From positions 4,662,001 through 4,726,000 of the forward strand of contig NZ_CP133319.1 of NCBI RefSeq assembly GCF_038811545.1: a stretch of DNA of 64,000 bases. The letters run 5' to 3'. Shown here piece by piece: positions 1 through 64,000 of this stretch (positions are counted from its first letter, which is position 1; every line of letters begins with the position of its first letter). The stretch comes from Rhodoligotrophos sp. CJ14. GTDB taxonomy: Bacteria > Pseudomonadota > Alphaproteobacteria > Rhizobiales > Im1. Below the pieces are notes generated by a model, which had not been told where the DNA came from, did not search any database, and saw only the letters and a list, made by a program, of their open reading frames with translations. The position numbers and the translations under genes were made by a program.

Positions 1-1
1 T

Positions 2-412
2 GGCGACGAGATCCTGGAATTTCTGCGTGCGGATTTCCCCCAGGCCTTCCGGGATGGCTGGGACTATGAGATCACCGATCTGGCGGCCGATCGGGTCACG
101 GTGCGGCTGAGCTCCCACGAAAGCCAGCTCCGCCCTGGCGGCACCATCTCCGGCCCCACCATGATGCACCTCGCCGATTTTGCGGTTTACGTGTTGCTTC
201 TAGCTTTGCACGGCCAATCGGCGAGCCTGAGCGTCACCACCAATCTGACCATCAGCTTCCTGCGCAAGCCCGAGGCGGGCGATCTCATCGCTGAGGTGGA
301 GCTTTTGAAACATGGCCGCACCTTATCCGTCGCTGCCGTCCATCTCAGGGATGAACGGGGCAGAGTGGTGGCTCATGCCGAGGCAACCTACCACATGGCC
401 GGTGCGGATTAG
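2..412 (+). CDS. PaaI-type hotdog thioesterase, 3' part only
   Basis: The open frame runs in from the left edge of the window, so the true start lies upstream and only the last 136 residues are visible. The visible part is a single hotdog fold. The segment GPTMMHLADFAVY resembles the helix that carries the catalytic acidic residue in PaaI/YdiI acyl-CoA thioesterases, and SFLRKP followed by HAEATYHM fits the closing strands. Such enzymes hydrolyse acyl-CoA thioesters in the cytoplasm; the substrate cannot be told. An internal ATG at 101 would cut the hotdog fold and is not a believable start. A thioesterase gene just upstream of rplM is a common arrangement in Hyphomicrobiales. Confidence 0.8.
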   Translation, partial: GDEILEFLRADFPQAFRDGWDYEITDLAADRVTVRLSSHESQLRPGGTISGPTMMHLADFAVYVLLLALHGQSASLSVTTNLTISFLRKPEAGDLIAEVELLKHGRTLSVAAVHLRDERGRVVAHAEATYHMAGAD

Positions 413-487
413 GGAGGTATTATATTACCTTTGTTGTAAATAGCTGTTTTGAAGCGATTTTTTCCAACAGTCTGCCACACTTCGCGA

Positions 488-516
488 TTGACCCTTTCCC
501 GATCCTGCGGTACAGA
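488..516 (+). promoter_or_regulatory. Possible sigma70 promoter of rplM-rpsI
   Basis: TTGACC at 488-493 matches the alphaproteobacterial -35 consensus well. It is followed after 17 bases by TACAGA at 511-516, a weaker -10. Transcription would begin near 523 and give a leader of about 70 bases. The spacing is ideal but the -10 is poor, so this is a suggestion only. Confidence 0.4.
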
Positions 517-532
517 CGGGCTCAACTTCGCG

Positions 533-553
533 GCAGGCCGCACGCGGGCCTGC
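533..553 (+). promoter_or_regulatory. Hairpin in the rplM leader
   Basis: GCAGGCC (533-539) and GGCCTGC (547-553) form a perfect 7-bp stem with a 7-base loop, 37 bases before the rplM start. There is no U tract, so it is not an intrinsic terminator. Its position suggests an autoregulatory site for ribosomal protein L13 or S9; this is inference from position only. Confidence 0.35.
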
Positions 554-590
554 ACGCGACTTCCGGACCAACATCCATGATGGGTGCATT

Positions 591-1052
591 ATGAAAACCT
601 ACTCTGCGAAAACCGCGGAGGTCGAGAAGAAGTGGATTCTGATCGACGCTGAGGGGCTGGTCGTCGGACGGCTTGCAGCCATCGTGGCGAACCGTCTGCG
701 CGGCAAGCACAAGCCGATCTTCACGCCTCACATCGACTGCGGTGACAATGTCGTGGTGGTCAATGCCGATAAGGTGGTGCTGACCGGCAACAAGCTGCAG
801 AACAAGCCCTATTACTGGCATACGGGCTTTCCTGGCGGCATCAAGGAGCGCAAGGCGCACCAGATCCTCGAAGGGCGCTTTGCCGATCGGGTTCTGCGTC
901 TCGCGGTGCAGCGCATGATGCCCGGTGGTCCCTTGAGCCGCCACCAGCTGAAGAATCTTCGTGTCTATTCTGGGTCTGATCATCCTCACGAGGCGCAGCA
1001 GCCGGAGGTGCTGGATGTCGCGGCGCTGAACCGCAAGAATAAGAGGGGATGA
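591..1052 (+). CDS. rplM: 50S ribosomal protein L13
   Basis: This 153-residue protein is a full-length L13, a primary binder of 23S rRNA needed early in large-subunit assembly. The N-terminal motif [14 protein letters not shown] and the central LVVGRLAA and [18 protein letters not shown] blocks are typical. GFPGG and MMPGGPLSR are the glycine-rich rRNA-contact loops. Its stop codon overlaps an ATG of the next frame, and rpsI follows directly. The rplM-rpsI pair is nearly universal in bacteria. Confidence 0.97.
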
Positions 1053-1057
1053 TCGCC

Positions 1058-1534
1058 ATGTCCGAGTCTACCACACTCGACCAGCTGGGTTCGGCCCTCA
1101 ATATCGAGGCTGACACCGCCGCATTGCCTGAGCCGAAGATCGACAGCCTGGGCCGTGCCTATGCCACCGGCCGCCGCAAGAACGCGATCGCTCGCGTCTG
1201 GATCAAGCCGGGACCGGGCAAGATCACGGTGAACGGCCGTGACGTGGACGCTTATTTTGCGCGGCCGGCCCTGCAGATGATCCTGCGCCAGCCTCTGGAG
1301 GCTGCGGGCCGCAAGGACCAGTATGACGTGATCTGCACCGTGACCGGCGGTGGTCTCTCGGGCCAGGCCGGTGCCGTGCGCCACGGCCTGTCGCGGGCGC
1401 TGACCTATTACGAGCCGGAACTGCGCTCGGCGCTCAAGAAGGACGGGTTCCTCACCCGCGATCCGCGCGTGGTCGAGCGCAAGAAATACGGCAAGGCCAA
1501 GGCGCGCCGCAGCTTCCAGTTCTCGAAGCGCTGA
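1058..1534 (+). CDS. rpsI: 30S ribosomal protein S9
   Basis: This is ribosomal protein S9, whose basic C-terminal tail reaches the P-site tRNA on the small subunit. The signature [11 protein letters not shown] and the tail ending RRSFQFSKR are clear. I choose the ATG at 1058 because the purine-rich AAGAGGGG at 1041-1048 stands about 9 bases before it; the ATG at 1049, overlapping the rplM stop, would have no room for a ribosome binding site. The resulting 158 residues include a short acidic N-terminal extension of about 30 residues, usual in alphaproteobacteria. It is co-transcribed with rplM and followed by a strong terminator. Confidence 0.96.
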
Positions 1535-1559
1535 TCTGGTCAGCATCACCGCAATGCCG

Positions 1560-1587
1560 AAGGCCGGATCATCGATCCGGCCTTTTT
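1560..1587 (+). terminator. Rho-independent terminator of rplM-rpsI
   Basis: AAGGCCGGATC (1560-1570) pairs perfectly with GATCCGGCCTT (1574-1584) around a 3-base loop, and the T run continues to 1587. It lies 25 bases after the rpsI stop and separates the ribosomal operon from argC. Confidence 0.9.
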
Positions 1588-1690
1588 GCTATGCGCAGCG
1601 CCAATTTGTCAGGGTCGTTCGCGCCTCAGCATTGCGCAACGGCCCTCATGCGCTTAGCTAAGCACATCGCGCTAACCTCCGGTGGGAACA

Positions 1691-2638
1691 ATGGCAACAC
1701 GGGTATTCATTGACGGCGAGGCCGGCACCACGGGCCTCCAGATCCGCTCGAGGCTCGAGGGCAGGGCCGATCTCCATATGATCCGTCTCGACGAGAGCCG
1801 GCGCAAGAGCGAGGCGGCGCGCCGCGAGGCCATCAACGAGGCGGATATCGTGATCCTCTGCCTTCCCGATGCCGCAGCTGTCGAGGCGCTTTCATTGATT
1901 GAGCGGCGCAGCGTGCGCGTGATCGACGCCTCCACCGCCCATCGTACCGCCCGCGGCTGGACCTATGGCTTTCCCGAAATGGCTCGCGACCAGCGCGAGG
2001 CGATCGCTGAATCGCGCCGTGTCACCAATCCCGGCTGTTATCCAACGGGCGCCATTGCTCTGCTGCGCCCACTCGTTCAGCATCGCCTGGTTCCTGCCGG
2101 CTGGCCGGTGACGATCAACGCGGTGTCCGGCTATTCCGGTGGCGGCAAGAGCCTGATCCAGGCCTTCGAGGATCCGCAGGCGCCAGGCCACACGCGCGAT
2201 AATTTCAGGCTCTATGCGCTGGGCCTCGGCCATAAGCATGTGGCTGAGATGCAGCAATATATGGGGCTGCACCACCCGCCACTCTTTGCACCAAGCGTTG
2301 GCCGCTTCGCGCAGGGCATGCTGGTCGAGGTGCCGCTTCAGCTCTGGGCGCTTCCCGGTGCGGCTGGCACGGACGATATCCGGCGCATATTGGCGGAGAC
2401 TTACGCCGGCGATCGCTTCGTTGAAGTGGCATCAAAGGAGGAGACCGAGGCGCTGGCCTCGATCGACCCCGAGGGCCTCAATGGCACCAACCGGCTGAAG
2501 CTCTTTGTGTTCGGCAATGACAAGGACAGACAGCTCCGGCTGGTCGCGCTCCTCGACAATCTGGGCAAGGGCGCATCGGGCCAGGCCGTTCAGAACCTCA
2601 ACATCATGATTGGGGCGGATGAGGCAACGGGGCTATAG
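1691..2638 (+). CDS. argC: N-acetyl-gamma-glutamyl-phosphate reductase, short type
   Basis: This 315-residue protein catalyses the NADPH-dependent reduction of N-acetylglutamyl phosphate to the semialdehyde, the third step of arginine synthesis. RVFIDGEAGTTGLQI is the N-terminal nucleotide-binding turn, and TNPGCYPTGAIALLRPL carries the catalytic cysteine. The GHKHVAEMQ segment supplies the catalytic histidine. Length and sequence fit the type 2 ArgC. The ATG at 1691 is preferred over the GTG at 1682 because GGTGGG at 1681-1686 then acts as its ribosome binding site. ArgC after rpsI is a conserved rhizobial order. Confidence 0.95.
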   Translation: MATRVFIDGEAGTTGLQIRSRLEGRADLHMIRLDESRRKSEAARREAINEADIVILCLPDAAAVEALSLIERRSVRVIDASTAHRTARGWTYGFPEMARDQREAIAESRRVTNPGCYPTGAIALLRPLVQHRLVPAGWPVTINAVSGYSGGGKSLIQAFEDPQAPGHTRDNFRLYALGLGHKHVAEMQQYMGLHHPPLFAPSVGRFAQGMLVEVPLQLWALPGAAGTDDIRRILAETYAGDRFVEVASKEETEALASIDPEGLNGTNRLKLFVFGNDKDRQLRLVALLDNLGKGASGQAVQNLNIMIGADEATGL

Positions 2639-2676
2639 AGCATATTGCTCGGATTGTAGCTGACGTCCTTGATGCC

Positions 2677-2764
2677 GTCATGCCCCGGCTTTGGGGCATC
2701 CAGGGGCCATGCGACAGACGGCTTCGAACTGAGCCAGGGATCACCGGGTCGGAACCCGGTGATC
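2677..2764. repeat. REP-like element, copy 1, between convergent argC and aldehyde dehydrogenase
   Basis: Two hairpins stand side by side. ATGCCCC (2680-2686) pairs with GGGGCAT (2693-2699), and GATCACCGGGT (2739-2749) pairs perfectly with ACCCGGTGATC (2754-2764) around a 4-base loop. The left unit begins GTCAT and ends ATCCAGG, like the copies at 44763 and 50421. Short palindromes of this type, starting GTCAT and ending ATCCA, are known to be abundant between genes in several rhizobial genomes. The element may also act as a two-way transcription stop. Confidence 0.7.
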
Positions 2765-2782
2765 ACCTGATGCGACAGAGAC

Positions 2783-4273
2783 TTACCGCAGATTGATGAA
2801 GGTGTGCTTGATCTGCGTGTATTTCTCGAGAGCATGCAGCGACTTGTCACGCCCGATGCCCGACTGCTTGTAGCCACCGAACGGTGCGGTGATGTCGCCG
2901 CCATCGGTCGCATTCACATTGACCGTGCCGGCACGGAGCGCGCGGGCGACCGTATGCGCCTTGACCACGTCGCGGGTCCACAGATTGGCCTGCAGCCCGT
3001 AGATCGTGTTATTGGCGATCGCGACGGCCTCCGCCTCGTCCTTGAACGAGATGGTCGACAGCACCGGGCCGAAGATCTCTTCCTGCGCGATGCGCATATT
3101 GTTGTTCACCGCATCGAAGATGGTCGGCTGCACATAGAAGCCGCCGCTTTCCTGCCGCGCCGGCGTACCGCCGACTGCGATCTTCGCGCCCTCGTCGCGG
3201 CCGATATTGATATAGCTCATCACCCGCTCCATCTGGGTCTTGTCCACCATGGAGCCCATCAGGGTCTTGGGATCGAGCGGATCGCCTGGTGCCCAGGCTT
3301 CTGCATATTTCGCAACCTTCTCCACGAACTCGTCGCGAATATCTTCCTGAACGAGCAGGCGGGTCGCTGCGGTGCAGACCTGACCGGAATTGTAGAAGAC
3401 ACCGGCAGCCGCCTCGCGGGCGGCGCGGTCGAGATCGGCCACATCCGAGAAGATGATATTGGGCGACTTGCCGCCGCATTCGAGGCTTATATGCTTCATG
3501 TTCGACTCGCCGGCATATTTCAGGAAGTACTTGCCCACTTCCGTCGAGCCGGTGAAGGCGACCATATCCACATCCATATGGCGGCCGAGTGCCTGGCCGG
3601 CGGTTTCACCAAACCCGGGCAGCACCTGGAAGATACCGTTGGGCACGCCCGCTTCCGCCGCGAGCTCGGCGATGCGGATGGCGGTGAGCGGCGACTGCTC
3701 GGCGGGCTTCAGGATGACCGCATTGCCGGCGGCAAGTGCTGGTGCATATTTCCACGCGGCCATCAGCAGCGGGAAGTTCCATGGCACCACCGCGGCCACC
3801 ACGCCCAGCGGCTCGCGCGTGATCAGCGAGACGGAATCGGGCCGGGCAGGCGCGAGCTCGTCATACATCTTGTCCACGGTCTCTGCGAACCACTCCATGC
3901 AGTTCACGACCGCGTTCATGTCGGAATTGAGCGATTCGTTGATCGGCTTGCCCATGTCGAGCGTCTCGAGCAGGGCGAGCTCTTCCTTGTGCTTATCCAC
4001 CAGGGCTGCGAATTTAAGCAGGGTCTTCTTGCGCTTGCGCGGCGGAATGGTCGACCACTTGCCGGACTCGAACGCTGCCCGCGCGGCCTTCACGGCACGG
4101 TCCACATCCTCCTGGTCGCACGCGGCGACCTTCGTCAACACCCGCCCATCAATGGGGCTGACGCAATCGAAGGTCTTGCCCGACGCGGCAGCCACATATT
4201 TGCCGTCGATGAAGGCCTGATTGCGGTAGGAAATGCTCGTGATCTGATTGCGATAATCTTCGGCAGCGGACAT
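2783..4273 (-). CDS. NAD(P)-dependent aldehyde dehydrogenase, PuuC-like
   Basis: This 496-residue enzyme oxidises an aldehyde to its acid with NAD(P). Asn166 (VPWNFP), Glu265 (SLECGGKSPN) and Cys300 (SGQVCTAATR) are the expected catalytic residues. The C-terminal [20 protein letters not shown] and the overall sequence are closest, by recall, to PuuC, the gamma-glutamyl-aminobutyraldehyde dehydrogenase of putrescine breakdown. The ATG at 4273 is chosen because GGAGG stands just upstream; a longer frame from 4375 has no such support and would run over the rpmG terminator. No other putrescine gene is adjacent, so the substrate is open. Confidence 0.88.
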   Translation of the reverse strand: MSAAEDYRNQITSISYRNQAFIDGKYVAAASGKTFDCVSPIDGRVLTKVAACDQEDVDRAVKAARAAFESGKWSTIPPRKRKKTLLKFAALVDKHKEELALLETLDMGKPINESLNSDMNAVVNCMEWFAETVDKMYDELAPARPDSVSLITREPLGVVAAVVPWNFPLLMAAWKYAPALAAGNAVILKPAEQSPLTAIRIAELAAEAGVPNGIFQVLPGFGETAGQALGRHMDVDMVAFTGSTEVGKYFLKYAGESNMKHISLECGGKSPNIIFSDVADLDRAAREAAAGVFYNSGQVCTAATRLLVQEDIRDEFVEKVAKYAEAWAPGDPLDPKTLMGSMVDKTQMERVMSYINIGRDEGAKIAVGGTPARQESGGFYVQPTIFDAVNNNMRIAQEEIFGPVLSTISFKDEAEAVAIANNTIYGLQANLWTRDVVKAHTVARALRAGTVNVNATDGGDITAPFGGYKQSGIGRDKSLHALEKYTQIKHTFINLR

Positions 4274-4365
4274 TGAAGCCTCCGTTGGCGCGAGTGTTGT
4301 TATATCCGATTGCCCATGGTGCCTCGGCATCAGCATGGGCCTGAGCACGATCGCGCTACCATAGC

Positions 4366-4395
4366 AAAAAGGCACCGCGAAACGCGATGCCTTTT
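4366..4395 (-). terminator. Rho-independent terminator of rpmG
   Basis: Read on the minus strand, AAAGGCATCGCG pairs with CGCGGTGCCTTT (one G-U pair) around a TTT loop and is followed by further Ts. It lies about 25 bases after the rpmG stop and isolates rpmG from the aldehyde dehydrogenase gene downstream. Confidence 0.85.
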
Positions 4396-4420
4396 GCGAC
4401 CGTCTAATGTCTGAGGCGGA

Positions 4421-4588
4421 TTATTTGATCTTGGCTTCCCGGAACTCGACATGCTTGCGCGCCACGGGGTCGTATTTCTTCAGCGTGAGCTTCTCAGTCA
4501 TGGTGCGCGAGTTCTTCTTCGCGGTGTAGAAATAGCCCGTGCCCGCCGAGCTGACGAGCTTGATCTTGAGTGTGGTCGGCTTCGCCAT
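4421..4588 (-). CDS. rpmG: 50S ribosomal protein L33
   Basis: This short gene encodes 55 residues and reads [18 protein letters not shown] at the start, [16 protein letters not shown] in the middle, and [19 protein letters not shown] at the end. That is the cysteine-free form of L33 normal in alphaproteobacteria. GGAG-like purines (GATGCCCCC on the other strand gives GGGGGCATC) precede the ATG weakly. It has its own strong terminator. The gene lies downstream of the rnr-DUF983-Nudix run, as in many rhizobia. Confidence 0.95.
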
Positions 4589-4685
4589 GGGGGCATCTCC
4601 AAAGGTGATCGCGCGGGCAGCGATCCCGCGCTTGATTGGCCTGCATATCGCGCGGGAAGGCGCGGATTGTCAAGCGCCGAGGCGC

Positions 4686-5444
4686 TTAGAGGGTTTCGTG
4701 GATCCAGTTCGCGCCCTGCATACGCTGGAACGGCACCGGGCAGCCGGGGGGGATTTCGCCTGCATCGTTGAGGCTCTCCTCCAGCATGCGCAGGATCTCC
4801 CGCGTGATCCACGGCAGCTCTTGCGCCCGGGCCTCCTCGAAGGTGAACCAGAACCGGTCCAGCAGCTCCTCGGTATTCACCACATGCGGGTTCTCGAGAT
4901 TGACGACGCAGCTCGCATCGACCACGAAGAACCGCGCATCGAATCGCCGCGGACGCCCCGGCGGTGTGATCGCACGTGCAAAATAGCGAAGGCCTGAAAG
5001 ATCAGGCACATAGCCCGTGCTGAGGAAAGTCTGCCAAGCCGGATCGGAGGTCCGTGGCAGCTTGCCCTGCGCCGGTTTGCCGATGATCAGGCCGGTTTCC
5101 TCGAACGCCTCCCGGATCGCCGCAAGCGCAAGGCCGCGCGCCCTGGCTCGGCTGGGGCGGCCGCGCATCTGCACCAGCAGCTTTTCCTCCACCATCGGGT
5201 GCAGGCCATATTTGGTCGAAAGCCGGCAATCCGCCGGATCGAGCCGTCCACCGGGAAACACGAATTTGTTGGGCATGAACTTGTGCGCCTGGTGGCGCTT
5301 GCCCATCATCACCCGCCGGTCGCCCCCTTCATTGCGGAGGACGATGAGGGTCGCGGCATCGCGCGGCCTCAGGCTGCGTCCCGGCACGGGCTTTCCATCG
5401 AGCATCTGCGGATCAGGATGAGGGAGGATTTTTCGCATAGACAT
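4686..5444 (-). CDS. Nudix hydrolase, NUDT19-like
   Basis: This 252-residue protein carries a Nudix fold. The Nudix box is partly visible as FPGGRLD followed by the core REAFEETGLIIG near residues 112-123, with the acidic residues that bind the metal. About 25 residues are inserted between the FPGG turn and the Nudix helix, as in the NUDT19/RP2p type, which act on CoA or similar diphosphates. The substrate here is inference. It starts 6 bases after the DUF983 gene and surely shares its transcript. MRKIL at 5438 is an alternative start. Confidence 0.85.
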   Translation of the reverse strand: MSMRKILPHPDPQMLDGKPVPGRSLRPRDAATLIVLRNEGGDRRVMMGKRHQAHKFMPNKFVFPGGRLDPADCRLSTKYGLHPMVEEKLLVQMRGRPSRARARGLALAAIREAFEETGLIIGKPAQGKLPRTSDPAWQTFLSTGYVPDLSGLRYFARAITPPGRPRRFDARFFVVDASCVVNLENPHVVNTEELLDRFWFTFEEARAQELPWITREILRMLEESLNDAGEIPPGCPVPFQRMQGANWIHETL

Positions 5445-5450
5445 GAGGTT

Positions 5451-5936
5451 TCAATCCGGCCTTCCCGAATGATTGTCAAGGGTGAACCGCGTGTCGGACG
5501 GCGCGTCATCTGCTGGCCCGCCGGCCATCTCCTGCTCCGCCGGTTCAAGTCCGAAGCCGTGCATGAGGAGCGCCCATTGCAGCCCCACGATGCTGCCTTT
5601 GACGATGGGCAGGAGCAGGAGCGTGAGCGCCAGCGTCAAAACCAGCCAGACCGGCGTCTGGATCAGCAGCGGCGGTGACCAGGTCCGCTCGACCGCCAGC
5701 ATGATCGGCACCAGAATATGCCCGACGATGAAGATGGTGAAATAGGGCGGCGCATCATCTGCCCGGTGATGGTGCAGTTCTTCACCGCAGGCAGAACAGG
5801 CATCACTGATCTTGAGATAGCGGTGATAGAGCGTGCGCGCACCGCAAGCGGGGCAAGAGAGCAGGGCGCCCCGCCACATGGCCGCGCCCGTATCGCGCTT
5901 GGGGGCAATAGGCTTGATCGACGCGGCGTCTGTCAT
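5451..5936 (-). CDS. DUF983 family zinc-ribbon membrane protein
   Basis: The 161-residue protein has two CxxC pairs (CPAC and CSAC, about 20 residues apart) that form a zinc ribbon near the N-terminus. Two membrane segments follow (YFTIFIVGHILVPIML and a second rich in LTLALTLLLLPIV). This is the DUF983 pattern; its function is not known. I choose the ATG at 5936 because CGGAGG stands 4-5 bases upstream, inside the end of rnr. The longer frame from 6017 would overlap rnr by 80 bases. It sits tightly between rnr and the Nudix gene. Confidence 0.88.
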   Translation of the reverse strand: MTDAASIKPIAPKRDTGAAMWRGALLSCPACGARTLYHRYLKISDACSACGEELHHHRADDAPPYFTIFIVGHILVPIMLAVERTWSPPLLIQTPVWLVLTLALTLLLLPIVKGSIVGLQWALLMHGFGLEPAEQEMAGGPADDAPSDTRFTLDNHSGRPD

Positions 5937-5937
5937 G

Positions 5938-8343
5938 CTACCTCCGGCCGCGCCGAGATTTGCCCCTGGCCTTCTCTGGCTTGAAGCGGCCATCCTTTGC
6001 CTGAGCCCGTCCGGCAATCGCCCTCATGCGGGCGCGCCGACCCTGTCCGGGCTTTCCAGGTTTTCCGGGGCTGACCATATCGAAGCGCAACCCCCCGGCG
6101 ACAGGCGTTGCCTCCGCGAGGCGCACATCCACCGGATCCCCCAGCTGATAGGTCTCGCCCGTGTTCTGGCCAATGAGCGCGTGGCTTGCCTCGTCATAGG
6201 CGAAATACTCCCTGCCAAGCCTTGCCGCCGGCACGAACCCATCCGCGCCCGTGTCGGCGAGAGCGATGAACAGGCCTGCTTGGGTGACACCGCCGATCCG
6301 GCCATGGAAGACCGCGCCGACCTTGTCGGAGAGATAGGCCGAAACCAGACGGTCGACGGTATCCCGCTCGGCCGCCATGGCCCGCCGCTCGGCCGCCGAG
6401 ATCTGCTCGGCCGTCTCTTCCAGCTGTTCGATATCGTCCTGCGACAGGCCATCCTTGCCAAAGCCGAAGGCAGTGATGAGCGCCCGGTGCACGATGAGGT
6501 CGGCATAGCGGCGGATCGGCGAGGTGAAATGCGCATACCGCCTGAGATTGAGCCCGAAATGCCCGCGATTTTCCGGCGAATAGATCGCCTGCGCCTGGCT
6601 GCGCAGCACCACCGTATTGACGAGATGCTCATTCTCGCTGCCGCGCACCTTCTCGAGAATGCGGTTGAAATGCTTGGGTTGCAGCACCTGGCCCTTGGCG
6701 AAGGGAATATCGAGGCTCGCAAGGAACTCGGTGAGCCCCTCGATCTTTTCGGGCGCCGGCGCATCATGCACCCGGTAGATGAAGGGGATTTTGTGCTCTT
6801 CCAGGCTCTCTGCCGCCGACACGTTGGCCTGGATCATCATTTCCTCGATAAGCCGATGCGCATCGAGCCGTTCCGGGGTAATTACCCGATCGATCAATCC
6901 ATGGGCATCGAGAATCAGCTTGCGCTCCGGCAAATCGAGCTCGAGCGGACCGCGTTTGCGGCGAGCGGCCGCCAGCAGCTTATAGGCGGCCCAGAGCGGC
7001 TTGAGCACCGGCTCAAGCAGTGGGCCGCTGACGTCATCCGGCCGCCCGTCGATGGCGGCCTGTGCCTGCTCATAGGAGAGCTTGGCGGCCGAGCGCATGA
7101 TCACCCTTGCGAAACTATGGCTGATCTTCTGCCCATGCTTGTCGAAGATCATGGAACAGGCGATTGCCGGACGGTCCTCATTCGGTCTGAGCGAGCAGAG
7201 ATCTGCCGACAGCCGCTCCGGCAGCATTGGCACCACACGATCAGGGAAATAGACCGAATTGCCGCGATCCCGCGCTTCCCTGTCGATTGCCGTGCCCGGC
7301 CGGACATAGGCGGCCACATCGGCAATGGCGACGATGACCTTGAACCCACCCTTATTCTTCGGGTCGCTGTCAGGCTCTGCCCAGACGGCGTCATCATGAT
7401 CGCGCGCATCCGGCGGGTCGATGGTGATCAGCGGAACGTCACGCAGATCGGTCCGGCCACGCGGCGAAACCTCCTTCAGCGTCTCCACCTCCGCCAGGGT
7501 GCGTTCGCGGAAGTGGTCGGGCAGCCCGTGCTGGTGGATGGCGATCAGGCTGATATTGCGCTGGTCGGAAAGGTCGCCCAGCCGCTCGCGCACCCGCGCC
7601 CGCTTAAGCCCGCGCCCGCGGTCTCGGATGACATCGACCGAGACGAGCTCGCCGCTTTCCGCCCCCGCGTCATCCCCTGGCATGACGATCAGGTCGCTCG
7701 CATTCTTCTTGTCGACCGGCTGCACCCGCATGCCGCGTCCGCGTGCGATGCGAAACACACCGATGGTCCGGCTCGCCCCCTGATCGAGGATCTTGATGAT
7801 GCGGCCGGTATAGGGCGCTTGATCGTCACTGTCGGGCCCACCATCGATGCGGGCGAGCACGCGATTGCCGATCCCGGGGGGAGGGCCGCTGAGGCCTTGT
7901 TTGCCGCGACCGCCCCGCTCGAAAGGAATCGTCACACGCGGAGCCGGGCCCTGCGTCTCCACCTCCCAATTGCTTGGGGACGCGATGAGGTCGCCTTCAT
8001 CATTGACATCGACAATTTCGAGCACCGTCACCGGCGGCAGCCGGCTCGTGCTTTCCAGCTTCCGCGTATCCCGGCGGATCAGGCCGCGTGCCGTCAGGTC
8101 CTTGAGCATCTGCTTCAAGGTGATGCGGTCGGCGCCCTTGACATTGAAGGCGCGCGCGATCTCGCGTTTCCCGATTCGCCCCGTCTGCGACTGCAAGAAG
8201 TCGAGGATCTCAGCTTCCGAGGGCAGGGGACGAGCACCGGCATCGGCCGCAGAACGGCCATCGCCCGCCTTCTTAGCTGCGGTTTTCTTGCTGCCCTTGC
8301 GAGCCGCGTCTTTGTCCTCGTTGGAGCCCCGCTCCTTTGACAC
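5938..8343 (-). CDS. rnr: Ribonuclease R
   Basis: This 801-residue 3'-to-5' exoribonuclease degrades structured RNA and, in other bacteria, acts with SmpB-tmRNA on stalled messages. An N-terminal winged-helix region (ILDFLQSQTGRIGKREIARA) is followed by cold-shock-like domains. The catalytic RNB domain has the acidic motif IDPPDARDHDDAVW, and an S1 domain (GAVFHGRIGGVTQAGLFI) and a basic tail close the protein. The first 45 residues are lysine- and alanine-rich and probably disordered. It starts 5 bases after topA and forms one transcript with topA, DUF983 and the Nudix gene. Confidence 0.96.
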   Translation of the reverse strand: MSKERGSNEDKDAARKGSKKTAAKKAGDGRSAADAGARPLPSEAEILDFLQSQTGRIGKREIARAFNVKGADRITLKQMLKDLTARGLIRRDTRKLESTSRLPPVTVLEIVDVNDEGDLIASPSNWEVETQGPAPRVTIPFERGGRGKQGLSGPPPGIGNRVLARIDGGPDSDDQAPYTGRIIKILDQGASRTIGVFRIARGRGMRVQPVDKKNASDLIVMPGDDAGAESGELVSVDVIRDRGRGLKRARVRERLGDLSDQRNISLIAIHQHGLPDHFRERTLAEVETLKEVSPRGRTDLRDVPLITIDPPDARDHDDAVWAEPDSDPKNKGGFKVIVAIADVAAYVRPGTAIDREARDRGNSVYFPDRVVPMLPERLSADLCSLRPNEDRPAIACSMIFDKHGQKISHSFARVIMRSAAKLSYEQAQAAIDGRPDDVSGPLLEPVLKPLWAAYKLLAAARRKRGPLELDLPERKLILDAHGLIDRVITPERLDAHRLIEEMMIQANVSAAESLEEHKIPFIYRVHDAPAPEKIEGLTEFLASLDIPFAKGQVLQPKHFNRILEKVRGSENEHLVNTVVLRSQAQAIYSPENRGHFGLNLRRYAHFTSPIRRYADLIVHRALITAFGFGKDGLSQDDIEQLEETAEQISAAERRAMAAERDTVDRLVSAYLSDKVGAVFHGRIGGVTQAGLFIALADTGADGFVPAARLGREYFAYDEASHALIGQNTGETYQLGDPVDVRLAEATPVAGGLRFDMVSPGKPGKPGQGRRARMRAIAGRAQAKDGRFKPEKARGKSRRGRR

Positions 8344-8348
8344 TCTTG

Positions 8349-11075
8349 CTATGGTGCGTCCACCTTCTTGCTGGATCTGGACTTGGCCGTGCTGGCCGTG
8401 GCTGCTGCAGCCTGGCCCGCTTGCTTAGCGGGTTTCGCCTTTGCCGCGCTAGTCCTAGTGGATTTCGCCTTGCCAGCGGCTTTGTCATCAGATGAAGCCG
8501 CTGCCTTGCTCTTTGCCGACTTGGGCTTGGCCTTCCCGTTCGGGGTCTTGCCCGCGCCATCACCTGCCTTCTTGGCGATGAGCTCGACGGCCTCCTCGAT
8601 GGTCAATGCATCCGGCTCCGTGCCCTTCGGCAGGGTCGCATTGATCTTGCCATATTTGATGTAGGGCCCATAGCGGCCGCTCAACACCTGCACCGGCCCG
8701 CCACCGGTCGGATGCTCGCCGAGATCTTTCAGCACCTCGCCACCTGGCCGGCGACCACCCCGTGCTTCCTTTTCTGCAAGCAGGCTGACCGCGCGATTGA
8801 GCCCGATCGTGAACACATCCTCCGGGCTTTCCAGATTGGCATAGGTAGTCCCATGCTTCACGAATGGACCGAAACGGCCGAAATTCGCGGTAATCGGTTG
8901 CTTTGTCTCCGGATGCAGCCCCACCTCGCGCGGCAGGCTGAGGAGCTTCAGCGCGAGCTCGATATCGATATCCTCGATGGGCGTTCCCTTGGGGATGCTG
9001 GCGCGTTTGGGCTTTTCCTTGCCCTCCGCTGTGCCGAGCTGGACATAGAGGCCGAAACGCCCGTCGAACAGTGTGACATTGAGCCCCGTGTCTGGGTCGA
9101 CACCCAGGAGCTGGCCTTCTGGCGAGGCCGCCGGCGACTTCTCCTGTTCGCCATCGCCCAGCTGACGGGTATAGCGGCATTCCGGATAGTTTGAGCAGCC
9201 GATGAAGGCGCCGAACTTGCCGGTTTTGAGGCTGAGCCGGCCATTGCCGCAATTGGGGCATTGCCGCGGATCACCGCCATCCGCCGGCTGTGGAAAGATA
9301 TGCGGGCCCAGGATTTCGTTGAGCTCTTCGAGGACGTCCGAGACCCGGAGGTCCTGGATGCTCTCGACCGCGCTGATGAAATCCGTCCAGAAGTCGCGCA
9401 ACACCGCCTTCCAGTCGATATCGCCATTGGAGATACGGTCGAGCTGCTCCTCGAGATTGGCCGTGAAGTCATATTCCACATAGCGCCGGAAGAAGCCTTC
9501 GAGGAACGCCGTCACCAGCCGGCCCTTGTCCTCCGGGATGAGGCGCTTCTTCTCGAGCTTCACATAGCCGCGATCGCGCAGAGTGCTGAGGATCGCCGTA
9601 TAGGTCGAAGGCCGCCCGATCCCGAGCTCTTCCATCTTGCGGATCAGTGAGGCTTCCGTATAGCGCGGCGGCGGCTCGGTGAAATGCTGGACGGGCGCGA
9701 GCTTGACGAGCTCGGCAGGCTCACCAGCATTCATCGGCGGGAGCCGCCGTCCATCCTCGCTGTCATCCTCGTCGTCGCGGCCTTCTTGATAGAGCGTCAG
9801 GAACCCGTCGAAGCGGATCACGGATCCGGTTGCGCGCAAGCTATAGTCCCGTCCATCGCTGCCCTTGGCGCTGATATCGACGGTGGTGCGCTCGATTTCC
9901 GCGCTCTCCATCTGGCTCGCGATGGTCCGCTTCCAGATCAGCTCGTACAGCCGCGCCATGTCCGGATCGAGCGCATGAGCCACCGATTCGGGCCTGCGCG
10001 CGAGATCCGTTGGCCGGATCGCTTCGTGTGCCTCCTGGGCATTGCGCGCCTTCGTGGTGTAGCGGCGCGGGGAGGCCGGCACATAGGCCTTGCCGAATCC
10101 CTTCTCGATCACCGCGCGGGCGGCCGTGATGGCCTCTTCCGCCATCTGCACGCCATCCGTTCGCATATAGGTGATGAGGCCCACGCTCTCGCCGCCGAGA
10201 TCGACGCCCTCATAGAGCCGCTGTGCGAGCTGCATCGTGTGCTTCGATGAGAAGCCGAGCTTGCGCGAGGCCTCCTGCTGCAGGGTGGAGGTGATGAACG
10301 GCGGCTGCGGGTGGCGCCGCGCGGGCTTGCTCTCCACCGACCTGACCGTGAACGCGCGATCGCGCAGCGCATCCACGATCTTCTGCGCCGTACCCCCATC
10401 GCCGATCTCGAGCCGGTCGAGCCTTCGGCCGTCGATCTCCACCAGGCGGGCATCGAAGGGTGCACCGGCCTTGGTGCGCATTGCCGCCTCGATGCTCCAA
10501 TATTCCTGCTGCTTGAACCGCTCGATTTCGATCTCGCGGTCGCAGATGAGGCGAAGCGAGACGGACTGCACCCGTCCTGCCGAGCGTGCCCCCGGCAACT
10601 TGCGCCAGAGCACCGGCGAGAGCGTAAAGCCCACGAGATAGTCGAGAGCGCGCCGGGCAAGATAAGCCTCGACCAGATCGTCATCGATCTTGCGCGGGTT
10701 CCTGATCGCTTCCGAAATCGCCGACTGCGTGATCGCGTTGAAGGCGACCCGCTCCACATGCTTGTCCTTCAGCAGTCCCTTGTTCCGCAAAACTTCGAGC
10801 ACGTGCCACGAAATGGCCTCGCCCTCACGATCGGGGTCGGTGGCGAGGATCAGTTTGGAACTCACCTTCAATGCCCGGGCAATGTCGTCGAGCCGCTTCT
10901 TGGCTTTGGCATCGACCTCCCAGGACATGGCGAAATCTTCGTCGGGCCTGACAGAACCATCCTTGGCGGGCAGGTCACGGACATGGCCGAAGGAGGCGAG
11001 GACGGTATAATCGCTCCCCAGATATTTGTTGATGGTCTTGGCCTTGGCCGGTGATTCGACGACGACGACGGTCAT
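8349..11075 (-). CDS. topA: DNA topoisomerase I
   Basis: This 908-residue type IA enzyme relaxes negative supercoils. The Toprim domain begins VVVESPAKAKTINKYLG and has the metal-binding ATDPDREGEAISWH. The active tyrosine is in GLITYMRTDGV. A four-cysteine zinc finger (CPNCGNG and CSNYPEC) lies at about residue 610-640, and repeats with FGRFGPFVKHG and GRYGPYIKYG follow. The last 80 residues are a lysine-, alanine- and serine-rich tail, as in many alphaproteobacterial TopA proteins, probably for DNA contact. It heads the topA-rnr run. Confidence 0.97.
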   Translation of the reverse strand: MTVVVVESPAKAKTINKYLGSDYTVLASFGHVRDLPAKDGSVRPDEDFAMSWEVDAKAKKRLDDIARALKVSSKLILATDPDREGEAISWHVLEVLRNKGLLKDKHVERVAFNAITQSAISEAIRNPRKIDDDLVEAYLARRALDYLVGFTLSPVLWRKLPGARSAGRVQSVSLRLICDREIEIERFKQQEYWSIEAAMRTKAGAPFDARLVEIDGRRLDRLEIGDGGTAQKIVDALRDRAFTVRSVESKPARRHPQPPFITSTLQQEASRKLGFSSKHTMQLAQRLYEGVDLGGESVGLITYMRTDGVQMAEEAITAARAVIEKGFGKAYVPASPRRYTTKARNAQEAHEAIRPTDLARRPESVAHALDPDMARLYELIWKRTIASQMESAEIERTTVDISAKGSDGRDYSLRATGSVIRFDGFLTLYQEGRDDEDDSEDGRRLPPMNAGEPAELVKLAPVQHFTEPPPRYTEASLIRKMEELGIGRPSTYTAILSTLRDRGYVKLEKKRLIPEDKGRLVTAFLEGFFRRYVEYDFTANLEEQLDRISNGDIDWKAVLRDFWTDFISAVESIQDLRVSDVLEELNEILGPHIFPQPADGGDPRQCPNCGNGRLSLKTGKFGAFIGCSNYPECRYTRQLGDGEQEKSPAASPEGQLLGVDPDTGLNVTLFDGRFGLYVQLGTAEGKEKPKRASIPKGTPIEDIDIELALKLLSLPREVGLHPETKQPITANFGRFGPFVKHGTTYANLESPEDVFTIGLNRAVSLLAEKEARGGRRPGGEVLKDLGEHPTGGGPVQVLSGRYGPYIKYGKINATLPKGTEPDALTIEEAVELIAKKAGDGAGKTPNGKAKPKSAKSKAAASSDDKAAGKAKSTRTSAAKAKPAKQAGQAAAATASTAKSRSSKKVDAP

Positions 11076-11478
11076 GAAGATCCCAGATCAGAGGTCGGCC
11101 GCTCGTTCGAGCAAGCCTGGTTCAGCGGATCGAAATGGCAACGCGCCCCTTAAAGCGCAAGCCCCGTGGATAAAGCCCCCATACTGCCGCTCATACCGGT
11201 TGCCTCGCCCTCGGGCAAGCCGGGCGCAAGTTTCTGCACGCTTTTAGACAAGTGTCCGCCATCTTCTGCCGTCACTCTTAAGACAAGCAAAGAGCCTGCC
11301 GACCGGTTACGGGGATCGCGTTCTAGGACCATCCCCGGGTGCTTCCTATACGCTCGTGGCAACCTATGGTTGGTGCTAGGCTTCGTTTGCGGCATGCAGG
11401 CCGACTCCGATCGGCCATTGGGAACCGGATGCTTGCCCCTCATCGAGGGCACATCGAAATCAGGAGCGAGGCGCGCAT
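11076..11478. other. Long intergenic region upstream of topA
   Basis: These roughly 400 bases separate topA (minus) from the small gene at 11479 (plus), so they should carry two outward promoters. I see no convincing -35/-10 pair, hairpin with a T tract, or RNA gene. An open frame on each strand crosses it but neither reads like a protein. Confidence 0.5.
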
Positions 11479-11790
11479 ATGACAACAAGAGAATATGCGT
11501 TGGTGATGGCGGGGCAGACGGGGAGAGCCGCGTTTGCGACGGAGGCCGGATCCAACAGAGGAGCAGGCAGCAGACGCGCGGCGATTCGGCCGACGCCGCC
11601 GGTTGGTCAATCCGACGCTGCCGTGGTCGAATATATCGCTGATATGGCTCTGTCTCTGCGGGACATGTCCGCCGAGGTGAACCAGCCCTTCCTCGGCTAT
11701 CTGCTGGAGATGGTCTTCCAGGAGGCCCATAGCGAGGCCCTCAAGCTGCGTTTTGCCCAGGCCAAGCAATGCACCGTGCATCAGGCATGA
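11479..11790 (+). CDS. Small protein of unknown function
   Basis: The 103-residue product has an unstructured, arginine-rich first half and a compact helical second half (VEYIADMALSLRDMSAEV and GYLLEMVFQEAHSEALKL) with regular hydrophobic spacing. I recall small rhizobial proteins with a similar EYIADM helix but can name no function. AGGAG at 11462-11466 precedes the ATG by about 12 bases, acceptable but long. The gene ends 12 bases before the convergent dprA end. The ordered second half is the main reason to believe it is real. Confidence 0.55.
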   Translation: MTTREYALVMAGQTGRAAFATEAGSNRGAGSRRAAIRPTPPVGQSDAAVVEYIADMALSLRDMSAEVNQPFLGYLLEMVFQEAHSEALKLRFAQAKQCTVHQA

Positions 11791-11802
11791 CGGGCTGATC
11801 GC

Positions 11803-12993
11803 TCAGGACATGGCAGGCTCATCCAGCAAGGCGACACTGTGGCGATCCGCGCGGATGAGTTTGCCAGCGAGTTCGAGCTCCAGCAGCACCACATGCAGGA
11901 TGCCCATATCCAGGTCAGCCTCGCGGATCAGAGTGTCGATCGGGACCGGCGCGGTTCCGAGCAGTTCGATGACGCGACGGCGATCTGCCGCCGTGATGTC
12001 GGGGTCCGGTGCATCGGGCATGCCCGTCATGTCAAGCTCGCCATGCTCGTCTTGGCCGGCAAAGCCGCCATCCCGCGGCGGCTTGGCCATGGGATCCAAC
12101 GCCTCGGCGATATCGCGGGCAGCTGTCACCAATGTGGCTCCCCGGCGGATGAGCGCATTGGTGCCGGCCGCTCGCGGATCAAGCGGCGAGCCGGGCACGG
12201 CGAACACCTCTCGGCCTTGCTCGAGCGCAAGGCGGGCGGTGATGAGCGAGCCCGATCGTTCCGCAGCCTCCACGATGACCACCCCGAGGCTGAGGCCGGC
12301 AATGAGGCGGTTGCGCCGGGGGAAATGCTTGGCCTGGGGCTGTGTGCCCGGCATCATTTCCGTGATCAGCAGGCCCTTCTCACCAATCTCCTGGGCAAGT
12401 CCGGTATTTTCCGGCGGATAGACAATATCGATCCCGCCGGCCAGAACCGCGATCGTGCCCGTGGCAAGGCTGGCCTCATGGGCGGCCGTGTCGATCCCCC
12501 GCGCCAGCCCCGAGACGATGGCGAAACCCATATGCCCGAGTTCTGCAGCAAAGCGGCGGGCGAGCGTACGTCCGCCGGCCGAGGCATTGCGCGAGCCCAC
12601 GATCCCGACGGCCGCCTGCTGCAACAATTCGTATTGACCCTTCACGCAGATCAGCGGCGGTGGCCCATCCAGGCTGCGCAGCAATGTCGGATAAGAGGGC
12701 TCGGGATAAGCGATGAATGAGGCGCCGATCCGCTCGGCCGCAGTAAGGCATCGCTCCGCCGTCTCCAGCGAGCAGAGCCGCAGCCGTCCGTTATGGCCGC
12801 CGCGCGCCGAGAGCTCCGGCAGCCTTTCAATGGCGCGCCGTGCCGTGCGGTAGCGTTGCAGCAGCGTGTAGAATGTCGCCGGCCCTACATTCTCGCTGTT
12901 TGAGAGACGCAGCCAGTCGAGCAGCTCGCCGCGGGGGAGGGACCTTCCAGGCACGCCCACTTCTGCCACCGATGGCACCGATCCCCTGACCAT
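11803..12993 (-). CDS. dprA: DNA-processing protein DprA (Smf)
   Basis: DprA loads RecA onto incoming single-stranded DNA during transformation. The Rossmann-like core is plain: VGIVGSRNASAGG, SGLARGIDTAAHEASL, TIAVLAGGIDIVYPPEN and FPRRNRLIAGLS. A C-terminal winged-helix region (near residues 330-390) is present, as in many proteobacteria. Length (396) is normal. It is the last gene of a minus-strand run with plsY, pyrC, pyrB and ruvX. Presence of dprA alone does not show that the strain is competent. Confidence 0.95.
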   Translation of the reverse strand: MVRGSVPSVAEVGVPGRSLPRGELLDWLRLSNSENVGPATFYTLLQRYRTARRAIERLPELSARGGHNGRLRLCSLETAERCLTAAERIGASFIAYPEPSYPTLLRSLDGPPPLICVKGQYELLQQAAVGIVGSRNASAGGRTLARRFAAELGHMGFAIVSGLARGIDTAAHEASLATGTIAVLAGGIDIVYPPENTGLAQEIGEKGLLITEMMPGTQPQAKHFPRRNRLIAGLSLGVVIVEAAERSGSLITARLALEQGREVFAVPGSPLDPRAAGTNALIRRGATLVTAARDIAEALDPMAKPPRDGGFAGQDEHGELDMTGMPDAPDPDITAADRRRVIELLGTAPVPIDTLIREADLDMGILHVVLLELELAGKLIRADRHSVALLDEPAMS

Positions 12994-13060
12994 GACGCCT
13001 CCCCCACGCGGTCACGTGCGCCGCCTGCAAGGCAAGCGGCATTTCACAACCCGCACCGGG

Positions 13061-13669
13061 TTACTTGCCGAGCTTGATCTTGGATTCCTCGCCCTTCAAC
13101 AGCCGCGAGATATTCTCGCGATGTGCGATGAAGACGATGATCCCCATGATGATGGCGGCAAGGGCGGGCCAACCTCCAAGAGACGCGATGCAGGCAAGCG
13201 CTGTCAACGCTGTTGCCGAGAGGCCGCCAGCGGAAGAATAGCGCGTGAAATAGGCGATCGCGATCCACAGAACGAGAAACAAGAGCCCCAGGGGCCAATG
13301 GAAGCCGAACATGACCCCGAGAAAGGTGGCAACCCCCTTGCCCCCCTTGAAGCGGAGCCACACAGGGAACACGTGGCCAAGAAACGCCGCAAGGCCCGCG
13401 ATCGCTGCCGCCTCGGCCCCCCACCGCCAGCCGATGAGCACCGGGATGGTCCCCTTGATCGCATCGGCAACCAGCGTTGCTGCGGCGAGCTTTTTCGATC
13501 CGGTGCGCAGCACATTGGTCGTGCCGATATTGCCGGAACCGATCGTCCGGATGTCGCCGTGCCCGGCAAGCCGCGTGATGATCAAGCCGAAGGGAATGGA
13601 TCCGCAGAGATAGCCGAATATCGTAAGCAGGAGGCCGGGCAGGGGAGCAAGTGACCAGACCGGATCCAT
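13061..13669 (-). CDS. plsY: Acyl-phosphate:glycerol-3-phosphate acyltransferase PlsY
   Basis: PlsY transfers the acyl group from acyl phosphate to glycerol-3-phosphate, the first step of phospholipid synthesis. The 202-residue protein has about five membrane segments and the family loops: SIPFG near the start, [12 protein letters not shown] as motif 1, and [13 protein letters not shown] as motif 2. [12 protein letters not shown] near the end is typical. AGGAA precedes the start by about 7 bases. It follows pyrC after 9 bases, so the genes are very probably co-transcribed. Confidence 0.95.
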
Positions 13670-13678
13670 GATGCGTTC

Positions 13679-15001
13679 CTACCGCAAGCTGCGCGAATAG
13701 ACGAGATGGCCCGCGACGACGGTTTGCGCGACGCAGCCTTCGAGCACCCGATGCTCGAACGGAGTGTTCTTGGATTTCGACTTGAGCGCTTGCGCTTCCA
13801 CGCGCCAGGAATGATGTGGTGCAATCACGGCGAGATCGGCAGGGGCGCCTGGCCGCAGACTGCCAATGCCGAGCCCAAGAATGCGGGCGGGTGCGCAGCT
13901 CAACGCATCGATCAGCCGGCTGATCGGAATGGTGCGGTTATGCACGAGGCCCATGAGTGCCGACAGCATCGTCTCAAGCCCGATGGCTCCGAACTCGGCT
14001 TCCGCGAAGGGCAGGCGCTTCGTATCCGGCTCCTGCGGGTCATGGCTCGACACGATCACATCGATCGTGCCATCGGCGACGCCCGCCACCACCGCCTGAC
14101 GGTCAGCCTCCGTTCGAAGCGGCGGCGCCAGTTTGAAGAAGCTCCGATAGGCGCCGATATCATTCTCGTTCAGCACCAGGTGATTGACCGAAACGCCCGC
14201 GGTCACCGGCAAGCCGCGTGCCTTCGCCCGGGCAATCAGCTCGACCGAGGCGGCACAGGAGATCTGAGCGGCATGGTAGCGCGCCCCCGTGAGCTCGACG
14301 AGCCTCAGGTCGCGCTCGAGCATGATCACCTCGGCGGCCGTCGGAATGCCTGGCAGGCCGAGCCGGGTTGCGACCTCCCCCTCATTCATGACGCCGCCCG
14401 CGGCAAGCTCGCGCTCCTCGACATGCTGCACCACCAGCATGTCGAAATCGCGCGCATAGGAAAGCGCCCGGCGAAGCACCCGTGCATTGGTGACCGACCG
14501 GTTGCCATCGGTCACGGCCACCGCGCCTGCCTCCTGCAGCAGGCCGATCTCGGTCATCTGTTCACCGGCGGTCTTCTTGGTCAGGGCTGCCATTGGCGCC
14601 ACCCGAACGATCGCCGTGTCCCGCGCGCGCCGCAGAATGAAGTCGACCAGCGCCACGTCATCGATCACCGGATCGGTATTGGGCATCACGATGATCGTGG
14701 TCACCCCGCCCGCTGCCGCCGCTTCCGAAGCCGAGGCAAGCGTTTCCCGGTGCTCGGCCCCGGGTTCGCCGGTAAAGACGCGCATGTCCACAAGCCCCGG
14801 GACCAGCAAGAAACCCCGGCAATCGATATGCGGCACATCACCCAGCGCTTCGGGCATGACCTCGCGCCCGCAGGCAATCACCTGACCGTCCTGGATGAGC
14901 ACGCCGCCCGGCTCATTGAGGCCAATCGAGGGATCGACGATCCCGGCATTCACATAGGCATAAGGCCCCTGGGCCGGTGGCATGTCGATCGGGGCGCTCA
15001 T
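13679..15001 (-). CDS. pyrC: Dihydroorotase-like protein, probably non-catalytic partner of PyrB
   Basis: The 440-residue protein has the amidohydrolase fold of dihydroorotase, but the metal-binding HxH that should follow PGLVD is replaced by Arg74-Val75-Phe76 ([14 protein letters not shown]). The aspartate of the usual SDH/TDH motif is also lost (SSHDPQ near residue 318). From established knowledge, some bacteria carry such an inactive PyrC' that only builds the aspartate transcarbamoylase complex, as in Pseudomonas. Its start overlaps the pyrB stop (ATGA), which fits a tight 1:1 complex. An active dihydroorotase would have to be encoded elsewhere. The call is firm for the fold; inactivity is inference. 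Confidence 0.85.
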
Positions 15002-16032
15002 AGTTCGATCCTGCCGAAGGTTGATCTCGACTCTGCACTGCTCCTCTGCGGCTGAGCGATACCCTGCGGCGAGCGACGTCCGCCGTTGAGATTGCGGGCG
15101 AGCGCGTCCAGCACGGCCATCCGCACCGCGACCCCCATTTCGACCTGCTCGCTGATCACGCTTTGCACGCCATCGGCAACCGCGCTGTCGATCTCCACGC
15201 CCCGGTTCATGGGCCCCGGATGCATGACGAGGGCATCCGGCTTCGCACGGGCGAGCTTCACCTGGTCCAAGCCGAAATAGCGATAATATTCCCGAACGGA
15301 GGGCACGAAGGCCCCATTCATGCGCTCAAGCTGCAGCCGCAGCATCATGACGATATCGCAGCCGGCGAGCCCCTCTTCCATCCGTGAGAAGACCTCGACA
15401 CCATAGCGATCGACCGCATAGGGCAGGAGCGACCGCGGGGCGATGACCCGCACCCTGGCGCCCAGGAGCTGGAGCAGCAATATGTTTGAACGGGCGACCC
15501 GGCTATGCAGGATGTCCCCGCAAATGGCGATGGTCAGGCCCTCGATACGACGCTTCCGCCGGCGAATCGTCAGCGCATCGAGCAGCGCTTGGGTTGGATG
15601 CTCATGCGAGCCGTCGCCCGCATTGATGACCGCGCAGCCGACCTTCTGGGCCAGCAGCTCCGCCGCACCCGCCGCGGAGTGACGCACCACCAATAGGTCT
15701 GGATGCATCGCATTGAGCGTGACTGCCGTATCGAGCAGCGTCTCGCCCTTGGACACGGACGAGCCCTTGACCGACATATTCATCACATCCGCCCCGAGCC
15801 GCTTGCCCGCGAGCTCGAATGAGCTCTGCGTCCGGGTGGACGGCTCGAAGAACAGATTGATTTGCGTCCGGCCCCGCAGGACGGCCTGCTTCTTTTCGCC
15901 CTGGCGATTGAGTTCAACGTAACTCTCAGCCAGATCGAGCAACTGCGTGACTTCCTGAGCTGAAAGCCCATCGATGCCCAGCAGGTGCGAGTGCGAGAGG
16001 ATTCGGTTTGGTTGGTCTGAAATCGCCATCAT
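14998..16032 (-). CDS. pyrB: Aspartate carbamoyltransferase catalytic chain
   Basis: PyrB condenses carbamoyl phosphate with aspartate, the first committed step of pyrimidine synthesis. [16 protein letters not shown] is the carbamoyl phosphate site, [12 protein letters not shown] and [12 protein letters not shown] are the other active-site segments, and [10 protein letters not shown] matches the aspartate loop. At 344 residues it is slightly longer than the E. coli chain, with extra residues at both ends as is usual for class A enzymes that pair with a PyrC-like subunit. Its stop overlaps the next gene. M at 16029 is an equally good start. Confidence 0.96.
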
Positions 16033-16095
16033 TAAAGCTGGTTCTATAGAGCCGGCTCACCGGGCCTTCAAGCGCTTCCTCGATATTATGAGCCG

Positions 16096-16590
16096 CTATT
16101 CTTTGGCGCGCGAAAACAGGCGCAGTCGGTCGAGGACACCTTGCAAGATATAGGCAGCCGCCAGCTTGTCCACGAGTTCGGCCCGCCGAGCCCGGCTCGA
16201 ATCAGCCTCGAGCAGCGTGCGGGTGACCGCGGCTGTGGAAAGCCGCTCATCCCACAACAGAACGGGCAGCGGCGTGAGCTCGGCGAAATTGCGTAGGAAT
16301 GCGCGGGTGGACTGGGCGCGCGGCCCCTCGCTGCCGTTCATGTTGATCGGCAATCCGAGCACGATGCCCCCCACCGGCTCCTCCGCTATGATCGCGAGCA
16401 GGCGCTGAGCATCTTGGCGGAATTTGGTTCGCCGGATCGTCTCTCTGGGGCTCGCGATCGAGCGCGTCGCATCCGACATCGCAACCCCGATGGTTTTCGT
16501 GCCGAGATCAAGTCCGATCAGCCGTTCACCCGGGCCAAGCAGCTGGCCGAATTCTTCGATGCTCATATCGCCTGCCGCTGACTTGTGCAT
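16096..16590 (-). CDS. ruvX: RuvX/YqgF family nuclease
   Basis: This 164-residue RNase H-fold protein is the putative Holliday junction resolvase, now also seen as a 16S rRNA 5'-end maturation nuclease. [18 protein letters not shown] holds the first catalytic aspartate, [17 protein letters not shown] the conserved loop, and [14 protein letters not shown] the second acidic site. An aspartate in [11 protein letters not shown] completes the set. MSIEEF at 16566 is an alternative start without the 8-residue extension. It heads the pyrB-pyrC-plsY-dprA direction of transcription. Confidence 0.92.
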
Positions 16591-16705
16591 TGAAAACCCC
16601 GAGGCTTCCGTTAGGTTGGCTCTATCTGGAGCGGGATCGGATCGGCCTTTGACCCTCTGATCCAGTTCTATGTCTTATTGCCATACAGATGATTGGGATC
16701 CGCAC

Positions 16706-17398
16706 ATGAAAATCACTTGGCTCGGGCACTCCGCCTTCCGAATTGAGACCGGATCGAGTGTGCTGCTCATCGATCCGTTCCTGGGCGCCTTCAATGGTGA
16801 CATTGCCACCGCCACGGCCGGTGCGACCCATATCGCGCTCACCCATGGCCATGACGATCATGTCGGTGACACCGTCTCGATCGCCAAGTCCAACAATGCG
16901 ACCGTGATCGCGGTTTTCGAGCTTGCTGCCTATCTCCAGAAGAAGGGTGCGCCGGCCGCCGAATACGCCAATACCGGTGGCATGATCACCACACCGGACT
17001 TTGATGTGACCTTCGTCAGGGCCGATCACTCGTCATCGACCACGGGCGAGAATGGCGAGACCATCTATCTCGGCAATCCCTGCGGCCTTGTGATCACCAC
17101 CCGCGAGGGCAAGACCATCTACCACATGGGCGATACGGACATCTTCAGCGACATGGCGCTGATCGCCGAGATCCACAAGCCCGATATCGGCATCGTTCCG
17201 ATCGGCGACCGCTTCACCATGGGCCCTAAAGTGGCGGCGCTGGCCTGCACCAAGTTCTTCAATTTCTCCGTGATCCTGCCTGCTCATTATAAGACCTTCC
17301 CGCCTCTGGTGCAGACACCGCAGCCTTTTATTGAGGCGCTCGGGGCCGCCGGCAGCAAGGTGAAGGCCCTCTCGAGCGGCGAGAGTATTACCGTATAG
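16706..17398 (+). CDS. UPF0173 metal-dependent hydrolase
   Basis: The 230-residue protein is a metallo-beta-lactamase-fold hydrolase. It begins MKITWLGHSAFRIET, has the metal site THGHDDHVGD (HxHxDH), and shows YHMGDTD and LPAHYKTFP as further ligand segments. This is the UPF0173 pattern; the physiological substrate is not known. I use the ATG at 16706 because the 12 residues upstream are not typical of the family. It is followed 17 bases later by the acetyltransferase gene, so both may share a message. Confidence 0.92.
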   Translation: MKITWLGHSAFRIETGSSVLLIDPFLGAFNGDIATATAGATHIALTHGHDDHVGDTVSIAKSNNATVIAVFELAAYLQKKGAPAAEYANTGGMITTPDFDVTFVRADHSSSTTGENGETIYLGNPCGLVITTREGKTIYHMGDTDIFSDMALIAEIHKPDIGIVPIGDRFTMGPKVAALACTKFFNFSVILPAHYKTFPPLVQTPQPFIEALGAAGSKVKALSSGESITV

Positions 17399-17415
17399 GG
17401 CGGGGTGAAAGGCTT

Positions 17416-18309
17416 ATGGCGTCTCGTTCAAAGGCTGGCGGGAAGAGCCGGGCCACGACACAGGGGACAACTGCGCGAAGCAGGAAGGGTGCCGTCGCTG
17501 CGGCGCCCAAGCGCGAGCATGGGCGGGGCAAGGGCGCTGCGCAAAGCGCGGCGCCTCCCACAGAAAGCGCAAGGGAAAAGACCACGCGGCCGGTTGGCCC
17601 AGTGGTTGATCCGCTGCCGCCTGGGCGCCGGCCGGACGGTCGCATTCTGTTCGGCCGCACCGTGACGCTTGAGCGGGTCGATCCAGCGCTCCATGCCCGC
17701 GATCTCTTCGATGCATCCCATGATGGCCGGGATCCGGAAGGCACGCTGTGGACCTATATGGCATTCGGGCCCTGGTCCGGTTTTGCGGCCTTCGAGGCCT
17801 GGCTCCAGGCCTTTGCCGCTGACCGAGAGCTCTGCACCTATTCCATCGTGCCCCGCGCGAGCCGCAAGCCTGCCGGCATGGCGTCCTACATGAATATGCG
17901 CCCCGCCGCAGGCGTCATGGAGATCGGCAATATCTGGCTTGCACCGCGCCTTCAGAGGACCCGAGAGGCAACGGAATCGATCTTCCTCCTGATGCGCCAT
18001 GCCTTCGAGGATCTGGGCTGTCGTCGGCTCGAATGGAAATGCGATGCCCTCAATGCGCCATCGCGCGCCGCAGCCGAGCGTTTCGGCTTCACCTTTGAAG
18101 GCATCTTTCGCAAGCACATGATCGTCAAAGGACGCAGCCGGGACACCGCGTGGTTCTCGATCATCGATGAGGAGTGGCCCAGGCTTCGTGCGGGTTTCCT
18201 CGCTTGGCTGGCGGACGACAATTTCGATGCCGAGGGCCGGCAGAAGCGGGCGCTGACGGCCTGCTTTCCGGAAAACGAACTGAGGACCGAAAGCGCGAAG
18301 CACGCCTAA
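17416..18309 (+). CDS. GNAT N-acetyltransferase, RimJ/RimL type, with basic N-terminal extension
   Basis: The 297-residue protein has a GNAT domain from about residue 70 to 255. FGRTVTLERVDPA opens it, GNIWLAPRLQRTREATES is the acetyl-CoA binding segment, and AERFGFTFEGIFRKHMIVKGR closes the fold in the RimJ/RimL manner. The first 60 residues are a low-complexity stretch rich in Arg, Lys, Ala and Gly, unlike the rest. The extension may bind nucleic acid, or the true start may lie further in. Acceptor substrate unknown. Confidence 0.82.
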   Translation: MASRSKAGGKSRATTQGTTARSRKGAVAAAPKREHGRGKGAAQSAAPPTESAREKTTRPVGPVVDPLPPGRRPDGRILFGRTVTLERVDPALHARDLFDASHDGRDPEGTLWTYMAFGPWSGFAAFEAWLQAFAADRELCTYSIVPRASRKPAGMASYMNMRPAAGVMEIGNIWLAPRLQRTREATESIFLLMRHAFEDLGCRRLEWKCDALNAPSRAAAERFGFTFEGIFRKHMIVKGRSRDTAWFSIIDEEWPRLRAGFLAWLADDNFDAEGRQKRALTACFPENELRTESAKHA

Positions 18310-18454
18310 CCCGTTCGCTCTTTCATACAAAGCAGCGCCGAACCTCAGGTTCATGCTCACTTCTTGCGGATAATTCCGAGAACGCGCATATAGTTGCTCA
18401 GCAGCCTATACTCTCGTTCGATTTGCAGAACGCTTGATCCGAGGAAAAGTGAGA

Positions 18455-19072
18455 ATGTCAACCCGCCGACGCCGCACCGGCGATAATTCGGAAGTGGAGA
18501 TCGCACCGGCTTTAGGCAAGACCATCCAGCGGCTCCGGAAGGCCTACAACATGTCCTTAGGTGAGCTCTCCGAGCAATCGGGTGTTGCCAAGTCCATCAT
18601 ATCCCAGATCGAGCGCAACGAGACCAATCCGACCATCGGCACGGTCTGGCGCCTATCCCGCGCGCTTGATATTACCCTGGACGAGGCCCTCAAGGTCGAC
18701 ACGCGGGAAAACTTCCTTCAGCATCAGACCCGGGCTGGCATTCCGGTGCTCACCAGCGAGGATGGCCTGTGCACGCTGTTCATTATTGGTGCGCTGCCCC
18801 TTGTTGAATTTTTCCAGGTCTATGACTTTCACAGCAAGCCGGGCGCGGTGCTGGAGTCTGATCCCCACCAGGCCGGTTCCGAGGAGCATCTCTCGGTGCT
18901 CTCGGGCACTCTCGAGGTGACCATCGATGCCGAAACGCGCACGATCAGGGCGGGCGAGACCTTGCGTTACCGGGGCGATCGTGCTCATCGCATTCACAAT
19001 CCCGGCAGCGAAGACGCTCATGCGACAATGGTGGTCGTGCTGAGAACACCTGTGTCGGAGGACAAGGGCTAG
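18455..19072 (+). CDS. XRE-family regulator with cupin domain
   Basis: The 205-residue protein has an XRE helix-turn-helix (about residues 18-75: TIQRLRKAYNMSLGELSEQS, GVAKSIISQIERNETNPTI) and a C-terminal cupin (about 110-195, with EEHLSVLSGTLEV, AGETLRYRGDRAHRIHNPG). Regulators of this kind sense a small molecule through the cupin and commonly control a neighbouring catabolic gene. The obvious candidate is the betaine-aldehyde-dehydrogenase-like gene 102 bases downstream. The ATG at 18455 has GAGGAAA at 18441-18447 as its ribosome binding site; the upstream ATG at 18434 has none. Confidence 0.9.
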   Translation: MSTRRRRTGDNSEVEIAPALGKTIQRLRKAYNMSLGELSEQSGVAKSIISQIERNETNPTIGTVWRLSRALDITLDEALKVDTRENFLQHQTRAGIPVLTSEDGLCTLFIIGALPLVEFFQVYDFHSKPGAVLESDPHQAGSEEHLSVLSGTLEVTIDAETRTIRAGETLRYRGDRAHRIHNPGSEDAHATMVVVLRTPVSEDKG

Positions 19073-19174
19073 GCTTCGTTGCGGTCTGTGCTGCGAGGCC
19101 GGTCGCGGCGGTTGATGCTGCCCTGACCTGCTGGGCTTGCACTGCGACCTGCCTGGACGAATTGGGAAGCCCAA

Positions 19175-20638
19175 GTGAGCCCGCCATCGAAGATTGAGAA
19201 CTATATCGGAGGCACCTATCGCCCATCGGCCGGCAACGAGCGTTTCGAAACCCGCAATCCTGCCACCGGTGAAGTCCTGGCTGTCATTGAACAAGCCGTT
19301 GTGGCCGACCTCGAGGCAGCCCTCGAATCTGCCGATGCAGGCCTCGCACAATGGCGTGAGCTGACCGGCGCCGAGCGTGGCCGAATTTTGCGCAGAGCTG
19401 CGGATCTGTTGCGGGCACGCAATGAAGACCTTGCCAGGCTGGAGGTGCTCGATACGGGCAAGCCGCTGCAGGAAGCTCTCGCGGTCGATATTCTCTCTGG
19501 CGCTGATTGTCTGGAATACTTTGGCGGGATTGCCCCGGCCATTCATGGCGATCATTACCAGCTCGGCGCCAATTTCGCCTATACGCGACGCGAAGCCTTA
19601 GGCGTCTGCGCCGGGATCGGGGCGTGGAACTACCCCATGCAGATCGCCTGCTGGAAATCCGCACCGGCTCTTGCCTGCGGCAATGCCATGATCTTCAAGC
19701 CGGCCGAGCTCACGCCGCTGACCGCCGCCAAGCTCGCGGAAATCTATACCGAAGCGGGTCTGCCTCCGGGTGTCTTCAACGTCGTCCAGGGTGATGCCCG
19801 CGTCGGGCGCTGGCTCACCTCGGCGCCGGGCATCGCCAAGGTCTCGCTCACAGGCGAGGTCGGCACGGGTAAGGCGGTCATGGCCGCCGCCGCTGGAACT
19901 CTGAAGCAGGTCACCTTGGAGCTCGGCGGCAAGTCGCCCATCATCATTTTCGATGACGCGGATCTCGATTCTGCCGTGTCGGGCGCCATTCTTGGCAACT
20001 TCTACACCCAGGGCGAAATCTGCTCCAACGGAACCCGTGTCTTTGTCCAGCGGCCGGTGCTCGATGCATTTCTCTCCAAGGTCACGACCCGTGCAGAGCG
20101 GATCCGGATCGGCAATCCCATGGATCCGGAAACCCAGCTCGGCGCTATGATCTCCGAAGACCACGGACGCAAGGTCATGGCCTATATCGAGGCAGGCAAG
20201 CGGGAGGGAGCCCGCCTGGTCTGCGGCGGCAGGCGTGCTACCGTGCAGGGCTGTGAGCAAGGCTGGTTCATCGAGCCGACCATCTTCACCGACTGCACGG
20301 ACGACATGACCATCGTCCGTGAGGAAATCTTCGGGCCGGTGATGTCTGTCTTAAGCTTCGAGACCGAGGACGAGGTGATCGTGCGGGCCAATGACACTCT
20401 TTTCGGCCTGTCGGCGGGCGTGTTCACCAGGGACCTTACGCGCGGGCATCGCGTCATCGCGGCGCTCGAGGCTGGCACCTGCTGGATCAACACCTATAAC
20501 ATCACACCCATCGAAATCCCGTTCGGCGGCTACAAGCAGTCGGGAATCGGCCGGGAGAATTCTCTAGCCGCGATCAATCACTACACCCAACTCAAGACGG
20601 TCTATGTAGAAACGGGCAAGCTCTCGGCACCTTATTGA
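19175..20638 (+). CDS. betB: Betaine aldehyde dehydrogenase-like enzyme
   Basis: The 487-residue enzyme matches BetB along its length; BetB oxidises betaine aldehyde to glycine betaine, an osmoprotectant. Asn152 (GAWNYP), Glu249 (LELGGKSP) and Cys283 (ICSNGTRVF) are all present, and [11 protein letters not shown] and [12 protein letters not shown] are intact. Two usually invariant glycine-rich turns differ slightly (LTGEVGTGK for FTGGV, GEIC for GQVC). The start is a GTG with a weak GGGAAG upstream. No choline dehydrogenase or choline transporter gene is near, so the substrate could be another amino-aldehyde. The XRE-cupin regulator upstream probably controls it. Confidence 0.8.
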
Positions 20639-20694
20639 GGTGCTGCTCCAAAAACCGGGAACATTTGTCCAATGGTGGCGTTTTCCCGGGCATG

Positions 20695-20856
20695 ATGACC
20701 GACAGGAACACCGAAACCGAACATGACGCCAGGCCGACCCTCTCACCCAACGAGGCGAGGCAGGCTGAACCGCGGCACAATGTAAGAATTGTGCTGTTTA
20801 CCGCTTTGATATTAGTCGTCGTTAGTTTCTCGATATTGTTCTTCTCGTATCAATAA
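20695..20856 (+). CDS. Small single-pass membrane protein
   Basis: A 53-residue product starts MTDRNTETEHDARPTLSPNE, has a short polar region, and ends in one membrane helix (IVLFTALILVVVSFSILFF). Small proteins of this build, with an SPNEARQ-like stretch before the helix, occur widely in rhizobia by my recall, without known function. The ATG at 20692 or 20695 is used; the frame is open further up but that part reads as chance sequence. It lies between betB and the kinase gene on the same strand. Confidence 0.6.
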   Translation: MTDRNTETEHDARPTLSPNEARQAEPRHNVRIVLFTALILVVVSFSILFFSYQ

Positions 20857-20952
20857 GAGGGGGGCAGCCACCGGCTCTCTGCCTCTCTTCGCGGGAAGTC
20901 GAGCTGTCGCGGCGGCTGAAATGTCGAGAGATCCGGCGGATGCACCTGCACG

Positions 20953-22032
20953 ATGCTTTTTCGTGACATTCCGACGATGAACCAGCAAGACCAGATCCAG
21001 CATCTGATCAGCGCCGCGGAATGTGCACATATTTCAGTGTTCGTGCAGGACCGCGACCTGCGTTATGTCTGGATGGTCAACCCACCATTGGGGCTTGAAC
21101 CGGACTGCTTTATGGGCCGTACCGATGCTGAGCTGTTCAGCAAAACGACGGTGGCCCAGCTTGAGCCCATCAAACACAAAGTGATGCTGACGGGGCGCCG
21201 TCGGCGCGATGACGTTTTCGTCGATCTGCCCACTGGGGAGCGGCGCTGGTACAGTGTCTGCGTTGACGCTTGGCGCTTGCCCGATGGCACCGTAGCCGGG
21301 GTGAGTGGCTCCTGGATCGACGTTACAGAGCAGCGGCGGCTGGATGAGCGCATCCTGGTGCTCATGCGCGAGGTGGCGCATCGCTCCAAGAATATGCTGT
21401 CCATCGTGCAGGGGCTCGCGAATCAGACGGCGAAGACCAGCGCCAATGTGAGAGACTTCATTGGCAAGTTCACCGGGCGCTTGCTATCCCTTGGCCACGC
21501 GCAGGATCTGCTCACCGCCACGGACTGGCGCGGAGCCTCCATTGCCGAGCTGGTCAAGTTTCAGCTTGGCCCCTATCTCGACGCCTATGGCAACCGGATA
21601 GAAACCCGGGGCAGGCGGCTCATGCTAAAATCGAACGCGGCCCAATATTTAGGGCTGGCCTTGCATGAGCTGGTCACGAATGCCGTGAAGCATGGAACCT
21701 TGTCGGAACCCGGGGGAACCGTATCCCTGGCCTGGCGGCTGATCGCCTCCAAATCCGATGGAAAGCAGTATTTCGTGCTGGTTTGGAACGAGCGAGGCCG
21801 CAAGAAGCTAATGTCGGATTGGGAGGGAGGGAGCGGCGGTTTCGGCCGAACCATGCTGACCCGAATCGCACCGCAGGCGGTGCAAGGCGAAGCAACGATA
21901 CGGTTCAGGCCGGAAGGCATTATCTACCGGTTGACCGCACCGCTGGAAGAGATCGTGGTGAATGGTTGGATTTATCGCAAGGCCGCCGGCTATCCATCCG
22001 GCGGTGATACACCGCCGGAGCTTGAAAGGTGA
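20953..22032 (+). CDS. HWE-family sensor histidine kinase with PAS domain
   Basis: The 359-residue protein has an N-terminal PAS domain (about 12-128, ending SGSWIDVTEQRRLDE) and an HWE-type kinase core. His143 in MREVAHRSKNMLSIVQGL is the phosphorylated residue, His238-Glu239 in LALHELVTNAVKHG the N box, and Trp278-x-Glu280 in VWNERG the WxE motif that names the family. There is no membrane segment, so it senses inside the cell. HWE kinases are typical of alphaproteobacteria and often feed the general stress response; no response regulator gene is next to it. Confidence 0.92.
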   Translation: MLFRDIPTMNQQDQIQHLISAAECAHISVFVQDRDLRYVWMVNPPLGLEPDCFMGRTDAELFSKTTVAQLEPIKHKVMLTGRRRRDDVFVDLPTGERRWYSVCVDAWRLPDGTVAGVSGSWIDVTEQRRLDERILVLMREVAHRSKNMLSIVQGLANQTAKTSANVRDFIGKFTGRLLSLGHAQDLLTATDWRGASIAELVKFQLGPYLDAYGNRIETRGRRLMLKSNAAQYLGLALHELVTNAVKHGTLSEPGGTVSLAWRLIASKSDGKQYFVLVWNERGRKKLMSDWEGGSGGFGRTMLTRIAPQAVQGEATIRFRPEGIIYRLTAPLEEIVVNGWIYRKAAGYPSGGDTPPELER

Positions 22033-22072
22033 GGTCCTTCTCTGATGGCGACCGATCTGAGCTCTTGATCAT

Positions 22073-23494
22073 TCAGAAGAAGAACCATGCCCCGAATTGG
22101 CCGCGGATATTATCGCCCCGTCGCACTCTGCCAGTGTCCGCAGCATCATAATATTCTCTCTCCGCATAGATGATTTCCCAGCCGAGCCGCAGCTCGTTCA
22201 CGGGATTCCAGATGATATTGCCATGGATGCTCATCACCTCTCGGTTGAGGTGATTGGCGGGAGCGCCCAGTATTGCTGCGTGCTTGATGTCACCGCGATC
22301 GGGTCTTGCCATACCCCAACCGATATTCACGCTCGTCGTATCGGTGACCGGGATGCCTACGCCAGCAAACAGACCCAGCGCCGAAATGGTCGACATCTTG
22401 CCCGTGGTTGGGTCGACCCAATAGGCAGGCCCGTTGCCAAGGATGTAATTCCCGACCCCATCTCCGTAGATGACGCTCGTCGAAAACGTTGCAAGGTCGG
22501 CGAGATTGATCGTTGCGGCGCCCTGGACCACCCATCCCAGCGCATCATCGCTGCGGAATGCGCCAAGCTGCCTTTCCGTCACGAATCGCCGGCCGGCTGC
22601 TGAGATAAGGAATTGATGGCCGCCTGGCGAATCATATTGCCAGCGTCCGCTGACATCCGGCATGTCATCATTTCGCCCGCGAGCGTAGATCCACTCATTC
22701 TCACCGCTTGAATCCTCTACGGCCACGGCGAAGGTTTGTGGTCCGTTGCGATAAGTGAGCCGGAGCTGTCCCACCCGGGTTGTGCCGAGAAGTCCAACCG
22801 GCCCGTTGAAGTCGACTGTGGTGATGCCGGTGATCAGCGACATGAAGTTGCGCCATGTCTGACCCGCACCGAATGTCCAATTGGGCGTGATGTCCCATTC
22901 ACCCCAGGCGTGCCGCATACGGAAGTCGACACCGCCGAAACTGCCACCGCTATAGAAGTCGCCTTCTATGAGAGTGCGAATCTGACCAATTGCCGTGTCC
23001 GATTTGGACTGAATGCGGAAGCGAGTCTGGCGAGCATGGAGCCGGACATGTTTCCGATCATATCGATCATCGAAAATTTGGGAATAGTCGAAATAGTCTC
23101 CCAGGTCCTGGCGGAAGTCATAGATGAAATCGCCTTTCACATAGCCTGAGACCGTCACTTCGTGGACCGGGGTGGGCAAATCCGCGGTTGGCGTCACCGC
23201 GATCGTCAGTCCGCGGCTGCTGGGCAGCCAGTCGCCCGCACGATCAACCGTCCAGTTGGATGCTGCTCCCGTTCCACGCTGTAATGTGATGGCACTCGGC
23301 GTCCTGGAGGGCACGACGCTCGGCTCGTGCGTGCTTTCCTCGTCCTGAGCGGCTTCAAGCTCGATGATGCGGCTTTCGAGAGCGTTGAGCTCTGCCGTTA
23401 AGGCTGCGAGCTCGTCGGCCTCGGCAGCAATGCCTGTTGCGCACAACGCGGCGCCGGCGAGCGCCAATGTCCTGACTCTGTGCTCGATGTCCAT
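22073..23494 (-). CDS. DcaP-like trimeric outer-membrane porin
   Basis: The 473-residue precursor has a signal peptide (cleavage likely after AAEA near residue 26), then a coiled coil (LAALTAELNALESRIIELE), then a beta-barrel beginning VSGYVKGDFIYDF. It ends in GQFGAWFFF, the aromatic C-terminus read by the BAM machinery. These features fit the DcaP family of trimeric porins for small, often anionic, solutes. I use the ATG at 23494 because GGAGG stands 6 bases before it; a longer frame to 23647 has no signal peptide at its start. It is convergent with the HWE kinase gene. Confidence 0.85.
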   Translation of the reverse strand: MDIEHRVRTLALAGAALCATGIAAEADELAALTAELNALESRIIELEAAQDEESTHEPSVVPSRTPSAITLQRGTGAASNWTVDRAGDWLPSSRGLTIAVTPTADLPTPVHEVTVSGYVKGDFIYDFRQDLGDYFDYSQIFDDRYDRKHVRLHARQTRFRIQSKSDTAIGQIRTLIEGDFYSGGSFGGVDFRMRHAWGEWDITPNWTFGAGQTWRNFMSLITGITTVDFNGPVGLLGTTRVGQLRLTYRNGPQTFAVAVEDSSGENEWIYARGRNDDMPDVSGRWQYDSPGGHQFLISAAGRRFVTERQLGAFRSDDALGWVVQGAATINLADLATFSTSVIYGDGVGNYILGNGPAYWVDPTTGKMSTISALGLFAGVGIPVTDTTSVNIGWGMARPDRGDIKHAAILGAPANHLNREVMSIHGNIIWNPVNELRLGWEIIYAEREYYDAADTGRVRRGDNIRGQFGAWFFF

Positions 23495-23671
23495 CTCTGT
23501 CCTCCGCGTTGCTTTGACCGATGCCGGTTTTGCGTGCGGGCGTTCGGTTATGCAACTTATGCGAGAATAGAGGGCTAGAGTCACATTTTTGAAGTCTATT
23601 AACGAATAGTTTCTCTTCTTCGATCGGCAGCGTGGTCCGAAAGTCACAATCGGATCGATCGAGCATGAGCC

Positions 23672-23693
23672 CCTGGTTAGAAAAAGAACCAGG
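23672..23693 (-). other. Hairpin over the end of the small secreted-protein gene
   Basis: CCTGGTT (23672-23678) and AACCAGG (23687-23693) form a 7-bp stem around an A-rich 8-base loop that covers the last codons and stop of the gene at 23677. No T run follows on the minus strand. It may weaken read-through into the porin gene or may be chance. Confidence 0.3.
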
Positions 23694-24000
23694 CGCCGAA
23701 CTGGCTCTTTAGATCACTGGTCGAGTTCTGCCGCGCGGGGTCGGCCGCGGAGAGGGCAGTATTGCCGTGATGGCCTTCTGACACCTTCGCGTAATGCGAG
23801 GAGGGAATCGTGCTCATTTTGCGCTGCAGCCAGGCGGGAATGAGAGTGTTCCGGGCCGCAGGTCCCGCTGAGCTCTCGGCAGGCAGAAAAACCTCTCCCC
23901 GTGCTGTGTTGATGTCTTCCGCAGCGCATTGTGTGGAGATCAGCGCCAATCCGACACATGAAATAACCGACCGGCGAAGCACCTCTATGCTACGACCCAT
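23677..24000 (-). CDS. Small secreted protein with porin-type C-terminus
   Basis: The 107-residue product has a good signal peptide (arginines, then a hydrophobic stretch ending QCAAED) and a mature part of about 80 polar residues. It ends SQFGAWFFF, the same last eight residues as the porin downstream, but has no room for a barrel. At the DNA level the shared tail differs at most third positions, so it is not a fresh copy and seems selected as protein. GAGGGT precedes the ATG by about 8 bases. It may be an old internally deleted porin or a small outer-membrane partner of the porin. Confidence 0.6.
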   Translation of the reverse strand: MGRSIEVLRRSVISCVGLALISTQCAAEDINTARGEVFLPAESSAGPAARNTLIPAWLQRKMSTIPSSHYAKVSEGHHGNTALSAADPARQNSTSDLKSQFGAWFFF

Positions 24001-24175
24001 TAAATGACCCTCGCGGAAACCGGCCGCGCAACGGCACGAACAGAAATGTCGAACTCACACGCACTGCGTGTATTCTGGGAAAATTGCTATAAGCCTTAGT
24101 AAACAGCCCTCGCTGCAGGCGTGTGGCAGCGCGCCTGACCTCGCGTTTAGCGATTCGAAGAAAGGCGGAAGCGCT

Positions 24176-25033
24176 CTAGCTCAGGAAGCTCACAATCGCT
24201 TGCGCTGCATCCGGCTCGTCAAGGAATGGGGCATGCCCCCGGCCGGGGATGGTGAGAGCAGCGACCCGATGATGCCGGGCCACCATGCGCCGGAGGGTAA
24301 GGGGCGAGAGCAGGTCGGATGCCGCACCCCGGATGACCAGCACTGGGCGCGCGGCGAGCGCATCGAAAGGCTGCCAGAGCGCGGGCAGGAGCCCGGCCCG
24401 GAGTGATGCCTCATCAGGCAGGGTATTGGCCAGAAGCGGGTCGTAATCGAGCACGGGGCGGCCGTGATCATCCCGATAAAGGCGGCGCGCAAATTCCAGC
24501 CAATCCTCCCGGCTCAGCCCTGTGAACTCGGGGAACCTCAGCGCAAGCTCTGCCGTAGCCTTAGCCCAGTCGGGAGCGGGTTGCCGTCCCACATGGCCCT
24601 TGATCCTGATCAGGCCGTCAGCCTCGATCACCGGGCCAATATCGTTGAGGACACAGCGCCGGATCAGCATCGGCGCGGCCATTGCCATCAGCATCGCGAT
24701 GATGCCGCCGCGCGATGTACCGATGATATCGACCTCGCTGAGACCGAGATCCTGCAGCAAGACCAGGATGTCCTGCAGCTCCACCTGGGGCGTATAGAGC
24801 TGCCAGGCGCAGTAATCGGAAAGGCCCCGGCCGCGATAATCCGGCACGATCACGCGTCGGCTTGCTGCTAGCTGTGTGGCGATGGAATGGAAATCCCTGC
24901 CATTGCGGGTGAGGCCCGCAAGGCAGAGAACGGGAGGATGCTGAGCCCGGATCTGCGGCCCGAATTCCCGGGCCACCAGCTTTAGTCCGTCGCCGCTTCG
25001 ATAGGTGATGAGACGCGACGACCTGTCATTCAT
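24176..25033 (-). CDS. Alpha/beta hydrolase
   Basis: This 285-residue alpha/beta-hydrolase-fold enzyme has the nucleophile elbow GTSRGG (Ser near residue 110), an oxyanion region at CLAGLTRNGRDF, and the catalytic histidine in GRGHAPFLDEP near the end. An acidic residue in GAASDLLSP completes the triad. YRGRGLSDY is typical of esterase/lactonase-type members. There is no signal peptide, so it is cytoplasmic. It lies 19 bases after the transglycosylase gene on the same strand. The substrate is not known. Confidence 0.87.
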   Translation of the reverse strand: MNDRSSRLITYRSGDGLKLVAREFGPQIRAQHPPVLCLAGLTRNGRDFHSIATQLAASRRVIVPDYRGRGLSDYCAWQLYTPQVELQDILVLLQDLGLSEVDIIGTSRGGIIAMLMAMAAPMLIRRCVLNDIGPVIEADGLIRIKGHVGRQPAPDWAKATAELALRFPEFTGLSREDWLEFARRLYRDDHGRPVLDYDPLLANTLPDEASLRAGLLPALWQPFDALAARPVLVIRGAASDLLSPLTLRRMVARHHRVAALTIPGRGHAPFLDEPDAAQAIVSFLS

Positions 25034-25052
25034 GCCGAGCCCGTGATGATCC

Positions 25053-27239
25053 CTATTGGCAGGCGATCAGACCGGCAATCGAGGTGACGTTGTTGCAATT
25101 GGCCGCTGCCGGCGCGATGCCGGTGTCATCGCCATTGCCTGTGGCGCGCCCCGCCGCGGCGACGGGCGCCTCGGAAGTCGAGGATGTCATGGCGACAGCT
25201 CCACCACGGGAGATTTCAGCCGTCATGCCCCGGATCGTATTGGGCGCCAATCGCGAGCGATAGACCATGACATTGGCCATGATCTTCTTCACGTAATTGC
25301 GTGTCTCCTCGAACGGGATCGACTCCACCCAGTCCACAGGGTCGATTTCGCCTTTGCGCGGGTCGCCAAACCGGGCATTCCATTCACTCACCCGGCGTGG
25401 TCCCGCATTATAAGCAACCAGCGTCATGATGTACGACCCATCGAAGCCGTCCACCAGATCCTTGAGATGAGCCGTGCCGAGCTGCAGGCTGTAGATCGGA
25501 TCGGTGAGCTTCGACGCGCTGTAGCTTTGCTTGTGCTGACGCGCCACCAGTTGCGCCGTGCCCGGCATGATCTGCATCAGGCCGCGCGCACCCGCACCGC
25601 TTGCGGCGCGTGGGTTGAACTCGCTCTCCTGCCGGATCACCCCATACATCAGAGCCGGATCGACCGGATCGGTGATATGGTTGAATTTCGGAATGGCATT
25701 CACCGGATAGGCATAGGCGCCGAGGTCGAAGCCTTTGCGTGCCGCGAGCCTTGCGCACCGCAGCGCAAGATGCGGGGCATTCATACGCCAGGCAATGGTG
25801 GCAATAGCAGCCGCTTCATCCTGGCTCTGCGCATTGCTGATAGCCGTGCTGAAGAACTGCGGAACCAGCCGGTCGTAACCTGCCTTGTTCAGCAGTTGGG
25901 CTGCGGCCATGAGCTCATTCCTGCTTGCGACCGACGAGACGAAACTGTCCGAGATCTGCGGCACACCGCTAACCGGCAGCGGCTTGTTGCCGGCCCCTAG
26001 ACGGTCGCGGGCGAGCAATCCGTAATAGCTATAGTGATAGCGTGCGGCCGCCGAGAAATGCGCTTGCGCACCGGCTTTGTCGCCCAGCGCGAGCTTCGTG
26101 CGCCCAAGCCAATACTCCGCTTCCGAGATGGTCTCGTCATACTTGGCCTCTCGCCGGAGCTGCTCGAAATGCGGAAGCGCCTGGCGCGCATTCTTGAGAT
26201 AGCGCAGCGAGATCCAGCCTGCGAGGAATTCTCCCTCGTGCAGCCCCGAGCCTTCCGTATATCCATGCGACCGCACCAGGCGATAGGCCTCGGTCCATGC
26301 TTGGGGGGCGTTCGGCGCCAGCGCAAAACGGGCGAGCAGCCGCTTCTCAATCCACCATGCTTCCGGATTGTCGAACTCGCCGGGCGCGGGATTGACCGTT
26401 GCCGCGATTTGCCGTGCTTTCGCTTCCTGGCCGTCGCGCCGGTAATAGCGCACGAGCGGGTAGAGTGCGACCGGTTGGCTGCGTAGGTTCGCCGGCAGGC
26501 TGTTGAGCAGCTTCACGCCGGAGGCGGAGCCCGCAAACAGCGCCTTGACCGCCTGCACCAGTTGGACATGAGCGTTCGAGATGCGAGCAGCCGTCCGCGC
26601 GGCAGCGGCCGTGTCCTGCTCATAGATCAGCCGCACCAGCCGGCGCCGATTATCGCTATCGCTGATGAGCGATCCGAACTCCTGCAGGACCCGCTTCTCG
26701 CCCTCTGCGGAAAAATCGGTCTCGCGCCATGCCTTGCCCACCCAGCGTGCGGCCTCCGTCTTATTTCCTTCCGCGAGATAGAGGCGGGCGAGCGCCAGCA
26801 TTCCCGCAAAGCTCACTGGCTGGTTCCGGGAATAATAGCTGCGCAAGACGGATGCCGAAGGCGGATTGTCGTAGAAGCTGCGCTCGAGCCTACGCATGAT
26901 CAGCGTGCGCTGAGGCCAATCCGGGTTCTCCTGCAGGAAGGCAATGATCCGTTCAGGGCCGACATCGGGCGAACCGCTTTGCACGAACAGCCATTCGACC
27001 ACCTTGCGCTCGATCGGACTGAGCTTGCGCGCAAGGGCCTGCGCCTCATTATGCTTGCCCGACAGCGTGCCACCCACGGCCGCAGCAAAGCTGCCGCTCG
27101 CTTGGGCTGCTGCGGGAATGGAAGCGACCGGGCCTAGAAGAAGCGTGGCCGCTATGCAGGCAGCCAACAGTCCCCGTCTGCGATCGCGCCCCGTTCTCAC
27201 GCGCGAAAACTTGCTGTCGGCAATGACTGGCATGCTCAT
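25053..27239 (-). CDS. Soluble lytic murein transglycosylase
   Basis: This Slt70-like enzyme cleaves peptidoglycan glycan strands to 1,6-anhydro-muropeptides in the periplasm. A signal peptide (GLLAACIAATLLLGPVASI, then AAAQA) leads a long helical superhelix, including a segment with SEAEYWLGRTKLALGDKAGA. The C-terminal catalytic domain has YGVIRQESEFNPRA with the catalytic glutamate, ARGLMQIMPGTAQ, and VAYNAGPRRV. I take the ATG at 27239 (or 27233), which leaves a normal signal peptide of about 45 residues; a frame to 27344 would add 35 residues without a ribosome binding site. The last 60 residues are low-complexity. Confidence 0.9.
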   Translation of the reverse strand: MSMPVIADSKFSRVRTGRDRRRGLLAACIAATLLLGPVASIPAAAQASGSFAAAVGGTLSGKHNEAQALARKLSPIERKVVEWLFVQSGSPDVGPERIIAFLQENPDWPQRTLIMRRLERSFYDNPPSASVLRSYYSRNQPVSFAGMLALARLYLAEGNKTEAARWVGKAWRETDFSAEGEKRVLQEFGSLISDSDNRRRLVRLIYEQDTAAAARTAARISNAHVQLVQAVKALFAGSASGVKLLNSLPANLRSQPVALYPLVRYYRRDGQEAKARQIAATVNPAPGEFDNPEAWWIEKRLLARFALAPNAPQAWTEAYRLVRSHGYTEGSGLHEGEFLAGWISLRYLKNARQALPHFEQLRREAKYDETISEAEYWLGRTKLALGDKAGAQAHFSAAARYHYSYYGLLARDRLGAGNKPLPVSGVPQISDSFVSSVASRNELMAAAQLLNKAGYDRLVPQFFSTAISNAQSQDEAAAIATIAWRMNAPHLALRCARLAARKGFDLGAYAYPVNAIPKFNHITDPVDPALMYGVIRQESEFNPRAASGAGARGLMQIMPGTAQLVARQHKQSYSASKLTDPIYSLQLGTAHLKDLVDGFDGSYIMTLVAYNAGPRRVSEWNARFGDPRKGEIDPVDWVESIPFEETRNYVKKIMANVMVYRSRLAPNTIRGMTAEISRGGAVAMTSSTSEAPVAAAGRATGNGDDTGIAPAAANCNNVTSIAGLIACQ

Positions 27240-27467
27240 GATTGAACCAATGTGACCGAATTCCCCCGAAGACGCGAGCCCTTTTCGAGCGCGGTAAGGC
27301 GCTTTTAAGGGCTGACCGAATATCGTCGAAACTAGTTGCTTCATCGTTACACATACACATCAGAGAGTGGACCAAGCGTCCGACTTGCCGCGACGGGCGT
27401 GAGGGACTATTGTCGCCACACCCTGCAAGGGCCATGCCGTGCAGGCGAAAAAGCTTGGGAGATAAGG

Positions 27468-28346
27468 ATGTTCAAGGGTTCGATCACAGCTTTGATCACC
27501 CCAATGCGCGATGGCGCAGTCGACGAGAAGGCATTTCAGGATTTCGTCGAGTGGCAGATCAAAGAAGGGACCCACGGCATCGTCCCGGTGGGCACAACCG
27601 GTGAATCACCAACGCTTGATCACAACGAGCACGAGCGTGTGATTTCTCTCGCGGTAGAGGCCGCGGCAGGTCGCGTTCCCGTCATGGCCGGCACGGGCTC
27701 GAACAGCACCGATGAGGCGATTTCGCTCACCCGCTTTGCCAAGCAGGCAAAGGCCGACGCGGCGCTCGTCGTCGTGCCCTATTATAACAAGCCGACCCAG
27801 GAGGGGCTCTACCAGCACTTCCGGGCAGTGGCTTCGGCCGCTGATATTCCGATTTTCGTCTATAACGTGCCGAGCCGGACCGTCACCAATATTTCGGTCG
27901 AAACGCTGGCAAGGCTTGCCAAGGACGTGCCGAACATCGTCGGCGTGAAGGATGCCACCTCTGACCTGTCGCGGGCGACGCTCCAGCGCATTCAGATCGG
28001 GCCCGATTTCGTGCAGCTCTCCGGTGAGGATGCGAGCACCTTGGGCTTCATGGCCCATGGCGGCCACGGCGCGATCTCCGTCACAGCCAATGTGGCGCCC
28101 CGTCTCTGTTCTGAATTCCAGGAAGCCTGCTTGGCCGGCGACTTCATCAAGGCTCGTGCGATCCAGGATCGCCTGATGCCCCTGCACGCCGCTTTATTTG
28201 TGGAAACAAGTCCTGCGCCCGTGAAATATGCTGCGAGCCTCTTGGGCCGTGCGACGGCGGAACTGCGTCTGCCCCTCGTTGAGACCACCGAATCCACCCG
28301 CCGGCAGGTTGAGGATGCGATGCGCCATGCTGGCCTGCTCAACTGA
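27468..28346 (+). CDS. dapA: 4-hydroxy-tetrahydrodipicolinate synthase
   Basis: DapA condenses pyruvate with aspartate semialdehyde, the first committed step to lysine and to diaminopimelate for the cell wall. The 292-residue protein has GTTGESPTL, the proton-relay Tyr132 (VYNVPSRT) and the Schiff-base Lys161 (GVKDATSD). The ATG at 27468 has GGGAGA just upstream; the frame is open further up but without family similarity. smpB follows after 8 bases, the usual alphaproteobacterial order. It is divergent from the lytic transglycosylase gene. Confidence 0.96.
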
Positions 28347-28354
28347 TAACAGGA

Positions 28355-28840
28355 ATGGCTAAGCAGCAAACCGCAGCAAAGGGAGGAGCGCGTCTCGTCG
28401 TCGCCGATAACCGGCGGGCGCGCTTTGACTATGAGATCATGGAGACCTTCGAGGCCGGACTTGCGCTGCAGGGCACCGAGGTGAAAAGCCTGCGCGAAGG
28501 AAAGGCCGGCTTGGGCGAATCCTATGCGACCGTTGAGGGCGAGGAGCTCAAGCTCATCAACGCTTATATTCCCGAATATGGGCAGGGCAACCGCTTCAAT
28601 CACGAGCCGCGCCGCCCGCGCAAACTGCTTCTGCATCGCCGCCAGATCGACCGGCTGGCGGGAGCGATCCAGAAGGAGGGGCTCACGGTCGTGCCCCTTC
28701 GCATCTATTTCAACGAGCGCGGCCTCGCCAAGGCCGAGGTGGCGCTTGCTCGCGGCCGCAAGGCCCATGACAAGCGCGAGCATCTCAAAGAGCGCTCTTG
28801 GGAGCGCGAAAAGGCCCGGTTGCTCCGCGATCACAGCTGA
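28355..28840 (+). CDS. smpB: SsrA-binding protein SmpB
   Basis: SmpB carries tmRNA to stalled ribosomes for trans-translation. The 161-residue protein has the beta-barrel segments [31 protein letters not shown] and [18 protein letters not shown]. The C-terminal tail ([20 protein letters not shown]) is basic and enters the mRNA channel when folded. The gene lies close behind dapA and is surely co-transcribed. rnr, its known partner in decay of non-stop messages, is elsewhere in this window. Confidence 0.96.
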
Positions 28841-28884
28841 GGCCGTGCCGACCGGTCCCGGCCAAGCCTTCTGGGGGATAAGTC

Positions 28885-29541
28885 CTAAGCCGGTGCGCGC
28901 GCCCGTGCGGCTGCAGCACCGATCACATCTGCAAACATTTGCGCTGTGAGCCTGTTCGTCTGCGTATTGTACCGCGAGCAGTGATAGGTGTCGTAGAGCG
29001 TAAAGCGCGGCAGTTCATGAACGGCACCATGCGCGAAGCGATAGGCCGAGCGCTTGAGCCCCAAGGCGATCAGCACCGCATCGTGAGCAATCCGGCCAAG
29101 GGCGACGATCACCTTAACCTGCGGCCGTGCCGCAAGCGTTGCCGCGAAGAACCGGTTGCAAGTGTTGATCTCGAGTGGCGTGGGCTTGTTTTCCGGCGGC
29201 ACGCAACGCACCGAATTCGCAATCACGCAATCCTTGAGAACGAGGCCATCATCGGGCCGGGCCGCATATTGGCCCTCGGCGAGGCCAAAACGCAGCAGCG
29301 TGGAATAAAGCAGATCACCAGCGTAATCGCCGGTGAAGGGGCGGCCGGTGCGATTGGCGCCCTTGAGGCCGGGTGCGAGCCCAGCGATCAGCAGGCGAGC
29401 ATCCGGATCGCCAAAATTGGCAACCGGCGCATTGTGCCAATCGGGATGCGCAGCGCGCGCTTTGGCGCGAAAGGCTGCGAGCCTCGGACACAGCGGACAA
29501 TCGCGCGAGGGCTCCGTCGCGGTGGGCGTGGGGACTGTCAT
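28885..29541 (-). CDS. Uracil-DNA glycosylase, family 5 (UdgB-like)
   Basis: The 218-residue protein is an iron-sulfur uracil-DNA glycosylase. CPLCPRL near the N-terminus and later cysteines (SVRCVPP, EINTCNRFF) would hold the 4Fe-4S cluster. GLAPGLKGANRTGRPFTGD is the family 5 motif A, which lacks the usual polar catalytic residue. The C-terminal motif reads HCSRYNTQT where most members have HPS. UdgB enzymes remove uracil and some other deaminated bases. It is convergent with smpB and co-directional with the NYN gene. Confidence 0.85.
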   Translation of the reverse strand: MTVPTPTATEPSRDCPLCPRLAAFRAKARAAHPDWHNAPVANFGDPDARLLIAGLAPGLKGANRTGRPFTGDYAGDLLYSTLLRFGLAEGQYAARPDDGLVLKDCVIANSVRCVPPENKPTPLEINTCNRFFAATLAARPQVKVIVALGRIAHDAVLIALGLKRSAYRFAHGAVHELPRFTLYDTYHCSRYNTQTNRLTAQMFADVIGAAAARARAPA

Positions 29542-29567
29542 CTAAGATCTAAAATGAACACTCAAAC

Positions 29568-30173
29568 TTAAATATCGGCAAAATCCTCGAAATCATCATC
29601 GCGCGAACCGAAGGACTCATCGCGTTTCGCAGGCTCTCGCTCGCTCGGCTCACGTCCGATTTCCGCCCGTAGATCCATGATATCGATGAACTGGTCGGCC
29701 TGTCGCCGCAGATCATCTGAGACCATCGGCGGCTTCGTCGCAAGTGTCGAAACGACGCTGACCTTGAGCCCACGCCGCTGCACGGCCTCGACCAAGCTGC
29801 GGAAATCCCCATCGCCCGAGAACAGGATCACATGGTCGAGATTGGCTGACATTTCCATCACATCGACGGCCAGTTCGATGTCCATATTGCCCTTTATCTT
29901 GCGCCTTCCGAGCGAATCCGTGAATTCCCGTGTCGGCTTGGTGACAACCGAATAGCCGTTGTAGTCAAGCCAATCGATCAGCGGTCGGATCGGCGAATAT
30001 TCGGAGTCATCGACGAGCGCCGTGTAATAGATTGCACGAACAAGCCGCCCTTGTTTACGGAACAGGCTGAGCAGGCGCTTGTAATCGATGTCAAAGCCAA
30101 GAGCCTTGGCCGTGGCATAGAGGTTTGCGCCGTCAATAAATAGGGCGGTTCTTTCGCCCGGATAAAAGAACAT
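29568..30173 (-). CDS. NYN-domain protein (LabA/DUF88-like)
   Basis: The 201-residue protein is a NYN domain, a PIN-like nuclease fold. FIDGANLYATAKA supplies the first acidic residue, KGNMDIELAVDVMEM the second, and ILFSGDGDFRSLVEA the third and fourth. FTDSLGRRKIKG is typical of the LabA group. The last 25 residues are strongly acidic. The proteins are thought to be RNases, but the target here is unknown. It ends 26 bases before the UDG start, so the two genes may be one transcript. Confidence 0.88.
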   Translation of the reverse strand: MFFYPGERTALFIDGANLYATAKALGFDIDYKRLLSLFRKQGRLVRAIYYTALVDDSEYSPIRPLIDWLDYNGYSVVTKPTREFTDSLGRRKIKGNMDIELAVDVMEMSANLDHVILFSGDGDFRSLVEAVQRRGLKVSVVSTLATKPPMVSDDLRRQADQFIDIMDLRAEIGREPSEREPAKRDESFGSRDDDFEDFADI

Positions 30174-30357
30174 GGGGTCTCCTGAATTCCGTGAAACGGG
30201 CCGACTATGCTCAAATCGACATGACGGGCCGCCCGTTCCGCTTGTTGGCTCGTCAAGCGCGATCGCGGAGGTTATTCCTCAAGACCAAGCTGAACAAAGC
30301 CGTTATAAGCGACTTTTCATTGTTGTAACAGCGTTCAATATCATTGCAGCTTAAGTT

Positions 30358-30906
30358 ATGGACCATTCATGCGCGCCCCGGATACTCGTCGGATTGGGCA
30401 GCAATCTCCATGGCCCCTGGGGGGCGCCGGCGCAGGCTGTCAAGGAGGCCCTGCACAGATTCGCCCAATATGGGATTGAGATCACCAAGTGTTCGACGAT
30501 CATCTCGACCGCGCCCTATGGCAAGACCGATCAGCCGGTTTTCGCCAATGCTGTGGCGGCCATCCATACCCATCTCCCGCCGCTCGCCCTGTTGCAGCGC
30601 TTGCATATGATTGAAGCCGCTGCAGGACGGCGTCGGGCTGTACGCTGGGGGCCGCGCGCCCTCGACCTCGATCTGCTCTGTTATTACGAGATCACCACCC
30701 CCGGCAAATCCCCTCAGCAATGGCGGAGCGAGCGCCGGCATCCCCTTGTTCTACCTCATCCCGAGCTGCATTTGCGGCCCTTCGTGCTCGAGCCGATCCG
30801 GGAAATTGCACCCTTCTGGCATCATCCGGTGAACGGACTGACCGCTGCGGACATGAGCCGAGCCTTGCCGGCCGCACGCGAGGGAAGGGTGCTTGGCCGG
30901 GCGTGA
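30358..30906 (+). CDS. folK: 2-amino-4-hydroxy-6-hydroxymethyldihydropteridine pyrophosphokinase
   Basis: FolK transfers pyrophosphate from ATP to the pterin alcohol in folate synthesis. The 182-residue protein shows LVGLGSNLHGPWG at the start, RWGPRALDLDLLCY with the metal-binding aspartates, and PLVLPHPELHLRPFVLEPI, the family signature. No folP or folB gene is adjacent. It is divergent from the NYN gene across a 184-base gap. The next gene, an L,D-transpeptidase, lies 114 bases downstream. Confidence 0.93.
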   Translation: MDHSCAPRILVGLGSNLHGPWGAPAQAVKEALHRFAQYGIEITKCSTIISTAPYGKTDQPVFANAVAAIHTHLPPLALLQRLHMIEAAAGRRRAVRWGPRALDLDLLCYYEITTPGKSPQQWRSERRHPLVLPHPELHLRPFVLEPIREIAPFWHHPVNGLTAADMSRALPAAREGRVLGRA

Positions 30907-31020
30907 TGCTTCTCTTGATCGCGCGGGTCGCCGGGACCAATCCCGTACGACTGGTTAATAGTCTTGAAACGCACATTGTGCTTTTTTGCGCAGATCTGAA
31001 TGGATTGCAGGGGGCAGGCT

Positions 31021-31590
31021 GTGCAGAAAATCGTCTCTGTAATATCGGGTGTGTCGCTGCTCGCCGCATTGGCGGCCTTTGAGCCGGCGATTGCCCAATC
31101 TCGCTACAATTTCTCCGCCGCGATTCCGGATCGGTCGGCCTATTCAAAAAGCTATGCGGGCAAGCAGGTGATCGCCTATGACGGCGCGCATAAGCCCGGG
31201 ACCATTGTGGTACGCACGGGCGAGCGTCGGCTCTATTACATCCTGCCCGATGGCCGCGCCTTGGCTTACGGCATCGGCGTCGGTCGCGAAGGCTTCACCT
31301 GGAAGGGGACCCATCGCGTGACTCGCAAGGCCGAATGGCCGGGGTGGACGCCGCCTCCCGCCATGCGCAAGCGTCAGCCGGGACTGCCTGTCCACATGCC
31401 CGGCGGGGCGGACAATCCTCTTGGCGCCCGTGCACTCTATATCGGCAACACCATGTATCGCATCCATGGGACGAGCCAGCCTTGGACCATCGGCCAGGCG
31501 GTCTCGAGCGGATGCATTCGGATGCTCAATGAAGAGGTCATCGACCTCTATTCGCGCGTCGAGGTTGGCGCAAAGGTCGTGGTCGAGTAG
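31021..31590 (+). CDS. L,D-transpeptidase, YkuD family, exported
   Basis: The product (189 residues) has a signal peptide (ISGVSLLAALAAFEPAIAQS) and one YkuD catalytic domain. Catalytic His149 is in MYRIHGTSQP and Cys165 in VSSGCIRMLNEEV. Such enzymes make 3-3 peptidoglycan cross-links or attach proteins to the wall; 3-3 links are common in Hyphomicrobiales. I use the GTG at 31021 because a G-rich sequence (GGGGGC) lies just upstream and the signal peptide then has a normal length. An ATG at 31000 is the alternative. Confidence 0.9.
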   Translation: MQKIVSVISGVSLLAALAAFEPAIAQSRYNFSAAIPDRSAYSKSYAGKQVIAYDGAHKPGTIVVRTGERRLYYILPDGRALAYGIGVGREGFTWKGTHRVTRKAEWPGWTPPPAMRKRQPGLPVHMPGGADNPLGARALYIGNTMYRIHGTSQPWTIGQAVSSGCIRMLNEEVIDLYSRVEVGAKVVVE

Positions 31591-31683
31591 TGGTGAGACG
31601 GCGGACGCACAGATCCCGCCCTTGCCTTTGCTGGCGAACGACCATAAATAGAAGTTTGATCCAGGCTTAAGGCGTGCATGGTC

Positions 31684-31695
31684 ACACGATCGTGT
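31684..31695. promoter_or_regulatory. 12-bp perfect palindrome upstream of rpoZ
   Basis: ACACGATCGTGT is a perfect palindrome 94 bases before the rpoZ start, in an otherwise featureless gap. It could be an operator for a dimeric regulator. One palindrome of this length can arise by chance. Confidence 0.25.
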
Positions 31696-31789
31696 TTGCG
31701 CCTTATCTCTTCGTCAAAGGCGCATGGGCCCGCTCGCAGCAACGCATCTGCGGGGCACTCATGCATTAGACCATGAGGAGGCGAGCCGT

Positions 31790-32197
31790 ATGGCGCGCGT
31801 CACCGTAGAAGATTGCATTCAGAAGGTTCCAAACCGCTTCGAGCTGGTTTTGCTGGCTGGTCATCGCGCGCGCTCGATCGCGCAGGGCTCGCCCCTGACC
31901 GTCGATCGCGACAATGACAAGAATCCGGTCGTCGCGCTGCGTGAGATTGCCGACGGCACCGTGGACAAAGATGACCTCTCCGAGGATCTGATCCATTCCA
32001 TGCAGAAATATGTGGAGGTCGATGAGCCGGAGCCGGAGACGGTTCCACAGATTGCTCTTCCGGCCAATCCCACCAAGTTCTCCGATAGCGACGATGATGA
32101 TGTCGTCTTCGATCGGATGAGCGAGGAAGACCTGCTGCGCGGCCTCGAAGGCCTGCCGCCTGCCGAGAGTCCCGGCAGCTCGCGTTCGGGCCTTTAA
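31790..32197 (+). CDS. rpoZ: RNA polymerase omega subunit
   Basis: Omega binds the beta-prime subunit and helps RNA polymerase assembly. The 135-residue protein begins [20 protein letters not shown], then [13 protein letters not shown] and [13 protein letters not shown], the omega signature. The long acidic C-terminal extension (about 60 residues, with [19 protein letters not shown]) is typical of alphaproteobacteria. AGGAGG at 31776-31781 marks the ATG at 31790. It lies before rsh, as in most proteobacteria, though a terminator separates the two here. Confidence 0.96.
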
Positions 32198-32273
32198 GGC
32201 ACGGGCGAGGTCTCAGGCATCCGGGCGACCGTCGGGGACCCGGAAAGCCCTGATGATGCTGCAGCGTTGACTG

Positions 32274-32310
32274 GACCGGAGTCTCGGCAAAGACGGGCTC
32301 CGGTCTTTTC
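32274..32310 (+). terminator. Rho-independent terminator of rpoZ
   Basis: GACCGGAG (32274-32281) pairs with CTCCGGTC (32298-32305) and is followed by a T-rich run (TTTTCCTTTT). The loop is 16 bases. It lies 76 bases after rpoZ and implies a separate promoter for rsh. Confidence 0.8.
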
Positions 32311-32377
32311 CTTTTAACGGGTTGTGTTTCATCATCGGCGACCGCGCCGCAACTGTCAGCCAGAGTTATGAACGGCG

Positions 32378-34579
32378 ATGATGCGCCAATACGAGCTTGT
32401 CGAGCGGGTTCTCAGCTACAATCCCGATGCCGATGAAGCGCTGCTGAACAAGGCCTATGTCTATGCAATGCGTGCTCATGGCGCGCAGAAGCGTGCATCC
32501 GGCGCGCCTTATTTTTCTCATCCCCTCGAAGTTGCCGCCCTTCTAACCGAGCTCAAGCTCGACGATGCCACGATCGCCGCGGCCCTGCTGCACGATGTCG
32601 TTGAAGACACCGGCACGACCGAGAAGGAAATAGAGGAGATCTTCGGCCCCGAGATTGCATCCCTCGTCGATGGCCTGACCAAGATCAAGAAGCTCGACCT
32701 CGCCACCAAGGAAGCAGCCCAGGCTGAAAATCTGCGCAAGCTGCTGGTGGCGATCTCCGAAGACATCCGGGTGCTTCTGGTGAAGCTTGCCGATCGCCTG
32801 CACAATATGCGGACGATCGAGCATATGAGCCCGGAGAAGCGGGTTCGCATCGCCCAGGAGACCATGGACATCTATGCGCCGCTGGCCGGGCGCATGGGCA
32901 TGCAGCAGATGCGGGAGGAACTCGATGATTTGGCCTTCCGCGTGCTCAATCCCGACGCCCACAGCACCATCATCGCCCGCCTGCAGCGGCTGCGCGTGGA
33001 AAGTGGCGACGTCCTGGCCGAGATCGAAGAGGCGCTCCGCTCCAAGCTCGCTGACCATGCGATAGAGGCGCAGGTGACCGGCCGCGAAAAGCGGCCTTAC
33101 GCGATCTGGCGGAAGATGGAGCGCAAGCACATCACGCTCGACCAGCTGTCCGATATCTACGGCTTCCGGGTGATCGTCAAAACGGTCGATGAATGTTACC
33201 GGGCGCTTGGCATCGTGCATCAGACCTGGCGCGTGGTGCCAGGGCGCTTCAAGGACTACATCTCCAACCCCAAGCAGAATGGCTATCGCTCGATCCACAC
33301 CACCGTGATCGGGCCGCATCGTCAGCGTGTCGAGTTGCAGGTGCGGACCAAGGACATGCATGACGTCGCTGAGCGAGGCGTTGCCTCCCATGCGCTCTAT
33401 AAAGATCTTGGCAGCGGCGACGGCGACCGTCCCGGGGCGGTGCCTCTGGAGCGCGATTCCACCGCCTATCAGTGGCTGCGCCACCTCGTCGAGATGCTCT
33501 CCGAAGGGGCGAGCCCCAAGGAGTTCCTGGAACATACCAAGCTCGAGCTATTTCAGGACCAGGTCTATTGCTTCACTCCGAAAGGCGCTCTGATCGCCCT
33601 CCCTCGTGGGGCAACCCCGATCGACTTCGCTTATGCCGTGCACACGGATATTGGCGATAGTTGCGTTGGCTGCCGCATCAATGGCCGCCATGCTCCCCTG
33701 ATCACCGAGCTCGAGAATGGCGACGAGGTGGAGATCATCCGCTCCAAGGCGCAGACCCCGCCTGCCGCATGGGAAGCCTTCGCCATTACCGGTAAGGCGC
33801 GCGCCGCGATCCGCCGGGCAACGAAGCTTGCCGTGCGCCGTCAATATGCCGATCTCGGTCGCGAGATGCTCGAGCGCACCTTGAAACAGGTCAATCATCC
33901 CTATGACGAGGCGGAGATCGAGGCGGCGCTGCCCCGGCTCGGCCTGAAGAACCAGTCCTTGCCGGATGTGCTGGCCGCGATCGGCCGGGGTGAAATCGCG
34001 CGCGATGATCTGCTCAAGGCGATGCGGATCAACGATGGCGAAACATCGGCAGCCTCGGGGGGCAGGTTGCGGGGGCTTGCCCGTGTGATCGGCCTGCCCA
34101 AGGTACTCAACCGCCAGCAGCCTCAGCCCGATGCGATCCCGATCCGCGGCTCCTCCGGCCTGCCGCTCAAATTTGCCGAAAGCATCGGTGCGGTTCCCGG
34201 TGAGCGCATCGTCGGCATCTTGACCCCCGGCGAGGGGATCACTGTCTTTCCGATTTTCGCAAAGGATCTCAAGAACTACGATGATGAGCCGGAGCGGTGG
34301 ATTGATCTGGCCTGGGATGTCGACCCCGGGTCTACCCAGCACTTCGCCGCGGTGATCAACGTGATGATCATCAACGAGATCGGCGCGCTCGCCCAGGTGA
34401 CCCAAGCCATTGGTGAGAACGACGGCAATATCCAGAATCTGCAAATGAAGGCGCAAGGGCCCGGCTTCTATGATCTGAAGATCGTGGTCGAAGTCGCCGA
34501 TATCAAACATTTGAGCCGCATCATTGCCGCATTGAAGCAACGGCCGCTCGTCTCCAATGTGGTCCGGGCAACAGGCTGA
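32378..34579 (+). CDS. rsh: Bifunctional (p)ppGpp synthetase/hydrolase Rsh
   Basis: This 733-residue RelA/SpoT homologue makes and degrades the alarmone (p)ppGpp. The HD hydrolase domain is intact (HPLEVAALL, LLHDVVEDT, LVKLADRLHNMRT). The synthetase domain has YGFRVIVKTVDECYRALG and NGYRSIHTTVIG. A TGS domain (VYCFTPKGALIALPRGATP), a linker and a C-terminal ACT domain follow. With both active sites kept it should be the single bifunctional enzyme usual in alphaproteobacteria. The start MMRQYELVERV is the normal one for rhizobial Rsh. Confidence 0.96.
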   Translation: MMRQYELVERVLSYNPDADEALLNKAYVYAMRAHGAQKRASGAPYFSHPLEVAALLTELKLDDATIAAALLHDVVEDTGTTEKEIEEIFGPEIASLVDGLTKIKKLDLATKEAAQAENLRKLLVAISEDIRVLLVKLADRLHNMRTIEHMSPEKRVRIAQETMDIYAPLAGRMGMQQMREELDDLAFRVLNPDAHSTIIARLQRLRVESGDVLAEIEEALRSKLADHAIEAQVTGREKRPYAIWRKMERKHITLDQLSDIYGFRVIVKTVDECYRALGIVHQTWRVVPGRFKDYISNPKQNGYRSIHTTVIGPHRQRVELQVRTKDMHDVAERGVASHALYKDLGSGDGDRPGAVPLERDSTAYQWLRHLVEMLSEGASPKEFLEHTKLELFQDQVYCFTPKGALIALPRGATPIDFAYAVHTDIGDSCVGCRINGRHAPLITELENGDEVEIIRSKAQTPPAAWEAFAITGKARAAIRRATKLAVRRQYADLGREMLERTLKQVNHPYDEAEIEAALPRLGLKNQSLPDVLAAIGRGEIARDDLLKAMRINDGETSAASGGRLRGLARVIGLPKVLNRQQPQPDAIPIRGSSGLPLKFAESIGAVPGERIVGILTPGEGITVFPIFAKDLKNYDDEPERWIDLAWDVDPGSTQHFAAVINVMIINEIGALAQVTQAIGENDGNIQNLQMKAQGPGFYDLKIVVEVADIKHLSRIIAALKQRPLVSNVVRATG

Positions 34580-34718
34580 TGGCTGTGCTCTGTAATCTGG
34601 CGGTTGTTGCGCTATCTTTGGACGACGAGCGTTATGAGACTGGTGGCACATCACCACCGGCGAACAGCCGGTGGAGAGCGGCAAAACGCGTAATACGAGC
34701 GGGCGAGTAACCCAGACG

Positions 34719-35348
34719 ATGCTCTTCTCACGACGAGACAAGGCAGATTTTCGGCAGCAACTGCGAGACTGGGTCTGGCCCCGTCGTGGTTGGCGCCGGG
34801 CCGGTGCCTATATCTGGCACCGGATCGCTCGCATCTCGGAATCACCTCATCGCATTGCCCTTGGCATTGCGAGCGGTGTTTTCGTCTCTTTCACGCCCTT
34901 TCTCGGCTTTCACATCCTGCTGGCAGCGCTCATCGCTCTGATCATCAAGGGGCATGTGCTGGCCTCGGCCTTTGGCACGCTCATCGGCAATCCCGTGACC
35001 TTTCCGATGATCTGGATCGGATCCTACAATCTCGGCATCAAGCTTTTGGGACGGGTGCCCAGCGAGACGGTGACCGTGACCTGGCCGCCCGATGTATCAG
35101 GTCCGATGCTCGAGAGTTCGGCCCGCACCTGGCATGATCTCTGGCACGTGGTGGAGCCGGTCCTTCTGCCGATGACGGTGGGTGGCTGCCTCCTGGGCTT
35201 GGCCTTTGCGACTTTGAGTTACTATATTACCCGCGTCGGCGTCGCGGCCTACCAGTCTCGCCGCCGTGAACTGCGCTTCCGCCGCCGGGTTGCTCTTCGG
35301 CATCCGGAATTAGCGGATGGCGGCGATATTGATGATAGGCGGCTATGA
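34719..35348 (+). CDS. DUF2062 membrane protein
   Basis: The 209-residue protein has a basic N-terminus, then membrane segments [31 protein letters not shown] and [30 protein letters not shown] is the DUF2062 signature. The function is not known. Its stop overlaps the acpS start by four bases (ATGA), so translation is coupled. I use the ATG at 34719 (MLFSRRDK); an earlier ATG at 34671 would add 16 residues of no clear character. Confidence 0.88.
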
Positions 35349-35770
35349 TTCTCGGCATCGGCAATGACGTGATCGACATCAGGCGTGTCGAGCGATCGCT
35401 TGAGCGCTTCGGCGAGCGTTTCACCAGCCGGATCTTCACCGATATCGAGCGGCGCAAGTCTGACCGCCGCGCAGCTCGCGCAGCCTCCTATGCCAAACGT
35501 TTCGCCGCCAAGGAAGCCTGCTCCAAGGCATTGGGAACGGGCTTTCGCAAAGGCGTTTACTGGCGCGATCTCGGGGTGGTGAACGAGCCATCCGGTCGCC
35601 CCACCATGGTGCTCACCGGCAACGCGCGGGCTCATCTCGACCGCATGACCCCCGAGGGTTGCCGTGCCGTCGTCCACCTCACCATCACCGATGATTATCC
35701 CTATGCCCACGCATTCGTGATCATCAGCGCAGAGCCGATTTCCGGAGTGAACGCGATTGCCGCGGAATGA
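35345..35770 (+). CDS. acpS: Holo-[acyl-carrier-protein] synthase
   Basis: AcpS attaches 4'-phosphopantetheine from CoA to acyl carrier protein. [15 protein letters not shown] has the metal-binding aspartate and [15 protein letters not shown] the second acidic site with the CoA-binding lysine. At 141 residues the size is usual. It overlaps the DUF2062 gene upstream, and lepB follows after 167 bases, the standard order acpS-lepB-rnc-era-recO. Confidence 0.95.
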
Positions 35771-35937
35771 CCGGCGATAGGCAAATCGTGGCGAGGGCGC
35801 AACATGACGCGCAGCCTGTTATGCTGCGCCGCAATGGCGTTTGCTTAACACATGTCGAAGGTCTATACGGGACGAGGCTATGGACGGGAAGCGGCGTCGA
35901 TCATGTGCACCGGTAAGTACAGTATGAAGCGGCAGAA

Positions 35938-36735
35938 ATGACGTCGATGACAGAACATTCGGAAAAGAAAGCCGCTGGTGGCGCCTGGGAACTGATCCGC
36001 GTCATCGTTCATGCTCTGATCATCGCCTTTGTCATCCGAACCTTCCTGTTCCAGCCCTTCAATATCCCGTCCGGCTCGATGATCCCGACCCTGCTGGTCG
36101 GCGATTACCTGTTCGTCTCGAAATTCGCCTACGGCTACAGCCGATACTCCTTCACCTTCTCCCTCGACATGTTTGGCAACCGCGTCTTCAAGATCGGGCC
36201 ATTGCCGTTCAACGGGCGCATTCTGGCAAGCCAGCCCGAGCGGGGAGACGTGGCCGTCTTCAAGCTGCCGACCGATAATGAGACCGATTACATCAAGCGG
36301 GTCATCGGTCTGCCCGGTGACCATATCCAGGTCCAGAGCGGCGTTCTCTACATCAACGGCGAACCGGTGAAACGCGAGCTCGCCGGCGACGTGATGCAGC
36401 CGGACGCCTATGGGACCGAGCGGCCGGTGCGGCGGTATAAGGAAACGCTGCCCAATGGCGTGAGTTATTTCACGCTCGACCTCTACGACAACTCACCCGG
36501 CGACAATACGCGCGAATATGTTGTGCCGCCCGGCCATTATTTCATGATGGGCGACAATCGCGACAATTCGACCGACAGTCGCTTCCTCGGGCAGGTGGGC
36601 TATGTCCCCTTCGAGAACTTCGTTGGCAAGGCGGAGATCATCTTCTTCTCGCACGAACCTGACGCCTCGCTGCTCGCGGTGTGGGACTGGCCCTGGGTGA
36701 TCCGTTGGGACCGGTTCTTCACACTGCTCCATTGA
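35938..36735 (+). CDS. lepB: Signal peptidase I
   Basis: LepB removes signal peptides from exported proteins at the inner membrane. One membrane helix (VIVHALIIAFVIRTFLF) is followed by the nucleophile Ser47 in NIPSGSMIPTLLVGD and the general base Lys120 in DYIKRVIGLPGD. MMGDNRDNSTDSR is the conserved box E. The protein has 265 residues. MTEHSEK at 35947 is an alternative start. The stop codon overlaps the rnc start by one base, so translation is coupled. Confidence 0.96.
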   Translation: MTSMTEHSEKKAAGGAWELIRVIVHALIIAFVIRTFLFQPFNIPSGSMIPTLLVGDYLFVSKFAYGYSRYSFTFSLDMFGNRVFKIGPLPFNGRILASQPERGDVAVFKLPTDNETDYIKRVIGLPGDHIQVQSGVLYINGEPVKRELAGDVMQPDAYGTERPVRRYKETLPNGVSYFTLDLYDNSPGDNTREYVVPPGHYFMMGDNRDNSTDSRFLGQVGYVPFENFVGKAEIIFFSHEPDASLLAVWDWPWVIRWDRFFTLLH

Positions 36736-37469
36736 TGGCTGAGCACCGCGCAAACCCTGGGAAACTCACCAAGCTTGCGGAGCGGATTGGCCATCAATTC
36801 GCGCATCCGGAGCTGCTTGAGCGTGCCGTCACTCATGCGAGCTATCCGGCTCTGCGCCGAAAGCTGCAGGCCCGCATGGCCGATCAGGACGCGACCCACG
36901 ACAATGAGCGGTTGGAATTTCTCGGTGATCGCGTGCTCGCCCTGATCATTGCAGAGGAGCTCTTTAAGTGCTTCCCCGCGAGCGCCGAAGGAGAGCTGGC
37001 GCCAAGGCTGAATGCCCTCGTGCGCAAGGAAACCTGCGCAGACGTGGCGCGCAGCCTGGATCTTGGCCGCTTTCTTCGCCTCGGCTCCAGTGAAGCTGCC
37101 GCGGGCGGGCGAACCAAGACCGCCATCCTCGGCAATGCCGTGGAAGCAGTAATCGCCGCAATCTATCTTGACGGCGGGATCGAAGCGGCGCGTGCCTTCA
37201 TTTCCAGATATTGGCGCCCCCATTTCGATGGCATCAGCGTCATGGCCAAGGATCGCAAGAGCGCGCTGCAGGAATGGGCGCAAGGTCGCGGTCTGCCGGC
37301 CCCGGTCTACCGGGAGGTTGCACGCACGGGTCCCGACCATGCGCCGCTGTTCAAGATCGAGGTTGCGATCGAGGGCTATCCTGTGCAGGAGGGCGAGGGC
37401 ACGTCCAAGCGCGCGGCCGAGCAGGCAGCCGCCCATGCCTTTATCGCCCGTGAGGAATTGGATCGATGA
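36735..37469 (+). CDS. rnc: Ribonuclease III
   Basis: RNase III cuts double-stranded RNA, including the rRNA precursor. The 244-residue protein has the catalytic motif NERLEFLGDRVLALI with acidic residues, and AILGNAVEAVIAAIYLDGG holding the second metal site. The C-terminal double-stranded RNA-binding domain covers about residues 170-240 (KSALQEWAQGRG, GTSKRAAEQAAAHAF). The start overlaps the lepB stop and the end overlaps the era start. Confidence 0.96.
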   Translation: MAEHRANPGKLTKLAERIGHQFAHPELLERAVTHASYPALRRKLQARMADQDATHDNERLEFLGDRVLALIIAEELFKCFPASAEGELAPRLNALVRKETCADVARSLDLGRFLRLGSSEAAAGGRTKTAILGNAVEAVIAAIYLDGGIEAARAFISRYWRPHFDGISVMAKDRKSALQEWAQGRGLPAPVYREVARTGPDHAPLFKIEVAIEGYPVQEGEGTSKRAAEQAAAHAFIAREELDR

Positions 37470-38425
37470 GCGAGCCGGACGATGATGTGAGCCCGAATGT
37501 GCCGGAAAAAGAGGGGGAGGGCACGCGCTGCGGCTTCGTTGCCCTGATCGGCGCCCCCAATGCCGGCAAATCGACGCTGATCAACGCGCTGGTCGGTACC
37601 AAGGTCGCGATCGTCACACCGAAAGTGCAAACCACGCGCGCGCCGCTTCGTGGCATCGCTCTGATTGGCAAGAGCCAGATCATTCTCGTCGACACGCCGG
37701 GCATTTTCACGACCCGCCGTCTGCTCGACGAGGCGATGGTCGAGGCGGCCTGGGGCGGCGCGGCGGATGCGGATGTGGTGGTCTTCATTGCGGACGCGCG
37801 CCTTGGCCTTGATGATGAAGCGATGCTGGTGATTGAGGGGCTGGAGAAGACCGGGCTTACGGCTCATCTCGTGCTGAACAAGATCGACTTGGTGAAGCGG
37901 GAAGACTTGCTTGCCACCACCCGCGCCTTCAACGAGCGCTTTGCCTTCGGCCACACCTTCATGATTTCGGCCCTCAACAGCGATGGCATCGAAAAGCTGA
38001 AAACCTTCCTTGCTGAAGCCGTACCTGAGGGACCCTGGCTCTACCCTGAAGATCAGGTGGCCGATGCGCCCTTGCGTCAGCTCGCCGCCGAGCTCACCCG
38101 CGAGCAGATCTATCTCAAGCTGCATCAGGAGCTGCCCTATGCCTCGACCGTTGAGACGGAGGCATGGACAGAACAGTCAGACGGCTCCGTCCGGATCGAT
38201 CAGGTCGTCTATGTGGAGCGCGACGGCCAGAAGAAGATCGTGCTCGGCAAGGGCGGCCAGACCATCAAGCACATCGGCCAGGCGGCAAGGCGCGAGCTTG
38301 AGGCCTTTCTCGACCGGCGCGTTCACCTCTTCCTGTTCGTCAAGGTGCGGGAGAAATGGGCGCAGGATCCGGAGCGCTTGCGCATGATGGGACTCGACAT
38401 GCCGGGGCGAACCGGCAAGAGCTGA
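37466..38425 (+). CDS. era: GTPase Era
   Basis: Era binds the 3' end of 16S rRNA and helps small-subunit maturation. The 319-residue protein has the P loop GAPNAGKSTL, the G2 region TPKVQTTRAP, G3 DTPG, and G4 NKID. The KH domain near the end has KKIVLGKGGQTIKHIG. The N-terminal 20 residues are acidic and variable, as is common. The ATG overlaps the rnc stop by four bases. Confidence 0.97.
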   Translation: MSEPDDDVSPNVPEKEGEGTRCGFVALIGAPNAGKSTLINALVGTKVAIVTPKVQTTRAPLRGIALIGKSQIILVDTPGIFTTRRLLDEAMVEAAWGGAADADVVVFIADARLGLDDEAMLVIEGLEKTGLTAHLVLNKIDLVKREDLLATTRAFNERFAFGHTFMISALNSDGIEKLKTFLAEAVPEGPWLYPEDQVADAPLRQLAAELTREQIYLKLHQELPYASTVETEAWTEQSDGSVRIDQVVYVERDGQKKIVLGKGGQTIKHIGQAARRELEAFLDRRVHLFLFVKVREKWAQDPERLRMMGLDMPGRTGKS

Positions 38426-38447
38426 CGGCAAGGCTTAAGGAGTTGCC

Positions 38448-39167
38448 ATGCATTGGCGCGAGGAGGGCATCATCCTCAGTATTCGCCGGCATGGGGAGAA
38501 TGCGGCGATTGTGGAACTGTTCACCCGCGAGCACGGCCGCTATCTCGGGCTCGTGCATGGTGCCCGCTCGCGCGCGCGCCGGCCCGTGCTCCAGCCCGGC
38601 AATGTCGTTGACGCCACCTGGCGCGCCCGTCTTGCCGACCAATTGGGCACGCTCGCGGTCGAGCCCGTCAGCCTGAAGGCGGGCACCTTCATGGAAAATG
38701 CGGCAGCACTCGACGCTTTGCTGAGCATGATCACCTTAACCCAGCTCGTGCCCGAGCGCGAAGCCCATCCCCGCCTTTATGATGCCTCTCGCTTTCTGTT
38801 GGATGCCCTGGAGGATGCGGAACTCTGGCCAGCGCTGATGGTCCGCTGGGAACTTGGCCTGTTGCAGGAATTCGGCTTCGGGCTTGACCTCTCCCGCTGT
38901 GCCGGCGGCGGCTCGAATGAGGACTTGGCCTTTGTCTCGCCTCGCTCGGGTCGCGCTGTCAGTGCCGAGATGGGTGCGCCTTACGCCGAGCGCATGTTGC
39001 CTTTGCCGCCATTTCTTAGACCCGGTGGTCTGTCGGAAACGACTGCGGCACAAGTTGTTGATGGCTTTGCGCTGACCGGATATTTCATCACCCGCCATGT
39101 GCTTTCGCCGCGGAGCATGTCAATGCCCGAAGCAAGGCTCCGTATGGTGTCGCGCTTCACGGGCTGA
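38448..39167 (+). CDS. recO: DNA repair protein RecO
   Basis: RecO helps load RecA onto SSB-coated single-stranded DNA. The 239-residue protein starts with an OB fold (REEGIILSIRRHGENAAIV, FTREHGRYLGLVHGARS), followed by a helical C-terminal domain (LLQEFGFGLDLSRCA). The zinc-binding cysteines seen in some RecO proteins are not present; only one cysteine is visible. It closes the rsh-to-recO cluster. Confidence 0.93.
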   Translation: MHWREEGIILSIRRHGENAAIVELFTREHGRYLGLVHGARSRARRPVLQPGNVVDATWRARLADQLGTLAVEPVSLKAGTFMENAAALDALLSMITLTQLVPEREAHPRLYDASRFLLDALEDAELWPALMVRWELGLLQEFGFGLDLSRCAGGGSNEDLAFVSPRSGRAVSAEMGAPYAERMLPLPPFLRPGGLSETTAAQVVDGFALTGYFITRHVLSPRSMSMPEARLRMVSRFTG

Positions 39168-39196
39168 GCAGTCCTTGGGCGGGATGGGAAAGCGCA

Positions 39197-39970
39197 TCAG
39201 AGCTTCACCACCAGGCGGCAATCGTGGTCGATCGGCATCAGAAACACGGGGCGTTGCGCGAAATATTCCTCGACCGCCTCTTTCGATCCCCGCCACCACC
39301 CGTAATCATCGATGATCAGGATCCCACCCCGCGCCAATCTGGGATAGAGCACCTCCAGTTCGATTTTGGTCGACTCGTACCAATCTGTATCGAGACGCAG
39401 GATCGCGATCTGGTCCGGCAGGGGTCGGGCGCGAAGTGTGTCTTCGACCGGACCTTGGCAAAAGATGACGTTCTCATCGAGGAGGCCGAACCGCTGAAAA
39501 TTTCCTCGTACTTCTTCAAGCGGCGCATAGCACCAGTCCACATGGCCGTCACGGCGCGCCACCATGAACTCGGTCCTCGCATCCGCGTCATCGATCATCC
39601 GCCGGTCACGGTGAGTAGGCGCTGACATACCGGCAAACGTGTCGAAGAGATAGAATCGCCGTTGGAGAGACGTGTTGCGGTGACAGGCCTTGGCGAGAAG
39701 CATGGCACCGCCCTTCCACACTCCGCATTCCACAATATCGCCGGGGATCTCCGCCCGATCTACATATCGTACGGCCTGCATGAGCGCCCATTGGCGCTTC
39801 TCGCCTGTCATGGTGAAGGGCGCGAACTTCGAAATGAGCGCAATGTCTTCCTCTGTCATCTCCGGGAACGGAGGTCTCGTTTCCTTGGCCCCCTTGTTTT
39901 TTTTGGCCCGCTTTGCTGCCGGTCCATGACCAAACGCTTTAAGCGTCGTGTGTAACACGTGGTTCAGCAT
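39197..39970 (-). CDS. TylF/MycF-like methyltransferase
   Basis: The 257-residue protein belongs to the TylF family of SAM- and metal-dependent O-methyltransferases. GDIVECGVWKGGAMLLA is the SAM-binding turn, RFYLFDTFAGMS the second strand, and LRLDTDWYESTKIELEVLYP, ILIIDDYGWW the metal-binding acidic segments. The N-terminal 35 residues are basic. Members modify sugars, antibiotics or lipopolysaccharide, so the substrate is open. It lies alone on the minus strand between the recO and mce clusters. Confidence 0.85.
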   Translation of the reverse strand: MLNHVLHTTLKAFGHGPAAKRAKKNKGAKETRPPFPEMTEEDIALISKFAPFTMTGEKRQWALMQAVRYVDRAEIPGDIVECGVWKGGAMLLAKACHRNTSLQRRFYLFDTFAGMSAPTHRDRRMIDDADARTEFMVARRDGHVDWCYAPLEEVRGNFQRFGLLDENVIFCQGPVEDTLRARPLPDQIAILRLDTDWYESTKIELEVLYPRLARGGILIIDDYGWWRGSKEAVEEYFAQRPVFLMPIDHDCRLVVKL

Positions 39971-40207
39971 TGGTTCCTCTTCACGGAGCTGATCAAGCCG
40001 GAGCGCCCATGGTTAAGTATTCTGAGATTCGAGATTGTCATGCAACCAAGGAGTGTTTTTTTGTGAACGACTGAAGGATGCGTGTGTTGGGCGGCCGACC
40101 AGCATTGAGGCGGCATATGGTCCATCGCAGGCTATGCGACAGCTATTGCCTTCTCGCCGCCCGGCGCGTAGGCAATCCCGAAGGGAATACTGCTTGGGAG
40201 TGCTGTG

Positions 40208-40612
40208 ATGCTGGGCCGTCTCAACCATGTCGCCATTGCCGTGCCGGACCTTCAAGCCGCAATCGCCACCTATCGCGATACGCTTGGCGCAAAGCTGTCC
40301 TCACCCCAGGATGAGCCCGATCATGGGGTGACGGTCGTCTTTGTCGAGCTCCCCAATACGAAGGTGGAGCTGCTCGGTGTGCTGGGCGACAACTCTCCGA
40401 TTGCCGCCTTTCTCGAGCGCAATCCGCAGGGTGGCATCCATCACATCTGCTACGAGGTTGAGGACATTATCGCCGCGCGCGACCAGCTGAGAGTCCAAGG
40501 CGCGCGTGTATTAGGCAGCGGCGAGCCGAAGATCGGCGCTCATGGCAAGCCGGTGCTGTTTCTGCATCCAAAGGACTTCCTTGGTACTTTGGTCGAGTTG
40601 GAGCAGGCATGA
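40208..40612 (+). CDS. mce: Methylmalonyl-CoA epimerase
   Basis: This 134-residue glyoxalase-fold enzyme interconverts (S)- and (R)-methylmalonyl-CoA in the propionate and ethylmalonyl-CoA routes. LNHVAIAVPDLQAAI has the first metal ligand (His), VELLGVLGDNSPIA and GGIHHICYEVEDI the next, and TLVELEQ the last glutamate. It is followed by DUF1467, whose start overlaps the mce stop by four bases. The mce-DUF1467-proS order is a rhizobial hallmark. Confidence 0.94.
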   Translation: MLGRLNHVAIAVPDLQAAIATYRDTLGAKLSSPQDEPDHGVTVVFVELPNTKVELLGVLGDNSPIAAFLERNPQGGIHHICYEVEDIIAARDQLRVQGARVLGSGEPKIGAHGKPVLFLHPKDFLGTLVELEQA

Positions 40613-40887
40613 GCCTGACGAGTAGCCTCGCAATCTATTTCATTCTGTGGTGGCTGGTGCTGTTTGCGGTTCTGCCCTTCGGCAACGATTCACCCCATGA
40701 GCTGGACGAGGAGCCAGGCATCGGCCAGGCGCCAAGCGCGCCGAAAGACCCGAGGCTGGGTCGCAAATTCCTGGTCACCACCGTCATTTCTGCCGGGATC
40801 TTTGCCGTTTTCTATACGCTTATGAGCTCAGGCATCCTGGCGCTCGACCACATTCCCTTCTTCAAGGAGCTCAAGCCCTATTCTTGA
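40609..40887 (+). CDS. DUF1467 membrane protein
   Basis: The 92-residue protein has two membrane segments (SLAIYFILWWLVLFAVLPF and FLVTTVISAGIFAVFYTLM) around a short polar loop with PRLGRKFL. This matches DUF1467, common in alphaproteobacteria between mce and proS and of unknown role. The ATG overlaps the mce stop, so both are translated together. Confidence 0.9.
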   Translation: MSLTSSLAIYFILWWLVLFAVLPFGNDSPHELDEEPGIGQAPSAPKDPRLGRKFLVTTVISAGIFAVFYTLMSSGILALDHIPFFKELKPYS

Positions 40888-41000
40888 ACGTCTAACACTG
40901 GGTCGCTGGGCCGCGGCGAGCCTCAGTCGCTGGGTGAGAGCTGGCACGCCGGCACGCCCGACTGGCCCTACCTGCGAGGCTCTTGGTAACTTCGCAAACA

Positions 41001-41026
41001 AAAAAACAAGGCATTCGCCTTGTTTT
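41001..41026 (-). terminator. Rho-independent terminator of the small RNA
   Basis: On the minus strand AAAACAAGGC (41026-41017) pairs perfectly with GCCTTGTTTT (41012-41003) around a GAAT loop and is followed by further Ts. It is the strongest terminator in the window and points to a transcript coming from the right. Confidence 0.88.
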
Positions 41027-41160
41027 CAGTTAACTCGGTCCTGTTGATCTCTTGAGTTACGCCTCGCCAGAGCCTCCGCGCCGGGTTTGTTTCCCTCTTT
41101 TGCGCTTTCGGACCACTCCTCCCCAGACTTAGGCCTTCAGGGACTGGTTAACACGTCCCC
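41001..41160 (-). ncRNA. ssrS: Candidate structured small RNA, possibly 6S RNA
   Basis: No protein fits this gap, but the minus strand carries a structured RNA ending in a perfect terminator. GTTAAC (41152-41147) can pair with GTTAAC (41034-41029), and GTCC (41144-41141) with GGAC (41041-41038), closing a domain of about 120 bases. A middle hairpin forms from TCC/GGA and GCGC/GCGC (41112-41075), with GGG/CCC inside. TAACTC (41059-41054) can instead pair with GAGTTA (41036-41031), so the closing stem has a rival. Length (about 160), shape and the segment CCAGTCCCTGA, which I recall being close to E. coli 6S RNA, suggest 6S RNA. The RNA gene is well supported; its identity is not. Confidence 0.5.
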
Positions 41161-41191
41161 CAGTCAAATACCGCGCCGGCTCGTTCTTCGT

Positions 41192-41219
41192 CTTATGAGG
41201 GCACACTAGAACAACTCAA
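41192..41219 (-). promoter_or_regulatory. Possible promoter of the small RNA
   Basis: On the minus strand TTGAGT (41219-41214) and CATAAG (41197-41192) are 16 bases apart, a moderate sigma70-like pair. Transcription would begin near 41185 and give an RNA of about 185 bases. Other starts nearer 41160 are possible. Confidence 0.25.
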
Positions 41220-41446
41220 TCGGCCTGTCATCTGAAATCTTGACGTTGTTATGACATCCTACACGATCTCCTGCAGGCCACAATCTATACGTCAATAATG
41301 CTGTCCTATTGTGCGCTGCAACTTGGCGCGGGACTGAGGCCTTTGTTTCCGCATAAACTTCGCTTAGAACAGGCGGCGCATGTGCTGGGCAGCCATGTTC
41401 GCCCACCCGTGATCGACTGCCTTTCCAATCAATGGACCATAAACAA

Positions 41447-42793
41447 ATGCGCCTCAGCCGCTTTTTCCTGCCAATCCTCCGCGAGGACCCGAAAGAGGCC
41501 GAAATCGTCTCCCATCGTTTCATGCTGCGCACCGGGATGATTCGCCAGGAGAGTGCGGGCATTTACTCGTGGCTGCCCATGGGCTTTCGGGTCCTGAAGC
41601 GCATCGAGCAGATCGTTCGCGAGGAGCAGAACCGGTCAGGCGCGCTCGAGGTGCTGATGCCGACCATCCAGTCGGCCGATCTCTGGCGCAGGAGCGGCCG
41701 TTACGACGATTACGGCCTGGAGATGTTGCGCATCAAGGACCGCCACGACCGCGAGATGCTCTACGGGCCGACCAATGAGGAGATGATCACCGACATCTTC
41801 CGGCAGGGGGTGCAGTCCTACAAGGATCTGCCGCGCAATCTTTACCATATCCAATGGAAATTCCGCGACGAGATCCGGCCCCGCTTCGGCGTGATGCGCG
41901 GTCGCGAGTTCCTGATGAAGGATGCCTATTCCTTCGACATCTCGGCCGAGGCTGCCCGCCATTCCTATAACAAGATGTTCATTGCTTATTTGAAGACCTT
42001 CGCGCGCATGGGGCTGACCGCGATCCCAATGCGTGCCGATACGGGGCCGATCGGCGGTGATCTGTCTCACGAATTCCTCATCCTGGCGCCCACCGGCGAA
42101 AGCGCCGTGTTCTTCGACCGCGGCTATCTGGAGCTCGATTGGACGGCAAGCGAGGTGGATTTCGACGACGTTCAGGGGCTCAAGAAGCGCATCGACGATT
42201 TCACCAAACTCTATGCCGCGACCGACGAGATCCACGACGAGGCCGAATTCAAGGCGCGCGTGCCTCAGGATCGGCAGGTGACCGGCCGCGGCATCGAGGT
42301 GGGCCATATCTTCTTCTTTGGCACGAAATACTCAAAGCCCCTGGGCTGCTATGTGCAGGGACCGGATGGCAGCAAGGTTGAGGTGCAAAGCGGATCCTAT
42401 GGCATTGGCGTGTCGCGTCTCGTCGGTGCCATCATCGAGGCGAGCCATGACGAGGCCGGGATCATCTGGCCAGAGCCCGTCGCGCCCTTCCAGGTTGGGC
42501 TTATCAATGTGAAGCAGGGCGACGGAACCAGCGATGCGGCCTGCGAGAAAATCTATTCGGCCTTGCAGGCGAAGGGCGTCGAGGTTCTCTATAATGACGT
42601 GGATGAGCGCCCTGGCGGCAAGTTCGCCACGATGGATCTGATCGGCCTGCCATGGCAGATCATCGTGGGACCGCGTGGGCTTGCAAATGGCGTGGTCGAG
42701 GTGAAGAACCGCAAGACCGGGGCGCGCGAGGAGATCAGCCCCGAGGCTGCCATTGCCCGCTTCCAGCGGATCGAAAACGGCTGGCATGGCTGA
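41447..42793 (+). CDS. proS: Prolyl-tRNA synthetase, short alphaproteobacterial type
   Basis: ProS charges tRNA-Pro. The class II motifs are present: the region ending [13 protein letters not shown], motif 2 in [24 protein letters not shown], and motif 3 in SYGIGVSRL. At 448 residues it lacks the large insertion (editing) domain of the E. coli enzyme. That is normal in alphaproteobacteria, which use separate trans-editing proteins. I choose the ATG at 41447 (MRLSRFFLP), the family start; the frame to 41432 adds five residues. Its end overlaps lolC. Confidence 0.96.
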
Positions 42794-44054
42794 AGGTCGC
42801 GGCACAATGCCCTTTGCGGGATTTGAGTGGGGTATCGCGGCGCGCTATCTGCGCGCCCGCCGCCGGGAAGGCTTTATCTCCGTCATTGCCGGATTTTCGT
42901 TTCTCGGCATCATGCTCGGTGTGGCCACCCTCATCATCGTCATGGCGGTGATGAACGGTTTCCGCGCCGAGCTCATGGATCGCATTCTCGGCTTCAACGG
43001 CCATATCACCGCCTTCGGCATCCAGGGCTCGATCGAGGATTACGACGCCCTTGCCAAGAAGCTGGCAACTGTGCCGGGGATCACCAAAGTGACCCCCTAT
43101 GTGGAAGGCCAGGTGCTGGTTTCGTCCCAGCGCTCATCCGGCGGGGCGCTGGTGCGTGGCATCCGCGAAGCAGACCTCAAGACCATGAAGGGCATTGCCG
43201 GCGACAGCCTGCGCGGCACGCTTGAAGGCTTCGATCAGGGCGAGGGCATCGCCATCGGCCAGGGCATGGCCTTTCAGCACAATATTGGCCTGGGCGACAC
43301 CATAAACATCCTCTCGCCCAAGGGACCGGTGACCCCGTTCGGCGTGACGCCCCGCATCCGGTCCTTCGAGGTGGTGGCCATATTCCATATCGGCATGTCC
43401 GATTATGACAATTCGGTCGTGTTCATGCCGCTCGCTGCTGCCCAGGAATTCTTCGTTCAGGAGGGCAGCGTCACCGCCCTGCAGATCATGGTCGATCATC
43501 CCGATCAGGTCGGCCGCTATATTGCGGCCCTGCAGCAAGCAGCCGGCCCTGGCATAGAATTCGTGTCCTGGCAGACCACCAATCGCGCCTTCTATGATGC
43601 GCTCATCGTCGAGCGCAACGTGATGTTCCTGATCCTCACCTTGATCATTTTGGTGGCGGCGCTCAATATCGTCTCCGGGCTCATCATGCTGGTGAAGGAC
43701 AAGGGCGCCGACATCGCTATCCTGCGCACCATGGGTGCAAGTCGTGGCACCATCATGCGCGTATTCTTCATCACCGGCGCCGCGATTGGCGTGATCGGCA
43801 CCCTGGCAGGACTGGTTTTGGGCGTCCTCGTTTGCTGGAATATCGAGGGCATACGCCAGGGGCTCAGCGCTCTCCTGGGTGTGCAGATCTTCCCGTCCGA
43901 AATCTATTACCTCAGCCAGTTGCCCGCCAAGATGGAAGTGCACGAGACCGTGCTGATCACGCTCATGTCTCTCGGCCTGGCCTTCCTTGCGACGCTTTAC
44001 CCCTCATGGCGGGCTGCCAAGCTCGATCCCGTGGAGGCGCTTCGCTATGAATGA
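42786..44054 (+). CDS. lolC: Lipoprotein-releasing ABC transporter permease LolC/E
   Basis: This permease, with LolD, detaches lipoproteins from the inner membrane for transfer to LolA. The 422-residue protein has one membrane helix near the N-terminus ([20 protein letters not shown]), a large periplasmic domain, and three more at the end ([37 protein letters not shown]; a last one before [19 protein letters not shown]). The latter ending is typical of LolC/LolE. A single permease gene suggests it forms a homodimer (LolF-like). MPFAGFEWG at 42807 is the alternative start. Confidence 0.94.
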
Positions 44055-44787
44055 GACGCAAAGCGCGCGAGCCGGCGTTCTGACCTTGCGCGATGTGCAT
44101 CGCAGCTTTCGCCAGGGCACCCAGCAGCTGCACGTATTGGCGGGCGCCAGCGTGACGATCCATGCCGGCGAGATCATAGCCCTTGTCGGCCCGTCCGGCG
44201 CGGGCAAGTCAACGCTCCTCCATATTGCCGGCTTGCTGGAGCGTCCGGATGCCGGCGTGATCATGATCGGTGGTCGCGATGTGGGACAAGCGGGCGATGC
44301 CGAGCGGACCCGTTTGCGACGGGAGTCGGTGGGCTTCGTCTATCAGTCCCATCGGCTGCTGCCGGAATTTTCCGCCCTTGAAAATGTCGCGATCCCGCAG
44401 CGCATTGCCGGCGCCAGCCGGAAGCAGGCGGGCCAGCGGGCCATTGAGCTCCTTGAGAGGCTGGGACTTGGCGCGCGGTTGAATCATCGCCCGGCCGAGC
44501 TTTCGGGCGGTGAACAGCAGCGCGTGGCAATCGCCCGGGCCCTGGCGAACCACCCCGCGCTCTTGCTGGCAGATGAGCCCACGGGCAATCTCGATCCCAG
44601 GACCGCCGGCATCGTTCATCAGGAGCTGCTGGATCTGGTGCGCAGGCAGGGCGTTGCCGCCCTGATTGCGACCCACAATCTCGAGCTGGCCGCTCGCATG
44701 GACCGTGTGCTCCACCTGGACAATGGTCGGCTGGTGGAACAGCGCCAGGGCGAACAATTCCCGTCATCACCGGCCTTGACCCGCTGA
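44047..44787 (+). CDS. lolD: Lipoprotein-releasing ABC transporter ATPase LolD
   Basis: LolD powers lipoprotein release. The 246-residue protein has Walker [11 protein letters not shown] loop [11 protein letters not shown], signature [15 protein letters not shown], Walker [10 protein letters not shown], and the H loop ATHNLE. Its start overlaps the lolC end by eight bases. The last few codons (about eight, 44763-44787) lie inside a REP-like palindrome, so the tail PSSPALTR is probably not part of the ancestral protein. Confidence 0.95.
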
Positions 44788-44793
44788 TCCAGG
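44763..44793. repeat. REP-like element, copy 2, over the end of lolD
   Basis: This 31-base sequence differs from the copy at 50421 at only three positions (C for G, C for T, C for G) and includes the lolD stop codon. It begins GTCATCACCGG and ends CTGATCCAGG. It sits between convergent lolD and the Kef-type antiporter gene. Confidence 0.75.
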
Positions 44794-44837
44794 CCACCAG
44801 GAGAACGCTTATATCCTCCTGCCGGGAGAGAGCTGTC

Positions 44838-46748
44838 TCATGCCGGCTTGCTCACAGTGTCCGGTGATCCCGCGCCCTCAGTCACCATCTCAGCATTGTC
44901 GCGCGCTGCCTCATCCCCCTCGAGATCATCGTCGAAATCGGCTTCCGCCGCCTTGCGCATGGCCTCGCTGGGCTGATCATCGCTGACGAACGGGCCGCGG
45001 ATCTGTGCATCACCGCTCGCGCGCACCACGAAATTGACCATGGCATCGGCAATCTCCCGCTCGCCCATGATCACCCGGTCAGCGCCAAACCCCAGCAGAT
45101 GGTTGGTTTCCGCATCCGAATGCGAGCGCGCCACGATGTGAAGGGCGGGATTGGCAAGCCTTGCCTGCGAGATGATCTGTCCCGCCTCGAACGAATGGGG
45201 GATGGCCACGATCAGCCAGCGGGCCTGTTCGAGATTGGCTGCTTTGATGAGATCGGAAGCCGCCGCATTGCCATTGATGGCCTCGATCCCGCGATCGCGC
45301 AATTGGGCAATGGGCTCGTCCCGCTCCTCGATGACCAGGAGCGGCACCCTCTGGGCAATGAGCGCTTCCCCAATGATCGAGCCGACCCGCCCAAAGCCGA
45401 TGAGCACCGCATGATCCCTAAGGGAGGTTTTGGGCAACTCACCTATGGTGACCGGCGGCGGAGGCTCAGCATCGCTTGCAGCGCGCTCCTGGGCGGGAGC
45501 GGCCGCAGCCGGGGCCTCTTTGCGGCCCTCGATCCGCGCTTCGAGAAGTGGCCCCCACCGGTCGATGGCGGCAAAGAACAGCGGATTGGCGAGAATAGAG
45601 AGGATGGATCCGGCCAGGATGAGATCGCGTCCTTCCTGCGGCAGCAGATTAAGGCTCACCCCGAGCGCCGCGAGGATGAAGGAGAATTCGCCGATCTGGG
45701 CGAGGCTTGCCGAGATGGTCAGGGCTGTCGGCACCGGATGGCCGAAGGCGCGCATGATGGCGAAGGCAGCGACCGACTTGCCGAGCACGATGATCAGGAA
45801 CGTGGCAAGGACGGGCAGGGGATCGCGGATCAGGATCGACGGATCGAACAGCATGCCGACCGACACGAAAAACAGCACCGCGAAGGCATCGCGCAAGGGC
45901 AGGGTCTCTTCCGCCGCCCGATGCGATAATTCCGATTCGCTCAGCACCATGCCCGCGAAGAACGCGCCGAGCGCGAAGGACACTCCGAACAGCGTGGTCG
46001 CGCCATAGGCCACCCCGAGTGAGACGGCGAGTACCGCCAGCCGGAACAGCTCCCGCGATCCCATATGCGCGATGCGGTGCAGAAGCCAGGGCACCGCCCG
46101 ACGCCCGACGATGAGCATGAGCGCAACGAAGGCGGCGACCTTGCCAAGCGTTATGGCCACGGTTTCGAGCACATCGCGCGAGCTGAGCGTCGCGCGCGCA
46201 CCGCTATCTTCACCCTGCAGACTGATCAGCAGGCCGGCAAGTGCCGGAAGCAGCACGAGGGTTAGGACCATCGCCAGGTCCTCGACGATGAGCCAGCCCA
46301 CCGCGATGCGTCCGCGCTCGGTCTCAACCAGCCGGCGCTCTTGCAAGGCGCGCAGCAGGACAACCGTTGATGCAACCGAGAGCGCGAGCCCGAACACGAC
46401 CCCCGCGCCGATTGGCCAGCCCATCAGCAAGCCGAGCCCCACGCCCAGAAGGGTCGCGATCGCGATCTGCGCCAGAGCACCCGGCACCGCGATGGCGCGC
46501 ACCGACATGAGATCCTTGAACGAGAAATGCAGGCCGACGCCGAACATCAGCAGAATGACGCCGATTTCCGCCAGCTCCATCGCCATGTCGAGATCGGCAA
46601 CGAAGCCCGGCGTGAACGGGCCTGCCAGGATTCCGGCGACGAGATAGCCCACCAGTGGTGAGATCCTCAGGCGATTGGCAAGCGCGCCAAGAAGGAAGGC
46701 CAGCACGAGGCCCCCCACGAGTGTCGTGATGAGCGGCGTGTGGTGCAC
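44838..46748 (-). CDS. Kef/YbaL-type cation:proton antiporter with TrkA-N domain
   Basis: The 636-residue protein has about twelve membrane segments of the CPA2 family (LVGYLVAGILAGPFTPGF, LALSVASTVVLLRAL, GWLIVEDLAMVL with the transport aspartate) and a cytoplasmic Rossmann domain (about 440-570: DHAVLIGFGRVGSIIGEAL). That build fits YbaL/KefB antiporters for potassium or sodium. No KefF/KefG partner gene is adjacent, so glutathione gating is not indicated. The last 60 residues are acidic and probably disordered. Confidence 0.92.
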   Translation of the reverse strand: MHHTPLITTLVGGLVLAFLLGALANRLRISPLVGYLVAGILAGPFTPGFVADLDMAMELAEIGVILLMFGVGLHFSFKDLMSVRAIAVPGALAQIAIATLLGVGLGLLMGWPIGAGVVFGLALSVASTVVLLRALQERRLVETERGRIAVGWLIVEDLAMVLTLVLLPALAGLLISLQGEDSGARATLSSRDVLETVAITLGKVAAFVALMLIVGRRAVPWLLHRIAHMGSRELFRLAVLAVSLGVAYGATTLFGVSFALGAFFAGMVLSESELSHRAAEETLPLRDAFAVLFFVSVGMLFDPSILIRDPLPVLATFLIIVLGKSVAAFAIMRAFGHPVPTALTISASLAQIGEFSFILAALGVSLNLLPQEGRDLILAGSILSILANPLFFAAIDRWGPLLEARIEGRKEAPAAAAPAQERAASDAEPPPPVTIGELPKTSLRDHAVLIGFGRVGSIIGEALIAQRVPLLVIEERDEPIAQLRDRGIEAINGNAAASDLIKAANLEQARWLIVAIPHSFEAGQIISQARLANPALHIVARSHSDAETNHLLGFGADRVIMGEREIADAMVNFVVRASGDAQIRGPFVSDDQPSEAMRKAAEADFDDDLEGDEAARDNAEMVTEGAGSPDTVSKPA

Positions 46749-46878
46749 GAGCGTCCTTTATCGTTTGTGGCTGGCGGGGAGGGCGGGCAGGAACCCTGGC
46801 TCATCTAGGATGTAATATGCGCTGGGAAATTGGCAAAAACAAATTCGAGACTCAGCCGCCAATGATTACAATGGTGGC

Positions 46879-49800
46879 ATGAGTGCCGAGCAAACCAGCG
46901 TTCCCTTCGTTCATCTGCGCGCCCATTCCGCCTATTCCCTCCTGGAGGGGGCGCTGCCCGTCAAACGTCTCGCATCCCTCTGCAAGAGCATGCGCATGCC
47001 TGCGCTTGCCCTGACCGACACCAACAACCTGTTCGGCGCGCTGGAATATTCGAATGCGCTCGCCGGCGCCGGTATCCAGCCCATCATCGGCATCACCCTC
47101 AGCATCGATTTCCGGGATGCGACCGAGGTGAACCCGCGCACCACCGGCATGCCGAAGCCCCTGCCGGTGCTCGCCCTGCTGGCCAAGAATGCTGTTGGCT
47201 ACAGCAATCTCATGACGCTCTCGAGCCGGGCCTTCCTCGACACCACCGATGCCCATAGCGCCCATGTGCCGATTGACCTCTTGGCCACCCATAGCGATGG
47301 GTTGATCTGCCTGACAGGTGGTCCGCGCGGACCGGTCAATGAGTCGCTGGTCGCGGGCAATAGGGGCCAGGCCTCGTCCCGGATCGAGCGCCTGATGAGT
47401 ATCTTCGGTGATCGGCTCTATGTGGAGCTGCAGCGCCACGGCACAGATGATGAGCGTATCGCCGAGCCCGGCCTCGTCGAGCTCGCCTATGATCTCGACC
47501 TGCCGCTGGTTGCGACCAACGAGCCCTTTTTTGCAACGCCCGACGATGCGGCAGCCCATGACGCGCTGATCTGCATCGCCGAGGGCGTGGTGCTCGCCAC
47601 CGAAGATCGGCGTCGGCTCACGCCTGAACATTACTTCAAGTCACCCGCCGAGATGGCGGCACTCTTCGCCGATATTCCAGAGGCCATAGCCAACACCGTC
47701 GAAGTGGCGCAGCGCTGTGCCTTCCGGCCGAAGGGCCGGGCGCCGATCCTGCCGCGCTATTCCTCCGAGACGGGCGAAGCGCGCGACGAGGCCGAGGAGT
47801 TGAAGATCCAGGCCCGCGATGGCCTCCGGGCGCGTCTTGCCCGCCACGGCTTGGCGGATGGCCACAGCGAGCAGGAATATTGGGATCGCCTGGAATTCGA
47901 GCTCGACGTCATCGTGCGCATGCAGTTTCCGGGCTATTTCCTCATCGTTGCCGACTTCATCAAATGGGCGAAGGCCCACGGCATTCCGGTGGGGCCCGGC
48001 CGTGGATCGGGCGCGGGCTCGCTGGTTGCTTGGGCGCTCACCATCACCGATCTTGATCCGCTCCGCTTCAACCTCCTGTTCGAGCGCTTCCTCAATCCGG
48101 AACGCGTGTCGATGCCGGATTTCGATATCGACTTCTGCCAGGAGCGGCGTGACGAGGTCATCGCTTACGTCCAGCAGAAATATGGCCGTGAGCAGGTCGC
48201 GCAGATCATCACCTTCGGTAAGCTGCAGGCGCGCGCTGTCTGCCGCGACGTGGGCCGCGTGCTGCAGATGCCCTACGGACAGGTCGACCGCCTCTGCAAG
48301 CTGATCCCGAACAATCCGGCCAACCCGATCACCCTGAAGGAGGCCATCGACGGCGAACCGCGCCTGCAAGAGGAGCGCGACAAGGACGAGACCGTGCGCT
48401 CCATGCTGGAGATCGGCCAGAAGCTCGAGGGTCTCTATCGCCACGCCTCCACTCACGCCGCCGGTGTGGTGATCGGCGACAGGCCGCTGCATGAGCTCGT
48501 GCCGCTCTATCGCGATCCGCGCTCCGACATGCAGGTAACCCAGTTCAATATGAAATGGGTGGAGCAGGCGGGCCTGGTGAAGTTCGACTTCCTTGGCCTC
48601 AAGACGCTCACGGTGCTGCAGAAGGCCTGCGAGCTCGTTCGCCGGCGAGTGCCGGATTTCGACCTCGACCGCATCGCGCTTGACGATGCCAATACCTATC
48701 GCATGCTGAGCCAGGGCGACACGGTCGGCGTGTTCCAGCTGGAAAGTTCGGGCTTCAAGGACCTGCTGCGCAAGGCCCAGCCCAGCGTGCTCGAGGACAT
48801 CATCGCTCTGGTCGCACTCTATCGTCCAGGGCCGATGGACAATATTCCGAAATATCTCGCCGCCAAGCACGGCGAGGAGGCGCCGGAATTCCTGCACGAG
48901 ACCGTGACGCCCATCACCGCTGACACCTATGGCGTCATCATCTACCAGGAACAGGTGATGCAGATCGCTCAGGTGCTTTCGGGCTATTCCTTGGGCGAAG
49001 CCGATCTTCTGCGCCGTGCCATGGGCAAGAAGATCAAGGCGGAGATGGACCAGCAGAAGGTTCGCTTCGTCGATGGCGCGGTCGCCAAGGGGGTGGACAA
49101 GGCGCAGGCCGAATTCATCTTCGAGCTCGTCGCGAAATTCGCAGGCTACGGCTTCAACAAGTCTCACTCCGCCTGCTATGGCCTCATCGCCTATCAGACC
49201 GCCTTCCTCAAGGCCAATTATCCCGTGGAATTCCTGGCCGCGTCCATGAGCCTGGACGTTGGCAACACCGACAAGCTCGACATGTTCCGGCGCGAGGCGC
49301 AGCGCCTGAAGGTGAAGATCGATCCGCCCGGCATCAACGAATCCGACGTCGATTTCGTGGTGAAGGACGGCCGTATCCGTTATTCTCTAGCAGCCCTCAA
49401 GAATGTCGGACGCGGCGTGGTCGAGCATATCGTGCGCCTGCGCGAGGAGGGCGGGCCCTTTAGGAGCCTCGCTGATTTCGTTCAGCGCATCGACCCGCGG
49501 GTGGTCACCCGCCGGGCACTGGAAAGCATGATCAGGGCCGGCGCCCTCAACACCTTCAACACCAATCGCGCGCAGCTCTTGGCAGGGCTTGATGCCATCA
49601 TGTCCATGGCCGACCGCACCGCCCAGGATGCGGCCTCCGGCCAGAATGATCTTTTCGCGGGCGGCGGCCTTGCTGAAATCGATGTGCCGCTGCCCCAGGT
49701 GGACCCTTGGTTGCCGATGGAGCAGCTCGCGGAGGAATTCGACGCGGTCGGCTTCTACCTCTCCGGCCACCCGCTCGATGACTATATGGCCCCGCTGTCC

Positions 49801-50334
49801 AAGATTGGCGTCGAAACTTGGGCGTCCTTTGCCGAGAAGGTCAAGACCAAGGGCGCCCCGGCCGGCCGCTTGGCGGGAACCGTGACCCACCGGCAGGAGC
49901 GCCGTTCGAAGAGTGGCAATCGCTTTGCCTTCGTGGGCTTTTCAGACCCGACCGGCCAGTTCGAGGCGGTTGTCTTCTCCGATCAGCTGAACCAGCTGCG
50001 CGATCTCCTGGAGCCGGGAAATGCGGTCATCTTGCGCGTGGAAGCGGATTCGGAGGGCGAGGAGGTAAGGCTACGGCTGCACTCGGTTGAGCCGCTGGAC
50101 AAGGCGACGGAGAATATCAGCTCAGGGCTTGAGATTGCCGTGCGCGAGACCGTCTCGGTCGCCAGCTTGGCGGCGCGCCTCACCAATGGCGGACGCGCGC
50201 CGGTGCGCCTGAAGGTGCTGGTAGATCGATCCCATGAGATCGAGATCGCGCTTGGCAACCGCTTCACGGTGACGCCTCAGATCAAGGCCGCGATCAAGGC
50301 CATCCCAGGCGTGCTCGAGGTGCGCGATCTCTGA
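46879..50334 (+). CDS. dnaE: DNA polymerase III alpha subunit
   Basis: DnaE is the main replicative polymerase. The 1151-residue protein opens with a PHP domain (FVHLRAHSAYSLLEGALPV). The polymerase core has GPGRGSGAGSLVAWAL, the catalytic aspartates in MPDFDIDFCQERRDEV, and YRPGPMDNIPKYL. GFNKSHSACYGLIAYQTAFLK and a tandem helix-hairpin-helix region follow. An OB domain (LAGTVTHRQERRSKSGNRFAFV) closes it. DnaE1-type length and no C-terminal exonuclease mark it as the replicative form. It is convergent with the CitE-like gene. Confidence 0.97.
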   Translation: MSAEQTSVPFVHLRAHSAYSLLEGALPVKRLASLCKSMRMPALALTDTNNLFGALEYSNALAGAGIQPIIGITLSIDFRDATEVNPRTTGMPKPLPVLALLAKNAVGYSNLMTLSSRAFLDTTDAHSAHVPIDLLATHSDGLICLTGGPRGPVNESLVAGNRGQASSRIERLMSIFGDRLYVELQRHGTDDERIAEPGLVELAYDLDLPLVATNEPFFATPDDAAAHDALICIAEGVVLATEDRRRLTPEHYFKSPAEMAALFADIPEAIANTVEVAQRCAFRPKGRAPILPRYSSETGEARDEAEELKIQARDGLRARLARHGLADGHSEQEYWDRLEFELDVIVRMQFPGYFLIVADFIKWAKAHGIPVGPGRGSGAGSLVAWALTITDLDPLRFNLLFERFLNPERVSMPDFDIDFCQERRDEVIAYVQQKYGREQVAQIITFGKLQARAVCRDVGRVLQMPYGQVDRLCKLIPNNPANPITLKEAIDGEPRLQEERDKDETVRSMLEIGQKLEGLYRHASTHAAGVVIGDRPLHELVPLYRDPRSDMQVTQFNMKWVEQAGLVKFDFLGLKTLTVLQKACELVRRRVPDFDLDRIALDDANTYRMLSQGDTVGVFQLESSGFKDLLRKAQPSVLEDIIALVALYRPGPMDNIPKYLAAKHGEEAPEFLHETVTPITADTYGVIIYQEQVMQIAQVLSGYSLGEADLLRRAMGKKIKAEMDQQKVRFVDGAVAKGVDKAQAEFIFELVAKFAGYGFNKSHSACYGLIAYQTAFLKANYPVEFLAASMSLDVGNTDKLDMFRREAQRLKVKIDPPGINESDVDFVVKDGRIRYSLAALKNVGRGVVEHIVRLREEGGPFRSLADFVQRIDPRVVTRRALESMIRAGALNTFNTNRAQLLAGLDAIMSMADRTAQDAASGQNDLFAGGGLAEIDVPLPQVDPWLPMEQLAEEFDAVGFYLSGHPLDDYMAPLSKIGVETWASFAEKVKTKGAPAGRLAGTVTHRQERRSKSGNRFAFVGFSDPTGQFEAVVFSDQLNQLRDLLEPGNAVILRVEADSEGEEVRLRLHSVEPLDKATENISSGLEIAVRETVSVASLAARLTNGGRAPVRLKVLVDRSHEIEIALGNRFTVTPQIKAAIKAIPGVLEVRDL

Positions 50335-50420
50335 TCAACCTGATACCGCCGCAGCTTACGCGCAAAATCTCAGAAGTTGAGTCGGCCCGTTGAGAAATTG
50401 AGTCAACTCGGCACGCCTGC

Positions 50421-50451
50421 GTCATCACCGGGCTTGATCCGGTGATCCAGG
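50421..50451. repeat. REP-like element, copy 3, between dnaE and the CitE-like gene
   Basis: ATCACCGG (50424-50431) and CCGGTGAT (50439-50446) form an 8-bp stem around GCTTGAT. The unit begins GTCAT and ends ATCCAGG. It lies 87 bases after dnaE and 18 bases before the end of the convergent CitE-like gene and may serve both as a two-way stop. Confidence 0.75.
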
Positions 50452-50468
50452 AGAGCAGCAAGAGGGCT

Positions 50469-51344
50469 TTACCGCCCGGCCCGTGCCAGCAGCCGCTGGG
50501 CATGCACCAGATGCGGCCTGTCCAACATCTCACCGTCCAGCCCGATCACGCCCGCATCACCGGCTCGCGCGAACGCATCCACGATTGCTTGTGCCCGGGC
50601 GAGCTCCTCAGGCGAAGGCGTGAACATCTCGTTGATGATGGGCACCTGTGCCGGGTGGATGGCGAGCTTCCCCGTAAAGCCATCGCGCAGCGCCTCATCG
50701 CATTCGAGCCGCAAGCCGGCCTCGTCGCGGAAATTGGGAAAGACCGAGTCGATGGGCTGAACCCCGGCGGCGACGGCCCCGAACAGGCAGAGCGAGCGCG
50801 CCAGGCGAAATGGCTCCGTGTGGCGGCCATCTGCCCCGCGATTATCGCGCGCGCCGATATCTGTGCGAAGATCCTCCGCCCCCCAGCTGAGCCCTTCCAG
50901 CCGGGGCCCGGCACTTTCATAGCTGCCAAGGCCGAAGAGCGCCTTTGCGCTTTCCGTGGCGACCACGGTGATGCGCGTTTCGCCGCGATGCTCCGCGGGC
51001 TCGATGGCGCCGATCATCGCCGAGAGCCTGCGCACTGAGGCAGCTCCCTCTGATTTCGGCAGCATGATGCCGTCGACCTTCAATCCTTCGAGCGCCTTGA
51101 GATCTCCGGCGGTGAGCCCCGTGTCGAGTGCATTGACCCGCACATAGATGCGGGGCAGGACGTCGGCTTTTCGGCCTGCGATATCCGCGATCACGCCGCG
51201 CACGATGCCACGGGCGGCCTCCTTTGCGCTTGCTGCGACCGAATCCTCAAGGTCGAGGATGATCGCATCGGCGCCGGAGCCTAAGCCCTTCTCGATTTTG
51301 CGTGGGCTGTCTGCGGGAACAAAGAGCATTGAGCGCATGAACAT
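50469..51344 (-). CDS. HpcH/HpaI aldolase/CitE-like CoA ester lyase
   Basis: The 291-residue protein fits the CitE/malyl-CoA lyase family (TIM barrel). RSMLFVPADSPRKIEKG opens it, DAIILDLEDSVAASAKEAAR holds acidic ligands, and VATESAKALFGL, GLSWGAEDLRTDIGA and GKLAIHPAQVPIINE match conserved blocks. It may cleave a malyl-, citramalyl- or methylmalyl-CoA. The start overlaps the MaoC stop by one base, so the two proteins very likely act in the same pathway; which one is inference. MRSMLF at 51338 is a possible start. Confidence 0.88.
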   Translation of the reverse strand: MFMRSMLFVPADSPRKIEKGLGSGADAIILDLEDSVAASAKEAARGIVRGVIADIAGRKADVLPRIYVRVNALDTGLTAGDLKALEGLKVDGIMLPKSEGAASVRRLSAMIGAIEPAEHRGETRITVVATESAKALFGLGSYESAGPRLEGLSWGAEDLRTDIGARDNRGADGRHTEPFRLARSLCLFGAVAAGVQPIDSVFPNFRDEAGLRLECDEALRDGFTGKLAIHPAQVPIINEMFTPSPEELARAQAIVDAFARAGDAGVIGLDGEMLDRPHLVHAQRLLARAGR

Positions 51345-51808
51345 TAGGCCTCTTTGCCGGGGCGCTTCCGCATGAACGCCTGGCGCCGGCAGGTGGCAAC
51401 CAGCACGTCATTCTGATTATAGGCCCGATGCTCGAATTCGACGATGCCGGCATCCGGCCGCGACTTGCTCTCGCGCTTTGCCTTCACCTCCGTTTCCACA
51501 TGCACCGTATCTCCGTGGAACAGCGGATGCGGGAACTTGACCTCGCTCATGCCGAGATTGGCGATAGTCGTGCCCAGCGTGGTATCGGGGACTGAGATGC
51601 CGATCATGAGGCCCAGCGTGAACAGGCTATTGACGAGCGGCTGTCCCCACTCGGTCTGCGTCTCGCAGAAATGCCGGTCGATATGCAGCGGCTGCGGATT
51701 GAGCGTCATGTTCGAGAACAGCATGTTGTCGCTCTCGGTGATGGTCCGCCGCAGCATGTGATTGAAGACTTGTCCAATCTCGAATTCCTCGAAATAGAGC
51801 CCGCGCAT
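51344..51808 (-). CDS. MaoC-like hotdog dehydratase
   Basis: The 154-residue protein is a MaoC-like (R)-specific hydratase. The catalytic Asn/Asp-His pair lies in NPQPLHIDRHFCETQTEWG. TLGLMIGISV and VKFPHPLFHGDTVHVETEV are other family blocks. Similar proteins act as mesaconyl-CoA hydratases, which would fit the coupled CitE-like lyase as the next step. The start at 51808 has AGAGGAGAGG close upstream. A region of 345 bases before it carries repeated GTGAGTCGTC boxes. Confidence 0.87.
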   Translation of the reverse strand: MRGLYFEEFEIGQVFNHMLRRTITESDNMLFSNMTLNPQPLHIDRHFCETQTEWGQPLVNSLFTLGLMIGISVPDTTLGTTIANLGMSEVKFPHPLFHGDTVHVETEVKAKRESKSRPDAGIVEFEHRAYNQNDVLVATCRRQAFMRKRPGKEA

Positions 51809-51884
51809 ATCCTCTCCTCTGACTGGGGTCGATTTTTCTAAGGCCTCAAGGGGCCAGTTTTGGCAGGTGGCGGAGCACTCAGCA

Positions 51885-51944
51885 AGTCGTCACAAGCATC
51901 CTGTGAGTCGTCTGGTGAGTCTTCTTTGGCGGCCGTGAGTCGTC
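51885..51944. repeat. Short direct repeats upstream of the MaoC-CitE genes
   Basis: GTGAGTCGTC is seen at 51903-51912 and 51935-51944, and GTGAGTCTTC at 51915-51924. A shorter AGTCGTC stands at 51885-51891. They lie 80-135 bases upstream of the MaoC start and may be binding sites for an activator. Spacings (12 and 20 bases) are not a whole number of helix turns. Confidence 0.45.
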
Positions 51945-52063
51945 GCATTTGGTTGAATTTGCCTTGACTTCTCCACATTCGTATTTTGCTCGGACATTTC
52001 GATATTTGCGTAACTAACTGATTTTCATACAAATTTTCGTCCGCATCTATTGCAGGAAGCCTG

Positions 52064-52078
52064 TTAACTATTCATTAA
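52064..52078 (+). promoter_or_regulatory. CtrA-type box upstream of the receiver-like gene
   Basis: TTAA (52064-52067), seven bases, then TTAA (52075-52078), is a full match to the TTAA-N7-TTAA site of CtrA, the alphaproteobacterial cell-cycle regulator. It lies 76 bases before the ATG at 52154, a usual distance for an activating site. Binding is inference from the motif. Confidence 0.6.
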
Positions 52079-52153
52079 AGGGCGGCTCCCTACGACTCCA
52101 CCCAAGGCTCGATATGCCTGTGGGGGCATGTTGAATGCTCGGAGATCGTGTGA

Positions 52154-52537
52154 ATGACCCATTGCTTGATTATCGCGGACGCGGCGGGTGACCGACACGA
52201 ATTGGTTTCGATGCTGAACGCTCATGGATTCACGGTCGAGTTTGCGCCGAGTCCCGAACAAGCACTTCTGGCATGCCGGCGAAGCAGGCCGGATCTCATC
52301 ATGCTGCCCGACACCATGCCGAGCATGAGCAGTGTTGAATTTCTCCATCGTTTGAGGCGCACAGGGGCAGGAGGAGATCCGGCAGTGCTCATCTGTGCGA
52401 GCGATGCGAACGCCGCCTCGATCGGGCAGGCGATCTGGGAAGGGGCTGCCGAATGTCTGGTGCAGCCTTTCGATGCCGATATCCTGAACTTCAAGCTCCG
52501 CCAGGTCGGCTTTGCCAGCAGCAATGTCGCGGCCTAA
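52154..52537 (+). CDS. Receiver-like protein lacking phosphorylation residues
   Basis: The 127-residue protein has a complete CheY-like fold but key residues are missing. The acidic pair near the start is reduced (IIADA, one aspartate for two). The phosphorylated aspartate position reads Pro52-Asp53 (LIMLPDTMP, where LIMLDxxMP is usual). The conserved lysine is Gln104 (CLVQPF). It resembles the small response regulators that rhizobia place under CtrA. It probably works unphosphorylated by binding a partner. It lies behind a full CtrA box. GGAG precedes the ATG by about 10 bases. Confidence 0.82.
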   Translation: MTHCLIIADAAGDRHELVSMLNAHGFTVEFAPSPEQALLACRRSRPDLIMLPDTMPSMSSVEFLHRLRRTGAGGDPAVLICASDANAASIGQAIWEGAAECLVQPFDADILNFKLRQVGFASSNVAA

Positions 52538-52655
52538 GGCCAGACGCTGATGCCTCCCGACATGTCGCTCCTGAGGTAAGCGCCTCTGGCTGGCGCGACT
52601 TAAAAATGCCCAACGTGATCGGCGATAAGCAGCATCGTCCCTCGGAGAAGCGGCA

Positions 52656-53891
52656 ATGTTTCTGGATGGCGTACGCTCTGTATGGGCGCTGCTTTTCGGC
52701 GTCGCTCTGCTTTCGCTCGGCAATGGCCTGCAAGGAACCTTGCTTGGGGTGCGCGCAGCCCTGGAGCATTTCGGGCCGGGCGTGACGGGCCTGGTCATGT
52801 CGGCCTATTCCATTGGGCTGCTGGTCGGTTCGGGAATCACACCGGGTCTCATCTCCTATGTCGGCCATATCAGGGTTTTCGCGGCCTTGGCCTCGGTGGC
52901 CTCGACGGCGGTTCTCTTCTTTCCGATCCTGATCGACCCGATCTCGTGGTTCATCATCCGAGCTCTCGTCGGGTTCTGCATTTCCGGCCTGTTCATCGTC
53001 GCCGAAAGCTGGCTGAACTCCGTTTCGACCAACCGCGATCGTGGGCAGATCCTCTCGATCTACATGATCATCAGCTATTCCTGCATGGGGCTTGGCCAAT
53101 TCTTCCTGAATGTCGCAAGCCCCAGCGGCTTTGAGCTCTTCGTGGTGGTGTCGGCGATGGTGTCTGTGGCTTTGGTGCCGATGACCCTCGTGCGGGTCAC
53201 CGCGCCGGACGTCACCCATCCCCGCGGCGTGAGCATACGCGAGATCTATCGGCGATCACCCCTCGGCGTGGTCTGTGCCTTCACCAATGGGCTTGGCCAA
53301 TCGGCGTTCTTCACCATGGGCGCGGTCTATGGAACGCTCGCTGGTCTGAGCGTTGCGGAAGTCTCGATTCTCATGGCACTGCCGCCCCTTGGCGTCGTTC
53401 TCTCGCAATTTCCGATCGGATTGATCTCTGACAGGCATGACCGCCGCACGGTGCTGACCATTCTTGCCTTTTTGTCCGCCGCGCTTGCTTTTGCCTGCTA
53501 TCCCGCCACATTGATCAGCAGCGATCTGCTGATCGCGGTCTTCTGCCTGTTCGGCGCGCTCGCTCTACCGCTCTATTCGGTGGCGCTGTCTCATGCCAAT
53601 GACAATCTCGACGCCGATCAGATCCTCGGAGCCAGTGGCAAGCTGGTGCTGATTTATGGAATGGGCTCGGTCGCGGGACCGCTGATCGTTGGCCAAGTGA
53701 TGAGCTATATCGGCGCGCAGGGCTTCCCGATCTATCTCGGGATCGTCTATGCCGGCATCGGTGCTTATGCGATCTACCGCATGTCGCAGCGCCCGGCACC
53801 ACCGCCCAAGACCGAGTTCGTCCTGGTCAATCCGCGGGTCTCGCCAGTGGGCACCGCACCCGCTGTGGCGGCGGCGCGTGGCGAGGCATAA
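52656..53891 (+). CDS. MFS transporter, YcaD-like
   Basis: The 411-residue protein has about twelve membrane segments and the MFS loop motifs (GLISDRHDRRTVLTI between helices). VAESWLNSVSTNRDRGQILSI is the signature of the YcaD subgroup. The substrate is not known. The C-terminal 40 residues are proline- and alanine-rich. It follows the receiver-like gene by 118 bases on the same strand. Confidence 0.9.
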   Translation: MFLDGVRSVWALLFGVALLSLGNGLQGTLLGVRAALEHFGPGVTGLVMSAYSIGLLVGSGITPGLISYVGHIRVFAALASVASTAVLFFPILIDPISWFIIRALVGFCISGLFIVAESWLNSVSTNRDRGQILSIYMIISYSCMGLGQFFLNVASPSGFELFVVVSAMVSVALVPMTLVRVTAPDVTHPRGVSIREIYRRSPLGVVCAFTNGLGQSAFFTMGAVYGTLAGLSVAEVSILMALPPLGVVLSQFPIGLISDRHDRRTVLTILAFLSAALAFACYPATLISSDLLIAVFCLFGALALPLYSVALSHANDNLDADQILGASGKLVLIYGMGSVAGPLIVGQVMSYIGAQGFPIYLGIVYAGIGAYAIYRMSQRPAPPPKTEFVLVNPRVSPVGTAPAVAAARGEA

Positions 53892-53911
53892 AACGGCGTC
53901 GAGCGAGTGAG

Positions 53912-53934
53912 GTTAAGGTAAACGCTTCCTTAAC
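53912..53934. promoter_or_regulatory. Inverted repeat upstream of the DUF2336 gene
   Basis: GTTAAGG (53912-53918) and CCTTAAC (53928-53934) form a perfect 7-bp inverted repeat with a 9-base spacer, about 70 bases before the ATG at 54006. It contains two TTAA half sites but not at CtrA spacing. It may be an operator or a hairpin. Confidence 0.4.
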
Positions 53935-54005
53935 ATTTGCTGGTGATCATCTCCCGAAGTGCAAAGCCAAATCATTCAATTGATTTTATTGCCTGGGAGA
54001 TGCGC

Positions 54006-55163
54006 ATGTCGAAGCAGAATGCCATCGGTCTGGATGTAAATTTTCTGACGCGCGTCGCTGAAGACCCTTCGCCCTACCAGCGCATGAAGCTCGCAACAGA
54101 ACTCGCCAGTTTCGTAGCGAACAAGGACAACCCCGAACCGGAACGTGCCGCCGTTCTGCCAGTGCTGCTGAAACTGGCGGAAGATGAAGCCATATCCGTT
54201 CGCCGCGCGATTGCCCAGGAGCTCGAGCTTGCGTCCTTCGTGCCCCCGGATGTCGCTTTCGCCATTGCCGCTGATGAAGATGATATCGCGCTGCCCTTTC
54301 TGGTCGCCTGTCCGGGGCTCACCGACGGCACGCTTGTCGCGATTGCCCGCATCGGCGATGACCGGCGGCTCTGCGCGATTGCCCGCCGGGCAAACCTGCC
54401 GCGCCACGCGCTGGCTGTTCTGATCAAGTTCGGCTCGCCCGCCGTTTGCAAGGAGCTTCTGGGCAATGCCGCAATTTCGATCCCCATCGAGGGCTATCGG
54501 ATCATCATGTCGCGCTTTGCCGCCGTCACCTCCGTGTGTGAGGCCATGCGGCGGCGCCGGGATCTGCCAGTCGAGATGCGGGTCAAGCTCGCGCAAATCA
54601 ATAATGACCGGGTGAAGGTGGTCCTTGCCAAGCAGGGCTGGGTCGAAAATGACCGCCTCGATGAACTTGTATCAGAGGCGGAGGATCACTCCTTCCTGCA
54701 GATTGCCCATGGTCTCAGCGGCGAGGACCTGGAGGCGATGGTCCGTTATCTCACCGTCAACCGCCTCGTTACCGGCTCGCTCATTTGTCGGGCCATCTGC
54801 CATGGCGAGATGAGCTTTGTCACCGAAGCGCTCGCCCAGCTTGCGGGCATGCCCAACCGTCACGTGGCCGACGTGATCGCCACCAGAAACGAGGTGGGCC
54901 TCAAGGTGGTGTGCGAGCATGCGGGACTGCCCCAGCCCTGCGTTGATCTCCTGCAGCTTGCGACGGAGAACGATTCCGGCCAGGTCAAGGACGTTGATCC
55001 AGCATCCTTCGCCCGTGAGATTGTGGATCTGCTCATCCAGAACAGCGCTGGGCGCAGTGAACTTGATATTTCTGGGCTTCTGTCTCTCATCGGAGCCTAC
55101 GGACCCGATGAGATCAAGGCGGTGACCGACGGCTTGCTCGCCTCCACCCCGCGCGCGGCCTGA
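54006..55163 (+). CDS. DUF2336 helical-repeat protein
   Basis: The 385-residue protein is built of short helical repeats with HEAT-like spacing. It contains recurring pieces such as AIAQELELASFVPPDVAFAIA and LARRANLPRHAL-type turns. This matches DUF2336, found almost only in alphaproteobacteria and of unknown function. The ATG at 54006 has GGGAGA 5 bases before it; an upstream ATG at 53937 is less likely. It lies in the same plus-strand run as the receiver-like gene and the carrier. Confidence 0.85.
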   Translation: MSKQNAIGLDVNFLTRVAEDPSPYQRMKLATELASFVANKDNPEPERAAVLPVLLKLAEDEAISVRRAIAQELELASFVPPDVAFAIAADEDDIALPFLVACPGLTDGTLVAIARIGDDRRLCAIARRANLPRHALAVLIKFGSPAVCKELLGNAAISIPIEGYRIIMSRFAAVTSVCEAMRRRRDLPVEMRVKLAQINNDRVKVVLAKQGWVENDRLDELVSEAEDHSFLQIAHGLSGEDLEAMVRYLTVNRLVTGSLICRAICHGEMSFVTEALAQLAGMPNRHVADVIATRNEVGLKVVCEHAGLPQPCVDLLQLATENDSGQVKDVDPASFAREIVDLLIQNSAGRSELDISGLLSLIGAYGPDEIKAVTDGLLASTPRAA

Positions 55164-55195
55164 TCGGCTGAGGTCATGCAAGGGCGCGCCTCGGG

Positions 55196-57259
55196 TCAAA
55201 GATCCTTGCACAGCCGCAATGCGTCATAGATGGCGGCATGGATATTGCGCGAGGCGACCGCATCCCCGATGCGGAACAGCTGGAAGAGGCCGTCGGGATT
55301 GCCGCGCAGCTGTTGCGGCCGCCCCGCAACGAGCGCGTCGTAATCGACCGCCCCCCGGTTGACCGACTGATCTTTGAGCGCGAAATAGAGCTCATCCAGC
55401 GGCAATGTGCCGTGCTCCACGACCACCTGATCGACCAGCCGCTCACCGAGGTCGCGCTCGGCATACTCGCTGGCCAATGTCACCGCGAGTTTGTTGCCCT
55501 CACGCCGGATGGCCCGCACCATGGTGCCGATGGTCAGCCGTGCCCCGCTTGTTTGCAGGGCCGCAAGATAGGGCACCACATTCATACCGCCCACATCGGG
55601 GAAGAACATGCGCTCAGGAGAGACGACCTCCAGCTCCGCCCCGTGCTCGACCAGGAATTGCGCGGCGGTGAGCCCCGGATGGGCGCCATTGTCGTCATAG
55701 AGCAGGATGTCGTCCGCGGGCTTCACATCCCCTGAGAGAATGTCCCAGGTGGAGACCGTAAGGTCACCGCCGGCTTCGATGGGCGGGCGCTGCGGCAGGC
55801 CGCCGGTCGCGATGATGACGAGATCCGGCTCCTCCGCGAGAACATCCTGGGCCTCCGCCAAGGTATTGAACACAAGCCGCACGTTGCGGCTCTCAAGCCG
55901 CGCCATGCGCCAATCCACAATGCCGACGAACTCCCTGCGGCGCGCAAGCTGGGTGATGAGCCGGATCTGACCGCCTGGCCTGTCCGCCGCCTCGAACAGC
56001 GTGACATGATGCCCGCGCTCGGCGAGCACTCTTGCAGCTTCGAGCCCTGCGGGACCTGCACCGACCACCACCGCCTTGCGCGTTGCGCCTTGGCTGCGCG
56101 CGATCACATGCGGCATCATTGCCTCACGCCCCGTGGCGGCATTGTGGATGCAAAGCGCTTCGCCTGCCTCATAGATCCGGTCGAGGCAATAGGTGGCGCC
56201 CACGCACGGACGGATCTCGTGCTCAACACCCTGCTCGATCTTCCGCACGATATGCGGATCGGCGATATGGGCGCGTGTCATGCCGACGAGGTCGAGCTTG
56301 CCGGACGCGACCGCATGGCGGGCGGTGGCCACATCCGCAATGCGGGCCGCATGGAAGACTGGAAACTTGGTTTGGGCCTTCACCTCGCCGGCGAAATCGA
56401 GGTGAGGAGCTGCGCGCATGCCATGCACCGGGATGACCTTCGTCAAGGCCGGATCGCTGTCGATATGGCCGCGAATGACATTGAGGAAATCGATCTGGCC
56501 GGTTGCGATCAGCCGCCGCGCGATCTCAAGCCCCTCTTCTCGGCTGAGCCCCTGTCGCCAATCCTCATCGACCACAAGCCTGAGGCCCACGATGAAATCG
56601 GGGCGCACAGCCTTTCGCACCGCATCAAGCACCCGGAAGGTGAAGCGCAGGCGGTTGTCGATGCTGCCGCCATACTCGTCCTCGCGCCTATTGGTGGCCG
56701 GCGACCAGAACTGATCGAGCAGATGCCCATAAGCCTCGAACTCGATGCCATCGAGGCCGGCGGCCTGCATCCGCTGAGTGGCACTGGCATAATCCGCGAT
56801 GATCCGCTCGATGTCCCAATCCTCGATTGTTTTGGGAAAGGCGCGATGGGCGGGCTCGCGCACCGGGGATGGGGCAAGCACAGGCAGCCAGTCCGCCTTG
56901 TTCCAGCCGGTGCGGCGCCCGAGATGGGTGAGCTGGATCATCACCGCGCAGCCATGCTCGTGGCAGTCGTCCGCGAGCCGCCGCAGATGCGGCACGATCT
57001 CGTCCTTATAGGCCAGCAGGTTGCCGAAGGCGGGCGGGCTGTCGCGGGCAACCGAGGCGGAGCCCGCCGTCATCGTCATGGCGATGCCGCCTTTGGCCTT
57101 CTCCACGTGATAGAGGCGATAGCGCTCGCCCGGCATCCCATGGCCATCGTGATAATTGGGCTCATGCGCGGTCGAGATGATCCGGTTCTTGAGCGTGAGA
57201 TGCTTGAGTCTGAAGGATTGCAGCAGCGGATCATTGGAGCGCAGGAGCGTTGTCGCCAT
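55196..57259 (-). CDS. NADH:flavin oxidoreductase/FAD protein, DgcA-like
   Basis: The 687-residue protein has an N-terminal old-yellow-enzyme barrel (FMN; AVMIQLTHLGRR, GIEFEAYGHLLDQF) and a C-terminal FAD/NAD(P) part (KAVVVGAGPAGLEAAR). That is the build of trimethylamine dehydrogenase, FadH and the dimethylglycine or N-methylproline demethylases. Only three cysteines (352, 358, 370) are seen where the cluster of FadH uses four; Ala355 stands at the second. I use the ATG at 57259 with GAGGGA upstream. Demethylation of a methylated amine is the best guess. Confidence 0.85.
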   Translation of the reverse strand: MATTLLRSNDPLLQSFRLKHLTLKNRIISTAHEPNYHDGHGMPGERYRLYHVEKAKGGIAMTMTAGSASVARDSPPAFGNLLAYKDEIVPHLRRLADDCHEHGCAVMIQLTHLGRRTGWNKADWLPVLAPSPVREPAHRAFPKTIEDWDIERIIADYASATQRMQAAGLDGIEFEAYGHLLDQFWSPATNRREDEYGGSIDNRLRFTFRVLDAVRKAVRPDFIVGLRLVVDEDWRQGLSREEGLEIARRLIATGQIDFLNVIRGHIDSDPALTKVIPVHGMRAAPHLDFAGEVKAQTKFPVFHAARIADVATARHAVASGKLDLVGMTRAHIADPHIVRKIEQGVEHEIRPCVGATYCLDRIYEAGEALCIHNAATGREAMMPHVIARSQGATRKAVVVGAGPAGLEAARVLAERGHHVTLFEAADRPGGQIRLITQLARRREFVGIVDWRMARLESRNVRLVFNTLAEAQDVLAEEPDLVIIATGGLPQRPPIEAGGDLTVSTWDILSGDVKPADDILLYDDNGAHPGLTAAQFLVEHGAELEVVSPERMFFPDVGGMNVVPYLAALQTSGARLTIGTMVRAIRREGNKLAVTLASEYAERDLGERLVDQVVVEHGTLPLDELYFALKDQSVNRGAVDYDALVAGRPQQLRGNPDGLFQLFRIGDAVASRNIHAAIYDALRLCKDL

Positions 57260-57318
57260 GGTGTCCCTCGCCAGTCTGGTGAGAAACAATCCAACCTATG
57301 GCGCGGCCGATCAAGGCT

Positions 57319-58431
57319 TCAGTGCAACGTTCCGGGCCTGAGGGCCTGAGCCAGTGCCGCCACGATATGCCGCGCCATCTCCGCATCATCGGGAATATAG
57401 CTGAGCGGATCGGCAAGCTGTGCGGGTGCCCCCAATAGGCCTTCGACGGTCGCATGGGCGCAGAAGGCGGCATAGGCCGGGTTATAGCCGCCCTCCTGAA
57501 CCATCAGCAGCTTGCCCCCGGTGAGCTCCGCGGCAAGTGCGCGCGCGGCAAGCCCTAGCTGATGGAAGCCTTGCATGTCGACGCATTGGCGCCCGTTCGG
57601 GTCGAACTGGCTCGCATCCTGACCGGCGGCGATGACGATCAGCTCCGGCGCGAAAGCCCGCACGGCGGGCACCACGATTTCCTCGAAGGCGAGGAGATAG
57701 GCATGATTGCCGACACCGCAGGGCAGGGGAATGTTGATGTTATAGCCAAGCCCTTTGCCCCGGCCGCGCTCGTCGACCTTTCCGGTCTGCGGGTGAGTGC
57801 GCGCACTCCAAGAGCCGTGGTTCATATGGAGCGAAATGGTAAGCACGTCATCCCGCTCGTAGAACCCTTCCTGGGTGCCATTGCCGTGATGCACGTCCCA
57901 GTCGATGACGGCAACCCGGCCAAGCCCGCGTCCGATCCCGTGCTCGATCGCGGCCCCGATATTGTTGATGAAGCAATAGCCATCCACCTGATCGCGGGCG
58001 GCATGGTGTCCCGGCGGGCGCACCAAGGCGTAAGCCTTTTGCGTCTGGCCGTCGAGAATGGCGTCCATCGCGGCAATGGTGGTGCCGGCCGCTGCCCGGA
58101 TTGCACGCATGGCGCCGGGCTTCATCAATGTGGAGGCCGAGAAAATCTCGCCGCTGATATCGGCCTCTTTCAGCTTTGCCAAGAAATCCGCGCTGCACCA
58201 GGCAAGCAGTTCCTCGTCGCTGGCATGCCGCCCCTCCCGCCAGTCGAGGAGCGGCGCGACGGGGCCGCGCTGGAGCACCGACCGCATGTTGACGAGCCGG
58301 TCCGGGCCTTCCGGATGCGGCATCTGGATGTCGAGCAAGGGCGAGGGGACACCCTCGAACACGCCCGCGCCCGTGTCATGGCTGAGGCAATCCTGATGCC
58401 AGAAGACATGGAGCCGCTCGCTTTCAGCCAT
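57319..58431 (-). CDS. Class II histone deacetylase/acetylpolyamine amidohydrolase family
   Basis: The 370-residue protein has the zinc amidohydrolase fold of histone deacetylases. His142-His143 (RPPGHHAARD) are the charge-relay pair; Asp179 and His181 (DWDVHHGNGTQ) and Asp272 (AGQDAS) bind zinc; and Tyr316 (EGGYNP) is the transition-state tyrosine. Bacterial members deacetylate polyamines or other small amides. It lies 59 bases before the DgcA-like start on the same strand. Pairing of the two genes hints at a shared amine pathway, which is inference. Confidence 0.9.
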   Translation of the reverse strand: MAESERLHVFWHQDCLSHDTGAGVFEGVPSPLLDIQMPHPEGPDRLVNMRSVLQRGPVAPLLDWREGRHASDEELLAWCSADFLAKLKEADISGEIFSASTLMKPGAMRAIRAAAGTTIAAMDAILDGQTQKAYALVRPPGHHAARDQVDGYCFINNIGAAIEHGIGRGLGRVAVIDWDVHHGNGTQEGFYERDDVLTISLHMNHGSWSARTHPQTGKVDERGRGKGLGYNINIPLPCGVGNHAYLLAFEEIVVPAVRAFAPELIVIAAGQDASQFDPNGRQCVDMQGFHQLGLAARALAAELTGGKLLMVQEGGYNPAYAAFCAHATVEGLLGAPAQLADPLSYIPDDAEMARHIVAALAQALRPGTLH

Positions 58432-58467
58432 GACGTGCCTGCTATTGAAGGATGTAGTGATGACCGC

Positions 58468-59643
58468 TCACCGCGAGAGCTCGCGCATGGCACCGTCCAG
58501 CCCTTCGAGGGTCAGCCCATACATGCGCCCGCCGAACAATCGCCGGATGATCTCGGTGGAGGGGGTATAGCCCCAGTAATTCTCAGGCGTCGGGTTGAGC
58601 CACACCGTCTTGGGATAGATATCGATCACCCGCTGCAGCCAGACCGAACCGGCCTCGGGGTTCATATGCTCGACCGATCCGCCGGGATGGGTGATCTCAT
58701 AGGGGCTCATCGAGGCATCGCCCACGAAGATCACCTTATAATCGGCGGCATAGGTGTTGAGCACCTCCCAGGTCTGCACCCGCTCCACATGGCGCCGCCG
58801 GTTGTTCTTCCACACCGTCTCATAGAGGCAATTGTGGAAATAGTAATATTCGAGATGTTTGAACTCGGTGCGCACCGCCGAGAACAGTTCCTCGCACAGA
58901 GTAATATGTGGGTCCATCGATCCGCCCACATCGAAGAAGAGCAGAACCTTCACCGCATTGTGGCGCTCGGGCACGAAATTGAGATCGAGATAACCCTTAT
59001 GCGCGGTCGAACGGATTGTGCCGTCGAGATCAAGCTCCTCGGCCGCTCCCGTTCGCGCGAATTTGCGCAGCCTGCGCAGCGCCATCTTGATGTTGCGCGT
59101 GCCAAGCTCCACGGAATCATCGAGATCCTTGAATTCGCGCTTGTCCCACACCTTGATCGCGCGGTTATTGCGGTTGCGATCCTGGCCGATGCGCACGCCC
59201 TCGGGATTATAGCCATAGGCTCCGAAAGGGGAGGTCCCCGCCGTGCCGATCCACTTGCTGCCACCCTGGTGACGTCCCTTCTGTTCCTCGAGGCGCTTTT
59301 TCAGCTCCTCCATGATCTTATCCCAACCGCCAAGGCTCTCGATCAGCGCCTTCTCCTCGTCGGTGAGATATTTCTCATTGAGCTTGGTGAGCCATTCCTC
59401 CGGAATATTCGCGACCGCATCATCGGGGATGAAGTCGAGCCCCTTGAACACATGGCCGAACACCCGGTCGAAGCGGTCGAAATTGCGCTCATCCTTCACC
59501 AGCGCGCTGCGGGAGAGATAGTAGAATTCTTCGGTGCGATAGGCAGCGCAGCCGGCATCCAACGCCTCCATGAGCGTCAGATATTCCCTGAGCGAGACCG
59601 GCACGCCGGCGGCCTTGAGGCTTGTGAAGAAGGTCACGAACAT
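58468..59643 (-). CDS. CoxE-like protein with VWA domain
   Basis: The 391-residue protein belongs to the CoxE-like group. An N-terminal helical part with LREYLTLMEALDAG precedes a C-terminal von Willebrand A domain, whose MIDAS site reads FFDVGGSMDPH. Later blocks include VIFVGDASMSPYEI and YPKTVWLNPTPENYWGYT. CoxE relatives work beside MoxR-type ATPases in metal-enzyme maturation, but no such ATPase gene is near. Its role here is not known. It lies in the same minus-strand run as its neighbours. Confidence 0.88.
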   Translation of the reverse strand: MFVTFFTSLKAAGVPVSLREYLTLMEALDAGCAAYRTEEFYYLSRSALVKDERNFDRFDRVFGHVFKGLDFIPDDAVANIPEEWLTKLNEKYLTDEEKALIESLGGWDKIMEELKKRLEEQKGRHQGGSKWIGTAGTSPFGAYGYNPEGVRIGQDRNRNNRAIKVWDKREFKDLDDSVELGTRNIKMALRRLRKFARTGAAEELDLDGTIRSTAHKGYLDLNFVPERHNAVKVLLFFDVGGSMDPHITLCEELFSAVRTEFKHLEYYYFHNCLYETVWKNNRRRHVERVQTWEVLNTYAADYKVIFVGDASMSPYEITHPGGSVEHMNPEAGSVWLQRVIDIYPKTVWLNPTPENYWGYTPSTEIIRRLFGGRMYGLTLEGLDGAMRELSR

Positions 59644-59685
59644 GGGGGTTAGCCTAGCTTGGAAGGATAGGGCTCGACAAGCGCC

Positions 59686-60288
59686 TCAAGCGCCGCCGGC
59701 AATGCCGGCCTGCCATTCCTTCACCGCATCGAGCGGCCAGACCAGCATGAGCACATTGAGGATGAGATTGTCTCGGATCACATAAGCGGCCAGCGCCTCG
59801 AACCCGATGATGACCAGCACCGATACCCAGACCGGTACGATGCGGGCGAGAAAGAAGCCCACGATCATGAACAGGATATCGCTCACCGAATTGACGATGC
59901 TGTCACCGTAATAGCTGAGCGAGATGGTCGCCGCTCGATAGCGCTCGATGATGAAAGGCGAATTCTCGATGACTTCCCAGAGCGTCTCGATGAGTACCGC
60001 GAGGACCAGCCGCGCGCCGACGGGCTTGTCCCTCATGACGAGCCAGAGGAGCCCATAAAACAGTATTCCATGGATCACATGGGATGGGCTGTACCAGTCG
60101 GCGATGTGTTGGGAATTCTCGGAGCTGTTCGGGTTGCCATGCCAGAGCTTGATCGTGCCGCAGGTGCAGATCGGCACCCTCCCCATGGCGTGGAGGATGA
60201 GAGCGGCAACCAGAATGATCGCGCCCGCCAGGACCGCGTAATGCCATGGTTTGAAGCGCGCCTTTGCTTGGCTTCCGGCTGCGCTCAT
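59686..60288 (-). CDS. UPF0314/DUF2585 membrane protein
   Basis: The 200-residue protein has about five membrane segments (YAVLAGAIILVAALILHAMG first) and the motifs CTCGTIKLWHG, HIADWYSPSHVIHGILFYG and LWEVIENSPFIIERYR. These match UPF0314, found mostly in Hyphomicrobiales, with no known function. Its start overlaps the stop of the DUF697 gene by four bases, so translation is coupled. Confidence 0.9.
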   Translation of the reverse strand: MSAAGSQAKARFKPWHYAVLAGAIILVAALILHAMGRVPICTCGTIKLWHGNPNSSENSQHIADWYSPSHVIHGILFYGLLWLVMRDKPVGARLVLAVLIETLWEVIENSPFIIERYRAATISLSYYGDSIVNSVSDILFMIVGFFLARIVPVWVSVLVIIGFEALAAYVIRDNLILNVLMLVWPLDAVKEWQAGIAGGA

Positions 60289-61340
60289 GAGCTTTCGCCA
60301 CGATCTGACGGCCCGGGAGACGGAGGTCGGGACCCGTCTTCGCTTTGAACTGTGTCATCCTCACTCGCCACCGTATCGCCGATGCGGCCGGCAATGCTCG
60401 AGAGGCTGGGCCGGCGCAGAGCCTCGAAGGGCAGGGGGCGGACCACATCCATGGCGGCGAGCCCGATCCGCGCGGTCATGATGCCATTGATGGCGCCCTC
60501 ACCGAGCCGCGCTGAGATGCGCCCCGCGATGCCGCGGCCGATGAAGTGCTGAAGCACCGTGTCCGAGAAGGCGATCGATCCTGTGACCGCGAGATGAGTG
60601 ACCACCATTCGTGTGAGCTTGATCGTGCCGAGGAGGTGTGGGCGGGCGCCATAGAGCGTGGCAAGCCCGCGCAGCATCACCAGGTTCTGTGCGGCAACGA
60701 ACAGCACATCGAGCGCCGCCGCAGGGGTGACGGCGGTGAGAATCGAGATCCGCCGCGCCGAGCGGGCGATAAGGCCCGCTGCATCCCGGTCAAGCTCGCT
60801 CATCAGAATGCGCTCCGCAAGCTTGATGCGATCGCGCGGATCCATGATCTCGTCTGCATGCCGGGCGAAAGCCGCGACCGTATGAGCCATGTCGCGGCGG
60901 CCTTTATAGAGGCTGCGCAGGCTGGCGAGCGTCGCATCCGCATCACCCGCGTCATCCCGACGGATCGCCCGTTCGGCGGTGATCCGGATCTCCCCCATCT
61001 TGGTCAGCCGCGAAAGACCCCAGATCTCGCGCAGGATGATGGAGATAGCGGCAATTCCCGCAAGGATCGCCAGAGAGAAGGCGAGCCAGCCCAGCCAATC
61101 CTGCCGCGCGAACAGATCCTCGACGAAGCGATAGGCCGAATAGCCGATCGCCATGCTGATCAAGCCGCCGAGGGACGACAGGAACAGCGCGCCCCAGCGA
61201 AAGCCGCGCCGCCGCCCGGTAAGGTGCTGCAGTGCCTTCGGCTCCTCTCCCGCAGGAGGCGGCGGTGGCGGCGGCGGTGGTGCCTCGAACACCCGCGGCT
61301 GGCGCACTTTGCGCAACGGTGCCTCGTCCTCTCGGCTCAT
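60285..61340 (-). CDS. DUF697/YcjF-like membrane protein
   Basis: The 351-residue protein has two membrane segments (near residues 50-110: ALFLSSLGGLISMAIGYSA, WLAFSLAILAGIAAISIIL) and a DUF697 domain at the C-terminal half (ARRISILTAVTPAAALDVLF). A run of nine prolines lies before the first helix. The ATG at 61340 overlaps the ycjX-like stop (ATGA); an upstream ATG at 61415 is inside ycjX and less likely. The YcjX-YcjF pair is known from enterobacteria, where it belongs to the stress-related psp region. Confidence 0.88.
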   Translation of the reverse strand: MSREDEAPLRKVRQPRVFEAPPPPPPPPPAGEEPKALQHLTGRRRGFRWGALFLSSLGGLISMAIGYSAYRFVEDLFARQDWLGWLAFSLAILAGIAAISIILREIWGLSRLTKMGEIRITAERAIRRDDAGDADATLASLRSLYKGRRDMAHTVAAFARHADEIMDPRDRIKLAERILMSELDRDAAGLIARSARRISILTAVTPAAALDVLFVAAQNLVMLRGLATLYGARPHLLGTIKLTRMVVTHLAVTGSIAFSDTVLQHFIGRGIAGRISARLGEGAINGIMTARIGLAAMDVVRPLPFEALRRPSLSSIAGRIGDTVASEDDTVQSEDGSRPPSPGPSDRGESS

Positions 61341-62797
61341 GCCAGGAAGTCCGAAAGCAGGAAATTGAGCGTGCGGTCGAGCCGGATATGGGGAAAGCTC
61401 GGCCCCAGATCCCACCGGCTCTTGTCGATCAGCGGCGGTCTGAAGCGGATGAAGCGGACCTGGCCCTCGACTGCTCCTTGCAATGCTTCTTGCGGGTCGT
61501 CCGGCAGATCGCCGGGAAAGATCGCAGCCTCACGTTTGCCGTCGAAAACCTCGTTGCCGAGCCGTTCGCCGGCCTGCGGCACACCGACGATGCAGGGCAG
61601 CCGCTCGCCCCCTTCCATGATCTCCGCCTCCCGCGTCGCCCGGATCGCGGCGAGTGCCGTCACCTCGATATCGGTTCCCGCAATCGCTGCCTTGTCCATT
61701 GCTTGCTGCACGAGCCGGCCGGCGATCGCCTCGAGCCGGTCATGGCTGGTGTGATGGAGGTAATCCGCTTTCGTGGCTGCGATCATGATCCGGTCGATGC
61801 GCCGGCCGAACATGCTCATCAGCGGATTGCCGCGCCCATGCCGGAAGGCGGAGAGCACATCGGTGAGTGCCCGGCCGAGATCGGTGACGGCTTCCGCTCC
61901 GGCATTGAGGGCGGCAAGCGCGTCGATGAGCACGATCTGGCGGTCGAGCCGTGCAAAATGTTCACGGAAAAACGGCCGCACCACATGGCGGACATAGGCG
62001 TCGTAACGGCGTGCCATCATCGCCCAATGGGAGCCTCGCGGTGCGATGTCATCGCGCGGCACATCGAGGGGGGCGAAGGTGAGCAGTGGCGAGCCTTCGA
62101 GATCGCCGGGCATGAGAAAGCGGCCTGGCGGCAGGAACGACAGCGCCACCTGCTCATCGCGGCAGGCAATGAGATAGCGCCGGAAGGCCTCGGCCGACTT
62201 GACCGCCAGGGGTTCATCCGCCGGGGCCGTCGGATCGCGTGTCGCAAGCAGCGCATGCCATTCGGCAGCCTTTGCCTGGCTTGCCGGCCTCCGGCTCGCC
62301 GCGATCATTTCAGCCGACCATTGCTCATAGGTGAGATCGAGCAGCGGCAGATCCAGCAGCCATTCGCCGGGATAGTCCACAATATCGACATGCAGACGGT
62401 TGCGCCCGAGCCGGCGGGCAATGGTGCTGCGCGGCAGGAACTCGACCGTGAGCCGCAACTGGCTCATGCGACGGGTGCTCTCCGGCCAGTGCCGGTCATC
62501 CCCGATCAGCGCCTCGATATGATCCTCATAGGCAAACCGAGGCACTGCATCATCCGGCTGCGGCTCGAGATAGGCGCGGAGGATGCGCTGTTCGGCCTGG
62601 GGGTCGAACAGCGGCAGCCGCCCGCCTTGCAGGAGGTTATGAACGAGCGCGGTGATGAACACCGTCTTCCCCGAGCGCGACAGTCCCGTCACCCCGAGCC
62701 TGAGCGAGGGATTGCCGAAGGCGCCGGCATAATCTGCAAGTTCGCTGAGCGCGATCAGACTGCGGTCGGCCAGCTTTCCAAGACCGGTGCGCGCCAC
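61337..62797 (-). CDS. YcjX-like P-loop GTPase (DUF463)
   Basis: The 486-residue protein has a P loop in LGVTGLSRSGKTVFITALVH, then VDIVDYPGEWLLDLPLL as the Walker B-like region and ATKADYL as the base-recognition motif. It is the YcjX family, predicted GTPases of unknown target. It is coupled to the DUF697 gene. The phosphatase SixA-like gene ends two bases before its start, so all are one transcript. Confidence 0.92.
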   Translation of the reverse strand: MARTGLGKLADRSLIALSELADYAGAFGNPSLRLGVTGLSRSGKTVFITALVHNLLQGGRLPLFDPQAEQRILRAYLEPQPDDAVPRFAYEDHIEALIGDDRHWPESTRRMSQLRLTVEFLPRSTIARRLGRNRLHVDIVDYPGEWLLDLPLLDLTYEQWSAEMIAASRRPASQAKAAEWHALLATRDPTAPADEPLAVKSAEAFRRYLIACRDEQVALSFLPPGRFLMPGDLEGSPLLTFAPLDVPRDDIAPRGSHWAMMARRYDAYVRHVVRPFFREHFARLDRQIVLIDALAALNAGAEAVTDLGRALTDVLSAFRHGRGNPLMSMFGRRIDRIMIAATKADYLHHTSHDRLEAIAGRLVQQAMDKAAIAGTDIEVTALAAIRATREAEIMEGGERLPCIVGVPQAGERLGNEVFDGKREAAIFPGDLPDDPQEALQGAVEGQVRFIRFRPPLIDKSRWDLGPSFPHIRLDRTLNFLLSDFLA

Positions 62798-62798
62798 C

Positions 62799-63326
62799 CT
62801 AGACCCCCAGATCCCGGGGTGTGGTGAAGCTCACCATCTCTCCGGTACCCGGCTCGATGGTGCTCCAGTGATCGGCCGCAAAGTCGATCACGGCGAGGCC
62901 TGCCGTGGGATATTTGGTGGCGATCCGGTCCCGCACCAGGCTGAGGCCTGCCCGGCCGAGCGCAAGAGCGGCGCCCTCGAGGCTCGGATTATGACCGATG
63001 ACCATGAGCGGCGAGGGGGAGGGGCTGTCCTTGACAGCGCGGATCGCGTCGATCACCGCGGATCCATCGCCGAAATCATAGAGATTATCGATGATTCGCG
63101 TTTCGATGGCGCGCGGCAGGGCGGGTCGTGCCAGCTCGAGCGTGCTGAGGGCGCGAACCGCGGGAGAGCAGAGAATGAGCATCGGCAGGAGCTCCTTGCC
63201 CGCCATGAACACCCCCATGGCGGTCGCTGCTCTGCGCCCGCGGCCATTGAGCGGTCGCGCGCTGTCCGCCAGACCGCTTTCCGACCAACTCGATTTTGCA
63301 TGGCGCAGGAGCATCAAGCGCAGCAT
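62799..63326 (-). CDS. sixA: SixA-like histidine phosphatase
   Basis: The 175-residue protein belongs to the histidine phosphatase superfamily. The catalytic motif is LMLLRHAKSSWSE (RHxK in place of RHG, as in SixA) and the second histidine lies in VIGHNPSLEG. SixA removes phosphate from phosphohistidine proteins such as HPt or nitrogen PTS components. At the N-terminal side of its operon lies metA; the gap is 38 bases. Confidence 0.87.
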   Translation of the reverse strand: MLRLMLLRHAKSSWSESGLADSARPLNGRGRRAATAMGVFMAGKELLPMLILCSPAVRALSTLELARPALPRAIETRIIDNLYDFGDGSAVIDAIRAVKDSPSPSPLMVIGHNPSLEGAALALGRAGLSLVRDRIATKYPTAGLAVIDFAADHWSTIEPGTGEMVSFTTPRDLGV

Positions 63327-63364
63327 GGGTCAGCTCCTGCAAAGGGAGAGTTAAGCCTAAGCCG

Positions 63365-64000
63365 TCAAGACGCGCGCCGCACCGGCTCATGCGTGACGAC
63401 GGGCGCCTTGGACGTGCCGATCTCGTCGATATTGAAGGGCGTGGTCTGATAGACCTCGTTGATCCAATTGCCGAACAGCAAATGCGCATGGCTGCGCCAG
63501 CGGTTCTCCGGTGCCGCATATGGGTCATCGTTCGGATAGTAGTTGCGCGGCAGCTTGATGGCCTTGCCCGCATTGCGGTCGCGCCAATATTCATCACCCA
63601 GGCTGCGGCTGTCATATTCCAGGTGATTGAACATATAGAGCGCGCGGCGCGGCGCATCATGCAACAGGCAGAGCCCGGCCTCGTCCGACTCCATCAGAAC
63701 TTCTATTCCCGAGGACTTCGGCAGATCCTGGCGGCGGTTCTCGGTCCAGCGCGATACCGGCACCGAGAAATCGTCGGAAAAGCCGCGCAAATAGGGCGAT
63801 GAGGGCTTCAGGTTCTTGTGCCGGAACACCCCGAAGGCCTTCTCCTTCAATTCATACTTCGGCACACGGTGGAAATGCCACAGGGCGGCCTGTGCACCCC
63901 AGCAGACGGCGAACAGCGAATGCACATTCGTCTGCGTCCACTCGAAGATCCGCGTAAGCTCTCGCCAATAGGTGACCCGCTCGAAATCGAGCAGCTCCAC
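63365..64000 (-). CDS. metA: Homoserine O-acyltransferase MetA, 3' part only
   Basis: The frame runs out of the right edge of the window, and only the last 212 residues are seen; the codon at 63998-64000 is an internal GTG (valine), so the start lies outside. [12 protein letters not shown] has the catalytic cysteine, [12 protein letters not shown] the histidine and glutamate, and [18 protein letters not shown] the C-terminal signature. MetA acylates homoserine in methionine synthesis. Whether it uses succinyl- or acetyl-CoA is not decided here, as in many alphaproteobacteria acetyl-CoA is used. Confidence 0.93.

Follow-up and report, generated by a model that had tools for sequence, protein, structure and literature searches.

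A conserved pseudo-receiver behind a CtrA-type box and a GANTC site in Rhodoligotrophos sp. CJ14 and its relatives

Analysis of a 64,000-nucleotide stretch of the Rhodoligotrophos sp. CJ14 genome (hereafter the window) revealed a gene for a CheY-like receiver that has lost most of its active site and lies downstream of a full CtrA-type box. The reading that we prefer, with a probability of about 0.45, is that its product is a dose-controlled, phosphorylation-independent binding protein made from a cell-cycle promoter and that, by analogy with a known inhibitor, it most likely damps the CckA-ChpT branch. The features concerned are as follows, in window positions.

51344–51808, minus strand: MaoC-like dehydratase gene, divergent and outside the proposed unit (Pfam MaoC_dehydratas, 7.3e-21; synteny in 14/20 relatives' loci)
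52051–52059, unstranded: place of the TGTGGA element, unrecognisable in the window (TGCAGGAAG, 4/9 letters)
52064–52078, plus strand: full CtrA-type box TTAACTATTCATTAA, TTAA-N7-TTAA, the sole exact match in the window
52094–52098, unstranded: GANTC (GACTC), a CcrM-type methylation site, 15 nt past the end of the box
52154–52537, plus strand: pseudo-receiver gene, 127 amino acids (open reading frame, Pfam Response_reg, alignment A3, residue table and AlphaFold2 model)
52656–53891, plus strand: MFS transporter, the next gene (Pfam MFS_1, 4.7e-26; synteny in 13/20 relatives' loci)
53937–55163, plus strand: DUF2336 (HEAT-like) protein (Pfam DUF2336, 1.6e-47; synteny in 16/20 relatives' loci)

The CheY-like fold that an earlier note on this DNA had proposed was borne out by Pfam, structure prediction and Foldseek. 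The window protein matched Response_reg (PF00072) with an E value of 2.8e-12 and 47.2 bits against a curated cut-off of 30.2, and its AlphaFold2 model, for which the 40-row alignment A3 was the input, was a complete (beta/alpha)5 receiver (mean pLDDT 84, pTM 0.81); score and fold together place it among the PF00072 receivers. The PDB matches listed by Foldseek for this model (n = 50) were all receivers or receiver-containing proteins. Alignment A3 placed A8 and D9 at the acidic pair (DD1 and DD2), P52 at the phospho-aspartate position, A82 at what we take, by counting against CheY, to be the conserved Thr/Ser, and Q104 at the conserved lysine. Four of the five active-site residues (A8, P52, A82 and Q104) were replaced and D9 alone was kept; D53 adjoins P52, and C101 occupies the aromatic K-3 position. 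The note had correctly listed the P52-D53 shift, the loss of one acidic residue and Gln104, and had missed A82 and C101. Passages of a 2025 perspective define pseudo-receivers by missing key phosphotransfer residues (PMC12632262), which describes a protein with one of the five left. The residues thus indicate a conserved pseudo-receiver, for which the usual phosphorylation should not be expected.

A match at E <= 1e-20 was present in 12 of 61 genomes, the window genome counted among the 61. The phospho-aspartate site was P in the two congeners (68 and 61% identity) and S in the sister genus (50%). An order-wide profile search gave a match at 1e-25 in 288 of 397 genomes, most of them canonical CheY by score, and sequences were read for part of these 288. 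The second search, with profile A2, re-examined 80 genomes; of the 109 order genomes with no first match, 54 were searched again with A2 and the other 55 fell outside the re-search. Reading of the fetched sequences placed the variant receiver in at least 25 of the 397 genomes (14 from the first rounds and 11 from the second), and beyond those 25 it is carried by the MAG records L091 and L092 and the partial L098. A scan of named genomes with the single window protein gave no match, and an alignment-based scan of named genomes gave nine loci, all in MAGs titled Hyphomicrobiales, Alphaproteobacteria or Proteobacteria.

Comparison of 26 members, with the window included, L134 and the partial L098 left out and the duplicates L090 and L093–L097 counted once, revealed the aspartate to be missing in 20 (families f1, f22 and f14 and two MAGs) and kept in six. 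The loss of the aspartate, which the earlier note had asked to be sought in related species, was therefore common to relatives, both congeners and the sister genus among them; the lysine was still K in 8 of the 20 aspartate-less members, so the family does not share that loss. All five active-site residues were present only in L015 and L107. The other four aspartate-keepers were eroded, with three of five residues in L016, L103 and L105 and four of five in L106. Since several aspartate-keepers already lack part of the site, the alignment indicates that its erosion began before the aspartate was lost, with catalysis fading before the ctrA-linked che cluster went.

In the tree (40 rows) the canonical CheY group formed a clade with 100/100 support and the variant rows fell outside it, the branching among the latter being weakly supported. 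Two aspartate-less rows, L109 (f14) and the long-branched L135 (f22), stood away from the rest, and the aspartate may thus have been lost more than once. The window receiver shared 31–40% identity in A3 with the CheY group encoded between ctrA and chpT, and it is a paralogue of that CheY. Orthology with the che-cluster CheY was rejected, as the window receiver lies outside the 100/100 clade, at another locus and with one of the five residues. Orthology with DivK was likewise rejected, a separate DivK-like frame preceding a PleD-like one in the window genome (both named by eye).

The exact TTAA-N7-TTAA box that the earlier note had reported upstream was present, and it sits at nearly the same place in relatives. 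In the window its first base lies 90 bp 5′ of the receiver ATG and its last base 75 bp before it, and 100 dinucleotide shuffles of the window gave no exact TTAA-N7-TTAA. Genome-wide there were 18 exact boxes, and a control, the pattern read backwards, also occurred 18 times; the exact match alone does not show a CtrA site, therefore, and the case for the box rests on its conservation. An exact box lay 72–133 bp upstream of the start used in 24 of the 26 members (the exceptions being L150 and L106), while mononucleotide shuffling of 27 family upstream stretches produced a full box in 0.3% of trials. Canonical-type CheY loci had the box in 0 of 16 cases within 300 bp upstream and in 1 of 19 within 400 bp; this one (L143, genome G343) has a receiver outside the variant clade and an exact box 121 bp upstream. 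The motif definition of the CtrA regulon, a full box upstream that is conserved in relatives, describes the window gene, and CtrA is present in the genome.

Four of the 18 exact boxes (L081–L084, G000:C1:3095255-3106011) are crowded into 11 kb and have a palindrome-like form (TTAAGCC..., ...CCTTAA); the first of them is 49 nt from an OmpR-like regulator frame. They are probably sites of another regulator, and exact-box counts would for that reason overstate CtrA sites. Another exact box, TTAACCTCTCCTTAA (L085, G000:C1:3297273-3297287), lies between an FtsE-like gene and a divergent zinc-ribbon-like gene, both named by eye from their first residues.

A GANTC followed the box by exactly 14 or 15 nt in 19 of the 26 members, the window included. 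It was absent at that spacing in a congener (L013), L131, L132, L133 and L109, as well as in L134, which is outside the 26; L150 and L106, with no exact box, were left unscored. Fifteen of the window genome's 17 other exact boxes were analysed (L187 and L188 were left out), and a GANTC stood 6–18 nt after the box in 2 of 30 orientations. Base composition predicts 222 GANTC sites for the window, which has 89. No other of the eight 5-mers of like form is as scarce, but others are also low (114–246), so the depletion gives no more than a hint of CcrM. All 27 genomes searched for GcrA had it. Additionally, TGTGGA, which we take to resemble part of a DnaA box, occurred 13–14 nt before the box in 14 of the 26 members, the window being without it. 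Passages of PMC4287350 place the full CtrA motif at -39 of an activated promoter and count GANTC as one of the elements of cell-cycle promoters. If the -39 rule is applied to the window box, receiver transcription would start near 52103, 39 bp from the first base of the box, and the -10 region would share bases with the GANTC.

Comparison of the ctrA regions showed that L050, L051, L052 and L055 have a canonical CheY together with cheA, cheW, cheB and cheR between chpT and ctrA. In the window genome, G001, G003 and G246, chpT adjoined ctrA directly, with no che gene detected in between. CheA (PF02895) was present in 13 of 27 genomes, namely the six aspartate-keepers, two canonical controls and five f22 genomes, and was not found in the other 14, all of which are aspartate-less; neither CheA nor FliG was found in any of the four f1 genomes, the window genome included. 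Four of the f22 CheA proteins (L170–L173) had 34–38% identity to the ctrA-linked CheA, and five others of the ctrA-linked kind had 52–70%; the sequences suggest that chemotaxis in these four f22 genomes was replaced later. The fifth f22 CheA (G185), which was outside the identity comparison, lies on a different contig from its ctrA and chpT. With the kind of CheA in G094 and G080 taken from coordinates, a ctrA-linked CheA was present in 0 of 18 aspartate-less genomes and in 6 of 6 aspartate-keepers (Fisher 7e-6, ignoring shared ancestry).

FliG (PF01706) was present in the six aspartate-keepers and the two controls. Seven of 14 f22 genomes also had it, with lower scores, and it was not found in G000–G003 or G063. 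A motor-binding, Cle-like role is unlikely in the window organism, given that no FliG was found in G000–G003. CtrA was detected in 26 of 27 genomes, the single miss being a genome 86% complete, and ChpT in 20 of 20. The window genome encodes CtrA, ChpT and GcrA in addition to the DivK-like frame. The note's picture of a pseudo-receiver with a shared loss and a conserved box stood. It had missed the GANTC, whose conservation, like the paralogy with CheY and the missing chemotaxis cluster, was not visible from the window alone.

Pseudo-receivers and single-domain receivers behind a CtrA box are known kinds. DivK is a single-domain receiver acting on the CckA pathway; the window receiver is also single-domain, and the window genome has its own DivK-like frame elsewhere. 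The CheY encoded between ctrA and chpT (for example L112 and L127) belongs to the same receiver family and is the closest paralogue group, but its typical members have an intact site, are part of a cheA-W-Y-B-R cluster and form the separate 100/100 clade. Bacterial pseudo-receivers and aspartate-less receivers resemble the window protein as PF00072 members that lack phosphotransfer residues and are regulated through synthesis or protein contact (PMC12632262, in passages; see also PMC4395418); the passages of PMC12632262 make no mention of FixT, Osp, CckA, DivK or "single-domain".

The nearest functional precedent is Osp of Rhodobacter (Cereibacter) sphaeroides, compared here by its description in passages of PMC9430884. 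Like the window protein, Osp is a single-domain receiver-like protein that has a CtrA-type site upstream and lacks acidic-pair and lysine residues; it is CtrA-activated, unphosphorylated and active as D51N, works without phosphorylation and inhibits CckA. Unlike the window protein, it keeps the aspartate (D51, against P52), its site is 54 bp upstream (against 90 bp for the first base of the window box) and it has a TetR and a hypothetical gene for neighbours, not MaoC, MFS and DUF2336 genes. Osp is reported only from Rhodobacterales, mostly from groups that lack DivK, whereas the window genome has a DivK-like gene. The CtrA-type site and the missing active-site residues are therefore shared. 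We do not file the window receiver as Osp, because the two differ in aspartate, gene context and taxonomic range and Osp was compared by description only. FixT, likened on the same descriptive basis (PMC9430884, in passages), is also receiver-like, lacks the acidic pair and inhibits a kinase while unphosphorylated, but its target is FixL and no CtrA-type promoter is mentioned for it. Among the literature titles and abstract openings covered on CtrA, pseudo-receivers, DUF2336 and GANTC, which mostly left out subscription journals, none described the window receiver family.

Because the promoter stacks a full CtrA-type box and a GANTC at a fixed distance, transcription of the receiver would be expected to track CtrA and CcrM/GcrA over the cell cycle. 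Its activity would be set by the amount of protein and not by phosphorylation. It would bind a histidine kinase or a phosphotransfer protein, perhaps via the conserved beta5-alpha5 side (PFDxDxLxFKLxQxG), and damp that partner. On this side P105, K114, L115 and G119 were found in all 20 aspartate-less members and D107 and Q117 in 19; P105, D107, K114 and G119 were equally conserved in 14 canonical CheY rows, where L115 and Q117 differ, and the conservation of those four may reflect a structural role instead. We favour a binding protein because a dead receiver and its promoter have been kept after the kinase cluster has gone. The likeliest target would be the CckA-ChpT branch, so that CtrA would come under negative feedback as with Osp; because Osp is the nearest precedent, we rank CckA or ChpT above a partner from the gene cluster (DUF2336 or MFS). 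CckA is a plausible partner by that analogy; nothing in the sequence names it, and the presence of a DivK-like gene counts against the reading, as Osp occurs mostly where DivK has been lost. As a fuller account, it seems rather unlikely that a Hyphomicrobiales lineage made from a chemotaxis CheY copy, with an origin separate from that of Osp, an inhibitor of CckA-ChpT-CtrA that is timed by CtrA/CcrM and needs no phosphorylation, and that this inhibitor outlasted ctrA-linked chemotaxis and flagella.

It is possible, if short of probable, that the receiver is instead a phosphorylation-independent adaptor for its DUF2336 or MFS neighbour, serving a cell-cycle-timed envelope or polar function and involving no kinase. 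By gene order, the conserved MFS and DUF2336 neighbours make a local partner at least as good a candidate. The synteny given above, in counts limited by some of the 20 relatives' loci stopping at a contig edge, extends over several families, with counterparts of both genes across f1, f22, f6, f37 and f38 and of DUF2336 in f14 too, and DUF2336 is kept at the locus even at only 25–34% identity. Additionally, an SLT-like gene, whose Pfam SLT score is below the cut-off, adjoins the receiver in each of the six aspartate-keepers as well as in f14 (L044, L045, L046, L047 and L166–L168); it was undetected in f1 or f22 loci. However, gene order by itself is no proof of interaction, and MFS was not found in five loci (L161, L164, L165, L166 and L044) nor DUF2336 in one (L043). 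The window DUF2336 protein scored 182 bits against NCBIfam SpbR, for which the cut-off is 400, and on this score it is related, yet not equivalent, to SpbR.

A shift of phosphorylation to the adjacent acid (D53 or E53), or that acid acting as a permanent mimic, is improbable. An acid (D/E) directly follows the lost aspartate in 9 of the 20 aspartate-less members, these being the four f1 members, the two MAGs and three species of f22; but the other 11 are without one, and A8, A82 and Q104 are also replacements in the window protein.

Slow decay of a relic whose kinase went with the chemotaxis cluster is more improbable still. The loss of the aspartate does track the missing ctrA-linked CheA, and the receiver is 61–68% identical between congeners where MFS is 72–76%, but DUF2336 diverges equally (60–72%). 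The frame is intact, and dN/dS (Nei-Gojobori) was 0.132 (G000–G002) and 0.135 (G002–G001) for the non-saturated congener pairs, G000–G001 being saturated; values against the sister genus were higher, at 0.284 and 0.352. The gene is retained over several families, with box and GANTC at a fixed spacing, and this conservation of gene and promoter largely refutes a relic. The earlier note had named decay of this copy as the outcome if close relatives kept the aspartate and lysine; the congeners and sister genus, as seen above, do not have the aspartate. A single decaying copy was ruled out by the orthologues, dN/dS and promoter conservation.

Least probable of all is that the box, which in the window lies between divergent genes, serves the MaoC-CitE genes (MaoC being divergent in 14 of 20 loci) and not the receiver, as it is 75 bp from the receiver ATG against 255 bp from the MaoC start and is kept exact in five MaoC-less loci (L042, L160, L161, L162 and L164). 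MaoC was not found near L042 (congener G001) or near the f22 loci L160, L161, L162, L164 and L165, and in those five f22 loci the upstream gene is co-directional with the receiver. Only L165 among the MaoC-less loci lacks the exact box (4/5 f22 loci and L042 keep it), and in the loci that keep it with no MaoC nearby the box would belong to the receiver.

The preferred reading of a dose-controlled binding protein bears on a wider question, as the mechanisms that switch bacterial pseudo-receivers are called a mystery in a passage of a 2025 perspective (PMC12632262). The window receiver probably works as a binding partner governed by its amount. Its family is a natural series, running from intact (5/5 residues) to dead (0/5) with the same promoter elements and a similar gene order, and a candidate trigger for the death of the receiver is that the che cluster between ctrA and chpT was lost. 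A graded series that matches the loss of the che cluster offers a useful test case for whether a receiver can turn into a regulator controlled by dose alone. Should the partner prove to be CckA or ChpT, the receiver would add an extra feedback arm to the alphaproteobacterial cell cycle, and, were it an inhibitor that arose independently of Osp, a dead receiver would for a second time, by convergence, have given rise to a feedback inhibitor of CtrA.
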